Assembly: GCF_018417535.1 (NCBI RefSeq)
Contig: NZ_CP070977.1
Coordinates: forward strand, 2,976,001-3,040,000
Reading direction: 5' to 3'
Origin: Burkholderia pyrrocinia
GTDB lineage: Bacteria > Pseudomonadota > Gammaproteobacteria > Burkholderiales > Burkholderiaceae
DNA: 64,000 nucleotides
The notes beneath the pieces were generated by a model. It worked only from the letters and a program-made list of their open reading frames with translations. It ran no database searches and was not told where the DNA came from. Shown in pieces: positions 1 to 64,000 of the stretch (position 1 is the stretch's first letter; each line of letters starts with the position of its first letter). The position numbers and the translations under genes are program-made.

Positions 1-588
1 GGGCAGCCGCTGCATGTCGACGAGGATCGCACCGAGATTCGCATGCGCGAGCGCGTGGTCGGCGCGAACCGCGATCGCGAGCCGGTACGCGAGTTCCGCC
101 TCGGCCGGCCGGCCGAGAACGCGCAGCACGTTGCCGAGATCGGTCAGCACGTCGGGCGACTGCGGCTCGATCAGCAGCGCCTGCCCGAACGCCTGTTCGG
201 CATCGTCGAACCGGCCGAGCATGTCGAGCACCTTGCCGAGCCGCTGATGGTGCGACGCCCGCAGCGGCGCGACGGACGCGAGTTGCCGGCGGAGGATCGC
301 CTCGGCGTCGGGCAGGCGGCCCTGCGACACGAGCAGCGCGCCAAGTCCGTCATATGGCGGATCGAACGCCGGCATCGCATCGATCGCGCGCCGCCACCAG
401 GCTTCCGCGTCCGCCGGCCGGTTCAGGCCGAGTGCGCAGACGGCCGCGACGTGCAGCGCCGCAACGGCCGGTGCCGGCGCGTCGAGCAGCGGCGCGACGA
501 GCGACAGCGCGTCGGCGAACTGTCCGGTCTGGCACAGGGTCGCAGCTTGTTGAACGGGCGCGGAAACGTCGGCAGCAGGCGTCGTCAT
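1..588 (-). CDS. TPR-repeat protein, N-terminal part (runs off the left edge)
   Basis: The reverse strand is open from an ATG at 588 to base 1 (196 codons) with no stop. The translation shows successive 34-residue tetratricopeptide units, with typical pieces such as DAEAILRRQL, RLGKVLDMLGRFDDAEQAF and LTDLGNVLRVLGRPAEAEL, so about four to five TPRs are present. TPRs form a superhelical scaffold that binds partner proteins. There is no signal peptide. In Burkholderia such N-terminal TPR arrays often precede a glycosyltransferase (SPINDLY/OGT-like) or sulfotransferase domain, but that part would lie outside the window, so the enzymatic role, if any, cannot be told. No Shine-Dalgarno stands out. 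The next gene upstream on this strand ends 228 bp away and is probably separate. Confidence 0.85.
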   Translation of the reverse strand, partial: MTTPAADVSAPVQQAATLCQTGQFADALSLVAPLLDAPAPAVAALHVAAVCALGLNRPADAEAWWRRAIDAMPAFDPPYDGLGALLVSQGRLPDAEAILRRQLASVAPLRASHHQRLGKVLDMLGRFDDAEQAFGQALLIEPQSPDVLTDLGNVLRVLGRPAEAELAYRLAIAVRADHALAHANLGAILVDMQRLP

Positions 589-816
589 GGAAGGCTGGGC
601 TAAGCGGCGGGAGTTCGTCGCGTCCGGCCGGCACGGCATGCGCGGAGTGCGCTGCGCCCGGGCGGCCGTTTCGGCACGGATAGCGTCGATTGACAGGTTA
701 CCGAAGCGTGCACGCGGGCGATGCGGCGATCTGAGCCCATTCCGCGCGGCTGTTCGGGCGATGGGCCGTGCCGCCCTGTCCGTGGCGGCCCGCGATGCGC
801 GGTGCCGGCTACGCGC

Positions 817-2487
817 TCAGTTGCTCGACGAGCACCCGCCGCAACTGCTCGAACTGCATGAGCTGGAACTGGAGCTGCATGAACTCGACGAACTGCAACT
901 CGACGACGAGCAGTTGCTGTCGGACGCGCTCGAACCGCCGCCGGTCCTCGCCGCCCCAACCGAGAGTGGCGGCGGCGCCAGCACGATGCCCGAGTACGCA
1001 GCCCACGCGGTACCGGCCATTGCGCCTGCACCGAACAGCGCGGCGGTCCACACCAGGTCGTCCGCCGCCCCGCGCTCACCATTGCCCGCGTCGGGCGTAC
1101 CGGCGGCATCCCGCACCACTCCGGCGTTGTGCACGGCACGCGCATCGTGCGAGATCCGGCGTGCAACGAGCGCCGCCCGTCCGGCGGACGTTGTCCCGCC
1201 CCGCCCGAAGCCCGTCAGACGCCGCACAAGAATCCGGTATGCGATCGCGAACGCCGCCATGCAAATGACGAGCAGCAGCACGGGTCGACCGCGACTCAGG
1301 CCGACCGCGAGTTTCGCGGCACCGGTGCCGAGCACGAGCAGCAAGATCGCGCGGGCGGCCAGGCGCGACACGCGCATCTCGCCGGGTGCCCAGAGCCAGC
1401 CCTGCGCGTGCAGCCCGTCGGCCAACTCTTGCGCATAACGCGCGAGCCGCTGGCGAAACACGCCGTAGCGCACTTCGCCGTCCGGCTGCTCGTTCAACCA
1501 AGAACAGTGGTCGTCATACGGGCCCGCGTGTTCCAGGTTGCCGATCTTCACATACCCGCCGTGTTTCGGGACGGTTCGCAACTCGATCGCGCCCGCATGC
1601 GCGAGCGACATCGTCACCACCTGCGCGAGCCGCGATTCGCCGCCGGTGAGAAAGGCGACCTCATCGGCCGTCAGGCCGTCGGACGTCTTGCGGGTGCGCC
1701 CACCCCAGCGCCGCCACCGGTACTCGATCCATTGCAGGCCCACGATCAGCAACAACGCGACAACGCAGGCCGGCACGTAGAACGCGAGAAACTGCGGCCC
1801 GGTGTAGTTCAGCACGTCGAAGTCCTGCGCCGACGCGCAGGTCGCGGCGACGCTCGCGGCGGCCGCGGGCCATACGAGTTTCGGCAGCCGGTTACGCCAG
1901 GACCTGCCGGCCGACGGGGGGGCCAGCGAATCCGGTTTCCCCGGCGCGCCCGCATCCGGCAGGTCCGGCTCCGGCAGGTCGGGCTCCGGCAGGTCGGGCT
2001 CCGGCGATCCGGGCTCCGCGTGCGAGCCGACGGGCCGCGGCCAGATCGACTCCGGCGGCTCGCTGCCGAACAGCCGCCGATAGCTGTCGAGCGTGTCGCG
2101 ATAGCGCTGCGCGTACACGGCGGCTTCGTCCGGCGCGCCCGTGCCCGGCATGTGATGCAGCCGCGCGCGCAGCACGCCGGCGCAGAAGACGTCCCAGTAT
2201 TCGAGTGTGTATTGCAGGTGGAAATGCCAGGCGGCATCGACCGCGACCGACGGCGTGACCGGATGCCCGGCCGCCTGCGCGAGAAACGCGAAGCGCTTGT
2301 ATTCGTCGATCACGGCCAGCGCGTGCGCGTGCGACCAGCCTTCGGCCTCGGCAAGGCGCCGGCTGTACGGCAGCGGCGCGTCAGGGTCGTCGGGGGAATA
2401 GGCTTGCAGGCGCACGAGCAGCGCCTGCTGCGCATCGTTCAGCGCGCGGGCCTCGACTGCGGTCGAGGTAGACGGGATGGCAGCCAT
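817..2487 (-). CDS. Membrane protein: GRDP-like N-terminus, TIGR04222-type region, Cys/Ser-rich tail
   Basis: A 556-residue protein if started at ATG 2487; a GTG at 2562 in the same frame would add 25 residues, and neither start has a clear ribosome binding site. Residues ~20-145 resemble glycine-rich-domain-protein-like regions, with the hallmark VDAAWHFHLQYTLEYW. A Pro/Glu/Asp linker with PEPDL repeats follows, then a region with several hydrophobic segments (about residues 230-520) resembling the TIGR04222 family, which is known for low-complexity Cys-containing C-termini. The tail fits: about 30 residues of almost only Ser with six Cys spaced C-x4-C-x5-C-x6-C-x4-C-x2-C, ending CGGCSSSN. 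The function of the family is unknown. A surface or modified-peptide role is speculation. The family assignment is from memory of motifs. Confidence 0.8.
   Translation of the reverse strand: MAAIPSTSTAVEARALNDAQQALLVRLQAYSPDDPDAPLPYSRRLAEAEGWSHAHALAVIDEYKRFAFLAQAAGHPVTPSVAVDAAWHFHLQYTLEYWDVFCAGVLRARLHHMPGTGAPDEAAVYAQRYRDTLDSYRRLFGSEPPESIWPRPVGSHAEPGSPEPDLPEPDLPEPDLPDAGAPGKPDSLAPPSAGRSWRNRLPKLVWPAAAASVAATCASAQDFDVLNYTGPQFLAFYVPACVVALLLIVGLQWIEYRWRRWGGRTRKTSDGLTADEVAFLTGGESRLAQVVTMSLAHAGAIELRTVPKHGGYVKIGNLEHAGPYDDHCSWLNEQPDGEVRYGVFRQRLARYAQELADGLHAQGWLWAPGEMRVSRLAARAILLLVLGTGAAKLAVGLSRGRPVLLLVICMAAFAIAYRILVRRLTGFGRGGTTSAGRAALVARRISHDARAVHNAGVVRDAAGTPDAGNGERGAADDLVWTAALFGAGAMAGTAWAAYSGIVLAPPPLSVGAARTGGGSSASDSNCSSSSCSSSSSCSSSSSSCSSSSCGGCSSSN
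1955..2005. repeat. 15-bp in-frame tandem repeat (PEPDL units)
   Basis: Three near-identical 15-bp units (1955-1969, 1970-1984, 1985-1999) and part of a fourth encode PEPDL repeats in the linker of the membrane protein. The unit is a multiple of three, so slippage would change linker length without shifting the frame. Confidence 0.8.
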
Positions 2488-3377
2488 CGGGAGTCGGCGC
2501 GATGCGCGGACGGCCGCCGCGATCGACGCTTGGAGTTGTCGTTGCGGGCAATTCTCGCACAACAGTGCAGCGGTGCGATGCCGGTTCGCCGGCCCTGCCC
2601 GAAGCCGTGCGATGCGACAGGCCCCGGAAGGGGGGCGCGGTCGATCCCCTGCAAGACGGGACGCTCGATAGCACCGCGCCGCGTCTCAATACGGTCGTCG
2701 CGACCGAAGGGTGGCTGCGCCGCCAAATGTGTCGGATGACCAGCGCAACACCTACTGGGTGAAGCTATACAAAACGCCGAAACTCCATAACCCAGGCGCG
2801 TAGCCGTCTAGGCGCGACCGTCGTTCGCGCCAAATACTGTCTTCGGAGTTTTATCAGCGCACCGCAACCCCTTACAAATCAATGCCTTGCGCAACTCGCA
2901 ATTTGCAAAACCAAGGCTAATTAAGGTCGATCAGCGCTACCCAAGCTCGTCCAAACTGTAATTTCACTGTAGTTGCGATAGTCGGAGCGAAACGGTTCAG
3001 CACGCCTCTTCGCTCACTGTTACACGCGTCTCGTCATCTCTGACAGGTGGCTACACGTCGATAGCACGTGCTACTGTCTGAGCAGATTTCGTCACAGGAA
3101 ATCTGCGTAGGATTCGCGTTTGTTTGGAGGTAGATACAGCCTCTCACGGCTGCCGCATGCTCGTATGCGACCCGGTGCCAATCTTGCCGACGGGAAAGCT
3201 TTGGCGCTCCTTGGCCACGTTGTTTCGCGCCAGCATTGTCGCGGCGTCTTCCTGATCAATAAGGTGAAAGCCGGGCTCCCTCCGCATGACGGTCAACGGT
3301 CACCCAGTAGCACTCGAGGGCGACATGGCGCCGTGTTGAGCGCCGTTCATCGCACCCCGACCTCTTTGGAGAATGAC
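2488..3377. other. 890-bp intergenic region, falling into AT-richer island DNA
   Basis: No supportable gene is seen here. From about 2730 the GC content drops clearly below that of the surrounding chromosome. A long frame beginning at 3120 runs into the small secreted protein at 3378, but its upstream part has no protein-like character. A perfect 12-bp palindrome TAGCACGTGCTA lies at 3062-3073, some 300 bp ahead of the gene at 3378, and could be a regulator site; nothing else supports that. Confidence 0.5.
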
Positions 3378-3632
3378 ATGAAGAAGAAGCTCACCGCCGC
3401 CCTGATCGCCTCGCTGTTCGCCACTGTTACGTACGCTCAGGCGCCCGGTTCCACCGCGCCTCCCCCGTCAAATTCGGCCTCCACCAATGTAGGTTTAGCG
3501 GAGTCCCCCTCTGCAACGCTCGGCACGACGCGCAGCGCCACCGAAGTGCACAAGCACAAGGTTAGCCATCACCGGAAAAAGCCGTTCATCCTTGACAAGG
3601 CGAACCCGGATGGTAAGTCGAGCCTGCAATAA
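3378..3632 (+). CDS. Small exported protein of unknown function
   Basis: An 84-residue protein. The start at 3378 is preceded by TTTGGAGAATGAC, giving GGAG at a suitable distance, and opens a classic signal peptide: MKKKLTAALIASLFATVTYA with an AxA-like cleavage region (TYA-QA) near residue 20. The mature ~64 residues are low complexity, first Pro/Ser/Thr/Ala-rich, then basic and His-rich (HKHKVSHHRKK), ending near NPDGKSSLQ. No domain is recognised. It is most likely periplasmic or secreted. It stands alone in AT-richer DNA, convergent with the paralog pair downstream. The signal peptide and ribosome binding site make it a believable gene; its role is unknown. Confidence 0.65.
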   Translation: MKKKLTAALIASLFATVTYAQAPGSTAPPPSNSASTNVGLAESPSATLGTTRSATEVHKHKVSHHRKKPFILDKANPDGKSSLQ

Positions 3633-3759
3633 CAGCCTCAGACCCATTAGAACCCTGCTTCGCGGAGTTCCCCCGATCAAGGCGAAGTGAGTCTTTGGCC
3701 TTCTCAATGGCGAAGACCATGCACGGGAACCTTCGATGACATGCCTCAGCTTGGCGTAT

Positions 3760-4437
3760 TCATCGTGACGGCATTAAATAGAACCTGTTCGCTGCAGTGC
3801 TGTACACCACATTCGCCTCGCTAGTACCGGCGTCATAAGTAAGCCGGAGTCGATCGGAGCGCACCTCGGGGCACACGGTGCCATTGATCTTGCACGACGA
3901 AAGAAATATCTCGACGACATGCTGTGGCTGGAAGAACGCTTGCATATTCCACGGCACATATGCCGCATTCGTCGCCGTGCGACTCTGTACTTTGTTGTTG
4001 ACGATGGCGCTCTGCGCCAGCCCAAAGGCGTAGATTTGATTCGGAACCTGATTCACGACGCTGTACACGTCGAGGGCAGTCCGTCCTGTCGAATCGAGCG
4101 CGTCGAAATGGCCGTTCCTGAAGCGATATTCGATCCCGGCAACGGCGGGCAGATCCGTGATCGCATTGATATGGATCGTTTCCGCCGCGCGGAGCGGGGT
4201 CGTCGTCATGTACACGAACCAGGCATCTTCGATAACGACCTTATTTGACTTTAAGGGCTTGAACACGACCCACGCGATCGGGTACTCACCGGGCGCTTCT
4301 GACGAGCGCGCGTCGCTTCCCGCGCTGCCAACTACGGATGAAGCGACTGGCCGCGCCAATGCGCAAGTCAAGCCGTCAGCGTAAATCTTTTCGAGTCCGC
4401 TTTCATCGAAGGCGACGTTGATGATGAATGGCGTCAT
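3760..4437 (-). CDS. Unknown protein, paralog B of an island tandem pair
   Basis: A 225-residue protein with no signal peptide and no transmembrane segment. ATG at 4437 is preceded by GGAG at a normal distance (GGAGCTCACC). It is clearly homologous to the product of the gene just upstream (4498-5211): both share an INV start, GLxxIYxxGL, a PxAWVxFxPLxxNxV block, YxTTTxLxxxxTI, GxxYxFxxGxF, an FGLAQ core followed by NN, NAxxVPxN and FLSSxxxNGxV. This copy carries a longer loop around residues 36-52 and two cysteines near the FLSSC segment. The even spread of short hydrophobic strands suggests a beta-rich soluble fold. I do not recognise the family. It lies 60 bp downstream of its paralog on the same strand, so cotranscription is likely. 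Confidence 0.75.
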   Translation of the reverse strand: MTPFIINVAFDESGLEKIYADGLTCALARPVASSVVGSAGSDARSSEAPGEYPIAWVVFKPLKSNKVVIEDAWFVYMTTTPLRAAETIHINAITDLPAVAGIEYRFRNGHFDALDSTGRTALDVYSVVNQVPNQIYAFGLAQSAIVNNKVQSRTATNAAYVPWNMQAFFQPQHVVEIFLSSCKINGTVCPEVRSDRLRLTYDAGTSEANVVYSTAANRFYLMPSR

Positions 4438-4497
4438 GGTGAGCTCCAGTCGTCGCCGCGCCGCATACAGTCACGGGCACGGCGACGAAATCGACCG

Positions 4498-5211
4498 TCA
4501 AGCTACGTGCAACCCCGAACGACCGCCTTCCCCAGCCACCTGAGCGGCAGCCAAGCTTCCGACAAAATCCTTCGAGCTTCGCAAGCCGGCTTTCTTCAGA
4601 TAGAACGTGTTCGTTTGGTCATTGAAGCCAACGTCCGCCTGCGGACTGGTACTGCTCAGTGTGATATTGAGGGCGTTACTCGCGACTGCGGCAATAACCG
4701 AACCGTTGTTGCTGTAGGACGAGAGGAACAGTGACAATTTCTCGAGCGGCGTGAACGTCGCATTCACGTTGTAAGGCACGGATACGGCATTCAGCGGCGC
4801 CGACGTCTGCACGTTGTTGATCACCACCGGCTGAGCAAGACCGAAGCTGAAGTTACCGGGCGTCTGCTGATTCCTCAGGTTGAACGTCCCCGGATCGCCT
4901 CCCTGTGCCTCGGTGAACCTCCCTCGCTCAAACGAGTAGATCCAGCCCGGCTGGATCTGCGCATCCGTTTGCGATGTCATTTTGATAGTCGCACCGGATT
5001 GGAGGGTCGTCGTCGTCGCGTACATCGTAAATTGCTCTTGCCACGTAACCTGGTTCTCATGCAGTGGCTGGAACGACACCCATGCAACTGGAAGGGAGCC
5101 GCCGCTAATCGGGTTCGAGACTACGCTCTTGACCAGCGTCACGTATAGGCCGCTGTCATAAATGGTGTCGAGTCCTTTGGTGCTTATCGAAACGTTAATC
5201 TGGAAGTTCAT
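4498..5211 (-). CDS. Unknown protein, paralog A of an island tandem pair
   Basis: A 237-residue protein, ATG 5211 with GGAG seven bases upstream (CGGAGATCAAA). It shares with the following gene the ordered blocks GLDTIYDSGL, LPVAWVSFQPLHENQV, YATTTTLQSGATI, NFSFGLAQ and LSLFLSSYSNNGSV. The body is Thr/Ser/Asn/Val-rich with alternating polar and hydrophobic residues, as in beta-sandwich or lectin-like proteins, but no family is recognised and no catalytic motif stands out. The last ~25 residues (after FYLKKAG) extend beyond its paralog. There is no signal peptide, so it is cytoplasmic unless released by lysis or a dedicated system. Base composition is AT-richer than the chromosomal average, which fits horizontal gain with the neighbouring integrase remnant and tRNA. 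Confidence 0.75.
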   Translation of the reverse strand: MNFQINVSISTKGLDTIYDSGLYVTLVKSVVSNPISGGSLPVAWVSFQPLHENQVTWQEQFTMYATTTTLQSGATIKMTSQTDAQIQPGWIYSFERGRFTEAQGGDPGTFNLRNQQTPGNFSFGLAQPVVINNVQTSAPLNAVSVPYNVNATFTPLEKLSLFLSSYSNNGSVIAAVASNALNITLSSTSPQADVGFNDQTNTFYLKKAGLRSSKDFVGSLAAAQVAGEGGRSGLHVA

Positions 5212-5296
5212 TTTGATCTCCGATATTTAAAATGACGATACAAAGACACTCAATCGACCAACATACAGCAACAACAAGCCGCGACTACGCACCCCA

Positions 5297-5506
5297 TCAC
5301 TCAACGTATTTACGCTCGAACGAATGAGCTACAATGCGCCAACCAATGCATTTATTTTCGAAGTAAATCACCACCGACCCCGAATACGAAAATAATCCAC
5401 AAACCAAAGTGTCACCGACAACAGAATCGCGACAACAATCATAAAACAGCTTATCACCTATCAACCATCCATTGGACGTGTAGACTTGATGGCATACCGA
5501 GCGCAC
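5297..5506 (-). CDS. Possible small protein (69 aa) upstream of the paralog pair
   Basis: An open frame from GTG 5506 to a stop at 5297, on the same strand and 85 bp upstream of paralog A. The translation looks more protein-like than chance (GWLIGDKLFYDCC, SVVIYFENKCIGWRIVAHSF, five Cys, ending FERKYVE), but there is no clear ribosome binding site, no ATG and no recognised domain. An in-frame stop just upstream fixes the maximum length. It may be a real short member of the same transcription unit or the decayed end of a larger gene. Confidence 0.3.
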   Translation of the reverse strand: MRSVCHQVYTSNGWLIGDKLFYDCCRDSVVGDTLVCGLFSYSGSVVIYFENKCIGWRIVAHSFERKYVE

Positions 5507-6620
5507 GTCAATGAGTATTCAATACGGACACGCTGCAACTGAGCGCCAGTGCATCCGGCACGTGCATCGCACATACGACAATAGATAACTAGTTGCCCGT
5601 TGTGACACTCAATAATGGTATTGCCGAATTTTCATACGCACGCGCATCTTCTCCGACACACCCTTTTCAAGCGATGGTCTATTGATTTTATCTGCCAGCC
5701 CCATCAAACAAAAAATCAATAATCTTTCAATCGCAAATTACCTCCAAGAATAGACCACGGAATGAGGCACGTAAACCTCAATCGATCAAACAGAATCCCT
5801 GACAGTCCAACATGAAAATCAACCCGAAAAAGTCATCAAAACAAATAATTGTTCAATAAAAACAAGCCCATGAATTCGATTCACAAATCAAACCATTTAA
5901 TAAAAAATTGCAAACCCTTACAACCGGCCGACTTCAATACCAAAATGATTAACAGGGTTGCAGCGCCGTGAATAAAATCGAAATGCCGGGGCTGTGTATC
6001 CAAGACGTATGAATCTGCAGTGAGTCCTCCTCCCCATCAACCTTCATGCGGCGGGTCCCTGGCAAATGGCGGACATGCGATCCGCCCTGACCAGCCTCGA
6101 TGACACTCATCCTCTGCATCCCAGGGAGCAACTAGTAACTTTCGGAGGGTGTCCGGCTATGAGGCCAGGACGAGCACCGGCTTTCCACATACGCCACTCG
6201 CGTGGCCGGCTGATACTCGGGGACAGGCTTTTACTGCACGAAGCCGAAATTGTGCGATCAGCCCATTGTCGAGGAAGACCCAAGGCAGAACAGGAAAGCA
6301 CGGAGACTGCATAACCACGGCGCATCAAAGTGCATAACAAAATCGCCCTGTCGATCGCCGGGCGGCCCGCAGCAGCCGGTGCATGCCTGCATAAGAACTG
6401 TTCATTTTTGCGGGCAGGTGGGGCGGGGGGCAACTGCGCGCACCGGGTCCGAATCGCCATCCCGGGGGCAGGGTCGGGCCCTTGGGTCGCCCCTCCGGCG
6501 CGTCAGGCGGCCCGCCACGGCCCTGCGGCGGGCTCGTCCGGCCCCTTTGGGGGTGCATCTAGGCGGCGGCCGCCCTGAGGTGCTCTAATCCGCCGAGGCC
6601 GCGCATGGGCGACAGACGTA
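5507..6620. other. Poor-coding island DNA with a sharp composition change
   Basis: No gene can be supported over about 1.1 kb. From 5507 to about 5950 the DNA is strongly AT-rich with A-runs on the + strand and short frames only. From about 6000 the GC rises, and 6400-6600 is extremely GC-rich. The short open frames in both strands here show no recognisable family. The step in composition suggests two different source sequences joined inside the island, consistent with decayed mobile DNA. Confidence 0.5.
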
Positions 6621-6621
6621 A

Positions 6622-6654
6622 AAAAGCCGCCGGCACCGAAGTGCCCGACGGCTT
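6622..6654 (-). terminator. Rho-independent terminator of a phage-gene remnant
   Basis: Read on the reverse strand, GCCGTCGGGCAC and GTGCCGGCGGC pair, with one mismatch per arm, around a short loop (TTCG), followed by a run of six T. It lies just after the stop of the reverse-strand fragment at 6681-6791, so a gene 3' end and its terminator have survived together. Confidence 0.75.
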
Positions 6655-6680
6655 TGCTGTGCCAGGTGTGCGCTCGGACG

Positions 6681-6791
6681 TCAGCCCTTCGGCATCTCAA
6701 AGTCGCTGAACCTCACGATCTCGATCCCGAGCCAGTCGTTCACCTCCCGGAGCCGCGCCTTCAGCGGTTCGATCTGTGGGTGAGCAGGCAT
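6681..6791 (-). pseudogene. 3'-terminal fragment of a reverse-strand (probably phage) gene
   Basis: A 36-residue open frame, ATG 6791 to TGA 6681, reads [20 protein letters not shown] and then [16 protein letters not shown]. It ends immediately before a good terminator, as a genuine gene 3' end would. The charged helical character and abrupt upstream loss of coding sense, where the integrase fragment overlaps on the other strand, suggest that only the C-terminus of a longer gene remains. The parent family is not recognised. It could alternatively be a very short intact gene. Confidence 0.4.
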
Positions 6792-6947
6792 GTGCAGCGC
6801 GGTACACCGTTACAGGTATTGAAGGAACTGGGTGGGTGGGAAACGCTGGAGATGGTGCAGCGCTACGCGCACCTGTCGGCTGACCACCTGGCGCATTGGG
6901 TCGCGCCACTGACGGCCGAGCCGGCACCGCGGTTAGCTGCAATTTAG
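6777..6947 (+). pseudogene. C-terminal fragment of a tyrosine-recombinase (phage integrase)
   Basis: The frame ending at 6947 reads [20 protein letters not shown], then [21 protein letters not shown]. This matches the end of tyrosine site-specific recombinases: the GTPLxxLxELGGW block and the catalytic tyrosine in RYAHL. The N-terminal and central parts, with the catalytic Arg and the R-H-x-x-R arrangement, are missing; upstream sequence in this frame is unrelated. It therefore cannot be an active integrase. It points toward the tRNA-Arg gene 55 bp away, the usual position of an island integrase next to its attachment site, so it marks an old insertion at this tRNA. Confidence 0.8.
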
Positions 6948-7001
6948 CTGCAATGAGTCTGTCCGACGAGGGAAGGAAACCGCTGAGAGCCTTACTAGGC
7001 T

Positions 7002-7077
7002 TGGCGCGCCCGGCTGGGATCGAACCAGCAACCCCTGCCTTCGGAGGGCAGTACTCTATCCATTGAGCTACGGGCGC
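7002..7077 (-). tRNA. tRNA-Arg (anticodon CCG)
   Basis: On the reverse strand a complete cloverleaf is present: acceptor GCGCCCG (7077-7071) pairing with CGGGCGC (7012-7006), D arm with AGCTCAATGGATAGAGT, anticodon stem CTGCC/GGCAG around loop CTCCGAA (anticodon CCG, decoding CGG) and T arm GGTTCGATCC. The discriminator is G at 7005 and CCA is encoded at 7004-7002. The 3' end faces the integrase fragment, so this gene is the likely integration site of the island to its left. Confidence 0.97.
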
Positions 7078-7329
7078 TTGTGACAGTGAAACGACCCCGA
7101 TATACAGGCCGCCCACGATTGGCAAGACGGCAAGGATACCCGGTTTCCCATGATGCGTCCACCTTGCCCGCCGAATCGCCGCCGGGCCGCGCTGCGTGCG
7201 GGTAAACACGCGCCATCGCGCCGCTCGCCGTCATGTAAACGTTCCGTCTATAATCGTCCGTGCTTCATTGGACTGCCATTTTGCCGTTGCACCGCGCTCA
7301 CAATTCCTATTCATGGAGACGAGGCAAGC

Positions 7330-8223
7330 ATGAGCGAAGCACCCCACGAATCCCCCGTCAAAACCCCCGGGCAGCTGATTGCCGTCATCATCGCGTCGTT
7401 CGCGATCCCGATCGTCCTGATCATCATGTTCGCCACCTATGCGAACCATGTGTTCCGTTCCGGTGCCGGCACGGATGCGCTATCCGACGAGCAGGTCGCC
7501 GCGCGCATCGCGCCGCTCGCGCAGGTCGACGTGAAGGACGCCAACGCGCCACGCACGTACAAGACCGGCGAGGAAGTCTACAAGGCCGTGTGCGTGACCT
7601 GCCACGGCACGGGCGCCGCCGGCGCGCCGAAGTTCGGCAACAAGGACGACTGGGCACCGCGCATCTCGCAAGGCTTCGATACGCTGCTGAAGACGGCCCT
7701 CGCAGGCAAGGGCGCGATGCCGGCGCGCGGCGGCACGAGCCCCGACGACGTCAGCGACTATGAAATCGCCCGCACGATCGTCTACATGGCGAACAACGAC
7801 GGCGCGAGCTTCCCCGAACCGGCCGCGCCGGCCGCCAACGCGGCGCAGCCCGCCAGCGGCGCTGCAGGCGCCTCGGGCGCAACCGACGCCGCAAGCGCGC
7901 AAATCGCCGCCGCGCAGGCCGCGATCGCCGCGATCCCGAAGGCCGGCGAACAGCCCGCGGCCGCACCGGCCAGCGCCGATGCCGCAACTGCCGGCAAGGC
8001 GCTGTACACGTCGACCTGCCAGGCCTGCCACGCGGCGGGCGTGCTCGGCGCGCCGAAGTTCGGCAGCAAGGAAGACTGGGCGCCGCGCCTGAAGGACTCG
8101 ATGGATACGGTCTACAACTACGCGCTGCACGGCAAGGGCGCGATGCCGCCGAAGGGCGGGGCAAACGCATCGGACGCCGACGTGAAGGCGGCCGTCGACT
8201 ACATGGTCAACGCGTCGAAGTAA
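7330..8223 (+). CDS. Membrane-anchored diheme cytochrome c (c5-type)
   Basis: A 297-residue electron carrier. One transmembrane helix (about residues 16-37) anchors it with the rest in the periplasm. Two cytochrome c domains follow, with haem-binding CVTCH at residues 88-92 and CQACH at 230-234, each followed by GAPKFG and a late methionine ligand in GAMPARGG or GAMPPKGG. An Ala/Pro-rich linker (about 160-215) joins them. The near-identical architecture of the domains indicates an internal duplication. In Burkholderia such proteins pass electrons from the bc1 complex or quinol oxidases to terminal oxidases; the exact partner is not shown here. ATG 7330 was chosen because residues upstream in the frame lack protein character and the membrane helix begins soon after. 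A -10-like TATAAT is at 7249-7254. Confidence 0.9.
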   Translation: MSEAPHESPVKTPGQLIAVIIASFAIPIVLIIMFATYANHVFRSGAGTDALSDEQVAARIAPLAQVDVKDANAPRTYKTGEEVYKAVCVTCHGTGAAGAPKFGNKDDWAPRISQGFDTLLKTALAGKGAMPARGGTSPDDVSDYEIARTIVYMANNDGASFPEPAAPAANAAQPASGAAGASGATDAASAQIAAAQAAIAAIPKAGEQPAAAPASADAATAGKALYTSTCQACHAAGVLGAPKFGSKEDWAPRLKDSMDTVYNYALHGKGAMPPKGGANASDADVKAAVDYMVNASK

Positions 8224-8238
8224 CGCCGGCCGGCCAGT

Positions 8239-8281
8239 AAAAAACCCCCGCGGCGCATGCGCATCGCGGGGGTTTTGTTTT
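8239..8281. terminator. Bidirectional rho-independent terminator between cytochrome c and rep
   Basis: AAAACCCCCGCG pairs with CGCGGGGGTTTT around a 12-base loop, with A-run on the left and T-run on the right. It lies between convergent genes and can end transcripts from both strands. Confidence 0.85.
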
Positions 8282-8338
8282 GCCGGATCGCCGGCCGCCG
8301 GATCGCCGGGCCGCCGTGCGCCCGACGGCGCCGACGCA

Positions 8339-10426
8339 TCACTTCTGCAGCAACGCCTTCAGGCTCGCGAGCCGGTCCTTCGGCGACATCGGCGCCTCTT
8401 CCGGCGTGGGCGGCGGCGCTTCGTCGAGCCCCATCTCGGGAATGAAGCGCGACGGCTCGCATACGACCGTCTCGCGCGCCCGCTTGCGCTTCTTGCACCA
8501 GTTCAGGTGCAGGCTGCGCTGCGCGCGCGTGATCGCGACGTACATCAGCCGGCGCTCTTCCTCGATCCGCTCGCTGTCGATCGGGCCGTCGTCCTCGCTG
8601 CCGCCGCGGTGCGGCATGATGCCCTCCTCGACGCCGACCAGGAACACGTGCGGATACTCGAGCCCCTTCGACGCATGGACGGTCGATAGCCGCACGGCAT
8701 CCGGATCCTCGTCCTTGCCCTCGAGCATCGACATCAGCGCGACGGTCTGGATCAGGCCGAGCAGGTTCTTGCCCGTATCGGCGAGCCCGTCCGCGTTGTG
8801 GAAACCTTCCGCCTCGCCGTCGACGGCCTCCGTCTCGGGCTTCGTGCCCTTGCGCTTCAGCCATTCGAGGAATTCGAGCACGTTCTGCCACTTCGACTGC
8901 GCCTGCCGCTCGTCGAACGCGTCGTACAGGTACGCCTCGTAGTGGATCGCCTCCATCATGTCGTCGAGCACGACGGTCGCGGGTTCCTTGTCCGCGCGGT
9001 CGGTCAGGCGCTGGATGAAGTCGCAGAACATCCGCAGCGGCTCGACCTGGCGCGCGGACAGCCGCGCCTCGATGCCGCCCATGTACACGGCCTCGAACAG
9101 CGACACCTTCGCCTGCCCCGCGAACGAGCCAAGCGCTTCGAGCGTCGTGTTGCCGATCCCGCGGCGCGGCGTCGTGACCGCGCGGATGAACGCGGGATCG
9201 TCGTCGGCGTTCGCGATCAGCCGCAGGTACGCGCACAGGTCCTTGATCTCGGCCTTGTCGAAGAACGACTGGCCGCCCGACAGCACGTACGGGATCCGCT
9301 CGCGCCGCAGCACCTGCTCGAAGATGCGCGCCTGGAAATTGCCGCGATACAGGATCGCGTAGTCGCGGAACTGCGCGCGCCGCTCGAACTTGTGCGCGGA
9401 CAGCCGGAACACGACCGATTCGGCTTCATGTTCCTCGTCGTTGCACGGCGTGACGGTGATCGAATCGCCCATTCCGTGCTCGGACCACAGCTTCTTCTCG
9501 AACAGCTTCGGGTTGTTCGCGATCACGTTGTTGGCGGCGGTCAGGATCCGCACCGTCGACCGGTAGTTCTGCTCCAGCTTGACCAGGTGCAGCTTCGGGA
9601 AATCCTTGCCGAGCTGCGCGAGGTTCTCGAGCGTAGCGCCACGCCAGCCGTAGATCGCCTGGTCGTCGTCGCCGACCGCCGTGAACGCGGCGCGCGGGCC
9701 CGCGAGCAGCTTCAGCAGCTCGTACTGGCACGCGTTGGTGTCCTGGTACTCGTCGATCAGCAGGTAGCGCAGCTTGTTCTGCCAGCGGTCGCGCACCTGT
9801 TCGTTCTTCGCGAACAGCTCGGCGGGCAGGCGGATCAGGTCGTCGAAGTCGACCGCCTGGTACGCATGCAGCGTCGCGACGTAGTTGCGGTAGACCAGCG
9901 CGGCCTGGTGCTCGTCCTCGTTGGCCGCGATCGCCATCGCCTCGTCGGGCATGATCAGACCGTTCTTCCACAGCGAGATGATGCTCTGGATCTTGCGGAT
10001 CAGCCCCTTGTCGGTCGTGCCGAGCTGCTCCTGGACCATCCCGAAGCAGTCGTCCGAATCCATGATCGAGAACTGCGGCTTCAGGCCGACGTGCTCGGCC
10101 TCCTGGCGCAGGATCTGCACGCCGAGCGAGTGGAACGTGCAGACGGTGAGCTGGTTGACGGGCACCTTGCGGCCTTCCTTGCCGGGCGTGGTGAGCGTCT
10201 TGCCCTCAAGCAGCTTCCCCACGCGCTCGCGCATTTCGGCGGCCGCCTTGTTCGTGAACGTGACGGCGGCGATGTGGCGCGGCTCGAAGCCTTTCGCTTC
10301 GATCAGGTGCGCGATCTTCTGCGTGATCACGCGGGTCTTGCCGCTGCCCGCGCCGGCGAGCACGAGACAGGGACCGTCGAGGTAGCGCACCGCTTCGTTC
10401 TGGGCGGGATTGAGGCCTGCGGACAT
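8339..10426 (-). CDS. rep: ATP-dependent DNA helicase Rep (UvrD/PcrA superfamily)
   Basis: A 695-residue superfamily 1A 3'-5' helicase. It clears proteins ahead of replication forks and restarts stalled forks together with PriA, which is also in this window. The start at 10426 (MSAGLNPAQNEAVRYLDGP) matches the usual Rep N-terminus; the longer frame upstream adds unrelated residues. Motifs in order: Walker A AGAGSGKT (residues 24-31), TFTNKAAAEM (Ia), DEYQDTN (II), GDDDQAIYGWRG (III), LEQNYRS (IV), STVHASKGLEYPHVFLVG (V) and VAITRAQRSL (VI). Sequence agreement with E. coli Rep is strong (GPCLVLAGAGSGKTRVIT, RYLLIDEYQDTN), favouring Rep over UvrD. Its promoter must lie in the 275-bp divergent space shared with the SGNH hydrolase gene. 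Confidence 0.93.
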   Translation of the reverse strand: MSAGLNPAQNEAVRYLDGPCLVLAGAGSGKTRVITQKIAHLIEAKGFEPRHIAAVTFTNKAAAEMRERVGKLLEGKTLTTPGKEGRKVPVNQLTVCTFHSLGVQILRQEAEHVGLKPQFSIMDSDDCFGMVQEQLGTTDKGLIRKIQSIISLWKNGLIMPDEAMAIAANEDEHQAALVYRNYVATLHAYQAVDFDDLIRLPAELFAKNEQVRDRWQNKLRYLLIDEYQDTNACQYELLKLLAGPRAAFTAVGDDDQAIYGWRGATLENLAQLGKDFPKLHLVKLEQNYRSTVRILTAANNVIANNPKLFEKKLWSEHGMGDSITVTPCNDEEHEAESVVFRLSAHKFERRAQFRDYAILYRGNFQARIFEQVLRRERIPYVLSGGQSFFDKAEIKDLCAYLRLIANADDDPAFIRAVTTPRRGIGNTTLEALGSFAGQAKVSLFEAVYMGGIEARLSARQVEPLRMFCDFIQRLTDRADKEPATVVLDDMMEAIHYEAYLYDAFDERQAQSKWQNVLEFLEWLKRKGTKPETEAVDGEAEGFHNADGLADTGKNLLGLIQTVALMSMLEGKDEDPDAVRLSTVHASKGLEYPHVFLVGVEEGIMPHRGGSEDDGPIDSERIEEERRLMYVAITRAQRSLHLNWCKKRKRARETVVCEPSRFIPEMGLDEAPPPTPEEAPMSPKDRLASLKALLQK

Positions 10427-10701
10427 GATGACGGATGGTGTTGCGGTTGACGGCGGAACGCCGGGAGGATGCCGTGCGCGGCAGGCTGGCGAAGCAGGCG
10501 GACACGCGGGCAGGACGCGCATGTTAACACGTCGGCGGCGCGCATTTCGGGAGCGCCGCCGGACGGGGCCGCGCGGGCGGATCGCCCGGCCGCACCCTGT
10601 CCGTCCGGCCAATCCGGCCCCGTTCTCGCACCGATCGGCCACAATACGCAGACACCGGCGCCGCCCCGCGCCGGGCCCGCAAGAATCACCGGATCGACAT
10701 C

Positions 10702-11409
10702 ATGGGATACCCGTTCGCCACCGCTGCCCTCGGCCCGCTGCTGTTCGCGCAGGGGCGCTACGTGCGTCGCGTCACGCCGCGGCTGCCCGAGGCCGCCGGC
10801 CCGCGCGACGGCGTTGCCGGCGACGGCCCGCCGCTGCGCGTGCTGGTGGTCGGCGACTCGGCCGCCGCGGGCGTCGGCGTCGCGACGCAGTGCGACGCGC
10901 TGTCCGGGCAACTGGCGAACACGCTGGCGGCCACGCACCGCGTGAGCTGGAAGCTGCTCGCGCGCACGGGCCTGACCACGCGGGAGCTCGTCGACTGGCT
11001 CGCCGCCGAGCCGGCCGAACCGTTCGACGTGGCCGTGACGTCGCTCGGCGTCAACGACGTGACGGGCGGCGTGCCGCCGGCCCGCTGGCAGGCGCAGCAG
11101 GCCGAACTCGTCCGGCTGCTCGCCGCGCGCTTCCGGGTCCGGCACGCGATCCTGTCGGCGGTGCCGCCGATGGAACGCTTCCCGGCGCTGCCGCAGCCGC
11201 TCGCGTGGTATCTCGGGCAGCGTGCGAAGCGGCTCAACACCGCACTGGCCGATTGGGTCGCCACGCAGCCACACTGCACGTTCCTGCGGGTCGCGCTGCC
11301 GCTCGAGCGCCACCTGATGGCCGCCGACGGCTTCCACCCCGGCGAAGCGGCATGCGCCGTGTGGGCCGCCCAGGTCGCGGCGGCCGTGCGGCAGCGGGCG
11401 GCCGCATGA
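10702..11409 (+). CDS. SGNH/GDSL-family hydrolase
   Basis: A 235-residue predicted esterase, lipase or acyl-hydrolase. The nucleophile motif VVGDSAAAGVG (Ser ~53), block III GVND (Asn ~118) and the catalytic dyad DGFHP (Asp ~209, His ~212) are all present in the expected order, so it should be active. The N-terminal segment is mildly hydrophobic but not a clear signal peptide. Similar proteins in proteobacteria are often lysophospholipase- or acetylesterase-like; the substrate cannot be told. It is divergent from rep, with no partner gene in an operon. Confidence 0.88.
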   Translation: MGYPFATAALGPLLFAQGRYVRRVTPRLPEAAGPRDGVAGDGPPLRVLVVGDSAAAGVGVATQCDALSGQLANTLAATHRVSWKLLARTGLTTRELVDWLAAEPAEPFDVAVTSLGVNDVTGGVPPARWQAQQAELVRLLAARFRVRHAILSAVPPMERFPALPQPLAWYLGQRAKRLNTALADWVATQPHCTFLRVALPLERHLMAADGFHPGEAACAVWAAQVAAAVRQRAAA

Positions 11410-11642
11410 CGCGGCGCGGCGCCCGCGCGCCGGCCTTGCGCCGCGAAGCCGGGCAGGCCACTACCCGCGCGCGGCGCACGGGTATGCGCAAAATGCCGGA
11501 TTCCTTTGCGCACACGCCGCGTCGCGCCGCGCATTTCGCTCAACGCGCCAGTACAAGCGGCGGCGCCATGCCAAAATAGCCGATCGTCCTCGCGCCGCCT
11601 CGGCGCGCCATCCTTTAATTTCCTTCGCAGCCAGGAATTGCC

Positions 11643-12695
11643 ATGTCGTCATTGCTCAGGATTGGTTTGATGGGTTTCGGTTTCGCCGGCGCGACGTTCC
11701 ACGCGCCCGTGATCGCCACGAGCGGCCGCACTGAAGTCACCGCGATCGCGACGGGCCAGCCCGATCGCGCGCGGGCCGCGTATCCGAATGCGCGCGTCGT
11801 CCCCGACCTCGACACGCTGCTCGGCCTCGACGACATCGAGTGCGTGGTGATCGCCACGCCGAACGACACGCACTTCGCGCTCGCGCGCCAGGTGCTCGAA
11901 GCCGGTCGTCACGTGGTCGTCGACAAGCCGGTCACGCTCACCGCCGACGAGGCGCTCGCGCTCGCGCGGCTCGCGAACGCGCGCAGCCGGCTGTTCGCGC
12001 CGTTCCACAACCGCCGCTGGGACGGCGATTTCCTCACCGTGCGCCGCATCGTCGAATCGGGCGAGCTCGGCCGGCTCACCTACTTCGCGTCGCACTTCGA
12101 CCGCTTCCGGCCGACGCCGCGCACGCGCTGGCGCGAGGAGCCCGCCCGCGGCGGCGGCCTGCTGCTCGACCTCGGCCCGCACCTGATCGACCAGGCGCTC
12201 GCGCTGTTCGGCGTGCCGGAAACCGTGAGCGCGACCGTCAAGACGCGCCGCGACAACGGCACGGCGCCCGATCTCGTGCACCTGCTGCTCGGCTATCCGG
12301 ACAAGGACGTCGCGCTGCATGCGAGCGCGCTGGTGGCGATCGAGCCCGCGCGCTTCACGCTGCACGGCACGCGCGGCAGCTACCAGAAGTTCGGGCTCGA
12401 CACGCAGGAAGACCAGCTCAAGGCCGGCCTCACCGCGGACGACGTCGAGTTCGGCGGCGGCAACCCGCCCGGCCTGTTGCGCGTGCTCGACGGCGAAGTC
12501 GAGGTCGAGCGCCCGGTGCCGACGCTCGACGGCCAGTATGCGGAGTTCTATCGCGCGCTCGCCGCGTCGATCCGCGACGGCGCGCCGTTCCCGGTCACCG
12601 CGCAGGACGCCGTCGACGTGATGACGATCATCGAGCTCGCCGCGCAGAGCGAGCACGACGGCCGCCGGCTGCCGTTCGTGCGCCGCACGGTCTGA
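11643..12695 (+). CDS. Gfo/Idh/MocA-family NAD(P)-dependent oxidoreductase (YdgJ-like)
   Basis: A 350-residue enzyme. The N-terminal Rossmann fold begins IGLMGFGFAGATFH, with ATPNDTHFALA and the catalytic-type lysine in VVDKPVT (Lys ~95) in place of the usual EKP. The C-terminal half has GGGLLLDLGPHLIDQAL with the conserved histidine, then HGTRGSYQKFGLDTQEDQL, typical of YdgJ/YvaA-like members that act on sugars or inositols. The exact substrate is not known. ATG 11643 lies shortly after GCCAGGAATT, which gives a purine-rich ribosome binding site. It appears monocistronic between the SGNH hydrolase and a small lipoprotein gene. Confidence 0.88.
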   Translation: MSSLLRIGLMGFGFAGATFHAPVIATSGRTEVTAIATGQPDRARAAYPNARVVPDLDTLLGLDDIECVVIATPNDTHFALARQVLEAGRHVVVDKPVTLTADEALALARLANARSRLFAPFHNRRWDGDFLTVRRIVESGELGRLTYFASHFDRFRPTPRTRWREEPARGGGLLLDLGPHLIDQALALFGVPETVSATVKTRRDNGTAPDLVHLLLGYPDKDVALHASALVAIEPARFTLHGTRGSYQKFGLDTQEDQLKAGLTADDVEFGGGNPPGLLRVLDGEVEVERPVPTLDGQYAEFYRALAASIRDGAPFPVTAQDAVDVMTIIELAAQSEHDGRRLPFVRRTV

Positions 12696-12834
12696 CACCG
12701 CGCGCCGGCCGGTTGCGCCTGGATCAGCCGGAACATTCGGTTACAAATACCGGGGGAACGAAAGTCAGCGGTACACCTGTCTGACGCGTTTCTCAAAAAA
12801 GTCGATCCGACACCAATCCGTCAGGAGAATGTTG

Positions 12835-13197
12835 ATGCAACGGTTGATTCGCGCAGCAGCGTGCTGCGTGCTGGTTTCCTCGCTCGCGGCCTGTATCGTG
12901 CAGCCGCAGCAGCCGGTCCGTCCGGCGCCCCCGCCGCGGCCGAATCCGCAGGTCGTCGCGAACGAGCGAATGCAACAGATCCAGGGCCGGATCGACAACC
13001 TGCACCGCCGCATCGACGCGCGCGTGAACGGCGGCTACTACCCGCCGCCGTACGGCGCGCAGCTTCATCACCGCCTCGACGTGATCCGCCAGGAGTCGAA
13101 CGACATGTCCGCGCAGCACAGCGGCGGCCTGTCCGGCGACGAGCAGCGCGTGCTGAACCAGGAACTCGACACGGCCGCGCGCGCGATCGGCGAGTAA
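12835..13197 (+). CDS. Small outer-membrane or periplasmic lipoprotein
   Basis: A 120-residue protein with a lipoprotein signal peptide: MQRLIRAAACCVLVSSLAAC, lipobox LAAC with the acylated Cys at residue 20. After a Pro-rich linker (QPVRPAPPPRPNP) comes a helical, charged domain with RIDNLHRRIDARVNGGYYPPP and a C-terminal EQRVLNQELDTAARAIGE. ATG 12835 is preferred over ATG 12829 because AGGAG at 12823-12827 sits seven bases before it and only one base before the other. The role is unknown; similar short proteins are common, poorly characterised envelope lipoproteins in Burkholderia. A long hairpin lies just downstream. Confidence 0.8.
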   Translation: MQRLIRAAACCVLVSSLAACIVQPQQPVRPAPPPRPNPQVVANERMQQIQGRIDNLHRRIDARVNGGYYPPPYGAQLHHRLDVIRQESNDMSAQHSGGLSGDEQRVLNQELDTAARAIGE

Positions 13198-13223
13198 CGC
13201 GCCGGCGCCCGCCGGAGCGGAAA

Positions 13224-13250
13224 AAGCGGCGGCACAGGCTGCCGCCGCTT
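13224..13250. terminator. Long perfect hairpin after the lipoprotein gene
   Basis: An 11-bp perfect inverted repeat, AAGCGGCGGCA and TGCCGCCGCTT, around a 5-base loop. The T-run is poor on the + strand and better on the - strand. It probably ends lipoprotein transcripts and insulates the glycine riboswitch promoter that follows. Confidence 0.5.
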
Positions 13251-13278
13251 GTCGCGAAGCGACATTCTTTTGCTCAAA

Positions 13279-13307
13279 TTGACAAGGCCCACCCGCTCGC
13301 GTACAGT
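13279..13307 (+). promoter_or_regulatory. Sigma70-type promoter of the glycine-cleavage operon
   Basis: A consensus -35 TTGACA at 13279-13284 and a -10 TACAGT at 13302-13307 are separated by exactly 17 bp. Transcription would start near 13314, just ahead of the first glycine aptamer, which is the right place for the riboswitch leader. Confidence 0.8.
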
Positions 13308-13319
13308 CGCCCGCACGCG

Positions 13320-13577
13320 TCGGGAGAGCGTGTGACCGCGTAGCTAGCAACGCCGGTCGCGCCGCCGAAGGGGCACACCCGCAAACTCTCAGGCAAAAGG
13401 ACCGACCGCGTCGGGGAATCCCGTCCGCGCATTGCGCGGGCCGCACTCCCCGCACTCTGGAGAGCGGCAGTAGCCCGCTGCGCACATGCTGCGCGGGCAA
13501 GCTGCCCACCGAAGGGGCGCGCGCTCGCCGGGCTTTGCCCGCAGTGCAATCTCTCAGGTATCGAGGACAGAGGGGCA
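13320..13577 (+). promoter_or_regulatory. Tandem glycine riboswitch (two aptamers) upstream of gcvT
   Basis: Two successive glycine-aptamer signatures are visible. Aptamer 1 (about 13321-13415) has GGGAGAG, then CGCCGAAGGGGCA and AACTCTCAGGCAAAAGGACCG. Aptamer 2 (about 13453-13577) has CTGGAGAG, CACCGAAGGGGC and ATCTCTCAGGTATCGAGGACAGAG. The linker is about 40 nt. The class senses glycine, and in gcv operons glycine binding normally turns expression on. The gcvT start is 88 bases further on. No strong terminator hairpin with a T-run is visible after aptamer 2, so control of translation start or a weak terminator is possible. Confidence 0.95.
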
Positions 13578-13664
13578 TGTACCGGATCGCTCGCAGCCCG
13601 TCGGCCGCGGCGGTCGGCACATGGCCGTTCTGATCCGCGCGCAAGCGCCTTGCCTGAGGCCTCG

Positions 13665-14783
13665 ATGACTGCACTGAATCACACCCCGCTCAACGCCGCG
13701 CACCGCGCGCTCAATGCCCGCATGGTCGACTTCGGCGGCTGGGACATGCCCGTCAACTACGGCTCGCAGATCGAAGAACACGAAGCCGTGCGCACCGACG
13801 CCGGCATGTTCGACGTGTCGCACATGTGCGTCGTCGATTTCACCGGCAGCCGCGTGCGCGCATTCTTCGAGCACGCGATCGCGAACAACGTCGGCAAGCT
13901 CAAGACCCCCGGCAAGGCGCTCTACTCGTGCCTGCTCAATCCGCAGGGCGGCGTCATCGACGACCTGATCGTCTATTACTTCACCGAAGACTTCTTCCGC
14001 GTCGTCGTCAACGCCGGCACCGCCGAGAAAGACATCGCGTGGTTCAACCAGTTGAACGAGCAAGGCGGCTACGGCGTCACGATCGCGCCGCGCCGCGATT
14101 TCGCGATCGTCGCCGTACAGGGCCCGAACGCCCGCGAAAAAACCTGGACGACCGTGCCCGCCGCGCGCGCCGCAACGAGCGAGCTGAAGCCGTTCAACGC
14201 CGCGCAGGTCGCCGGCACGCCGTTCGGCGATCTCACCGTCGCGCGCACCGGCTATACCGGTGAAGACGGTTTCGAAGTGATCGTCCCGGCCGTGCATGTC
14301 GAAGCGCTGTGGAACGCACTGCAGCAAAACGGCGTGCGCCCGTGCGGGCTCGGCGCGCGCGACACGCTGCGCCTCGAGGCCGGCATGAACCTGTACGGCC
14401 AGGACATGGACGACACCGTCTCGCCGCTCGACGCGGGCCTCGCGTGGACGGTCGACCTCACCGCGCCGCGCGACTTCGTCGGCCGCGCCGCGCTCGAGCG
14501 CGACGGCACGCGCGCCGCGTTCGTCGGCCTGATCCTGCAAAAGGAAAACGGCAAGGCGGGCGGCGTGCTGCGCGCGCACCAGAAGGTCGTCACGCCGCAC
14601 GGCGAAGGCGAGATCACGAGCGGCACGTTCTCGCCGTCGATGCAGGAATCGATCGCGTTCGCACGCGTGCCGGCGGCCGTCCAGGTCGGCGACACGGTCC
14701 AGGTGCAAATTCGCGACAAGAATCTTCCCGCGCGCGTGGTAAAACTGCCGTTCGTGCGCAACGGCAAGGTCCTCGCTGCGTAA
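13665..14783 (+). CDS. gcvT: Glycine cleavage system T protein (aminomethyltransferase)
   Basis: A 372-residue protein that transfers the one-carbon unit from the aminomethyl-lipoyl arm of GcvH to tetrahydrofolate, releasing ammonia. ATG 13665 ([16 protein letters not shown]) is preceded by TGAGG six bases upstream; an in-frame TTG at 13650 would add five residues with no better support. Family landmarks: [27 protein letters not shown], an FRVVVNAGT segment, [10 protein letters not shown] near the folate pocket, and [14 protein letters not shown]. It is the first gene of gcvT-gcvH-gcvP behind the glycine riboswitch. Length and order are normal for a beta-proteobacterium. Confidence 0.97.
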
Positions 14784-14899
14784 CGGCCGGGGGCCCGCCT
14801 CCCGGTAAGCCGGGAAATGGCGCCCGGCACAACCACACCCGGCGCGCCATGGCGGCGCGCCAGCAGAACGAATTACACCCTTTTATCCAGGAGCATCCG

Positions 14900-15280
14900 A
14901 TGAGCAACGTCCCGGCCGATCTGAAATACACCGACGAACACGAGTGGATCCGCACCGAAGCCGACGGCACGCTGACGGTCGGTATCACCGATCACGCGCA
15001 GAGCACGCTCGGCGACATCGTCTTCCTCGAACTGCCGGCAGTCGGCAAGTCGGTGACCGCGGGCGACGCCGTCGGCGTCGTCGAATCGGTGAAGGCGGCA
15101 TCCGACATCTACTCGCCGGTGTCCGGCGAGATCGTCGCCGTCAACACGGAAGCCGCCGACACGCCGGAAGAAGTGAACAGCGACGCATACGGCGTGTGGC
15201 TCTTCAAGATCAAGCTCGCGGCCGGCGCATCGACCGACAAGCTGATCGACGCAGCCGCCTACACCAAGCTGATCGACTAA
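14900..15280 (+). CDS. gcvH: Glycine cleavage system H protein (lipoyl carrier)
   Basis: A 126-residue lipoyl-domain carrier that shuttles the aminomethyl group from GcvP to GcvT and electrons to lipoamide dehydrogenase. The lipoylation lysine is Lys 65 in [10 protein letters not shown]. The flanking beta strands ([30 protein letters not shown]) and ends (GVWLFKIKL) are standard. ATG 14900 has AGGAG (CCAGGAGCATCCG) at the correct spacing. It lies 116 bp after gcvT and 66 bp before gcvP in the same operon. The L protein (Lpd) is not here, as is usual, being shared with 2-oxoacid dehydrogenases. Confidence 0.97.
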
Positions 15281-15346
15281 TTCCCTCACCCGAAACCGCG
15301 CGGGGCCGGCCAGCCGCCCTGCCCCGCGCGGGACCAGAGTCACGCC

Positions 15347-18274
<2,928 letters not shown>

Positions 18275-18311
18275 CGCGCGCCAGGCCCGGAGCCGTCCGA
18301 TGATGACAGCA

Positions 18312-18343
18312 CCGCACGCAACTCCGTGTTGCGTGCGGTTTTT
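18312..18343 (+). terminator. Terminator of the gcvTHP operon
   Basis: CCGCACGCAA pairs with TTGCGTGCGG around a short loop, followed by TTTTT. It lies 38 bp after the gcvP stop and gives a clean end to the operon. Confidence 0.9.
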
Positions 18344-18425
18344 GCGTTCGCCGCTCGAACCGGTGCGCGTTCGTCCGCCAATCCGGCTAACATCACACGC
18401 GATCCAGCCAATGAAGGAGTTCCGC

Positions 18426-19562
18426 ATGGTGCGTCCGATGTTTCCGGGCCATGGTGCAATGCAGAGCCGGCCGCGCGCGCGCCGGTTCGTGCCGATGCTC
18501 GTCGCGTCGCTGTCGTTCGCCGCTGCCGGCCTCGGCGCGGCCGGCAGCGCGCGCGCGGCGATGAATTTCTGCGCGGCGCCGGCACTGCAGGCGAGCGAGA
18601 CGACGCAGGCCGAGCCGGGCGTGCAGGCGCTGATCCGCAGCGTCGACGCGCGCATCGGCGAGCAGCCGAAGGCGATGGCGCGCGTGCACACCGAGGGCAC
18701 GCTGCCGCACGAAGGCATCTACGACCAGAGCGCGGCCGCGCTTAAGGACATGGACCTGATGCGCGACGCGGCGCTCGCGTGGCGCGTGACGAACGCGCCG
18801 CGCTACCTGCAGCTCGTCGACCGCTTCCTGTCCGCGTGGGTCGCGACCTACCAGCCGAGCTTCAACCCGATCGACGAGACGCGCTTCGAAAGCCTGATCG
18901 TCGCGTACGACATGACCGCGAGCGCGCTGCCGGTGAAGACCCGCAACGCGACGGCAGCGTTCATCGCGAAGCTCGGCGCGGGCTATGTCGCGCAGATCGA
19001 CACGCAGAAGCGTCCGCTCGCCGGCACCTGGCGCAACAACTGGCAGAGCCACCGGATCAAGCTGATCGCGCTGTCCGCGTTCACGCTCGGCGACCGCAAG
19101 ATGATGAACGCCGCGCAGCGGCTGTTCGTCGAGCATCTCGCCGACAACATCGGCCCGGACGGCAAGACGTGGGATTTCGAGGAACGCGATGCGCTGCACT
19201 ACGCTGTGTACGACCTGCAGCCGCTGGTGACGGCCGCGCTCGCCGCGCGCCGCTTCAACCGCAACTGGCTGCGCGAGCGCGGCGCGAACGGCGCGACGCT
19301 CGAGGCCGCGCTCGACTGGCTCGTGCCGTACGCGCTCGGCGAGAAGACCCACGAGGAATTCGTGAATTCGCCGGTGCCATTCGACGCGAAGCGCCGCGAG
19401 GCCGGCCTGCCGGGCTACACGGGGCAGTGGGACCCGAAAAACGCCACCGAACTCTTTCATCTGGCCGCGCGGCTCGACGGGCGCTATGCCCGCGTCGCGC
19501 AGCAGCTTTCCCCAACGCCGCCCGCATGGCTCGCCGCGTGCCTGCCATTACAGGCGCGCTAG
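18426..19562 (+). CDS. Exported alginate-lyase-family protein
   Basis: A 378-residue protein. AAGGAG at 18414-18419, six bases before ATG 18426, fixes the start. The N-terminus is an unusually long signal peptide: a basic region (RPRARRF), a hydrophobic core (VPMLVASLSFAAAGLG) and a cut near ARA-AM, about residue 40. The mature part is all-helical, with ATYQPSFNPIDETRFE, GTWRNNWQSHRIKLIAL and FEERDALHYAVYDLQPL, as in the alginate lyase (PL5-like, PF05426) superfamily of (alpha/alpha) toroids, where Asn, His and Tyr form the catalytic site. It may cleave a polyuronate or other acidic polysaccharide in the periplasm. No alginate or exopolysaccharide genes are nearby, so the substrate is open. 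Confidence 0.8.
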   Translation: MVRPMFPGHGAMQSRPRARRFVPMLVASLSFAAAGLGAAGSARAAMNFCAAPALQASETTQAEPGVQALIRSVDARIGEQPKAMARVHTEGTLPHEGIYDQSAAALKDMDLMRDAALAWRVTNAPRYLQLVDRFLSAWVATYQPSFNPIDETRFESLIVAYDMTASALPVKTRNATAAFIAKLGAGYVAQIDTQKRPLAGTWRNNWQSHRIKLIALSAFTLGDRKMMNAAQRLFVEHLADNIGPDGKTWDFEERDALHYAVYDLQPLVTAALAARRFNRNWLRERGANGATLEAALDWLVPYALGEKTHEEFVNSPVPFDAKRREAGLPGYTGQWDPKNATELFHLAARLDGRYARVAQQLSPTPPAWLAACLPLQAR

Positions 19563-19592
19563 CACTACTCTTAAAGCAAGGCAGGTATCGAA

Positions 19593-20981
<1,389 letters not shown>

Positions 20982-21096
20982 ACGCCCCCGGGCCCATCGC
21001 TTCGCGCCAGGCCGCCGAGGGGCCTATTCCCCGAAGGGCCTCACTTCGAGGCCGAAAACCTGGAGCGCCCCCGCTTTTTCTTGAGAGCGCCGCGCA

Positions 21097-21369
21097 TCAC
21101 GGCCACTGCCGCCGCGCATGCAAGACGCGGAGAATCTCCACGATGTTGTCGGCCGGCCGGATGCGATATACGAGCACGTAGTTCGGCGCGACCACCAGCT
21201 CGCGCGTGCCCGCCACGCGCCCTTGCCGATACAGTTCGGCGCGCGCGGGCAACGCCGCGGCCCGCTCGTCCAGTTCGAGCGCGGCCAGCGGGTCGTCCTG
21301 GGCGATGTAGTCCATGATCGCGGCGCGGTCCTCACACGCCTTCGGATGCCAATGCAGCGCGAGGGTCAA
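21097..21369 (-). CDS. RelE/ParE-family toxin
   Basis: A 90-residue protein of the RelE/ParE fold: the N-terminal helices ACEDRAAIMDYIAQDDPLAALELDE, the strand ELVVAPNYVLVYRI and the C-terminal VEILRVLHARRQWP are typical. ParE members poison DNA gyrase and RelE members cut mRNA on the ribosome; the missing catalytic-base pattern of RelE and the overall look lean to ParE-like, but this is not certain. Its ATG overlaps the stop of the antitoxin gene by 4 bases (ATGA), so the two are translationally coupled with the antitoxin made first, as expected for a type II pair. Confidence 0.85.
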   Translation of the reverse strand: MTLALHWHPKACEDRAAIMDYIAQDDPLAALELDERAAALPARAELYRQGRVAGTRELVVAPNYVLVYRIRPADNIVEILRVLHARRQWP

Positions 21370-21839
21370 ACAGCATTACCCCGCTTGCCCGCAATCCGTT
21401 GACGCAGCGCGGCACGGCGCGACGCAAACTCTGCGCTGACCTCGGCATCGGGAATCGACGGGGGAATCGACGGGCGCGGATCGTCCAGCGCCTGCTGCAC
21501 CTGCTCGCGAAACCAGCGGTCGTGGACAGCCGCTTCATGAGCCGCTTTCAGCGCGGCCGCACGATCGGGCCGCGCCGCCCGGCCGGCTGCATCCGGGTCG
21601 AAATCCGACGCGTCCACATCGAACCGGCTGATACCGATATCGCGCAGAAACCCGACCAACGTTTCAAAACGACGGAACACGCGCACGTCGCCGCGCTTGG
21701 CCGACAGGAGCCGTTCGCTTGCGCCGCAACGGGCCGAAACGGCCCAGCCGTTGCCGCAGCCGATCACACGCGCGGCGCGCACGGCGCCGGCCTCGACGAG
21801 CTGGACGAGCGTCTTTTGATCGATTGTTTCGGTTGCCAT
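21366..21839 (-). CDS. Probable antitoxin of the RelE/ParE pair
   Basis: A 157-residue protein encoded immediately upstream of and overlapping the toxin gene. The N-terminal half (TLVQLVEAGAVRAARVIGCG to FRRFETLVGFLRDIGISRFDVD) resembles PHD/ParD-linked antitoxin-type proteins that accompany ParE in beta-proteobacteria. The C-terminal half is charged and helical (AALKAAHEAAVHDRWFREQ, FASRRAALRQRIAGKR), suited to wrapping around the toxin. It is longer than the usual 70-90 residue antitoxin. The AT-rich upstream stretch with repeated CATCCC (about 21862-21900) is a likely autoregulatory region. The identity rests mainly on gene position and overlap. Confidence 0.7.
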   Translation of the reverse strand: MATETIDQKTLVQLVEAGAVRAARVIGCGNGWAVSARCGASERLLSAKRGDVRVFRRFETLVGFLRDIGISRFDVDASDFDPDAAGRAARPDRAAALKAAHEAAVHDRWFREQVQQALDDPRPSIPPSIPDAEVSAEFASRRAALRQRIAGKRGNAV

Positions 21840-22129
21840 GCTGGATCCTCGATCCCGTTAGTCATCCCAGAAATTTTACTATTGAATGGCATCCCGTTTT
21901 ATTATTATTCGGGAGGTACGACATCGATGCTCGAGACCTGTATTCGCGTCGACATCCGTAGCCCTCAATTCTCCCAGTCGAGCGATCACGCACAAGCCGC
22001 CCTTTCGGCCAACCGCCACCGGCGAACGCGGGCGACGCGCCGTCCGAATCACTCCGTGTTCCGACACTTTTCAGCGCCCCGCCGACAGGCGTAAGCTGTA
22101 CATCCCGCTACCCAGGGAGACGGCAGCCC

Positions 22130-23833
22130 ATGTCGCATTCCAAGGATCTCGAGCCGCGCGCCACCACCGGTGCGCGACTGCTCGTCGATGCGTTGCTCGC
22201 CAATCACGTCGAACGCGTGTTCTGCGTGCCGGGCGAGAGTTTCCTCGCCGTACTCGATGCGCTGGCGGACGACACCGCGCGCATCCAGACGGTCGTCTGC
22301 CGCCACGAGGCGGCCGCCGCGAACATGGCCGAGGCGGTCGGCAAGCTGACCGGCCACCCCGGCATCGCGTTCGTCACGCGCGGGCCCGGTGCGACGCATG
22401 CGTCGATCGGCGTGCACACCGCGTTCCAGGATTCGACGCCGATGATCCTGTTCGTCGGCCAGTGCGCGCGCGAGCATCTCGACCGCGAAGCCTTCCAGGA
22501 AATCGACTACCGCCGGATGTTCGGCCAGATGGCGAAATGGGTCGCGCAGATCGACGACCCGCGCCGCATCCCTGAATACCTGAGCCATGCGTTCCACGTC
22601 GCGACGTCCGGCCGGCCCGGGCCGGTCGTGCTCGCGCTGCCGGAAGACGTGCTGTCCGACGCGTGCGCGCCGCAACCCGTCGTGCCGGCCGCGAAACGCG
22701 TCGCCGCCGCTCCGTCGGCCGCGCAGATGGACGAGCTGCGCGAGCGGCTCGCGCGCGCGGAACGGCCGTTCGCGATCGTCGGCGGCAGCGGCTGGACGCC
22801 CGACGCGTGCGCGAACCTGCGCACCTTCGTCGAGCGCTGGCAACTGCCGGTCGCGTGCGCGTTCCGCTACCAGGACACGATCGACAACGCGCACCCGAAC
22901 TACGCGGGCGACGTCGGGCTGGGGATCAACCCCGCACTCGCGAAGCGCATCCGCGACGCCGACCTGCTGCTCGTGATCGGGCCGCGCCTCGGCGAGGCGA
23001 CGACCGGCGGCTACACACTGCTCGACATCCCGAAGACGCGCCAGACGCTGATCCACGTGCACCAGGGCGCGGACGAGCTCGGCCGCGTGTATGCGGCCGA
23101 CCTGCCGATCGTGTCGGGGATGCCCGAGATCGCCGCGCCGCTCGCCGCGCTCGAGCCGCCCGAGCGCCCCGCGTGGGCCGGTGCGGCCGCAGACGCGCAT
23201 CGCGCGTACCGCGAATGGCACGCGCCGCTGCCGATGCCCGGCGACGTCCAGCTCGGCGACGTGATGGTGCAGTTGCGCGAGCGCCTGCCGCACGACGCGA
23301 TCCTGACCAACGGCGCCGGCAACTATGCGATCTGGCTGCATCGCCACTTCGCGTACCGGCACTTCCGCTCGCAGCTCGCGCCGACGAGCGGCGCGATGGG
23401 CTACGGCATCCCGGCCGCGCTCGCCGCGAAATCGCTGTACCCGTCGCGGACCGTCGTCGCGCTCGCGGGCGACGGCTGCTTCATGATGGCCGGCAACGAG
23501 CTCGCGACCGCGATGCAGTACGGGCTGAACATCGTCGCGATTGTCGTCAACAACGGGCATTTCGGCACGATCCGCATGCATCAGGAGCGCAACTACCCTG
23601 GCCGCGTGCATGGCACGGGACTCACGAATCCCGATTTCGCCGCATATGCGCGCGCGTTCGGCGCGCATGGCGAGACGGTCGAGCGCACCGCCGATTTCGC
23701 GCCCGCGCTCGAGCGCGCGCTGACCTGCGGGCTGCCCGCGCTGATCGAGATCCGCATCCCGCAGGACGCCAGCACGCCGGCCGCGACGCTCGAACAGATC
23801 CGCGAGCAGGGCCGCCGCGCGCGCGGCGGATGA
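22130..23833 (+). CDS. ThDP-dependent enzyme of the acetolactate-synthase/benzoylformate-decarboxylase family
   Basis: A 567-residue thiamine-diphosphate enzyme. Visible landmarks: the cofactor-activating glutamate in VVCRHEAAAANMAEA (Glu ~60), FVTRGPGATHASIGVHTAFQ, the middle domain FAIVGGSGWTPDA, and the ThDP-Mg2+ motif starting AGDGCFMMAGNEL (GDG 447-449) and ending VNNGHFGTIRMHQE. No ilvH-like small subunit follows, and valine-branch genes are absent, so a biosynthetic acetolactate synthase is unlikely; a 2-oxoacid decarboxylase, carboligase or oxalyl-type lyase is more probable. The next gene begins inside its stop codon, indicating coupling. The start at 22130 is preceded by a purine-rich GGGAGACGGCAGCCC, acceptable though not strong. 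Confidence 0.85.
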   Translation: MSHSKDLEPRATTGARLLVDALLANHVERVFCVPGESFLAVLDALADDTARIQTVVCRHEAAAANMAEAVGKLTGHPGIAFVTRGPGATHASIGVHTAFQDSTPMILFVGQCAREHLDREAFQEIDYRRMFGQMAKWVAQIDDPRRIPEYLSHAFHVATSGRPGPVVLALPEDVLSDACAPQPVVPAAKRVAAAPSAAQMDELRERLARAERPFAIVGGSGWTPDACANLRTFVERWQLPVACAFRYQDTIDNAHPNYAGDVGLGINPALAKRIRDADLLLVIGPRLGEATTGGYTLLDIPKTRQTLIHVHQGADELGRVYAADLPIVSGMPEIAAPLAALEPPERPAWAGAAADAHRAYREWHAPLPMPGDVQLGDVMVQLRERLPHDAILTNGAGNYAIWLHRHFAYRHFRSQLAPTSGAMGYGIPAALAAKSLYPSRTVVALAGDGCFMMAGNELATAMQYGLNIVAIVVNNGHFGTIRMHQERNYPGRVHGTGLTNPDFAAYARAFGAHGETVERTADFAPALERALTCGLPALIEIRIPQDASTPAATLEQIREQGRRARGG

Positions 23834-24927
23834 CGATGGACACGCGCACCGTGCCGCCCGGCGTCGCGCTGTCGCATGACGACGCGCTCGTGCTCCCCGG
23901 CACGCTGCTCGCGCCCGACGGCACACTCGTCGCGCCATACGACGTCGAGCACGGCAGCGCCCGCGCGGTCGGCCACGTGCCGGCTGCGTCCGCGCTTGGC
24001 CTGCTGCACGCCGCGCACCGGCCGTTCCGGCTCGACTACGACGGCGCGACGCATGTGCATGTGATCAACGGGATGGGCGTCACGCTCGGCGATTCGGTGA
24101 TCGGGCTGACCGCGCTCGCCGCGCTGCGCGCAGCGCACGCGGGCCTGCGCTTCACGCTTTACCGGCCGGCCCGCGCGCCGCGCTATGTCGACGCGCTGTA
24201 TGCGCTCGCGGCCGATGTCGTCGCGCCGTCGCGCACGCTGCCGTGCCCCGTCGAAGCGCTGCCCGCGGACGCGCCGTGCATCGACGTCGGCAATCACCTG
24301 TACTGGCCCGCGTTCGCGCGGCTGCCGATGATCGATTTCTTCCTCGACGCGCTCGGCGCCGACCCGGCCGCCGTGCCGGCCGCCGCGAAGCGCAACCGCT
24401 GGCTCGCGCGGCTGCCGCTGCCCGCGCTGCCGGCCGCCTGGCAGCGGCCGTACGTGCTGTTCTGTCCGAGCGCGAGCACCGCGGTGCGCAGCGTGCCGCC
24501 CGCGCTGCGCGCGGCGTTCGTCGACCGGCTCGCGCAACGCTACGGGCTGCCGGTGGCCGGATTCGGCCCCGTCGCGCATCCGGCCTATGTCGACGTGAGC
24601 GGCGACGCGACCGACACCGCACGCTTCATTGCTTGGGTCAAGGGTGCAAGCCTGCTGTTCGCGCCCGACACGGCCGCGCTGCATCTCGCCGACGGTTTCG
24701 ACGTGCCGACGCTCGCGTGCTTCACGACGATCGGGCCGGCGCTGCGCGTGCGCGACTATCCGCATTGCGTGCCGGTCGAACTCGACGTGCCGGCCGAATT
24801 GCGCGGGCTGCATCGCAGCGAGCGGCCGGACGATCTCGCGGCGGTCGAAGCCGCATATCGCGCGATCGACTGGGATGGGCTTGCATGGCCGACGCCGCGC
24901 GAAGCGGCAGCGACCACCACCGGATAA
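23830..24927 (+). CDS. Glycosyltransferase-9/heptosyltransferase-like protein
   Basis: A 365-residue protein whose ATG at 23830 overlaps the TGA of the ThDP enzyme (ATGA). The region from about residue 75 has HVINGMGVTLGDSVIGLTAL, and the C-terminal half has VLFCPSASTAVRSVP, FIAWVKGASLLFAPDTAALH and DVPTLACFTTIGPALR, the arrangement of ADP-heptose:LPS heptosyltransferase (GT9) folds, including the donor-site SxxxxHLA-like segment. The N-terminal ~70 residues (VVPPGVALSHDD-like, VAPYDVEHGSARAVGHVPA) are not typical of GT9 and look like an added domain. No other LPS gene is nearby. Whether it still transfers sugars is uncertain. Confidence 0.7.
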   Translation: MTMDTRTVPPGVALSHDDALVLPGTLLAPDGTLVAPYDVEHGSARAVGHVPAASALGLLHAAHRPFRLDYDGATHVHVINGMGVTLGDSVIGLTALAALRAAHAGLRFTLYRPARAPRYVDALYALAADVVAPSRTLPCPVEALPADAPCIDVGNHLYWPAFARLPMIDFFLDALGADPAAVPAAAKRNRWLARLPLPALPAAWQRPYVLFCPSASTAVRSVPPALRAAFVDRLAQRYGLPVAGFGPVAHPAYVDVSGDATDTARFIAWVKGASLLFAPDTAALHLADGFDVPTLACFTTIGPALRVRDYPHCVPVELDVPAELRGLHRSERPDDLAAVEAAYRAIDWDGLAWPTPREAAATTTG

Positions 24928-24975
24928 GGAAACAGGACGCGACAGCCAGCCGGAACGCCGACCGCGCCGCCGTCG

Positions 24976-26010
24976 TCACCCCGCCGCGACCATCACCGCG
25001 CGATCGCGCAGCGTCTCCGACGGCCGCTTGCCGAACAGCCGCCGGTAATCGGTCGCGAACTGGCTGAGATGCCAGAAACCCCACGCCTCCGCGACATCCT
25101 GGACCGAGCCGGCCGTGCGGCCGCACAGATCGCGCCGCGCGCCGTTCAGCCGCAACGTGCGCAGATAGGACGCGGGCGCCATCCCGAGCACGTCCTGGAA
25201 GCAGTACTGCAGCGTGCGCCGGCTCACGTGCAACTGCTCGCACAGCTCGGGCACGCCGACCGGACGCGTGCGGTGCGCGAGCACGTAGTCGCGCGCCTGC
25301 TCGACGATCCAGCGGCGCGTCGACGGCGCGCGGCCAGCGCCGTCGTCGGCCGGTTGCGCGCACGCATCGAACAGCGCGGCCAGCACCTCGGCCTGCAGGT
25401 CGTCGCGCTGCGCATCGGGCAGCGGACCGGTCACGGCCACCGCGCCGTCGAGCCGGCGGCCGAGCAGCGCGCACAGGCGTGCGAGCCGCGCATCGCCGAC
25501 CTGCATCACGCGCTGCGTAAACAGCCGCTCGTCGAGCGCGCAGCGTTCGACCTCCTCCGCATAGCGGCGCAGCACATCGCCGCGCACGACGACGCCGTAG
25601 ATCGAGAACTGCGCGGGCGTCAGCAGTTCGAATTCGACGTTGCCGGGCCGGAACGCGAGCGCGCCGGGCCCGATGCGGCACGCATCGACGCGCGCCGTGC
25701 CGTCGTCCACGAGCGGGATGCCGAACCAGTACGCATCGCCGCGCACCTCGCATGCCTGGCGCAGCAGGTGGCTCGTCGATTCGCGAAACAGCTTCATCGT
25801 GTCGAGCGGCAGCTCGGTCAGCGTGCCGACGAAGCGGCCGGCCGCGAGCTGGTCGTAGGTCTGCCGCCAGCCGATCAGGTTGCGCGCCTGCTCGTCCGCG
25901 TCGTGCGCGACGCTGACGACAGCCTGCCCGGCCAGCGCGTCGTCGCCCTGCGCGTTGCGCCGCGTGTCTTCGGCCGTCGGTTCTTCGATACTCACCACCT
26001 GTCGATCCAT
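24976..26010 (-). CDS. AraC-family transcriptional regulator, EutR-like
   Basis: A 344-residue regulator. ATG 26010 has AGGGAGAA six bases upstream; the longer frame is less likely. The C-terminal AraC/XylS domain (about residues 235-335) has two helix-turn-helix units, VPELCEQLHVSRRTLQYCF and VQDVAEAWGFWHLSQFATDY, close to the EutR pattern. The N-terminal ~230 residues are an effector domain of the family found with ethanolamine genes. Position supports the same role: the aldehyde dehydrogenase, eutBC and the eat permease follow on the same strand orientation within 10 kb. It likely activates these genes when ethanolamine (with cobalamin in enterics) is present; this is inferred from family and context. 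Confidence 0.82.
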   Translation of the reverse strand: MDRQVVSIEEPTAEDTRRNAQGDDALAGQAVVSVAHDADEQARNLIGWRQTYDQLAAGRFVGTLTELPLDTMKLFRESTSHLLRQACEVRGDAYWFGIPLVDDGTARVDACRIGPGALAFRPGNVEFELLTPAQFSIYGVVVRGDVLRRYAEEVERCALDERLFTQRVMQVGDARLARLCALLGRRLDGAVAVTGPLPDAQRDDLQAEVLAALFDACAQPADDGAGRAPSTRRWIVEQARDYVLAHRTRPVGVPELCEQLHVSRRTLQYCFQDVLGMAPASYLRTLRLNGARRDLCGRTAGSVQDVAEAWGFWHLSQFATDYRRLFGKRPSETLRDRAVMVAAG

Positions 26011-26214
26011 CGTGTTCTCCCTCACCTGCCCGGAACCGCGCCTGTCACGCAAGTCCCGTGCCGAACCGCGTGGCCCGGCGAACGACCCGTCATTCCACGC
26101 TATCCGGCCGGTGTGCGCGATACGGGCGCACCCGAAGGCGGCGTGCCGCGCACGCCGCCGGTGCGATCCGCGCTGCGACCGCGCATATCCGCCGCCGCCG
26201 CTGCCGAATACCGG

Positions 26215-26778
26215 CTACCCGGCCGGCTTCAGCCGCACGACCCGCGTACCGCAATTGCCATACGCCTGCGCGACCGCCAGCTCGACGATCGCGCTTCCTG
26301 CCGGCCAGGGCGCCGCGTCCGCTTCGGGCAAATCGGCACGCAGCATGGCGCGGCCGTTGATCCGGTAGCGAATGCCGCGCACGAAATCGACGAACAGCAA
26401 CCCGACACCGCTGCCGTCGCACGCTGCTGCGTCGATCCGGCCGCCGTCGCCGTATGCGAGCAACGCGAACCGCAGCGTCTTCGTGTCGACCACGCGGACG
26501 ACGGGCAGCAGATCGCCGTTCGCGTCGCGCAGGCTCTGCACGATGTCGCACGTCACGGGTGCGCGCCCGCCGCATGCGGTGCCGACGAACATGAACGGCT
26601 GCGATTCGACGAACTGCCGCACGCCGATGCTCACGCGCGTCGTGACGACATCGCTCATCCGCGCGGCTTCGTCGGCCACGCCGAAGCGGTGCTGCGCGTC
26701 AAGTTCGCCCGCGTGGAATACGGGGTGGCGCGGAAAGGATCGGGGCGGTTCTGCCATGCTGGTTGTTGTTGCACGCAT
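26215..26778 (-). CDS. PNPOx-fold flavin-binding-type protein (first of two near the ALDH gene)
   Basis: A 187-residue protein of the pyridoxamine-phosphate-oxidase-like split-barrel class. Landmarks are VRQFVESQPFMFVGTACGGR, a central IDAAACDGSGVGLLFVDFVR and a following RYRINGRAML strand. ATG 26778 is taken because GGTGAG precedes it; ATG 26757 is an alternative. The protein resembles the one at 28960 in the two blocks F(V/I)xxQxF(M/L)(F/I)V(G/A)TA and LLFVDF(V/M)R, although overall identity is modest. It lies between the EutR-like regulator and the aldehyde dehydrogenase gene on the same strand. Members of this fold bind FMN, F420 or haem; the ligand here cannot be told. Confidence 0.7.
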   Translation of the reverse strand: MRATTTSMAEPPRSFPRHPVFHAGELDAQHRFGVADEAARMSDVVTTRVSIGVRQFVESQPFMFVGTACGGRAPVTCDIVQSLRDANGDLLPVVRVVDTKTLRFALLAYGDGGRIDAAACDGSGVGLLFVDFVRGIRYRINGRAMLRADLPEADAAPWPAGSAIVELAVAQAYGNCGTRVVRLKPAG

Positions 26779-27101
26779 CGGCTCACCGTGCCGCCGCGCA
26801 CACGCGACTGCCGGTATCGTTTCCGGCGCTGGCCGCGACGACGCGCGGCCGACGCCGGGGGGCGGATGGCGAAGTCGAAAATGGCGAAGTGCCGGGTGAC
26901 CGGATGGCCCGATGGTCGGTAGTCAGCGCATCGCAACCGCGTGTGCGCCGCTCGACGGCCGGGCAAGTGCCGCCCGGCCGTCGAACATTCAACGCAGCCC
27001 GCGCGTCACGCGTATCACCATCGAACACGGCAACCATACCGGCCGGCGCTGCTTTGCCGACCGGCCGACCCCGGCGCTTCGCCACTGCCTTGACGATCAG
27101 G
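26779..27101. other. 323-bp intergenic region with strong inverted repeats
   Basis: No gene is supported. A 13-bp perfect inverted repeat, TCGACGGCCGGGC at 26952-26964 and its complement at 26972-26984 (7-base loop), forms a very stable hairpin, but neither side has a T-run. A second, weaker GGCCGG/CCGGCC repeat lies near 27037-27071. They may end or protect the aldehyde dehydrogenase transcript. Confidence 0.5.
26952..26984. repeat. 13-bp perfect inverted repeat
   Basis: Arms TCGACGGCCGGGC and GCCCGGCCGTCGA flank the loop AAGTGCC. It is downstream of the aldehyde dehydrogenase stop (reverse strand) and upstream of the PNPOx-like gene. It may be a transcript-end hairpin working without a U-tract, or a processing site. 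Confidence 0.6.
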
Positions 27102-28628
<1,527 letters not shown>

Positions 28629-28959
28629 ACATGTCTCCTGTTCATCGTGCTTGTGTCAGTACAGCGCCGGTTGGATCGCGCTGCACCGGTTTACGCAACA
28701 TGCGTGCCAAACAGGAACGAAGCGCAGCGGAAGCACCGCGATCGCGGCCGGCCCGTGTGCGCACCGTGCCGCGTTCAAGCATGCAGCACGGCGAGTGTGC
28801 CGATTCTGAACACCCCGATTGCGCAGCGCCGGGGCCGGTGTTTGAAATTTCCACAGTGCGCAGACGCGCCTGCATGCCAATCCAGGCCGCGACGCGTGGC
28901 ATGTCGCTTGCATGCGAAACGCGGATCCACACGCAGCGGCGTTTGCGCCGACCGACACC

Positions 28960-29388
28960 ATGAGCGACCCCGGCCCCCTGACCGACGACGCCGTCGCGTT
29001 CATCCGCGAGCAGGCGTTCCTGATCGTCGCGACCGCCGACGCGGCGGGCAACAGCGACTGCTCGTACCGCGGCCGTCAGCCGCGCGCCGACGGCGCGTTC
29101 GAGCCGCTCGTCGACATCCCCGACCGCCGCACGCTCGTGCTGCCCGACTTCGCCGGCAACAACCTGTTCAACACGATCGGCAACCTGCTCGTGAATCCGG
29201 CCATCGCGCTGCTGTTCGTCGATTTCATGCGTCAGACGACCTGGCTCGTGCAGGGCCGCGCGACGATCGACGAGGATGCGGGAAGCCGCGCGCACCTGTG
29301 GCCCCACGCACTGCGCCATGTGGTGATCGAGGTCGAGCGGGCGCAGGCGCGGGCGGATGCGGCGTTGCCGCCGCTCGTGCTGGCGTGA
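28960..29388 (+). CDS. PNPOx-fold flavin-binding-type protein (second copy type)
   Basis: A 142-residue protein of the pyridoxamine-5'-phosphate-oxidase-related split-barrel family. It reads AVAFIREQAFLIVATADAAG, then NSDCSYRGRQPRADGAF, LVLPDFAGNNLFNTIGNLL and NPAIALLFVDFMRQTTWLVQ, a typical FMN-site layout (SxRG and NN-x-x-xTIGN). ATG 28960 is used; an in-frame ATG at 28912 would add 16 residues, and neither has a strong ribosome binding site. It is divergent from the aldehyde dehydrogenase gene. With the related protein on the other side of that gene it may serve redox detoxification, but this is inference. Confidence 0.75.
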   Translation: MSDPGPLTDDAVAFIREQAFLIVATADAAGNSDCSYRGRQPRADGAFEPLVDIPDRRTLVLPDFAGNNLFNTIGNLLVNPAIALLFVDFMRQTTWLVQGRATIDEDAGSRAHLWPHALRHVVIEVERAQARADAALPPLVLA

Positions 29389-29487
29389 TGCGTTTGGCGG
29401 ATCGTCAGCGTGCGGATGCGGTCATGACGAAACACAACGGCACATCGGCTGCCACCGCCAAAGCGCCCATGCGCGACGACGCGACGC

Positions 29488-31092
29488 TCAACGCCCGTGC
29501 GTCTCCGCACAAGCCGGTTCGATCCGGCTGCGCGCCGGCGCGTCGGCATGCGCATGCCCGTCCGCGTCGTCGTCCGCTGCAGCCGCCGCGGGCCGCCCGC
29601 CGAGAAACAGGAACACCACCACCGCACACAGCACCGTGACGACGGCCAGCCCGGTCAGCAACCGGTCGAACGCATGCGTATAGCTCGCAAGCAGCGCCGC
29701 ATGGCCGACACCCGGCAACGCAGCAGCCGCGCCCGCGAGATCGCCGGTCGCGAGCCGCGCGGCCGCACGCAGCGTCGCGTCGGGCGTGCCGGCGGCACCG
29801 GCCGCCTGCCGTAGCCCCGTCTGCGCGAGCGCGGCCAGCACCGCACCGACGATCGCGAGCGCGATCCCCTCGCCGGCCACGCGCGTCGTGCCGAAGATCC
29901 CCGTCGCCATCCCCGCGCGCTCCTTCGGCACGACGCTCACCGACAACCCGTCCATCAGCCCCCACGGCATGCCGGCGCCGACGCCGATCGCGAGCATCGG
30001 CGCGATCGCCGCCGGCCCCGCACCGCCGCGCAGCGCGACGCCCAGCCACACGAGCCCGCCCGCCGCGACCGCCAGCCCGAACGCCGAGATCACGCCGGCC
30101 GACAACCAGCGCGTGAGCGTCGCCGCGGCGAGCGGCACGACGAGCATCGGCGCGGAGATCGCGAGCATCAGCCAGCCTGCGTCGATCTCGCTGAAGCCGT
30201 CGATGCCGATGAAGCGCAGCGGCAGCACGACGAGCAGCACGATGTAGCAGCAGCAGGTCGACACCGGCAGCACCTGCACGCCGACGAAGCGCGCGATGCG
30301 GAACAGCGACAGGTCGAGCATCGGCCGCGCGACGCGCGTCTCGATCATCACGAACGCGCATGCGCCGAGCGCCGCGCCGGCCAGCAGCACGATCACGAGC
30401 GCGCTCGGCCAGCCGCGCGCGGGCGCCTCGATCACGCCGAACGTGAACAGCGTCAGCGCGGCCGTGAACGCGGCCGTGCCGGGCCAGTCGAGCCCCGTCG
30501 CATGCGGGTCGCGCGACTCGCGCATGCGCGGCAGCCCGAACCCGAGCGACAGCACGCCGGCCACCGCGCTCGTGACGAAGATCGCGCGCCAGCCGTAATG
30601 CCCGATCAGGCCGCCGGCCAGCACGGGCCCGAACGCAAGCCCGATGCCGAAGGTCGTGCCGAGCAGGCTGAACGCACGCGTGCGCGCCGCGCCGTCGAAC
30701 TCCTGCGCGAGCGCGGCCGTGCCGCCCGCGAGCGCCGCGGCCGCCGCGAGCCCTTGCGCGGCGCGCAGCAGGTCGACCGCGAGCATCGACGGCGCGAACG
30801 CGAGCGCGACCGACATCAGCGTGAAACCGCCGACGCCGATCGCGAACAGCCGCTTGCGGCCGAACTGGTCGGCCAGCGCGCCGGCCGCCATCAGGAAGCT
30901 GCCGAACGCGAGCATGAACGCGTTGGTGATCCAGTTCATCGCGACCGTGCCGCCATGCAGGTCACGGCCGATCGCCGGCGTCGCGACCGCGCCGCCCGAA
31001 AACGACAGCGGCAGCGCGACGGCGGCCATGCAGACGGCGGCCAGCACCCACGCGCGCCGGCGCGCCGAAACCGCTGAAAACGGGTGATCCAT
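29488..31092 (-). CDS. DHA2-family (14-TM) major facilitator exporter
   Basis: A 534-residue multidrug-type proton antiporter of the inner membrane. The N-terminal half has AVCMAAVALPLSFSGGAVAT, NWITNAFMLAFGSFLMAAG and motif A ADQFGRKRLFAIG. About 14 hydrophobic segments are present, typical of the EmrB/QacA group. The C-terminus is a cytoplasmic Ala/Asp/His tail. ATG 31092 is chosen over 31095 because GAGGAG lies five bases before it. It is divergent from a LysR regulator gene (31248), the classic arrangement in which the regulator controls the pump. The substrate is unknown. It is inserted between the aldehyde dehydrogenase and eutBC and is probably unrelated to ethanolamine use. Confidence 0.88.
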   Translation of the reverse strand: MDHPFSAVSARRRAWVLAAVCMAAVALPLSFSGGAVATPAIGRDLHGGTVAMNWITNAFMLAFGSFLMAAGALADQFGRKRLFAIGVGGFTLMSVALAFAPSMLAVDLLRAAQGLAAAAALAGGTAALAQEFDGAARTRAFSLLGTTFGIGLAFGPVLAGGLIGHYGWRAIFVTSAVAGVLSLGFGLPRMRESRDPHATGLDWPGTAAFTAALTLFTFGVIEAPARGWPSALVIVLLAGAALGACAFVMIETRVARPMLDLSLFRIARFVGVQVLPVSTCCCYIVLLVVLPLRFIGIDGFSEIDAGWLMLAISAPMLVVPLAAATLTRWLSAGVISAFGLAVAAGGLVWLGVALRGGAGPAAIAPMLAIGVGAGMPWGLMDGLSVSVVPKERAGMATGIFGTTRVAGEGIALAIVGAVLAALAQTGLRQAAGAAGTPDATLRAAARLATGDLAGAAAALPGVGHAALLASYTHAFDRLLTGLAVVTVLCAVVVFLFLGGRPAAAAADDDADGHAHADAPARSRIEPACAETHGR

Positions 31093-31247
31093 CATCGCTC
31101 CTCGAAAAGCCGGCGCGGATGCGCCGCCGGAGCGACAGAAGATAAATCCGATTCAATCAGCGAAAAACTACGCGAAGTTCCACATATAACGGACTAGAAT
31201 TCCGCAATTCACTCGGCCGCGCCCGTCGGCGCAGGCACTTCGATTCG

Positions 31248-32132
31248 ATGGAAAACCTGACCGGCATCGTCGCCTTCGTCCGCACCGCCGAAGCGCTGAG
31301 CTTCGTCGCGGCCGGCCGCGCGCTCGGCATCTCGGCGTCGGCGGTCGGCAAGACGATCGCGAAACTCGAGCAGTCGCTCGGCGTGCGCCTGTTCAACCGC
31401 ACGACCCGGCGCGTCACGCTCACTGAAGAGGGGCGGCACTTCTACGAACGCTGCCAGCGGATCCTCGAGGATTTCCGCGATGCGGAAGCGACCGTGACGG
31501 CATCGGCGCAACGCCCGCGCGGCAGGCTGCGCGTGAGCCTGCCGGTGATCGGCTACCGCTTCCTGCTGCCCGTGCTGCCCGAGTTCCGGCAGCGCTATCC
31601 GGACGTCGAGCTCGATCTCGACTTCAACGACCGGATGGTCGACGTCGTCGAAGGCGGCTTCGATGCGGTGATCCGCAGCGGCCCGCTGTCGGATTCGAGC
31701 CTGATGTCGCGGCGGCTCGGCCCGTTCGCGTTCGTGCTGTGCGCGACGCCCGCGTATCTCGCGCGGGCCGGCACGCCGCGCACGCCGCGCGATCTCGAAG
31801 CGCACGAATGCGTGCGCTACTGCTTTCCGACCACCGGCAAGCTGCAGGACTGGGCGCTCGCGGCCGACGACGGCACGCCGCTGAAGCTGCGCACCGCGAT
31901 GACCTGCAACAACATGGAAGCGCTGCGCGGCACCGTGCTCGCGGGGCTCGGCATCGGCTACATGCCCGACTTCCTCGCGCGCGACGCGCTCGAACGCGGC
32001 GCGCTCGTCACCGTGCTCGACGACTACCGGATCGCGCCGGGGCAGTTCTCGATCGTGTGGCCGTCGAGCCGGCAGTTGTCGCCGAAGCTGCGCGTGTTCG
32101 TCGATTTCCTGTGCGAGCGGCTGTTCAGGTAG
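31248..32132 (+). CDS. LysR-family transcriptional regulator
   Basis: A 294-residue LTTR. The N-terminal winged helix-turn-helix is FVRTAEALSFVAAGRALGIS then SASAVGKTIAKLEQSLGVRLFN (residues ~9-55), followed by RTTRRVTLTEEG. The effector domain has RLRVSLPVIGYRFLLPVLPE, as in the CrgA/AaeR-like group that often represses or activates neighbouring efflux or oxidoreductase genes. It is divergently placed against the DHA2 exporter gene with 155 bp between, which is likely its operator region. The stop precedes eutC (reverse strand) by 31 bp, so the two converge. The effector is unknown. Confidence 0.9.
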   Translation: MENLTGIVAFVRTAEALSFVAAGRALGISASAVGKTIAKLEQSLGVRLFNRTTRRVTLTEEGRHFYERCQRILEDFRDAEATVTASAQRPRGRLRVSLPVIGYRFLLPVLPEFRQRYPDVELDLDFNDRMVDVVEGGFDAVIRSGPLSDSSLMSRRLGPFAFVLCATPAYLARAGTPRTPRDLEAHECVRYCFPTTGKLQDWALAADDGTPLKLRTAMTCNNMEALRGTVLAGLGIGYMPDFLARDALERGALVTVLDDYRIAPGQFSIVWPSSRQLSPKLRVFVDFLCERLFR

Positions 32133-32163
32133 CCGCCCGGCATGCAGCCGCGCGCCGCCCCCG

Positions 32164-32958
32164 TCACGCCGCCCCGATCCGCTCCGCTTGCGCCGGCGGC
32201 AGCAGCGCGTCGCTGTCGTCCTTCAGCCCGACGCCCGTCAGCTGGAGCCTGCGCGCATGCGTCATCAGGTAATGCAGCTTGTGCGCGGCGGCCGCGTGCG
32301 GCAGCCCTTCGGGCCGCACGTTCGAGATGCAGTTGCGCAGCGCGTCGTGGCAGCCGACCTTCGGCGCCCACGTCAGGTACACGCCGAGGCTGTCCGGCGA
32401 GCTGAGCCCCGGCCGTTCGCCGATCAGCATCGCGACGACCTTCGCGCGCAGCAGCTCGCCGATCTCGTCGCCGAGCGCGACGCGCGCCTGCTTCGCGACC
32501 ACCACCGGGCCGATCCGCCAGCCGTCCGCGTCGAGCCTTGGGCGCACGGCCTGCAGCAGCGGCAGCGCCTGCTTCGCGGCCGCGAACGCCGACAGCCCGT
32601 CGCCGACCACGAACACGACGTCGGGCGCATCGTCGAGCGCCGCGCCGTAACCGGCCAGCAGCCCGCGGCTGTCGTCCGACAGCTTGCGACCGAGGTCGGG
32701 CCGGCGCAGATAGTGGTCGCGGTCCGGCGCGGCGCTCTGCACGCCGAGCGTCGGCAGCAGGCCGGCCGCCTCGATCTCGCGCCGCAGCGCGTCCGCATCG
32801 AGCGGCTGGTGCACGGCGTCGCGCGCCTGCGCGTGCGACAGGTTGAAGGCCAGCAGCGGCGCGGTCGGCAGGCTGTTGCCCGCGCGGCCGAGCGCGATCC
32901 GCGCGTTCGTGAACGACTTCAACTGGCCCCACGGATTCTTTTCGACGGCATCGCTCAT
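32164..32958 (-). CDS. eutC: Ethanolamine ammonia-lyase, small subunit
   Basis: A 264-residue subunit of the coenzyme-B12-dependent ammonia-lyase that converts ethanolamine to acetaldehyde and ammonia. It has FTNARIALGRAGNSLPTAPL, FNLSHAQARDAVHQPLD, PDVVFVVGDGLSAFA, VARVALGDEIGELL-like and IGERPGLSSPDSLGVYLTW, and ends with NCISNVRPEGLPHAAAAHK. The start ATG 32958 overlaps the eutB stop by 4 bases (ATGA), so the subunits are translationally coupled. It is about 30 residues shorter than the E. coli subunit at the N-terminus, as is common in non-microcompartment types. Genes for a carboxysome-like shell and for the EutA reactivase are not in the window. Confidence 0.96.
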   Translation of the reverse strand: MSDAVEKNPWGQLKSFTNARIALGRAGNSLPTAPLLAFNLSHAQARDAVHQPLDADALRREIEAAGLLPTLGVQSAAPDRDHYLRRPDLGRKLSDDSRGLLAGYGAALDDAPDVVFVVGDGLSAFAAAKQALPLLQAVRPRLDADGWRIGPVVVAKQARVALGDEIGELLRAKVVAMLIGERPGLSSPDSLGVYLTWAPKVGCHDALRNCISNVRPEGLPHAAAAHKLHYLMTHARRLQLTGVGLKDDSDALLPPAQAERIGAA

Positions 32959-34352
32959 GCTGACAACCCCATCCAGTCGTTCGCGCCGGCCAGAAGCGGC
33001 GCGCGGGCCGTCGCGGCGCGCAGCGCGCCGTGCGAATCGGCGATCTCCATCGTCTCCAGCCATTCCTCGAACTCCGGTGCGCGGCGCAGGCCGAGCACCT
33101 CGCGCACGTAGAGCTGGTCGTGGAACGACGTGCTCTGGTAGTTCAGCATCACGTCGTCCGCGCCCGGAATCCCCATGATGAAGTTGATGCCGGCCGCGCC
33201 GAGCAGCGTCAGCAAGGTATCCATGTCGTCCTGGTCGGCTTCCGCGTGATTCGTGTAGCAGATGTCGCAGCCCATCGGCACGCCGAGCAGCTTCCCGCAG
33301 AAGTGATCCTCGAGCCCCGCGCGGATGATCTGCTTGCCGTCGTACAGGTATTCGGGCCCGATGAAGCCGACCACCGTGTTCACGAGGAACGGCTCGAACT
33401 TGCGCGCAACGGCATACGCGCGCACTTCGCAGGTCTGCTGGTCGACGCCGTGATGCGCGTTCGCCGACAACGCGCTGCCCTGGCCCGTCTCGAAGTACAT
33501 CAGGTTGTTGCCGACCGTGCCGCGCTTCAGCGACAACGCGGCCTCGCGCGCCTCGCCGAGCAGCGCGAGCGAGATCCCGAAGCTTGCGTTCGCCTTCTCG
33601 GTGCCCGCGATCGACTGGAACACGAGATCGACCGGCGCGCCCTTCTCGATCGCCGCGATCGTGTTGGTCACGTGGGTGAGCACGCACGACTGCGTCGGCA
33701 CGCCGTAGCGTTCGCGGAACCCGTCGATCATCGCCAGCAGCTTCACGATCGCCGCGAGGCTGTCGGTCGCCGGGTTGATGCCGATCATCGCGTCGCCGCA
33801 GCCGTACATCAGCCCGTCGAGCATCGACGCGGCGATCCCCTTCACGTCGTCGGTCGGGTGGTTCGGCTGCAGCCGCACCGACATCCGGCCGGCGAGCCCG
33901 ACCGTGTTGCGAAAGCGCGTGACCACGCGGCGCTTGCGCGCGGCCGCGATCAGGTCCTGGTTGCGCATCAGCTTCGACACCGCCGCGACCATCTCGGGCG
34001 TGAGGCCCGGCGCGATCCGTTCGAGCGCCGCGCCGTCGGCCGCGGGCGACAGCAGCCAGTTGCGGAAATCGCCGACGGTGAGATGCGAGATTTCCGCGAA
34101 CGCGGCAGCGTCGTGATCGTCGACGATCAGGCGCGTGACCTCGTCGTCTTCATACGGGATCACCGCTTCGCTGAGGAACGCCTTCAGCGGCACGCCCGCG
34201 AGCGCGATCTTCGCGGCGACGCGCTCCTCCTCGCTCGCCGCCGCGACGCCGGCGAGCTGGTCGCCGGAACGCAGCGGGCTCGCCTTCGCGAGCAGCGTCT
34301 TCAGGTCCGCGAAGCGGTACGTGCGCGGACCGATCGTCTCCGTATAGGACAT
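32955..34352 (-). CDS. eutB: Ethanolamine ammonia-lyase, large subunit
   Basis: A 465-residue catalytic subunit with a TIM barrel that binds ethanolamine and adenosylcobalamin with EutC. ATG 34352 (MSYTETIGPRTYRFADLK) follows AAGGAG nine bases upstream; the upstream in-frame ATG at 34382 lacks support. Landmarks: GDQLAGVAAASEEERVAAK, RNTVGLAGRMSVRLQPNHPT, DAMIGINPATDS, FQSIAGTEKANASFGI, FETGQGSALSANAHHGVDQ and PMGCDICYTNHAEADQDDMD, matching the EutB family closely. It forms a unit with eutC (overlap) and eat (101 bp upstream): uptake, then deamination. Confidence 0.97.
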   Translation of the reverse strand: MSYTETIGPRTYRFADLKTLLAKASPLRSGDQLAGVAAASEEERVAAKIALAGVPLKAFLSEAVIPYEDDEVTRLIVDDHDAAAFAEISHLTVGDFRNWLLSPAADGAALERIAPGLTPEMVAAVSKLMRNQDLIAAARKRRVVTRFRNTVGLAGRMSVRLQPNHPTDDVKGIAASMLDGLMYGCGDAMIGINPATDSLAAIVKLLAMIDGFRERYGVPTQSCVLTHVTNTIAAIEKGAPVDLVFQSIAGTEKANASFGISLALLGEAREAALSLKRGTVGNNLMYFETGQGSALSANAHHGVDQQTCEVRAYAVARKFEPFLVNTVVGFIGPEYLYDGKQIIRAGLEDHFCGKLLGVPMGCDICYTNHAEADQDDMDTLLTLLGAAGINFIMGIPGADDVMLNYQSTSFHDQLYVREVLGLRRAPEFEEWLETMEIADSHGALRAATARAPLLAGANDWMGLSA

Positions 34353-34453
34353 CGTGCGAGTCTCCTTGCCCATCCTTGCCAAAAGCCGACGGCGCGCCCG
34401 TTCGACGGGGCGCGCCGGATGCCGTCAGGAACGGCCGTTCACCTGCGCCATGC

Positions 34454-35866
34454 TCACTCCTCCAGCAGCGCGTCGCCGGGCGCGCTCGCGCGCTGCGAAC
34501 GGGTCGCGAGGAAATACGCGTAGCCGAGCGCGAGGAAGCCGACGAACACCAGCGCGACCAGCCCGTTGAAGTACACCATCGTACCGAGACAGACGAACGC
34601 CGCAAGAATCGCGAATGCCGGGAAGATCGGGTACAGCGGTGCGCGGAACGGCCGCGCCATGTTCGGCTGCGAGCGGCGCAGCTTGAACAGCGACGCCATG
34701 CTGACGATATACATCACGATCGCACCGAATACCGACATCGTCACGATATTCGCGGTCAGCGTCTGCCCGCCGAACTGGATCAGCTCGTCGCTGTAGATCG
34801 CCGCGATGCCGACCACGCCGCCCGCGAGAATCGCGCGATGCGGGGTCTTGAAGCGCGGATGCACCTTCCCGAGCCACTCCGGCAGGTAGCCTTCGCGAGC
34901 CAGCGCGAAGATCTGGCGCGAATAGCCGAGGATGATCCCGTGGAACGACGCGACCAGGCCGAACAGCCCCAGCCACACGAGCATGTGCATCCAGCCGCTG
35001 TTCGCGCCGACGATGTACTTCATCGCCTGCGGCAGCGGGTCGTTGATGTTCGCGAGCTTGGTCCAGTCGCCCGCGCCGCCGGCGAACACCATCACGCCGA
35101 TCGCGAGCGCGACGAGGGTCAGGATCCCGGCGACATACGCGATCGGAATCGAGCGCTTCGGGTTCTTCGCTTCCTCGGCGGCCATCGCGACGCCTTCGAT
35201 CGCGAGGAAGAACCAGATCGCGAACGGGATCGCCGCGAACATCCCGTGGAATGCGCCGACGCTGAAATGATCGGCGCCCGACCAGCCGCCCTTCATGAAA
35301 TTGCTCCACGCGAAGCCCGGCGACACGACGCCCATGAACACCAGCAGTTCGAAAATGGCGAGCAGCGTGACGACGAGCTCGAACGTCGCGGCGATCTGCA
35401 CGCCGACGATGTTCAACGCCATGAACACGAGATACGCGCCCATCGCCGCATGCTTCGGCTCGAGGCCCGGGAACTGCACGTGCAGGTATGCGCCGATCGC
35501 GAGCGCGATCGCGGGCGGCGCGAACACGAACTCGACGAGCGTCGCGGCGCCGGCGAGATAGCCGCCCGTCGGGCCGAATGCGCGGCGCGCATACGCGAAC
35601 GGGCCGCCCGCGTGCGGGATCGACGTCGTCAGTTCGGTGAAGCTGAAGATGAAGGTCGTGTACATCGCCGCGACGAACAGCGCGGTGACGACGAACCCCA
35701 GCGTACCGGCACTCGCCCAGCCGTAGCTCCAGCCGAAGTATTCGCCTGAAATCACGAGGCCGACCGCGATGCCCCACAGTTGCCAGGTCCCGAGCGTCTG
35801 CTGCAGCGCGGGCTGGCCGGACGACTTGGCGCCGGCGGCGGGCCGGCCATTCGACTCTGCTTTCAT
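34454..35866 (-). CDS. eat: Ethanolamine permease (APC superfamily)
   Basis: A 470-residue transporter with about 12 membrane segments. The first is WGIAVGLVISGEYFGWSYGW, and the Eat-specific FTELTTSIPHAGGPFAYARR and PNMARPFRAPLYPIFPAFAI are clear. ATG 35866 has GAGGAG at good spacing. It imports ethanolamine across the inner membrane for EutBC, encoded next on the same strand. A 35-base basic or Gln-rich N-terminal cytoplasmic segment precedes the first helix. The 186-bp space upstream (35867-36052) should hold the promoter of the eat-eutB-eutC unit; no consensus -24/-12 element was found there by eye. Confidence 0.93.
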   Translation of the reverse strand: MKAESNGRPAAGAKSSGQPALQQTLGTWQLWGIAVGLVISGEYFGWSYGWASAGTLGFVVTALFVAAMYTTFIFSFTELTTSIPHAGGPFAYARRAFGPTGGYLAGAATLVEFVFAPPAIALAIGAYLHVQFPGLEPKHAAMGAYLVFMALNIVGVQIAATFELVVTLLAIFELLVFMGVVSPGFAWSNFMKGGWSGADHFSVGAFHGMFAAIPFAIWFFLAIEGVAMAAEEAKNPKRSIPIAYVAGILTLVALAIGVMVFAGGAGDWTKLANINDPLPQAMKYIVGANSGWMHMLVWLGLFGLVASFHGIILGYSRQIFALAREGYLPEWLGKVHPRFKTPHRAILAGGVVGIAAIYSDELIQFGGQTLTANIVTMSVFGAIVMYIVSMASLFKLRRSQPNMARPFRAPLYPIFPAFAILAAFVCLGTMVYFNGLVALVFVGFLALGYAYFLATRSQRASAPGDALLEE

Positions 35867-36052
35867 CGGACTCTCTCCTCAAAGGCGCCGGGCCTGACGG
35901 CCTGCGCGACTGAGAATCGATGCTAGAGAGTCATTAAACGACGTGTTATCGAAATTCGGCAAAGATCGCGGCTGACATTTAGCTTTCTGAAACGCCGGCC
36001 GCGGTCGTTGCGAGTGCCATCCGGCCGCACGAGGCGGCCGGGCCCCCCACGC

Positions 36053-37516
36053 TTACTGGCCGCCGCTGCGCTGGTTGAACCAGCGGTCGAGCAGCTTGCC
36101 GGCCGCTTCGCGGCCGCCGAGGCCGAACGACAGCGCGACGGCCACCGCGATCGCGCCGAGCACGAGGCCGAACGCGAGCTGAACGATCTCGTTCGCGATG
36201 CCCATCGCGCGCAGCCCCATCGCGAACACGAGGCCGAGGATCGCGAATTGCGCGATGCGCGCGAACAGCACGCTATGCTCGCGGTCGGCCTGCTCGATCA
36301 CGCGGCGCGCGAGGCCCGCGAGCCACACGCCGATCACGAGGATCACGCCGCCCATCAGCACATGGCCGCCGAATTCGATGAACAGCGTGACGACGTCGCG
36401 CACCTGCGAGAAGCCGAGCCGGTTCGCTGCCTCGACCGACGCGAACAGCATCGCGAAGAACACGATCAGCCGCGCGACCAGCACCGACGGCTGCAGGATC
36501 CCCGAGAACACGCGCTCGACGCCGAGCACGGCCGGCAGCCCGTCGACGCCGGCGGCTTCCAGCAGCTTCTGCGCGAGCGACGCGACGAAGCGCGCGAAGT
36601 AGAACGTGACGAGCACGATCACGATCGCCGCGACGATGTCCGGCACCGCGCCGAGGAACTGGTTCAGCATGTTGGTCGCGGGGCCCGAGATCGCGTCGAT
36701 CTTCAGCGCGTCGAGTGCGGAGATCAGCGTCGGCACGAACACGAACACGTAGACGATCGTGCCGATCAGGCTCGACACGCGCACGGGCGTCGGGCTGTCG
36801 AGACGCTGCGTGAGGCGGTCGGCGCCGGCGGCGACGAGCAGGTTCGTCACGAGGCCGCGCAGCACGCGCGCAACGATCCAGCCGACAAAGCCGATCACCG
36901 CGGCCGCGAACAGGTTCGGCACGATCGCGAGCAGCTTGTCGACCATCCCCTGCACGGGCGACAACAGGCCCGACAGTGCGAACGACGCGAGGATCGCCGG
37001 CAGGAACATCAGGATCACGAGCCAGAACAGCACGTCGCCGAGGTAGCCGCTCATCGGCTGCATGCCCGCGCCTTCGGACAGCTTGTCGTCGATCTTGCTG
37101 GCCTTCAGCGCGCGGTTCGCGAGGCTGCGCAGCAGCGACGCGATGAGCCACGCGATCAGCGTCAGCGCCGCGCCGCCGATCAGGTTCGGCAGGTAGTTGA
37201 CGATGTGCGTGACGAGCAGCGAGAACGGATTGGAGACCGCGTACAGGTTGAGCACGTTGAAGATGCCCACCGCGGTGACGAGCAGCACCAGCCAGAACAG
37301 GCCGCCGGCGATGATCCGCTCGACGTACGCACCCTGGCCGGTACTTTCGTTGATCCGCTGGTCGACCTTCAGCGCGTTGAGCAGGCGCAGCGCACCGGCC
37401 CGCACCACCACCGCGATCAGCCAGCCGATCACCAGGATGCCGATCGCGCCGGCGATCTTTGGCAGATATCCGCCTAGCGTGGTCTGCAGCGACGTGATGA
37501 AGCTGGAAGCATCCAT
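36053..37516 (-). CDS. CmpX-like mechanosensitive-channel-family membrane protein
   Basis: A 487-residue inner-membrane protein made of repeated pairs of a long helix and an amphipathic stretch: LPKIAGAIGILVIGWLIAVV, YLPNLIGGAALTLIAWLIAS, VPNLFAAAVIGFVGWIVARV, VPDIVAAIVIVLVTFYFARF and HVLMGGVILVIGVWLAGLAR. This is the conserved TM-helix repeat (PF05552 type) of CmpX proteins in Pseudomonas and related bacteria. A canonical MscS beta-domain is not seen, so it is not a standard MscS. ATG 37516 follows GGGAGAACAAGAA. CmpX in Pseudomonas affects envelope stress and ECF-sigma activity; transfer of that role is inference. Transcribed alone. Confidence 0.82.
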   Translation of the reverse strand: MDASSFITSLQTTLGGYLPKIAGAIGILVIGWLIAVVVRAGALRLLNALKVDQRINESTGQGAYVERIIAGGLFWLVLLVTAVGIFNVLNLYAVSNPFSLLVTHIVNYLPNLIGGAALTLIAWLIASLLRSLANRALKASKIDDKLSEGAGMQPMSGYLGDVLFWLVILMFLPAILASFALSGLLSPVQGMVDKLLAIVPNLFAAAVIGFVGWIVARVLRGLVTNLLVAAGADRLTQRLDSPTPVRVSSLIGTIVYVFVFVPTLISALDALKIDAISGPATNMLNQFLGAVPDIVAAIVIVLVTFYFARFVASLAQKLLEAAGVDGLPAVLGVERVFSGILQPSVLVARLIVFFAMLFASVEAANRLGFSQVRDVVTLFIEFGGHVLMGGVILVIGVWLAGLARRVIEQADREHSVLFARIAQFAILGLVFAMGLRAMGIANEIVQLAFGLVLGAIAVAVALSFGLGGREAAGKLLDRWFNQRSGGQ

Positions 37517-37792
37517 TTCTTGTTCTCCCGAAAAACGTGGTGTTGCGATTGAACATCGACGAACTACCTGCGTACTTCGAAAAGCGTGCGTTGCCGCCTG
37601 AGCAACTTACCCGAGAAAAATGACGCCTTCACCCTATTTCACCGTCTTTAACTTTAGTCGTAGATATCAGGGGGGCAAGACCCCATTTCGGCAAAATAAA
37701 AAGGGGCGGATTCACCGGCCGCTACGCAATTCCGCAAGATTTATCCATTCGGGCCGTGCTACCGTGGCGTCGGTTCTTGTCCGGACACGCCG

Positions 37793-38671
37793 ATGACAGT
37801 CGAAACGAAAACCGACAAACCCGCGTGGATCCGCTATGCGGCCAGCGTGGCACGCGTCCACGAGTACATCCGTGCGCATCTCGATGGCCCGCTCGACCTG
37901 AACCGGCTCGCCGAAGTCGCGTGCCTGTCGCCGTATCACTGGCAGCGCGTCTACCGCGCGCTGTACGGCGAATCGATCGTGCTGACGGTGCGGCGGATGC
38001 GGATCGTGCGTGCGTCCGAGGATCTCGTGTGCACGGCGCGGCCGATCGACGAGATCGCGCGGCGCGCGGGCTACGGTTCGACGCACGCGTTCGCCCGGGC
38101 GTTTCGCGACGCCTACGGCGTGCCGCCCGCGCAGCACCGGCGCACGGGCGTCCACCGGCCCATCTATCCGCTACAGAGAGGAGAGGAAGACATGTTCAAG
38201 CATGAAGTCGAGATCCGGCGCCTGCCGGAACTGCGCGGCTACGCGGTGGCGCATACCGGCGCGTACATGAAGGTCGGCGACGCATTCGCGCAGGTCGGCA
38301 TGTGGGTCGGGCAACACGGGCTGATCGGCCCGGGCGCCAGGATGATCGGCATTTTCTACGACGATCCGGACACGACGCCCGAAGCGCAACTGCGTGCAAA
38401 GGCCTGCTTCATGCCGGCCGACAACGCGCCGGACGTGGAGCCCGTGCCGCCCGTCGAACGTGCGACGGTAGCGGGCGGCGAATATGCGGTGCTGCTGCAT
38501 ACGGGGCCGTATGCGGACCTGAAGACGGCCTACCAGTGGCTCTATGGCGACTGGCTGCGTCACTCTGGCCGCGAAGCCGCCGACGCGCCGCCGTTCGAGC
38601 TGTACCTCAACACGCCGATGGACGCGGCGCCGGCCGACCTGCGCACCGAGATCCACCTGCCGCTGCGCTGA
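37793..38671 (+). CDS. AraC-family regulator with GyrI-like effector domain
   Basis: A 292-residue regulator. The N-terminal AraC DNA-binding domain (about 20-118) has LDLNRLAEVACLSPYHWQRV and IDEIARRAGYGSTHAFARAF, a Rob/SoxS/MarA-type pair of helix-turn-helix units. The C-terminal GyrI/Rob-like domain (about 133-292) has MFKHEVEIRRLPELRGYAVA, VGMWVGQHGLIGPGARMIGI and a final FELYLNTPMDAAPADLRTEI. Such proteins bind small hydrophobic or cationic ligands and often switch on efflux or stress genes. No ribosome binding site is strong at 37793, but the domain boundary fits. It is divergent from the CmpX-like gene and converges with the zinc-ribbon gene. Confidence 0.9.
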   Translation: MTVETKTDKPAWIRYAASVARVHEYIRAHLDGPLDLNRLAEVACLSPYHWQRVYRALYGESIVLTVRRMRIVRASEDLVCTARPIDEIARRAGYGSTHAFARAFRDAYGVPPAQHRRTGVHRPIYPLQRGEEDMFKHEVEIRRLPELRGYAVAHTGAYMKVGDAFAQVGMWVGQHGLIGPGARMIGIFYDDPDTTPEAQLRAKACFMPADNAPDVEPVPPVERATVAGGEYAVLLHTGPYADLKTAYQWLYGDWLRHSGREAADAPPFELYLNTPMDAAPADLRTEIHLPLR

Positions 38672-38751
38672 TCGACGGGCCGGTGCGCCGGCCCTGAAAC
38701 GAAGCGCGCCGGCCGGCGTCCATGCGCCGCCGGCGCGAATGGCCGGCACGC

Positions 38752-39153
38752 TCAGGCGGCCTGCGTCCCGCACCCTGGACAAAAACGCGCGTCGGCAGCC
38801 AGCGCCGCGTGGCAGCGGCTGCAAGCCTTGCCGCGTTGCGCCGCACCGCACTGCGTGCAGAAACGCGCATCCGCCGCGTTGAGTGCGCCGCAACCCGCGC
38901 ACGCAAGCTGGCTCAGCGGCACGTTGCCGCCCTGGCCGCCATGGCCGCCATGGCCGCCATGACCGCCATGACCGTCGGCCGGCGCCTGCCAGCCCCAGCC
39001 GTAGCGATCGCGGCCGCGCGCATCGTGGCCGCCATGCCCGTCCCGGCGCTGCCCGCCGTGATGCCCGCCGCCGCTGCCGCCGCTGCCGCTGTTGCCGTGC
39101 CCGCCGCCATGGCCACCGCCGTGGCCGCCCAGGATCCGTTTCAGAAAGCTCAT
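38752..39153 (-). CDS. Gly/His-rich double zinc-ribbon protein, cotranscribed with cadA
   Basis: A 133-residue protein, MSFLKRILGG followed by ~65 residues of Gly/His repeats (GGHGGGHGG, HGGHDARGRD, HGGHGGHGGHGG), then a double zinc ribbon: CAGCGALNAADARFCTQCG and CSRCHAALAADARFCPGCG, with four CxxC knuckles. ATG 39153 has GAGGAG five to seven bases upstream. It begins only 10 bp after the cadA stop on the same strand, so it belongs to the cadA unit. The His-rich part could bind Zn, Cd or Ni and the ribbons hold structural Zn; a metal-buffering role is inferred from composition and position, and no family role is known to me. Confidence 0.75.
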   Translation of the reverse strand: MSFLKRILGGHGGGHGGGHGNSGSGGSGGGHHGGQRRDGHGGHDARGRDRYGWGWQAPADGHGGHGGHGGHGGQGGNVPLSQLACAGCGALNAADARFCTQCGAAQRGKACSRCHAALAADARFCPGCGTQAA

Positions 39154-39163
39154 CGCCCGCTCC

Positions 39164-41788
<2,625 letters not shown>

Positions 41789-41818
41789 GACAACCTCCTT
41801 TATGGCTTGACGGTGTAG

Positions 41819-41849
41819 AGTTAACACCCTGAAGCCACTACAAGGTCAA
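41819..41849 (-). promoter_or_regulatory. MerR-type promoter and operator for cadA
   Basis: Read on the reverse strand, -35 TTGACC (41849-41844) and -10 TTAACT (41824-41819) are 19 bp apart, the overlong spacing that MerR proteins untwist. Between and overlapping them lies the dyad ACCTTGTAGTGGCTTCAGGGT (41846-41826; arms match 7 of 10), close to CadR/PbrR/ZntR operators. The start codons of cadA and its regulator face away on both sides. Confidence 0.85.
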
Positions 41850-41869
41850 CCCTTGCACGGGAGAAAGGC

Positions 41870-42301
41870 ATGAAGATTGGCGAACTGGCCAAAGCGGCCC
41901 GCTGCACGCCCGAAACGATCCGCTTCTACGAGAAGGAGGGGCTGATGCCGGATGCGGAGCGCACCGATTCGAACTACCGCAACTACACCGACGTGCACGT
42001 CGAACGGCTGCGCTTCATCCGCAACTGCCGCGCACTCGACATGGCGCACGACGAGATTCGCGCGCTGCTGCAGCTCACCGACACGCCGGCCGACCGCTGC
42101 GATTCGATCAATTCGCTGCTCGACGACCACATCGGACACGTCGACGCGCGCCTCGCGGAACTCACGCATCTGCGCGACCAGCTCACCGAATTGCGCCGCC
42201 AGTGCGTCGGCGAGCATTCGGTCGAGGATTGCGGGATCGTGCACGGTCTCGCGACGATGGAAACCGTCGCGCCGGCCGCGAAGCGCTCGCACCTCGGCTG
42301 A
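41870..42301 (+). CDS. cadR: MerR-family Cd/Pb(/Zn)-responsive regulator
   Basis: A 143-residue MerR protein. The N-terminal winged HTH is MKIGELAKAARCTPETIRFY then EKEGLMPDAERTDSNYRNY. The metal-site cysteines are Cys 77, Cys 112 and Cys 121 (TPADRCDS, LRRQCVGEHSVEDCG): three Cys with the C-x8-C pair as in PbrR-type sensors, whereas CadR-type spacing is slightly shorter. GGGAGAAAGG precedes ATG 41870. It is divergent from cadA with the operator between, and should activate cadA when Cd(II), Pb(II) or Zn(II) binds. Which metal is preferred cannot be told from sequence; CadR or PbrR is the best label. Confidence 0.92.
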   Translation: MKIGELAKAARCTPETIRFYEKEGLMPDAERTDSNYRNYTDVHVERLRFIRNCRALDMAHDEIRALLQLTDTPADRCDSINSLLDDHIGHVDARLAELTHLRDQLTELRRQCVGEHSVEDCGIVHGLATMETVAPAAKRSHLG

Positions 42302-42314
42302 AACCCTTGCGAAA

Positions 42315-42369
42315 TATGATATTCAGGTTGAGAATAGTTATATTATTACTAGGAATATCATAACTATTC
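42315..42369. promoter_or_regulatory. Two interleaved 10-bp perfect inverted repeats upstream of the padR gene
   Basis: TATGATATTC (42315-42324) pairs with GAATATCATA (42353-42362), and GAATAGTTAT (42332-42341) pairs with ATAACTATTC (42360-42369). The second ends at the base before the PadR start codon. All half-sites share a GAATA/TATTC core. The region is sharply AT-rich. It is a strong candidate operator for PadR autoregulation. Confidence 0.75.
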
Positions 42370-42942
42370 ATGTCTACGAGCCGCCCGTCCCCGCTCGCGC
42401 TCGCGGTCCTCGCGACGCTCACCGAAACGCCGATGCATCCGTACGGGATGCTTCAGCAACTGAAGGCTCGCGGGTACGACGAAGTCGTCAACGTGCGGCA
42501 GCGCACGAGCCTCTACCAGACGATCGACCGGCTGCTGCGCGACGGGCTGATCGCCGTGCACGACACCGAGCGCGACGGCGCCTTTCCGGAGCGCACGCTG
42601 TATGCGCTGACCGAGGCCGGGCACTCGGCCGGGCAGACGTGGTTGCATGCGCTGCTCGCGGAGCCCGCGCGTGAATTTCCCGCGTTCGGCGCCGGCCTCG
42701 CGTTCCTGCCGCTGCTTGACGCTGAAGATGCGCGGCACCAGCTCGAGCTTCGGATTGCCCGGCTCGACGCCGAGCGCGGGCGCCTGGAAGCGCTGCGCAA
42801 CGCCGCGCAGGCCGACCAGGTGCCGCGCCTGTTCCTGCTGCAGAACGAACATGCGCTCGTGCTGCTCAATGCGGAGCTCGACTGGGCGCGCAGTGTCGTC
42901 GAACACCTGAAGATCGGCGCGCTGCGCTGGGTGGATGGCTGA
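42370..42942 (+). CDS. PadR-family transcriptional regulator
   Basis: A 190-residue PadR-like protein. The N-terminal winged helix is ALAVLATLTETPMHPYGMLQ, QLKARGYDEVVNVRQRTSLY and QTIDRLLRDGLIAVHDTERD, followed by LYALTEAGHS. The C-terminal part (about 95-185) is a helical dimerisation domain (ARHQLELRIARLDAERGRLE). PadR proteins are small ligand-released repressors, often of efflux or phenolic-acid genes. No obvious Shine-Dalgarno is present because the operator-like repeats run up to the ATG. No target gene adjoins on the same strand; the downstream gene converges on the other strand. Targets beyond itself are unknown. Confidence 0.9.
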   Translation: MSTSRPSPLALAVLATLTETPMHPYGMLQQLKARGYDEVVNVRQRTSLYQTIDRLLRDGLIAVHDTERDGAFPERTLYALTEAGHSAGQTWLHALLAEPAREFPAFGAGLAFLPLLDAEDARHQLELRIARLDAERGRLEALRNAAQADQVPRLFLLQNEHALVLLNAELDWARSVVEHLKIGALRWVDG

Positions 42943-42987
42943 CAAGTAACAAAGGCCGATTCCCGCCATTAACGGGAATCGCCCCCG

Positions 42988-44418
42988 TCAAAGCACCTTG
43001 CCGGGATTCAGGATGCCGCGCGGGTCCAGCGCGGCCTTCAGGCGCCGCATCAGCCCGATTTCAGCGTCGCTGCGCGTGTGCGCGAGATAAGGACGCTTCA
43101 GCGCGCCGATCCCGTGCTCCGCCGACACCGAGCCGCCCATGTCCCGCACCACCGCGTACACGCAGTGATCGAGCGCGTCGGCGTCCGCGTCGGTCATGCC
43201 GGCCAGCGACACGCCGATATGCACGTTGCCGTCGCCGACATGGCCGAAGAACAGGCACGTGACGTCCGGCCAGCGCGAGCGCAGCGCCGCCTCGCAGCGT
43301 TCGGCGAACGCGCCGAGCTCGCCGGTCGGCAAACTCACGTCGAAGTTGACGAGCTGCGGCAGCGCATCGATCGCGAGGCCTTCGCGCAGCGTCCACAGGT
43401 CGCGCGCCTGCCGCTCCGACGTCGCGAGCACCGCGTCGTCCACCAGCCCTGCATCGATCCCCGCCGCGAGGCCGGTTTCCAGCGCGTGATACGCGTCGCC
43501 GCCCGGCGCGCTCGTCGCGCACTCGATCAGCACCGCGAAACCGCCGTCGCCCGTGAACGGCGCGGCAACGCCCGGCGTATGGCGCGCGACGTAGTCGTAG
43601 AACGCCGGCCACATCGCCTCGAAGCTGACGACCTCGGGCAGCGTGCGCACGCGGTTCCACAATGCGGCCACCGCGTCGTAGTCGCGCACGCGGCACAGCG
43701 CCGTGGCCGGTGCGGCGAGCAACGGGTGCAGCCGCAGCACGGCGCGCGTGACGACGCCGAGCGTCCCCTCGCTGCCGATGAACAGCTGCTTCAGGTCGTA
43801 GCCCGCGTTGTTCTTCAGCATCCGGTTCATCGACGACACGACCGTGCCGTCCGCGAGCACGGCCTCGAGCCCGAGCACCTGCTCGCGCATCATCCCGTAA
43901 CGGATCGCGCGCGTGCCGCCCGCATTGGTCGCGAGCATGCCGCCGATCTGGCACGAGCCGCGCGCGCCGAGATCGACGCCGAACGTGAAGCCCGCCGCTT
44001 CCGCGGCTTCCTGCACCGTCTGCAGCGGCGTCCCGGCGCGCACGGTCATCGTGCCGGCCGCCGCATCGAGCGCTTCGATACCCGCGAAGCGCTCCATCGA
44101 CAGTACGACCTCGCCGCCGAGCGCGACGGCGCCGCGTGCGAGCCCCGTCAGCCCGCCTTGCGGCACGACCGGCTGGCCGAGCCGCGCGCACAGTGCGAGC
44201 GTGCGCGACACGTCGTCGACGCTGCGCGGGCGCACCAGCGCGCGCGGCCGTACGCCGACCGGCTCGTTGTACGCGGTGAAGTAGCGTGGATCGATGTCGG
44301 CCGAGCGCGTGACGAGCGCGTCGCCCAGTTCGGCGACGAGCACGGCTTCGAGCGCATCGCCCGACAGCGGCGCGCCGTCCTGTTCGCCGCTCGCGGCGGC
44401 CGGGTTCGGATTCTGCAT
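42988..44418 (-). CDS. FAD-linked 2-hydroxyacid dehydrogenase (GlcD/D2HGDH-like)
   Basis: A 476-residue flavoenzyme of the PCMH/FAD-oxidase C-terminal family. The FAD domain has VVPQGGLTGLARGAVALGGE, DLGARGSCQIGGMLATNAGG and NNAGYDLKQLFIGSEGTLGV. The C-terminal domain ends with FFGHVGDGNVHIGVSLAG, SVSAEHGIGALKRPYLAHTR and LKAALDPRGILNPGKVL, carrying the conserved His-Gly pairs for metal and substrate. Members oxidise D-lactate, D-2-hydroxyglutarate or glycolate. It is 15 bp after the binding-protein gene on the same strand, in a set with an aminotransferase, so a role in amino-acid-derived hydroxyacid use is plausible. The start ATG 44418 has only a weak ribosome binding site. Confidence 0.88.
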   Translation of the reverse strand: MQNPNPAAASGEQDGAPLSGDALEAVLVAELGDALVTRSADIDPRYFTAYNEPVGVRPRALVRPRSVDDVSRTLALCARLGQPVVPQGGLTGLARGAVALGGEVVLSMERFAGIEALDAAAGTMTVRAGTPLQTVQEAAEAAGFTFGVDLGARGSCQIGGMLATNAGGTRAIRYGMMREQVLGLEAVLADGTVVSSMNRMLKNNAGYDLKQLFIGSEGTLGVVTRAVLRLHPLLAAPATALCRVRDYDAVAALWNRVRTLPEVVSFEAMWPAFYDYVARHTPGVAAPFTGDGGFAVLIECATSAPGGDAYHALETGLAAGIDAGLVDDAVLATSERQARDLWTLREGLAIDALPQLVNFDVSLPTGELGAFAERCEAALRSRWPDVTCLFFGHVGDGNVHIGVSLAGMTDADADALDHCVYAVVRDMGGSVSAEHGIGALKRPYLAHTRSDAEIGLMRRLKAALDPRGILNPGKVL

Positions 44419-44433
44419 CGCGCGCGGCCCCGC

Positions 44434-45222
44434 TTACTTCGTCGAGATGTCGATATCGCCGAAATACTTCAGCCCGAGCGACTTCACCGTGCCGTCCGCC
44501 TTCAGCTTGTCGATCGCCGCATCGAGCTTCGCCTTCAGCGCGTCGTCGCCCTTGCGCAGGCCGAATGCGATGCCGCTGCCGAGGATCCGGTCGTCGTGCA
44601 CGGGCTGGCCGACGAACGAGAAGCCCTTGCTGTCCGGGCGCGACAGGAAGCCGCGCTGGCCGGACGGTGCCAGCACGAGCGTCGCATCGAGGCGGCCCGA
44701 CACGAGATCCGCATACGCCTGGTTCTGGTCCTGGTACGCGACGATCGCGACGCCGGCCGGCTCCCAGTGCGCCTTCGCGAAGGTTTCCTGGATCGACGCC
44801 TGCAGCACGCCGACGCGCTTGCCCTTCAGCGATTCGGGCGTCGGCAGCAGGCCGCTGCCGGTGCGCGCGATCAGCTGGGTCGGCACGCGATAGATGATCG
44901 TCGTGAAGTCGATCGCCTGGCGCCGCTGCTCGGTCGCGTTCATCGCCGAGTTGATCGCGTCGAACTTGCGGCCCTTCAGCGCGGGAATCAGGCCGTCGAA
45001 CGACGTCTCGACCCATTTGCACGACAGCTTCGCCGTCTGGCAGACGGCATTGCCGACGTCGATGTCGAAGCCCTGCAGGTCGCCGTTCGGCGCTTTCGAT
45101 TCGAACGGCGGGTATTGCGCTTCAAGGCCGAAGCGCAGCGTCTGCGCGTCGGCGAGCGCCGCGCCGGAGCCGATGGCGCACGCGAGTGCGAATGCGAGTT
45201 TCAGGGTTGCCGTGTGCTTCAT
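44434..45222 (-). CDS. Periplasmic amino-acid-binding protein (SBP family 3)
   Basis: A 262-residue protein. A signal peptide (MKHTATLKLAFALACAIGSG, cut near ALA-DA) is followed by LRFGLEAQYPPFESK, LQGFDIDVGNAVC, CKWVETSFDGLIPALKGRK and FDAINSAMNATEQRRQAIDF, typical of lysine/arginine/ornithine-type and polar amino-acid binding proteins. ATG 45222 has AAGGAG eight bases upstream. It is an orphan: no permease or ATPase gene of an ABC importer accompanies it. It lies between the aminotransferase gene (58 bp) and the FAD dehydrogenase gene (15 bp) on the same strand, and may feed a transporter encoded elsewhere. Confidence 0.9.
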   Translation of the reverse strand: MKHTATLKLAFALACAIGSGAALADAQTLRFGLEAQYPPFESKAPNGDLQGFDIDVGNAVCQTAKLSCKWVETSFDGLIPALKGRKFDAINSAMNATEQRRQAIDFTTIIYRVPTQLIARTGSGLLPTPESLKGKRVGVLQASIQETFAKAHWEPAGVAIVAYQDQNQAYADLVSGRLDATLVLAPSGQRGFLSRPDSKGFSFVGQPVHDDRILGSGIAFGLRKGDDALKAKLDAAIDKLKADGTVKSLGLKYFGDIDISTK

Positions 45223-45280
45223 CGTGATCTCCTTGTGTCCGGTCGATGCGACGTCCCCGTCGCCGGTTTCCGTACGGGCC

Positions 45281-46435
45281 TTACAGCGAACGCAGCCGCC
45301 GCGCGCCTTCGACCAGCGTCGCGTCGTCCTTCGAAAAACTGAGCCGGATCACGCCGGCGTCGGTGCCGTCGGTATAAAACGCCGACAGCGGAATCGTCGC
45401 GACGCGCGCATCGCGGATCAGGCGCAGCACGAAGTCGCTGTCGCGTTCGTCCGAGAAGTGCCGGAAGCGCGCGAGCATGAAGAACGAGCCTTCGCTCGGC
45501 AGCAGCTCGAAACGCGAATCGGCCAGCTCGCGCGCGAGCAGGTCGCGCTTGGCCTGGTAGAACGCCGACAGGCCGAGATAGCTGTCCGGCCGCGCGAGGA
45601 TCTCCGCGAACGCGACCTGCATCGGCGTGTCGGCCGCGAACACCATGAACTGGTGCACCTTGCGGATCTCGTCCATCAGCCCGGCCGGCGCGAGGCAATG
45701 ACCGACCCGCCAGCCCGTCACGTGGAACGACTTGCCGAACGACGACACGATCACGCTGCGCTCGGCCAGCTCTCGGTGGCGCGCCACGCTCTGGTGCTGC
45801 GCGCCGTCGAACACGACGTGCTCGTAAACCTCGTCGGACAGGATCACGATGCCCGTGTCGCGCGTGAGCTGCGCGAGCCGCTCGAGATCGTCGGCCGAGA
45901 ACACGGTCGCGGTCGGGTTGTGCGGCGTGTTCACGATGATCATCCGCGTGCGCGGCGTGATCGCCGCGGCCACCTCGTCCCAGTTCACGCGGAAATGCTC
46001 GGCCGACAGCTTGATCGCGACCGGCGTCGCGCCCTGCAGCCGCACGATCGGCGCATAGCTGTCGAACGACGGTTCGAAATAGATCACCTCGTCGCCCGGA
46101 TGCACGAGCGCGCTGATCGCCGCGTACAGCCCTTCGCTCGCGCTCGCGATCACGGTGATCTCGGTCGCCGGGTCGTAGCGCGCGCCGTACAGCGCCTCGG
46201 TCTTTTCGGCGAGCCGCTCGCGCAGCGCCATCACGCCAGCCATCGGCGCGTACTGGTTGTGCCCGTCGCGCATCGCGCGCGCGACGCCTTCGACGAGCGC
46301 CGGATCGGGCGCGAAATTCGGCGCGCCCTGCGACAGGTTCAACGCATCGTGTTGCGCGGCCAGTTGGCCGATCACCGTGAAGATCGTCGTCCCGACGTCG
46401 GGCAGTTTCGAACGGGGCGCGGTGGCGCTTCGCAT
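45281..46435 (-). CDS. Class I/II PLP aminotransferase (YbdL-like, methionine aminotransferase)
   Basis: A 384-residue PLP enzyme. ATG 46435 follows GAAGGAGGAGTC. It matches E. coli YbdL closely: SKLPDVGTTIFTVIGQLAAQ, HDALNLSQGAPNF, NQYAPMAGVMALRERLAEKT, EVIYFEPSFDSYAPIVRLQG, RMIIVNTPHNPTATVFSADD and the PLP lysine in VSSFGKSFHVTGWRVGH. YbdL transaminates methionine and aromatic amino acids with 2-oxoacids. It is the first gene of the three-gene same-strand set (aminotransferase, binding protein, FAD dehydrogenase). The 209-bp upstream space is shared with the TetR gene that is transcribed in the same direction further upstream. Confidence 0.9.
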   Translation of the reverse strand: MRSATAPRSKLPDVGTTIFTVIGQLAAQHDALNLSQGAPNFAPDPALVEGVARAMRDGHNQYAPMAGVMALRERLAEKTEALYGARYDPATEITVIASASEGLYAAISALVHPGDEVIYFEPSFDSYAPIVRLQGATPVAIKLSAEHFRVNWDEVAAAITPRTRMIIVNTPHNPTATVFSADDLERLAQLTRDTGIVILSDEVYEHVVFDGAQHQSVARHRELAERSVIVSSFGKSFHVTGWRVGHCLAPAGLMDEIRKVHQFMVFAADTPMQVAFAEILARPDSYLGLSAFYQAKRDLLARELADSRFELLPSEGSFFMLARFRHFSDERDSDFVLRLIRDARVATIPLSAFYTDGTDAGVIRLSFSKDDATLVEGARRLRSL

Positions 46436-46644
46436 GACTCCTCCTTCTGATGTCCTTCGGGCTGGCCCGCGCGACGCGCGGCCCTGCATCTGCCGCATGA
46501 TTTAGCCCCAGCCAATATCGGCGGACAATCGAAAGTTCGTCATGGCCGCCATGCATTTTTCTCATGGCTCGCGGTGTGAAGCACGCAGAAGCATGGCTGG
46601 CCCGCCAGCCTGACATGCAAATCAGGCATTACCCGTAGGGGATG

Positions 46645-47313
46645 CTACGCGCCCGCCGCCGCCAGATACGCGAGCAGCACGGCCCGCAGCTCGCCGCGCA
46701 ACGCGGCGAAGTCGAGCGCGGGCCCGAGCGTCAGCAGCGCCTGCGAGAGGCCGCCGTAGCAGACCGTGTGCGCCATCCGCGCGAGCCCGTCGAGCCGCGC
46801 GGCCGGCGGCGGATCGGCCGCGCGCGCAAGCGCGTCGCGCCACAGTGCGACATACGCGTCGTAATGCCGGCGATATGCGGCGAGCGGCGACACCTGTCGC
46901 TCCAGCGCGAAGAACGCGCCCCACAGCGCCGCGTCGGCGCCGATCGCGTCGACCTGCAGGTCGACGAGCGCGGCGGCGAGTTCGGCCCGCGGCGCGCCGC
47001 GCAGCCGCTCGGCCACATCGCGCAGCCGGTCGGCGATCGCCAGCACGTGCCGGTGGATGCAGAACGCCGCGAGGCTCTGCTTGTCGCCGAAATACTCGTA
47101 GAAGGTGCCGATGCTCACGCCCGCGACGGCCGCGATCTCGCGGATCGTCGCCTTCGCGTAGCCGCGTTCGAGCAAAAGCTGAACGAACGCCTGCTGCAGC
47201 GCGTCGGAGCTCGCCTGCGCGCGCGACTGGCGCGGCCGGCGACGCAACGCGGGCGCGGGTTGCGCCGCCGGCTGGCCGGGCGGCGCCGGAACCTGAACAT
47301 GTCGCGGCGGCAT
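46645..47313 (-). CDS. TetR-family transcriptional regulator
   Basis: A 222-residue regulator. The HTH lies at about residues 38-85: AFVQLLLERGYAKATIREIA, AVAGVSIGTFYEYFGDKQSL. An unusual Pro/Arg/Gln-rich N-terminal extension precedes it (VPAPPGQPAAQPAPALRRRP). The helical C-terminal ligand domain ends AALRGELRAVLLAYLAAAGA. ATG 47313 is used; the frame could extend upstream but the HTH spacing and the AT-rich dip support this start. It is divergent from the AidB-like acyl-CoA dehydrogenase gene with 121 bp between, so it probably represses that gene and the linked CoA ligase until an acyl-CoA or fatty-acid ligand appears. Confidence 0.88.
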   Translation of the reverse strand: MPPRHVQVPAPPGQPAAQPAPALRRRPRQSRAQASSDALQQAFVQLLLERGYAKATIREIAAVAGVSIGTFYEYFGDKQSLAAFCIHRHVLAIADRLRDVAERLRGAPRAELAAALVDLQVDAIGADAALWGAFFALERQVSPLAAYRRHYDAYVALWRDALARAADPPPAARLDGLARMAHTVCYGGLSQALLTLGPALDFAALRGELRAVLLAYLAAAGA

Positions 47314-47434
47314 ATTTGCTACTCTGGAATTCAGCAGGACATGCGTTTTACCGGGAGCCGGAACCGGCGCCGACGCGCCACCCTCGTTGCGTGACGCCGG
47401 CCGCCCGCGAAGCATGAGACCGGAGACCACCTCG

Positions 47435-49087
47435 ATGACCGAATCGACTCACGCCGTCACGAACCAGTTCGACGAACTCGTCGACTATAACCTCTTCGCG
47501 ACGGATATCGCGCTGCGCGACGCGCTCGCCCGCGCAGGCGCCGACTGGGCCGTGCCGCAGCTCGACGCGTACGGCGCGCGGCTCGGCAGCGCCGACACCG
47601 CGCAACTCGCCGACGAAGCGAACCAGCACCCGCCGGAACTGCACACGTTCGACCGGCGCGGCCGGCGCATCGACCGTGTCGATTTCCACCCGGCGTGGCA
47701 CGCGCTGCTCGGCCAGTACCGCCACGAAGGCTTCGTGTCGCTCGCATTCCGCGATACGCGCCGCGGCCGCTGGGCCGCGACCGCCGCCGGCTTCTACCTG
47801 CACGGCCAGATCGAGGCCGGCACGCTGTGCCCGGCGACGATGACGCAGGCCGCGATTCCCGTGCTGCAGAAGGAACCCGCATTGTGGGGCCTGCTGCGCG
47901 ACAAGCTCTACAGCGACGACTACGATCCGCGCGACGTGCCGGTCGCCGACAAGCGCTCGATCTGGTTCGGCATGGGGATGACCGAGAAACAGGGCGGCTC
48001 CGACGTGCGCGCGAACACGACGCTCGCGACCGCCGTCGGCGCGGGCGGGCGCGGCGGCGAATACCGGCTGCGCGGCCACAAGTGGTTCTTCTCCGCGCCG
48101 ATGTGCGATGCGCACCTCGTCGTCGCACACACCGAAGGCGGGAGCCCGTCGTGCTTCTACGTGCCGCGCTGGCGGCCGGACGGCACGAAGAACGCCGTCG
48201 AGATCCAGCGGCTGAAGAACAAGGTCGGCAACCGCAGCAACTCGAGCAGCGAGATCGAGCTGAACGACGCGTGGGGCATCATGCTCGGCGACGAAGGCCG
48301 CGGCATCCCGACCATCATCGAGATGGCCACCTACACGCGGCTGAACTGCGTGCTCGGCAGCGCGGCGATGCTGCGCCAGGGCGTCGTGCAGGCGATCGCG
48401 TACACACGCCAGCGCCATGCGTTCGGCCGCGCGCTCGCCGAGCAGCCGCTGATGCGCACCGTGCTCGCCGATCTCGCGCTCGAAAGCGAGGCCGCGCTCG
48501 CGCTCGCGATGCGCGTCGCCGATGCGTTCGAGCGCGACGACTCGCCGCGCGAACGCGCATGGAAGCGGATCGTCACGCCCGCCGTGAAATTCTGGGTCTG
48601 CAAGCGCGCGGTCGAGCTGACCGGCGAGGTGATGGAAGTGTTCGGCGGCAACGGCTATGTCGACGACGGCCCGATCGCGCGGCTGTTCCGCGAGGCGCCC
48701 GTCAACTCGATCTGGGAAGGCTCGGGCAACGTGATGTGCCTCGACGTGCTGCGCGCGGTGTCGCGCGAGCCCGACGCGGCCGCCGCGCTGTTCGCCGAAC
48801 TCGCCGACCTCGGTGCGGGCGAACCGCGCATCCGCGCGGCGCTCGACGCGCTTCGCGCGATGCTCGCCGCGCCGGCCGACACGCTCGAAGGGTCGGGCCG
48901 CGTGTTCGCGCAGCGGCTCGCAATCGTCGCGCAGGCGTGCCTGCTGCGCCGCGATGCGCCGGCGGCCGTCGCCGATGCGTTCGTCGCGACGCGGCTCGCC
49001 GCGCCCGACTGGGGCCGCATCGCGGGCGGCTTCGATCCGCAAGCGATCGACGTCGCCGCGCTGCTGCAGCGCGCGTACCCGGCCTGA
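47435..49087 (+). CDS. AidB-like acyl-CoA dehydrogenase
   Basis: A 550-residue flavoprotein of the AidB branch of acyl-CoA dehydrogenases. It follows E. coli AidB block by block: HPPELHTFDRRGRRIDRVDF, HPAWHALL, IEAGTLCPATMTQAAIPVLQ, WFGMGMTEKQGGSDVRANTT, GHKWFFSAPMCDAHLVVAHT, VGNRSNSSSEIEL and the catalytic glutamate region VNSIWEGSGNVMCLDVLR. ATG 47435 follows GGAGA eight bases upstream; the longer upstream frame is unlikely. AidB in E. coli protects DNA during alkylation stress and binds DNA, but here the gene heads a unit with an acyl-CoA ligase, which fits fatty-acid or branched-acyl metabolism. Either role is possible. Confidence 0.9.
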   Translation: MTESTHAVTNQFDELVDYNLFATDIALRDALARAGADWAVPQLDAYGARLGSADTAQLADEANQHPPELHTFDRRGRRIDRVDFHPAWHALLGQYRHEGFVSLAFRDTRRGRWAATAAGFYLHGQIEAGTLCPATMTQAAIPVLQKEPALWGLLRDKLYSDDYDPRDVPVADKRSIWFGMGMTEKQGGSDVRANTTLATAVGAGGRGGEYRLRGHKWFFSAPMCDAHLVVAHTEGGSPSCFYVPRWRPDGTKNAVEIQRLKNKVGNRSNSSSEIELNDAWGIMLGDEGRGIPTIIEMATYTRLNCVLGSAAMLRQGVVQAIAYTRQRHAFGRALAEQPLMRTVLADLALESEAALALAMRVADAFERDDSPRERAWKRIVTPAVKFWVCKRAVELTGEVMEVFGGNGYVDDGPIARLFREAPVNSIWEGSGNVMCLDVLRAVSREPDAAAALFAELADLGAGEPRIRAALDALRAMLAAPADTLEGSGRVFAQRLAIVAQACLLRRDAPAAVADAFVATRLAAPDWGRIAGGFDPQAIDVAALLQRAYPA

Positions 49088-49137
49088 CGCCGGTTCGTCC
49101 GCCTGAGTTCGCCTTCGTTCGTCCGCCCGGAGCCCTG

Positions 49138-50646
49138 ATGAACCTCGTCGCCGCCCTCGACCGCGCCGCCCGCGCGACGCCCGACAAGCCGTTCCTCGTC
49201 AGCGAATCCGCGACGATCACCTATGCCGCCGCGCGCGAGCGCTCGCACCGCGCGGCGGCCATGCTGAGCGCGCTCGGCATCGCGGCCGGCGACCGTGTCG
49301 CCGCGATGTGCTTCAACACGCCGTCCTTCGTCGACCTGATGTTCGGCGTGTGGCGGCTCGGCGCGACGTTCGTGCCGGTCAACCACAAGCTGCAGGCGCC
49401 GGAAGTCGACTACGTGCTCGAACACAGCCGCAGCAAGGCGCTCCTGTTCGACGTGGCGCTCGCGCCGGTGGTCGAACGCATCGTTCATCCGGCGCGGCGG
49501 CTCGTGACCGAAGGCGAGCTGGACGGCGTGCCGTGCTTCGACACGATGTGTACGACGATGGACGGCGTCGCGGGCATCGAGCCGGCCGACGGCGACATCG
49601 CGCAGATCCTCTACACGTCCGGCACGACCGGACGCCCGAAAGGCTGCATGCACAGCCACCGCACCGTGACGCTCGCCGCGATGTCGGCGGCGCTCGCGAC
49701 CGGCATCGGCCGCAACGAGCGCACGCTGATGGCGATGCCGATCTGGCATTCGTCGCCGCTCAACAACTGGTTCGGCGGCACGCTGTACGCGGGCGGCACC
49801 GTCGTGCTGCTGCGCGAATACCATCCGCTGCGCTTCCTGCAGGCCGTCGAGCGCGAGCGCGTGACGCTGTATTTCGGCGCGCCGGTGTCGTACACGCTGC
49901 CGCTCGACACGATCGACGGCTTCGCGGCGTTCGACCTGTCGAGCGTGCGCGCGTGGCTGTACGGCGGCGGCCCGATCGGCGCCGAGCAGGCCGAACGGCT
50001 CGCGCGTGCGTATCGCAGCGATGCGTTCTTCCAGGTGTACGGAATGACGGAAACGGGGCCGGCCGGCACGACGCTGTATCCGGACGAGCAGATCGCGAAG
50101 GCCGGTTCGATCGGCCGCCACGGCGGCCCGGGCGTCGACCTTCGCGTCGTGCGGATGGACCGCATCGACGCGCAGCCGGGCGAGACCGGCGAGATCTGGC
50201 TGAAGGCCGACAGCATGATGCTCGGCTATCTCGACGACGCGGCCGCGACGCGCGCCGCGTTCGCACCGGGCGGCTGGTATCGCACCGGCGACATCGCGCG
50301 GATCGATCAGGATGGCTATCTGTTCATCGTCGACCGGCTGAAGGACATGATCGTGACCGGCGGCGAGAACGTCTATTCGAAGGAAGTGGAAGACGTGCTC
50401 GGCGCGCATCCGGACATCGCCGAGGCGGCCGTCGTCGGCGTCCCGCATCCCGACTGGGGCGAGACGGTCGTCGCGCACGTCGTGCTGCGCGCGGGCGCGG
50501 TGCCCGATGCGGACGCGCTGCGCGCGTTCTGCGGCGAGCGGCTCGCCGCGTACAAGATCCCGCGCGAGTTCGCGTTCGCGCAGGCGCTGCCGCGCACGCC
50601 GACGGGCAAGCTGCAGAAGTTCCTGCTGCGCGTGCGCAGCGAGTAG
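49138..50646 (+). CDS. AMP-dependent acyl-CoA ligase
   Basis: A 502-residue ANL-superfamily enzyme that activates a carboxylic acid as acyl-AMP and then forms the CoA thioester. Core motifs: P-loop YTSGTTGRPKGCMHSH, YGMTETGPAGTT (A5), GWYRTGDIARID with VDRLKDMIVTGGENVYSKEV, and the A10 lysine in PTGKLQKF. The start at 49138 lies 51 bp after the AidB-like gene, so both belong to one transcript ended by the terminator at 50665. Medium-chain or aromatic acids are common substrates in this subgroup; the actual one is unknown. Confidence 0.92.
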   Translation: MNLVAALDRAARATPDKPFLVSESATITYAAARERSHRAAAMLSALGIAAGDRVAAMCFNTPSFVDLMFGVWRLGATFVPVNHKLQAPEVDYVLEHSRSKALLFDVALAPVVERIVHPARRLVTEGELDGVPCFDTMCTTMDGVAGIEPADGDIAQILYTSGTTGRPKGCMHSHRTVTLAAMSAALATGIGRNERTLMAMPIWHSSPLNNWFGGTLYAGGTVVLLREYHPLRFLQAVERERVTLYFGAPVSYTLPLDTIDGFAAFDLSSVRAWLYGGGPIGAEQAERLARAYRSDAFFQVYGMTETGPAGTTLYPDEQIAKAGSIGRHGGPGVDLRVVRMDRIDAQPGETGEIWLKADSMMLGYLDDAAATRAAFAPGGWYRTGDIARIDQDGYLFIVDRLKDMIVTGGENVYSKEVEDVLGAHPDIAEAAVVGVPHPDWGETVVAHVVLRAGAVPDADALRAFCGERLAAYKIPREFAFAQALPRTPTGKLQKFLLRVRSE

Positions 50647-50664
50647 CCCCCCGCTCACGCCGAT

Positions 50665-50702
50665 AAAAAAAGCCACCGGGCCCGACGGCCCGGTGGCTTT
50701 TT
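50665..50702. terminator. Bidirectional terminator between the acyl-CoA ligase and livK-like genes
   Basis: AAAGCCACCGGGC and GCCCGGTGGCTTT pair around a short loop, with A7 on the left and T5 on the right. It lies between convergent genes and can serve both. Confidence 0.93.
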
Positions 50703-50759
50703 CGCATGATCCGCCCGCCGGGCAACGACCTTCGCCGCCGCCCGCGATTCACCGGCTGC

Positions 50760-51899
50760 TTACTTGCCGCCGATGCTCTTCAGCGGCTTCCACTCGCCCT
50801 TCTCGACCTTGTACATCGTGATGCCGCCGTTCTTCAGGTCGCCCTTCGCGTCATACGCGACGTGCGTCGACGTGACGCCCGCCATGTCGCTCTTCGCGAG
50901 CACCGGCAGGTACTTCGCCGGATCGGTCGAATCGGCCTTCTTCATCGCGTTGAGCATCGCCATCGCGCCGTCGTAGGCGTACGGCGAGTAGGTCTGCACA
51001 TCTTCGCCGAAGCGCTTCTTGTATTTGTCGGCGTAGGCCTTGCCGCCAGGCATCTCTTCGAGCGGGAGACCCGCCAGCGACGCGATCGTGCCTTCCGACG
51101 CATTGCCCGCGATCTTCAGGAACGTCGGCGTCTTCACCATTTCGCCGCTCATCAGCGGTGCCGTGATGCCGAGCGTCTTCATCTGCTTGACCATCGGCGC
51201 TGCCTGCGAATCCGCGCCGCCGTAGTAGACGAGGTCCGGCTTCACGGCCTTCAGCTTGGTCAGGATCGCCTTGAAGTCGACGGCCTTGTCGTTCGTGAAC
51301 TCGCGGTCGACGATCGTCGCGCCGCCGGCCTTCGCGGCCTTCTCGAACTGGTCGGCGAGACCCTGGCCGTAGGCCGTGCGGTCGTCGACGATCGCGATCT
51401 TCTTCATGCCGAGATCCTTCGACGCGAACGTACCGGCCACCGAGCCCTGCTGCGTGTCGGACGTCATCATGCGGAAGGTCGTCTTGTAACCCTGCTGCGT
51501 GTATTCCGGCGCCGTCGCCATCGCGATTTCCGGAATGCCCGCGTTCGCGTAGATGCGCGAAGCCGGGATCGTCGTGCCCGAGTTGAAGTGGCCGAGCATG
51601 CCCTTGATGCCGTCGTCGACGAGCTTCTGCGCGACCGTCGTGCCCGTGCGCGGGTCGGCCTGGTCGTCCTGCGTGCTGAGCACGAACTTCACCGGCTTGC
51701 CGCCGATCTTCGGGTTCGTCGCGTTGAAGTCTTCCAGCGCGAGCACGATCCCGTTCTGCATATCCTTGCCGTAGTGCGCCTGCGCGCCCGTCATCGGCCC
51801 TGCGTAACCGATCTTCACGTCATCCGCATGGGCCGTCCCCGCCAGCGACATGACGGCGACAAACGTCGCGCCTGCCAGCTTTTTCATCGTGTGTTGCAT
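50760..51899 (-). CDS. Branched-chain amino-acid-type periplasmic binding protein (LivJ/LivK-like)
   Basis: A 379-residue periplasmic receptor. A signal peptide (MQHTMKKLAGATFVAVMSLA, cut near AHA-DD) is followed by VKIGYAGPMTGAQAHYGKDM, DQADPRTGTTVAQKLVDDGI, GHFNSGTTIPASRIY and VVDDRTAYGQGLADQFEKAA-like segments of the LivK/AmiC family. ATG 51899 has AAGGAG five bases before it. It binds branched-chain or related amino acids for an ABC importer (LivFGHM), none of whose other parts are here. It follows putA by 84 bp on the same strand, so proline-linked expression is possible; with its own upstream space this is not certain. Confidence 0.92.
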   Translation of the reverse strand: MQHTMKKLAGATFVAVMSLAGTAHADDVKIGYAGPMTGAQAHYGKDMQNGIVLALEDFNATNPKIGGKPVKFVLSTQDDQADPRTGTTVAQKLVDDGIKGMLGHFNSGTTIPASRIYANAGIPEIAMATAPEYTQQGYKTTFRMMTSDTQQGSVAGTFASKDLGMKKIAIVDDRTAYGQGLADQFEKAAKAGGATIVDREFTNDKAVDFKAILTKLKAVKPDLVYYGGADSQAAPMVKQMKTLGITAPLMSGEMVKTPTFLKIAGNASEGTIASLAGLPLEEMPGGKAYADKYKKRFGEDVQTYSPYAYDGAMAMLNAMKKADSTDPAKYLPVLAKSDMAGVTSTHVAYDAKGDLKNGGITMYKVEKGEWKPLKSIGGK

Positions 51900-51983
51900 A
51901 GCATCTCCTTGGTACCAGGGTAAATGGAGCGGCTTCGGGATCGCCTAGCCGCTTCCTTTGTTTGATCCGAACGGCAAGGATGA

Positions 51984-54900
51984 TCAGCCGATCGTCATCA
52001 AATTCGCATTGCCGCCCGCCGCGGCCGTATTCACGCTGACCGAGCGCTCGGTCAGCAGCCGCTCGAGCGCGTAGTCTTCCGCGTCGCCGTTCTCGAACGC
52101 GCCCACCGACACGCCCTGCACCGACACGATCGGGCCCGGCCGCTGCGCGACGTCCTTCACGAGCGTCTGCAGTTCGTCGCTGTCGCCTTCGAACAGCACC
52201 GCGTCGAACGCCGCATCGGCCTGCTTGCGCACGGCCGCATGCGCCTTCAGCGACGCCGGCAGCGCGGCGACGAGCGCCTCGCCGGCCGCGCCGGCGAACA
52301 ACGCGCGATTGCCCGTCGCCAGCACCGCCGCGAACTGCGCGCGCGCGCCGCCCGGCGTCGCCGCGACACACAGCACCGTGCCGCGCGGGCCGAGTGTATA
52401 CGTGTTTCGCTCGCCCGTCGGGCCGGTCAGCACCGCGGTCGCACCGGCCGGCACCTGTGCGAGATAACCGTCGCAACGCGCGGCCAGCGCCGGTTCGCGC
52501 TGCTCGATCAGCCAGTCGCGCAGCGTCGTGAGCGCCGCCGCCGGGTTGCCGCGCGCGTCGCCTTCGACCGCGCCGTCCGCCATCAGCGCCTGCGCGAGCG
52601 AGCGCGGCAGGCCCGGCGGACGCGTCGCGAGCAGGCGCTGCAGGTACAGCGCGCCGCCGGCCTTCGGGCCCGTGCCCGACAGCCCTTCGCCGCCGAACGG
52701 CTGCACGCCGACCACCGCGCCGATCACGTTGCGGTTCACGTAGATGTTGCCGACGTGCGCGTTCGAGATCACGTGCGCGATCGTCTCGTCGATCCGCGTG
52801 TGGATGCCGAGCGTCAGGCCGTAACCGGTCGCGCGGATCTGCTCGAGCAGCTTGTCGAGCTGGCTGCGGCGATAGCGCACGACGTGCAGCACGGGGCCGA
52901 ACACTTCACGCTTGAGCTCGTCGATGCTGCCGATCTCGATCAGCGTCGGCGGCACGAACGTGCCGTTCGCGCAAGCATCGGGCGCCGGCAGTTGCGTGAC
53001 AGCGTGGCCCTTGTCCTTCATCGCCGCGACGTGCGTGTCGATCGTCTGCTTCGCTTCGCCGTCGATCACCGGGCCGACGTCCGTCGACAGCCGGTCGGGG
53101 TTGCCGAGCGCCAGCTCGTGCATCGCGCCCTTCAGCATCGTCAGCGTGCGGTCCGCGACATCGTCCTGCAGACACAGAACGCGCAGCGCCGAGCATCGTT
53201 GACCGGCCGAGTCGAACGACGACTGCATCACGTCCGCGACGACCTGCTCCGCGAGCGCCGACGAGTCGACGATCATCGCGTTCTGGCCGCCCGTTTCCGC
53301 GATCAGCGGGATCGGCTTGCCGTCCGGGTCGAGGCGAGCGGCGAGCGTCTTGTTGATCAGGCGCGCGACTTCGGTCGAGCCCGTGAACATCACCGCGCGC
53401 GTGCGCGGATCGGCGACCAGTGCCGCGCCGACGGTTTCGCCGTCGCCCGGCAGCAATTGCACCGCGCCGGCCGGCACGCCGGCCTCGCGCAGCAGGCGCA
53501 CGGCTTGCGCGGCGATCAGCGGCGTCTGTTCGGCCGGCTTCGCGAGCACCGTGTTGCCGGCTGCGAGCGCCGCTGCCACCTGGCCCATGAAGATCGCCAG
53601 CGGGAAATTCCACGGGCTGATACAGACTACCGGCCCAAGCGGACGGTGCGTGTCGTTCGAGAATTCGTCGCGGATCTGCGCGGCGTAGTAGCGCAGGAAG
53701 TCGACCGCTTCGCGGATCTCGGCGATCGCGTTCGGCAGCGACTTGCCGGCTTCGCGCACGATCAGGCCCATCAGCGTGTGCATCTGCGCTTCGAGCAGGT
53801 CGGCTGCACGCACCAGGCAATCGGCGCGCGCGTCGACCGGCGTCGCCTGCCAGATCGGCGCGGCGGCCACCGCGTGCGCGAGCGCCGCACTCACGTGTTC
53901 GGCCGTCGCTTCGCTGACCGTGCCGACCGTGTCGCGCTGGTCGGCCGGGTTGCGTACGTCGCGGGCCGGTGCGTCGGCGAGCGCGTCGTCGGCGAGCATC
54001 GGCGCCGCGCGCCACGGGAAATGCGCGCTCGCGAGCAGCGCGGACGACAGCGACGCGAGACGGTGTTCGTTCGACAGGTCGAGCCCCATCGAGTTGGGAC
54101 GCTCGTCGCCGTACAGGTTGCGCGGCAACGGGATCTTCGCGTGCGGCGCGCCGAGCGGCACGATCTTCGCCGCTTCGTCGGCCGGATCTGCGACCAGTTC
54201 CTTCACCGACACGGTTTTATCGGCGATGCGGTTCACGAACGACGTGTTCGCGCCGTTTTCGAGCAGGCGGCGCACCAGGTACGCGAGCAGCGTCTCGTGC
54301 GTGCCGACCGGCGCGTAGACGCGGCACGGACGGTTCAGCTTGTCGCGGCCCGTGACTTCCTCGTACAGCGGCTCGCCCATCCCGTGCAGGCACTGGAATT
54401 CGTACTGGCCCGGGTAGTAGTTCTGGCCCGCGAGCTGGTAGATCGCGGCCAGCGTGTAAGCGTTGTGCGTCGCGAACTGCGGGTAGACGGCGTCCGGCGC
54501 CGCAAGCAGCTTCTTCGCGCACGCGAGGTACGACACGTCCGTGTAGATCTTGCGCGTGTAGACCGGATAGCCTTCGAGGCCGTCGACCTGTGCACGCTTG
54601 ATCTCGGAATCCCAGTACGCCCCCTTCACGAGGCGGATCATCAGGCGGTGACGGCTGCGGCGCGCGAGATCGATCAGGTAATCGATCACGAACGGGCAGC
54701 GCTTCTGGTAGCCCTGCACGACGAAGCCGATGCCGTTCCAGCCCGCGAGATCCGGATCGAAGCACAGTGCCTCGAGCAGGTCGAGCGACAGTTCGAGGCG
54801 GTCGGCTTCTTCCGCGTCGATGTTCAGGCCGATGTCGTAGCGGCGCGCAAGCAGCGCGAGCAAGCGCACGCGCGGCAGCAGCTCGCTCATCGTGCGGTCC

Positions 54901-55916
54901 TGCTGCGAGCGCGAGTAGCGCGCATGCAGTGCCGACAGCTTGATCGAGATGCCCGGGCCTTCATAGATGCCGCGGCCGCCGGCCGCCTTGCCGATCGCGT
55001 GGATCGCCTGTTCGTACGATGCGTAATAGCGCTGCGCGTCCTCTTCGGTCGTCGCCGCTTCGCCGAGCATGTCATACGAGTAGCGGAAGCCGCGCGCTTC
55101 GTACTTGCGGCTGTTGGCCAGCGCTTCGGAGATCGTTTCGCCGGTGACGAACTGCTCGCCCATCAGGCGCATCGCCATGTCGACGCCCTTGCGGATCAGC
55201 GGCTCACCGCCGCGGCCGATCAGGCGCGTGAGCGCCGACGACAGCCCCGCTTCGCTGTTGGTCGTCACGAGCTTGCCGGTGATCATCAGCCCCCAGGTCG
55301 CCGCGTTCACGAACAGCGACGGCGCGTGGCCGACGTGCGAGCGCCAGTCGCCCTTGCTGATCTTGTCGCGGATCAGCGCATCGCGGGTCGCGCGGTCGGG
55401 AATACGCAGCAGCGCTTCGGCGAGGCACATCAGCGCGACGCCTTCCTGGCTCGACAGCGAGAATTCGTGGATCAGCCCTTCGACGCCGCCACCCGAGCTC
55501 TTCTCGCGCAGCGCTTCGACGAGCTTCGTCGCGAGCGCCTGCGCGTCCGCCTGCAGGTTCGCGGGCAGGCGCGCCTGGCCGAGCAGGAACGGCACGCATT
55601 CCGGCTCGGGGCGGCGATACGCGGCCGTGATCGCCGCGCGCAGCACCGATTGCGGCTGCACGTTCTGCGCGAACTCGAGGAACGGATGCGGCGAGTTGTC
55701 GTCGTCGCTGTCCGCAGCCTGACCGTCGGCGAGCTCCGTGACGCCGCTGTGGCCCGACAGCTCGGGCGGCAACTGGCCGTGCTCGATCCGCTCGAGATAC
55801 GCGAAGATCGCCTGCTTGATCAGCCAGTGGGGAGTGCGCTCGAGACGCGCGGCGGCGTCCTTGAGGCGCGAGCGGAGAAGGTCGTCGACTTTGACGCCGA
55901 GAGTCGTGCTTGCCAT
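51984..55916 (-). CDS. putA: Trifunctional proline dehydrogenase / P5C dehydrogenase / DNA-binding repressor
   Basis: A 1310-residue PutA. ATG 55916 opens a ribbon-helix-helix domain (residues 1-47: MASTTLGVKVDDLLRSRLKD, WLIKQAIFAYLERIEHG), which allows repression of its own gene. The PRODH barrel (about 200-570) has GPGISIKLSALHARYSRSQ, RLVKGAYWDSEIKRAQ and FATHNAYT, oxidising proline via FAD. The P5C dehydrogenase part has the Glu in IAETGGQNAMIV (~875) and the catalytic Cys in SAGQRCSALRVL (~907). The C-terminal domain ends NLMTIG. It converts proline to glutamate with substrate channelling. Repeated GTTGCA sites lie 80-256 bp upstream, fitting autoregulation. Confidence 0.97.
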   Translation of the reverse strand: MASTTLGVKVDDLLRSRLKDAAARLERTPHWLIKQAIFAYLERIEHGQLPPELSGHSGVTELADGQAADSDDDNSPHPFLEFAQNVQPQSVLRAAITAAYRRPEPECVPFLLGQARLPANLQADAQALATKLVEALREKSSGGGVEGLIHEFSLSSQEGVALMCLAEALLRIPDRATRDALIRDKISKGDWRSHVGHAPSLFVNAATWGLMITGKLVTTNSEAGLSSALTRLIGRGGEPLIRKGVDMAMRLMGEQFVTGETISEALANSRKYEARGFRYSYDMLGEAATTEEDAQRYYASYEQAIHAIGKAAGGRGIYEGPGISIKLSALHARYSRSQQDRTMSELLPRVRLLALLARRYDIGLNIDAEEADRLELSLDLLEALCFDPDLAGWNGIGFVVQGYQKRCPFVIDYLIDLARRSRHRLMIRLVKGAYWDSEIKRAQVDGLEGYPVYTRKIYTDVSYLACAKKLLAAPDAVYPQFATHNAYTLAAIYQLAGQNYYPGQYEFQCLHGMGEPLYEEVTGRDKLNRPCRVYAPVGTHETLLAYLVRRLLENGANTSFVNRIADKTVSVKELVADPADEAAKIVPLGAPHAKIPLPRNLYGDERPNSMGLDLSNEHRLASLSSALLASAHFPWRAAPMLADDALADAPARDVRNPADQRDTVGTVSEATAEHVSAALAHAVAAAPIWQATPVDARADCLVRAADLLEAQMHTLMGLIVREAGKSLPNAIAEIREAVDFLRYYAAQIRDEFSNDTHRPLGPVVCISPWNFPLAIFMGQVAAALAAGNTVLAKPAEQTPLIAAQAVRLLREAGVPAGAVQLLPGDGETVGAALVADPRTRAVMFTGSTEVARLINKTLAARLDPDGKPIPLIAETGGQNAMIVDSSALAEQVVADVMQSSFDSAGQRCSALRVLCLQDDVADRTLTMLKGAMHELALGNPDRLSTDVGPVIDGEAKQTIDTHVAAMKDKGHAVTQLPAPDACANGTFVPPTLIEIGSIDELKREVFGPVLHVVRYRRSQLDKLLEQIRATGYGLTLGIHTRIDETIAHVISNAHVGNIYVNRNVIGAVVGVQPFGGEGLSGTGPKAGGALYLQRLLATRPPGLPRSLAQALMADGAVEGDARGNPAAALTTLRDWLIEQREPALAARCDGYLAQVPAGATAVLTGPTGERNTYTLGPRGTVLCVAATPGGARAQFAAVLATGNRALFAGAAGEALVAALPASLKAHAAVRKQADAAFDAVLFEGDSDELQTLVKDVAQRPGPIVSVQGVSVGAFENGDAEDYALERLLTERSVSVNTAAAGGNANLMTIG

Positions 55917-55995
55917 GGTGGGTTCGTGCGCCGGTGCGAGCCCGGCAATGTGGTGTGAGAGGATGCGCGAAATCCTACGGCACGCAATAAAAAGG

Positions 55996-56172
55996 TGCAA
56001 CCAAATTGAGAGGCAGGTTGCACCCTTTGGTTAGTCAATATAATCAGCCACTTAGCAGGTTGCAACCTAGGGGTTGCCCGTGGTCCGGGGATCGGTGTTT
56101 TCCCTGATCGGGCCGATTCGACATGCGCGTGCAACCTCCGGCGGGTACGGAAGCGGACGAAACCGGGTTGCA
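55996..56172. promoter_or_regulatory. Cluster of GTTGCA sites, probable PutA operators
   Basis: GTTGCA or its complement TGCAAC occurs at 55996-56001, 56017-56022, 56059-56064, 56061-56066 (overlapping, within the palindrome GGTTGCAACC at 56058-56067), 56129-56134 and 56167-56172. The first two form an inverted pair GGTGCAACC/GGTTGCACC. GTTGCA is the reported core bound by the RHH domain of enteric PutA. The cluster sits between putA and priA, upstream of the putA start. Confidence 0.8.
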
Positions 56173-56293
56173 CTGGGTATGACGGCGAGCGTGCCGCCAG
56201 GGTATGAGCGCACGACGAGAGACAGTTCGAAGGTGCCCGGCGCCCCGGGCTTCAACGCGGCAGCGCGCCGCGCGACGGCTGCGCGCTCGCCGC

Positions 56294-58555
56294 TCAGATA
56301 TCCAGCGGATCGACCTCGACGCTCCACCGCAGCACGCCCTTCAGCGCGCGCAGCTCCAGCAGCCATGCGCGCAACGCATGCTGCAGCGCCGCCCGCGACG
56401 CGCTTTCGAGCAGCAACTGCGCGCGATGGACGTTCGCGACCTTGACGATGGTCATCGGCACCGCGTCGTACACGGTCACGCGATCGGCGCCCGGCAGCCC
56501 CGGCAATGCGGCCGCGGCCTGCAGCAGGAACGCGAGCGCCGCGTCGAGCGTGCGCCCTTCGGCGCGCAGCAGCGCCTGGTAGACGAACGGCGGCAGGTGC
56601 GCGTCGCGGCGCTCGCCGAGCGTCGAATTCGCGAAGCCGACGTAATCCTGCCGCCCGAGCGCGTGGTACAGCGCGTGACGCGGGTAGCGCGTCTGCACCA
56701 GCACCTCGCCCGGCAGCCCGGCGCGGCCCGCGCGGCCGCTCACCTGCATCAACTGCGCGAACAGCCGCTCGCTCGCGCGGAAGTCGTGCGAGAACAGCGC
56801 GGTGTCGGCGTTGAGCACGCCGACGAGCGACACGCGCTGGAAGTCGTGCCCCTTTGCAATCATCTGCGTGCCGACGAGGATGTCGACCTCGCCCGCGTGC
56901 ACGTCGGAAAAGAGCGCCTGCGCGCTGCCCTTGCGGCGCGTGCTGTCCGCGTCGATCCGCAGCACGCGCGCGCCGGGCACAGCCTCGGCGAGCGCCTCCT
57001 CGATGCGCTGCGTGCCGCGCCCGAGCGGCGCGATGTCGACGTTCCCGCACTCGGGGCACGACCGCGGAATGCGCGCTTCCCAACCGCAGTGATGGCAGCG
57101 CAGCGCATGCTCGGGCTTGTGCAGCACGACATACGCGCTGCAGCGCGGGCAGCCCGCGACCCAGCCGCAGGCGTCGCACGCGAGCTGCGGCGCGTAGCCG
57201 CGCCGGTTCAGGAACACGAGGCTCTGTTCGCCGCGCTCGAGCCGCGCCTTCAGCGCCGCGACGAGCGGCCCCGACAGCCCGCCCAGCGACGCGCGCCCGC
57301 GCCGCCGCTCTTCTTCGAGATCGATCAGCCGCACGGTCGGCAGCGTTGCGTCGGCCACCGCGCGGCGCGACAGCGTGAGCCGTGTGTAGCGGCCCTGCTC
57401 GGCCTGCCACCAGCTTTCGAGCGACGGCGTCGCCGAGCCGAGCACGATCGTGATGCCGAGCTGCTTCGCGCGCCACACGGCGAGATCGCGCGCCGAATAG
57501 CGCAGCCCTTCCTGCTGCTTGTACGCGGGCTCGTGCTCCTCGTCGACGACGATCAGCGCAAGCGTCGGCATCGACGCGAGCACCGCGAGGCGCGTGCCGA
57601 GCACGATCCGCGCGCGGCCCGTGTGCGCGGCGAGCCAGTTGCGCGCACGCTCGCCCTCGGCGAGCCCGCTGTGCAACGTTACGATCGCATCGTCGGCAAG
57701 CGCGCCCGCGAAGCGCGCGCGAAACGCAGCCTCGAACTGCGGCGTCAGGTTGATTTCAGGGACGAGCACGAGCGCCTGCGCGTCCGGCCGCCCGTCGAGC
57801 AGCGACGCCAGCGCATGCAGATAGACCTCGGTCTTGCCGCTGCCCGTGACGCCGTGCAGCAGGAACGGCGCGAAACCCTGCGCGGCGCGGATCGCGTCGA
57901 GCGCCTCGGCCTGCTGGTCGGTGAGCGCCGGCGGCACAGCTCGTCCACCGGTTGTCGACAGGTTATCCACAGCTTTGGGCACAGGCGCGTCGGCCCAGCC
58001 GATCTCCTCGACGTCGACCCAGCCGTGCGCCGCCCAGTCGTCGAGCGTCGCGGCCGCCTTCGGATGCAGCGCGCGCGCGTCGGGCAGCCCCAGCGAGCCG
58101 GTGTCGACGAGCGCCTGCGCGAGCCGCCGCAGCGCGGCCCCGCGGGCGGGCAATGCGTCGGGCAGCGCCGCGCGGCCGGCTTCCGTCGGCCGGTAGCGCA
58201 CCTCCGGCGCCAGCAGCCGCCCCCAGCGCCCGGCGTCCCGCAGCGCCTGCGGCAGCGCCGGCAGCGCGACCTCGCCGCGCCCGCGCTGATAGTAGTCGGC
58301 GGCAAACGACACGAGCGCGAGCCAGTCCGCCGACAGCGGCGGCAGGTCGGCGCAGATCGCGTCGATCGCGCGCAGCCGGGACGGCGGCACATCGGTGTGA
58401 GTCGTCACTTCGCAGACGAGCCCGACGGCCTGCCGCTTGCCGAACGGCACCTGCACGAGCGTGCCGGGCACGGGTGCCGGCTGCGCATCGCAGCGGTAGT
58501 CGAACAGGGTCGCGAGCGGATGGTCGAGCGCGACGCGCAGGTAGGTGCCGTCCAT
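56294..58555 (-). CDS. priA: Primosomal replication-restart helicase PriA
   Basis: A 753-residue SF2 helicase that recognises stalled forks and loads the replisome. ATG 58555 follows GGAG seven bases upstream; the GTG one codon earlier is less likely. The N-terminal 3'-binding domain has LVQVPFGKRQAVGLVCEVT. The helicase has Walker A LLHGVTGSGKTEVYL, DEEHEPAYKQQEGLRYSARD and GSATPSLESW. The zinc-binding insert has eight Cys (CDACGWVAGCPRCSAY, RCHHCGW, SCPECGN). The C-terminus has LVQTRYPRHALYHAL. A perfect DnaA-box-like TTATCCACA is inside the gene at 57963-57971, probably by coding chance. Rep, its functional partner, is encoded 46 kb away in the window. Confidence 0.96.
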   Translation of the reverse strand: MDGTYLRVALDHPLATLFDYRCDAQPAPVPGTLVQVPFGKRQAVGLVCEVTTHTDVPPSRLRAIDAICADLPPLSADWLALVSFAADYYQRGRGEVALPALPQALRDAGRWGRLLAPEVRYRPTEAGRAALPDALPARGAALRRLAQALVDTGSLGLPDARALHPKAAATLDDWAAHGWVDVEEIGWADAPVPKAVDNLSTTGGRAVPPALTDQQAEALDAIRAAQGFAPFLLHGVTGSGKTEVYLHALASLLDGRPDAQALVLVPEINLTPQFEAAFRARFAGALADDAIVTLHSGLAEGERARNWLAAHTGRARIVLGTRLAVLASMPTLALIVVDEEHEPAYKQQEGLRYSARDLAVWRAKQLGITIVLGSATPSLESWWQAEQGRYTRLTLSRRAVADATLPTVRLIDLEEERRRGRASLGGLSGPLVAALKARLERGEQSLVFLNRRGYAPQLACDACGWVAGCPRCSAYVVLHKPEHALRCHHCGWEARIPRSCPECGNVDIAPLGRGTQRIEEALAEAVPGARVLRIDADSTRRKGSAQALFSDVHAGEVDILVGTQMIAKGHDFQRVSLVGVLNADTALFSHDFRASERLFAQLMQVSGRAGRAGLPGEVLVQTRYPRHALYHALGRQDYVGFANSTLGERRDAHLPPFVYQALLRAEGRTLDAALAFLLQAAAALPGLPGADRVTVYDAVPMTIVKVANVHRAQLLLESASRAALQHALRAWLLELRALKGVLRWSVEVDPLDI

Positions 58556-59003
58556 CACGGCGCTCCGGCGGCGGCACGCGCCGCGTGGACGGCTTGCATC
58601 CGCGCCCGCATCGCGGCGGCGAACTTAAAGTAAAACTTCAGATTCGGCGCTAAGTTTTGGATTCGCATTAGGAATCGCCGTATACCCTGCCCAGCCTGTG
58701 GATAACTTTGTTGAGAACTCGCCGTTCAATGGCCGCAACGCACGCGGGGCCGTGCTTTCCGCTGTTTTCCGCCGCTTGCGACGGTGTCCCGCGGAGCCTT
58801 ATTCCATAAGGCTGCTATTCAAATTACCAAACCATAGCGAGACAATTTGACCGATACGGGGCTCTACCGCGCTGCAACGTGGAAAATGTGTATAAGTCAA
58901 GTCTTGACAAGCAACGAATCGGCAACCGGTGCGGGGTTGCGCCCTGTTTAGTGCCAACAACGAAACGCTGTCACCCCGCGGTGCAGCATGACAGCGCTTG
59001 CGT
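58556..59003. other. 448-bp intergenic region between hemE and priA
   Basis: No gene is supported. It contains a perfect DnaA-box 9-mer (TGTGGATAA, 58697-58705), an 8-bp inverted repeat AGCCTTAT/ATAAGGCT with a 3-base loop (58795-58813) and a palindrome GTCAAG-T-CTTGAC (58896-58908). The hairpin has no T-run on the reverse strand, so it is not a standard hemE terminator. The AT-rich part near 58620-58690 is a plausible priA promoter zone. Confidence 0.5.
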
Positions 59004-60098
<1,095 letters not shown>

Positions 60099-60247
60099 GG
60101 TAGGAGCGACGATGCGAAGGCAAAGCGGCATTTTACCGGACAGTCGCCTTCAGGCTGCGCATGCCGACGCGATGGCGGCCATATGACGCGCGCGATGGCT
60201 CCGTTATGATCGGATGCTCATATCGAATGAAACGAAGGAGGAGACCG

Positions 60248-61048
60248 ATGGAGACATTCGCCACGCTCGCGGCAGCCGCGCTGCTCTGCTGCGCCGCCGC
60301 GCACGCGCAGACCGGCGCCGGCACTTTCGTGGCCGCACCGGGCGCCGGCTCGCGGCTCGACGACGTGCTCGCGCGCGGCGCGCTGCGCGTCTGCACGACG
60401 GGCGACTACAAGCCGTATTCGTACTACCGCGCGGACGGCCGCTTCGAGGGCATCGACATCGACATGGCCGAATCGCTCGCGAAGTCGCTCGGCGTGAAGA
60501 CCGACTATGTGAAGACGAGCTGGTCGAACCTGACCGGCGATTTCGTCGCGAAATGCGACATCGCGGTGGGCGGCGTATCGACGACGCTCGAGCGCCAGAA
60601 GCGCGTGTTCTTCACGCAGCCGTACGTCGTCGACGGCAAGACGCCGATCGTGCGCTGCGCGGACGCCGACAAATACCAGACCGTCGCGCAGATCGACCGG
60701 CCCGAAACACGCGTGATCGTGAACCCGGGCGGCACCAACGAACGTTTCGCGAAGCAGTACTTCACGCACGCGAACCTGACCGTCTATCCGGACAACGTAA
60801 CGATCTTCAAGCAGATCCTCGCGGGCAAGGCGGACGTGATGGTGACGGATGCGTCCGAAACGCTCCTGCAGCAAAAGCTGAATCCGGGGCTGTGCTCGGT
60901 CCATCCGGACAAGCCGTTCCAGTTCGGCGAGAAGGCGTACATGGTGCCGCGCGGCGATGTCGCGTTCCAGCAGTACGTCGACCAGTGGCTGCATCTCGCG
61001 CTGTCGACCGGCGAATACCAGGCGCTTTCGGACAAGTGGCTGAAGTAG
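60248..61048 (+). CDS. Periplasmic PheC-like (cyclohexadienyl dehydratase-type) protein
   Basis: A 266-residue protein. AAGGAGG lies at a good distance before ATG 60248, and a signal peptide (METFATLAAAALLCCAAAHA) directs it to the periplasm. The body follows P. aeruginosa PheC closely: LRVCTTGDYKPYSYYRADGR, GIDIDMAESLAKSLG, SWSNLTGDFVAKCDIAVGG, DGKTPIVRCADADKYQTVAQ, VIVNPGGTNERFAKQYF, YPDNVTIFKQILAGKAD and GEKAYMVPRGDVAFQQYVDQ. PheC dehydrates prephenate and arogenate in the periplasm using an SBP fold. Many relatives are simply amino-acid-binding proteins, but the NPGGTNE segment and overall agreement favour the dehydratase type. Confidence 0.82.
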   Translation: METFATLAAAALLCCAAAHAQTGAGTFVAAPGAGSRLDDVLARGALRVCTTGDYKPYSYYRADGRFEGIDIDMAESLAKSLGVKTDYVKTSWSNLTGDFVAKCDIAVGGVSTTLERQKRVFFTQPYVVDGKTPIVRCADADKYQTVAQIDRPETRVIVNPGGTNERFAKQYFTHANLTVYPDNVTIFKQILAGKADVMVTDASETLLQQKLNPGLCSVHPDKPFQFGEKAYMVPRGDVAFQQYVDQWLHLALSTGEYQALSDKWLK

Positions 61049-61494
61049 GCGGGCACGCGCGCGGCGGCCGATACGGGCACCGACCCCGTGGCCGCCGCCC
61101 GCCGAAATCGCTGCACGGCGGCGGCCTGCCTGCCGCCGTTACATATCGCGGCCGCGCCGGCGCGACCCGCAACAGGCGCGAAATCTCCCGAATCGGCCGA
61201 ACGGCCGACTTCCGCGTAATCCGATCGCGTTTCAAAATCTTTCCGACGAATGAATCGTCATACGCGGTATCTGCCGCGCGGCGCACTTTCTCGCGTGTAA
61301 ATCGGCAATTCATCGCGCCCGATACGCATGAAAAACGCGTCGTGCGCATGTGATGAAAACGCTGCGGAAAATATGGGTAAAAATGACCTTTTTCAGGATC
61401 CCGAAAACAGCAAAAAATCCCGGGAAGCCTTATCTGGCGGGCGTTACAACCTGAAACACTTTGTTACCGCGACGGGTCATTAATTCGCCCACAA

Positions 61495-61710
61495 TGGCCT
61501 CAACGGTTTCAACACGGATGCGGTCTCGTGTGCCAAGTGTGAGCGGACGCGAAGCGCTGCGAGCCAGTCGGTCACGTACCGAAGCCCTTCCAAGGGGCAT
61601 CCCTGTTGGAGTCGTTTCCGGCCCCCCGCCGGACTCGGTTTCATCTTTGGTCTCCTCGCGCTAACCCCGTAGCGTGTGGTTTTTAGCGGGCTAATAAGCC
61701 CGCTTTTTTT
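61495..61710 (+). ncRNA. Candidate structured small RNA with its own terminator
   Basis: No coding gene lies in 61049-61769, yet a clear + strand terminator (AGCGGGCT, loop AATA, AGCCCGCT, T7; 61685-61710) ends it. Before it come hairpins TCGGT/ACCGA (61568-61582), TCCAA-GGG/CCC-TTGGA (61589-61610), CCGGC/GCCGG nested in GAGT/ACTC (61609-61636) and CGCTA/TAGCG (61659-61674). The unpaired TCTCCTC at 61651-61657 is complementary to ribosome binding sites. The 5' end is not fixed; no clear promoter was found. The part 61049-61400 shows nothing. It could be 6S RNA or another conserved RNA that I do not recognise by eye. Confidence 0.5.
61685..61710 (+). terminator. Rho-independent terminator on the + strand
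   Basis: An 8-bp perfect stem AGCGGGCT/AGCCCGCT with a 4-base loop is followed by seven T on the + strand only. The nearest upstream + strand gene ends 636 bp away, which points to a separate short transcript. Confidence 0.85.
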
Positions 61711-61769
61711 CGTCCATCGAAAACGCGACGGCCCGCAGGCCGCCACGTTTTTCTCGCCGCCGGGCCGCG

Positions 61770-63497
61770 TTATGCGGTCTTCTGCACGTCGAGCTTCAGT
61801 TCCTCGATCATCCGGTCGCGCATCACGAACTTCTGCACCTTGCCCGTCACCGTCATCGGCAGCTCGTCGACGAAGCGGATATAGCGCGGAATCTTGTAGT
61901 GCGCGATCTGCCCGTTGCAGAACGCGCGCACGTCGTCCTCGGTCATCTGCTCGTCCGCGCGCAGCACGATCCACGCGCACAGCTCCTCGCCGTATTTCGC
62001 ATCGGGCACGCCGAAAACCTGCGCGCTCTGGATCTTCGGATGCCGAAACAGGAATTCCTCGATCTCGCGCGGATAGACGTTCTCGCCGCCGCGAATCACC
62101 ATGTCCTTCAGGCGGCCGACGATGTTGCAATAGCCGTCCGCATCGAGCGTCGCGAGGTCGCCCGTATGCATCCAGCCGTCGACCAGCACCTCACGCGTCT
62201 TCGCGTCGTCGTCCCAGTAGCCGAGCATCACCGAATAGCCCTTCGTGCACAGCTCGCCCGTCGCGCCGACCGGTACGATGCCGCCGTTCGGATCGACGAT
62301 CTTCACTTCCAGATGCGGCTGGATGCGTCCGACTGTCGTCGTGCGCTTCTCGAGCGGATCGTCGGTCGAGCTCTGGAACGACACGGGGCTCGTCTCCGTC
62401 ATCCCGTACGCGATCGTGATCTCCGACAGGTGCATCTGCGACACGACGCGCTTCATCGTCTCGATCGGGCACGGCGAGCCGGCCATGATCCCGGTGCGCA
62501 GCGTCGACAGGTCGAATGTCGGGAACGCCGGATGATCGAGTTCCGCGATGAACATCGTCGGCACGCCGTGCAGTGCGGTGCAGCCTTCGTCGGCCACGGC
62601 CGCGAGCGTCGCGACCGGGTCGAACGCTTCGCCCGGGAACACCATCGCCGCGCCCTTCGACACGCACGCGAGCACGGCCAGCACCATCCCGAAGCAGTGG
62701 TACAGCGGCACCGGGATGCACAACGTGTCCTGCTCGCTGAAACGCATCGCCGTCGCGATCGAGCGCCCGTTGTTGACGATGTTGCGATGCGTGAGCGTCG
62801 CCCCCTTCGGGCTGCCGGTCGTGCCGCTCGTGAACTGGATGTTGATCGGGTCGTTGGCCGCGAGCGTCGCGCCGATCGCGTCGAGCAATGCGGGGTCGAC
62901 GGCCTGGCGGCCGCGCGTCATCACGTCGGCGAAACGGAACATGCCGGCCGGCGCGACGTCGCCCATCGATACGACGATACGCAGGCTCGGCACGCGTGCC
63001 GCGTGCAGGTCGCCCGGTGTCGCGCTCGCGAGCTCCGGCGCGATCGTCTGCAGCATCTCGACATAGGCCGACGATTTGAAGCGCTCGGCCGCGATCACGG
63101 CCTTGCAGCCGACCTTGTTCAGCGCGTACTCGAGTTCGGCGAGCCGGTAGGCCGGATTGAGGTTGACGAGCACCGCGCCGATACGCGCGGTCGCGAACTG
63201 CGTGAGCAGCCATTCGCTGCGGTTCAGCGACCAGATGCCGACGCGATCGCCCTTCACGATCCCGAGCGCGGCGAGGCCGGCCGCGAGCACGTCGACCTCG
63301 CCTGCGAACTCGCGCCAGGTCCAGCGTACTTGCTGCTCGCGGAACACGACGGCCGGACGGTCGGGAAAGCGGCCGGCGGTATCGCGCAGGAACCGGCCGA
63401 TCGTCGCGTCGGATAGCGGCACGTCGGTCACGCCGCGCACGTACGACAGTCCGTTTTCGGGCGCAATCAGCGCCCCCACGCCAAGGTCTGCTGCCAT
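61770..63497 (-). CDS. Acyl-CoA synthetase (AMP-binding, long/medium-chain type)
   Basis: A 575-residue ANL-superfamily enzyme. ATG 63497 has GGAGAC four bases before ATTCATG. Core motifs: [20 protein letters not shown] (P-loop), [74 protein letters not shown] and the A10 lysine [14 protein letters not shown]. The central PLYHCFGMV is typical of the AcsF/YngI-like fatty-acyl-CoA synthetases that activate medium or branched acids. It precedes the atp operon end on the same strand and is separated from it by a terminator. No beta-oxidation genes adjoin. Confidence 0.92.
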
Positions 63498-63687
63498 GAA
63501 TGTCTCCGTCCTTTTTGTCTGATCGGCCCGCGCGCGCTTGCCGCGCCCGCCTCCGCCGCCGCAATCGCGACGGGTGGCCTCACCGCGGATGATGACGCGC
63601 TCCGTTGACGACACTCTGACATCAATTCGCGGCGGACGGATGAAATAGCACGACCGGACGAAACACCGCGGCACGCAAAGGACAGAC

Positions 63688-63720
63688 GAAAAAAAAGCAG
63701 CCCGAAGGCTGCTTTCTTTC
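63688..63720 (-). terminator. Terminator of the atp operon
   Basis: Read on the reverse strand, AAGCAGCC and GGCTGCTT pair around a TTCG loop, followed by T8. It lies 20 bp after the atpC stop. On the + strand there is also a T-containing end, but no + strand gene reaches it. Confidence 0.93.
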
Positions 63721-63739
63721 GCGGGATACGCGGCGCGGC

Positions 63740-64000
63740 TCAGTGCCGGCTGCGAATCTTCGCCAGACGCTGGATCGCCTCGAGCTGCGCCATCGCGGTC
63801 GCGAGCTCGGATTGCGCCTTCGCGAGGTCGAGGTCCGACTTCGCGTTCTGCAGCGTTTCCTCGGCGCGCTTGCGCGCTTCCTCGGCTTTCGCCGCGTCGA
63901 GGTCCTTGCCGCGGATCGCGGTATCGGCGAGCACCGTCACGGCGCCCGGCTGCACTTCGAGAATGCCGCCCGCGACGAACACGAATTCGTCGTTGCCGCC
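63740..64000 (-). CDS. atpC: ATP synthase epsilon subunit, C-terminal part (runs off the right edge)
   Basis: The last 86 codons of the F1 epsilon subunit, stop at 63740. The start is outside the window. The sequence reads [40 protein letters not shown] and the two C-terminal helices [40 protein letters not shown]. The beta-sandwich end and the regulatory helical hairpin are as in AtpC. Epsilon couples the rotor to F1 and inhibits ATP hydrolysis. It is the last gene of the atp operon, as the terminator just after it shows. Confidence 0.97.

Follow-up and report, generated by a model that had tools for sequence, protein, structure and literature searches.

A mostly paired, unnamed family of small proteins represented by two tandem paralogues beside tRNA-Arg in Burkholderia pyrrocinia

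Described paired systems and the two genes of the window

Small soluble beta-rich proteins encoded by two diverged paralogues in one operon are known from the PixA/AidA family (PF12306). The genes bnr1 and aidA of Burkholderia cenocepacia are reported to form one operon and to be among the genes most strongly changed in quorum-sensing mutants (PMC9060813), aidA of Photorhabdus is reported to be controlled by the adjacent SdiA (PMC10143992), and PixA is reported to be a protein of inclusion bodies with a link to stationary phase (PMC9060813). Another comparison is offered by PUD-1 and PUD-2 of C. elegans, which, like the pair described here, are two homologous soluble proteins and which are reported to form a heterodimer. 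PUD-1/PUD-2 are aegerolysin-like.

The window, i.e., the whole stretch of 64,000 nucleotides analysed here, comes from the 8.54 Mb genome (three contigs) of a B. pyrrocinia strain. Two adjacent genes with intact frames are encoded on its minus strand, of the positions and lengths given by the first-pass annotation: gene A (4498..5211; 237 aa; found in the ORF list and characterized by BLASTP, family alignment and a structure model) lies upstream and is followed, after a gap of 60 bp (4438..4497), by gene B (3760..4437; 225 aa). A GGAG ribosome-binding-like site precedes B (4444-4447, within the gap), and another was found by eye in front of A (5218..5221, minus strand). The 60-bp gap and the GGAG site suggest that A and B are transcribed as one operon. 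B is a paralogue of A, showing 34% identity over 218 columns (BLASTP; 117 bits, E 3e-37), and the ordered blocks that the pair had been said to share are visible in this alignment. A scan of 19-residue hydropathy showed no hydrophobic segment in either protein (highest means 1.06 in A and 1.09 in B), and no signal peptide was found in A or B as judged from hydropathy and by eye, which agrees with what had been proposed. The GC content of A and B was 55.7% and 56.3%, compared to 68.1% for the whole window, and third-position GC was 0.71 and 0.69 in the two frames, compared to 0.46 at the second position. Structure models of both proteins were confident and predicted a beta-type fold. A contains W57-x-E59-x-F61 and a C-terminal extension beyond the beta domain, and B has I, D, and W at the corresponding W-x-E-x-[Y/F] positions. 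A consensus scan found two promoter-like sites, compared to 2.0 expected by chance and neither of them on the strand of A, a search for RNA elements over 2500-7200 detected the tRNA only, and no lux/cep-like box with one mismatch or less was present in the 900 bases upstream of A.

The window pair resembles PixA/AidA in several respects. PixA/AidA proteins are small, soluble, beta-rich, and of similar size (PMC9060813, PMC10143992), and they occur as two diverged paralogues per operon, a layout found here in the window and in 14 further loci, where we infer co-transcription. Both are patchy in Burkholderia, and tandem PixA/AidA matches were also seen in this study. The two differ in their conserved residues and in that LuxR-type control, adjacent or distant, is described for PixA/AidA (PMC9060813, PMC10143992), whereas none was recognised near the window pair. 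Membership in PixA/AidA was rejected, as hhalign with 14 PixA sequences gave a probability of 0.03% to the family alignment A1 and 0.28% to the distant-branch alignment A4 (see below). No match to PF12306 was obtained in Pfam scans of A, B, 43 members, and 42 distant-branch proteins. PDB 4lzk, which has the PixA/AidA fold, was not among the fold matches listed, which excludes nothing. By sequence, A and B belong to none of the families tested, and their likeness to PixA/AidA is one of organisation only. A further comparison was made with the type VI lipoprotein TssJ/SciN: A and B have no lipoprotein signal or hydrophobic N-terminus and no sequence match to it, their models begin with the first predicted beta strand, and the TssJ/SciN fold scores fall within the range of common sandwiches.

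Database matches and spread of the family

No significant match to A or B was found in Pfam, NCBIfam, PHROGs, PADLOC, or PDB sequences. In Pfam, B gave zero matches and A two that were far below the cut-off; NCBIfam gave no match for either, and PDB sequences gave one chance-level match for each (E about 0.8). At E ≤0.001, Foldseek detected nothing when A was searched against PDB and viral models and B against PDB. The best fold match of B showed E 5.6e-3, probability 0.14, and TM 0.15, and every fold score was within the range of common sandwiches. We recognised no paper on the A/B family in the literature, in which sequences are not searchable. The view of the first-pass annotation that the pair belongs to an unrecognised family is upheld by these searches, and no clear hit to a well-characterised family, which it had named as evidence to the contrary, was found by profile or fold search. 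A role in anti-phage defence was rejected, since neither protein matched PADLOC, phage records held no relative of the family, and none was confirmed in viral contigs; a weak JetB match in PADLOC belonged to a distant-branch protein and not to A or B.

With A as query, 45 proteins including A itself, i.e., 44 further ones, were found in a large protein set. B as query found only itself there, and second-gene relatives were therefore taken from genome searches. The nearest named homologue was from Burkholderia ubonensis (83%), and named relatives were present in Burkholderia, Pendulispora, Singulisphaera, Sorangium, and Eremiobacteraeota and Pseudolabrys MAGs. A alone as query recovered B at E 3.1e-29. 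Alignment A3 matched alignment A1 over the full domain (E 3e-72), both alignments holding the B of the window and thus not being independent. A Pfam scan of 43 members gave scattered single matches, the best with E 0.0013 in one member. A more distant branch, annotated as 'hypothetical proteins', comprised at least 109 proteins among the best 7993 candidates scored, 42 of which were aligned (A4), and was homologous to the family over the domain (hhalign probability 97.2%, E 3.2e-11, 185 columns); it includes Pseudomonas, Lentzea, Microcoleus, and a Lachnospiraceae MAG, and a Pfam scan of the 42 proteins gave six scattered matches (best E 0.006). This branch differs from the A/B family by a block of its own (LCFAKKVGD...NVVWQS), by an extra N-terminal domain that is often present, by W-T-P-x-Y in place of W-x-E-x-Y, and by the lack of a second member at G008, G022, and Aminobacter, the three loci that were read.

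Family matches were found in 6 of 61 relatives and, within the genus, in 6 of 65 genomes, where pairs were present in the window genome, G034, and G068, a remnant in G010, and distant-branch genes in G008 and G022. At higher ranks, 3 of 369 genomes of the class and 6 of 398 of the phylum had matches, as did 1 of 3 genomes in the family of G049 and 3 of 59 in that of G454. The distant-branch profile gave one weak match in the 369 class genomes; a scan of genome contigs confirmed nothing with A alone and gave six loci with alignment A1. The family is therefore rare, with a patchy distribution. Two sites of it were found in the genus, namely the insertion beside tRNA-Arg in the window and a second place shared by G034, G068, and G010, the first two carrying the pair and G010 pieces of it between the same flanks. 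Interrupted frames in close relatives, mentioned earlier as evidence against a functional pair, were seen in the broken remnant of G010 and not in the intact pairs of G034 and G068.

Pairing, asymmetry and the possible role of the pair

A survey of gene neighbours in other genomes, as the first-pass annotation had suggested, showed the two-gene arrangement to recur: 15 loci with two same-strand members were read, from Burkholderia, other Proteobacteria, a planctomycete, and an Eremiobacterota MAG, not all of them independent (the first genes of the three Rhizobium loci are 96-99% identical, those of G034 and G068 87%). Ten of these were the window, G034, G068, Singulisphaera, the Eremiobacterota MAG, Methylobacter, three Rhizobium, and Pseudohoeflea; five more were reached via alignment A6 (G472, G497, G877, G859, and G813), and all five held two members, the second one in G813 being spotted only on reading the locus. 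The 15-pair counts leave aside G049 and G454, which have three or more members each and where first and second are not simply assigned, as well as the unpaired G010 (a broken remnant), G197 (a fragment), and the interrupted copy on an Alicyclobacillus plasmid. In the latter (L038, 5995-7926), the halves of the family gene flank an annotated IS200/IS605-type tnpB gene. The family is genuine, unnamed in the searched libraries, and mostly paired. The pair of the window had been presented as a duplicated and diverged one; this holds as to paralogy, and the arrangement is not private to the island and recurs in other lineages.

When loci were compared with one another, identity between first genes exceeded that between second genes in 102 of 105 cases (mean 38.9% vs 26.3%). 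These comparisons are not independent, and the set includes near copies (three Rhizobium loci and two from Burkholderia). The same direction was found in 45 of 45 comparisons within the first ten loci and in 10 of 10 within the five added later. The motif W-x-E-x-[Y/F], at the columns of W57, E59, and F61 of A, was present in all 15 first genes and in one second gene, that of G497; it was first spotted in the first ten loci, and the new five showed it in 5/5 first and 1/5 second genes. In alignment A1 (43 rows, including B of the window), the W was conserved in 42 and the E in 40 rows. A C-terminal tail is present in many relatives of A; among 38 such tails of at least 10 residues, 17 contained [FLYH][ASV]xR[LN], compared to a mean of 0.56 and a maximum of 4 in shuffled tails, a count that is inflated by relatedness. 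The tail of A itself did not match the strict pattern, and the first genes of Rhizobium and Pseudohoeflea (207 aa) are without such a tail.

Counting-based dN/dS was below 1 in all 10 comparisons that yielded a value, of 11 run, which is in accordance with the previously suspected selection, and the values are rough because of saturation in one second-gene comparison and dS >1 in four others. First genes gave 0.02-0.18 (five comparisons; 0.16 for A of the window) and second genes 0.14-0.59 (four comparisons), the highest between-genome value being that of B of the window against B of G034; the two similar copies of G454 gave 0.62.

The recurrence of a two-gene arrangement with a steady and a fast partner in distant bacteria suggests that two proteins work together, and we tentatively favour a hetero-oligomer of A and B, with the conserved site on A and with B as the diverging partner, a reading we regard as quite possible, if short of probable. 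Accompaniment of a steadier first gene by a faster second gene in other loci fits what would be expected of such an oligomer, as do the tandem paralogy, the 60-bp gap, the constant order, dN/dS below 1, and the regulators beside some members. A and B would be two subunits of one cytoplasmic, island-borne two-gene cassette, both predicted to be beta-sandwich proteins with an N-terminal helix. A would be the constant subunit, with the W-x-E-x-[Y/F] site and a C-terminal tail as in many close relatives, and B a diverged copy that has lost the site and changes faster; A may supply a putative binding site, and B may adapt or cap the assembly. By analogy with the unrelated PixA/AidA operon pairs, the cassette might be made when needed under a transcriptional regulator. 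Along with co-transcription, we infer A:B contact, ligand binding, regulation, and induction. The analysis delineates a protein family with members in several phyla and no name in the libraries searched, and it predicts that the two paralogues, the motif being present in one and lost in the other, should meet. If a complex and a ligand were found, many 'hypothetical proteins' of bacteria that live in soil or with hosts would gain a function, and paired operons of the PixA/AidA kind would have a second example, unrelated to the first.

Regulator genes were found beside members of several loci: an AraC-type gene in L014 and L016 and, by similarity, in L037, a Crp-type gene beside the G472 pair, a STAND protein with a DNA-binding domain beside that of G877, a response regulator adjoining that of G859, and an HTH/AAA/TPR protein two genes from that of G813. 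The distant-branch gene of G008 has a LuxR-type neighbour, as does that of G022 when judged by similarity. No regulator was recognised in the window insertion (ORFs 6654-6947 and 3120-3632 scanned), which, together with no promoter-like site being found above chance, speaks against the hetero-oligomer reading. Upstream of the AraC-type gene, L014, L015, and L037 encode a 1349-residue protein at the same place in all three; a scan of the L037 copy showed AMP-binding, carrier, and hexapeptide domains. In Methylobacter (L013, 5560-6369), an Evf-like gene (PF18270, E 2.1e-30) was seen once, 2.8 kb downstream of the pair.

Alternatively, A and B may act separately, B being a duplicate with another ligand and the adjacency stemming from tandem duplication; paralogues can lie side by side simply because one was copied from the other. 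In a tree of 25 members, with long branches flagged, the first/second label needs five changes compared to 7.0 for shuffled labels (as low as five in 52 of 500), and Singulisphaera A joins its own B (support 94/86). This argues against the complex and makes repeated duplication likely, a single origin being possible. Separate action would also agree with the low identity between first and second genes within a locus (24-37% in 8 of 10 loci) and with the multi-copy loci G049 and G454; likewise, the retention of the motif in the second gene of G497, the distant-branch genes standing alone, the dN/dS of B, and an ORF lying between the genes in Rhizobium count against the complex. However, gene order and the direction of asymmetry are identical in 15 loci, and among loci read pairs far exceed unpaired intact ones, so that we consider separate action rather unlikely. 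The Rhizobium ORF is conserved, of 80 residues, and present in all three loci (L015, 8657-8899; L037, 6657-6899; the same stretch of L014); the L037 copy had no Pfam match, and it is possibly a third component.

An extension of the hetero-oligomer reading would be a widespread constant/variable two-subunit recognition system, in which a conserved beta-sandwich subunit with a W-x-E-x-Y site is joined by a rapidly diverging, repeatedly duplicated, and site-losing paralogue, giving lineage-specific complexes carried on mobile DNA under local regulators and used in contact with other organisms; this is speculative and, in our opinion, unlikely. A role of the pair as a two-part lectin or membrane-binding factor that is released and acts against other organisms is distinctly improbable, since no secretion signal was found in A or B, fold scores did not exceed the common-sandwich level, and neither lectin nor aegerolysin families were matched in the Pfam scans of the 43 members and 42 distant-branch proteins. 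Bulk production of A and B, either as inclusions or as a reserve, for which the absence of a signal peptide and, by analogy, the reported inclusion bodies and stationary-phase behaviour of PixA (PMC9060813) might speak, is very unlikely, as a conserved motif and ordered blocks are unexpected for a mere reserve and no special amino-acid store is evident in either protein.

The insertion beside tRNA-Arg(ccg)

The pair is carried by an insertion (2639..6975) that is absent from G035 and G078, which align with the window to 2638 and resume at 6976 with 104 bases between, and, counted from 2584, also from G008, which aligns to 2583 and resumes at 6976 with 61 bases between. Its GC content is 55.8%, compared to 68.1% for the whole window, and it ends beside tRNA-Arg(ccg) (7002..7077, minus strand), the 3′ end of which points toward the insertion; the mobile, AT-richer setting described by the first-pass annotation was thus recovered. 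The most AT-rich part is not the pair itself but a gene-poor stretch upstream of A (5212..6060; 43.5% GC), with no promoter-like site on the strand of A in the consensus scan. The integrase remnant claimed beside the tRNA was found to be an ORF (6654..6947, plus strand) with similarity to the end of Phage_integrase; a fragment of this kind is a fair description, and the match is weak, covering the last 31 positions alone (E 1.1e-4, 22.5 bits, below the cut-off of 27.1). A possible left-end remnant of the tRNA-end repeat (2838..2848, plus strand) shares 10 of 11 bases with 7036-7046 and is the sole other place in the window to do so.

All 65 of the 65 genus genomes had a match to the tRNA/cytochrome flank, that in G032 being only a weak one. 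Several of these genomes have second copies of the tRNA end kilobases away, and the island of G063 has a full, perfect 46-bp repeat adjoining DNA like 2837-2971 of the window, which marks tRNA-Arg(ccg) as a site of repeated integration in the genus. Association with a tRNA is not general, one being present in 2 of 11 other loci scanned. The element of the island looks decayed while the pair is intact. That the pair is a functionless passenger on this decaying island, as the reduction of the integrase to a fragment, the 11-base trace of a second repeat, the broken G010 remnant, and the dN/dS of B might indicate, is highly doubtful given the intact frames, the ribosome-binding-like sites, the third-position GC, and the dN/dS of A.

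A plasmid search with 3632-6976 matched the right part of the insertion alone: 6305-6775 showed 75% identity to a stretch of a replicon of Burkholderia multivorans from the plasmid collection, without the pair. ORF 3120-3632 gave a chance-level Pfam match only and contains at 3378-3632 (plus strand) about 84 residues with an N-terminus that by eye is signal-peptide-like (MKKKLTAALIASLFATVTYAQ). Just left of the insertion, 817-2562 (minus strand) encodes a protein of 581 residues, with nothing above cut-off in Pfam, that ends in a long Cys/Ser-rich tail.
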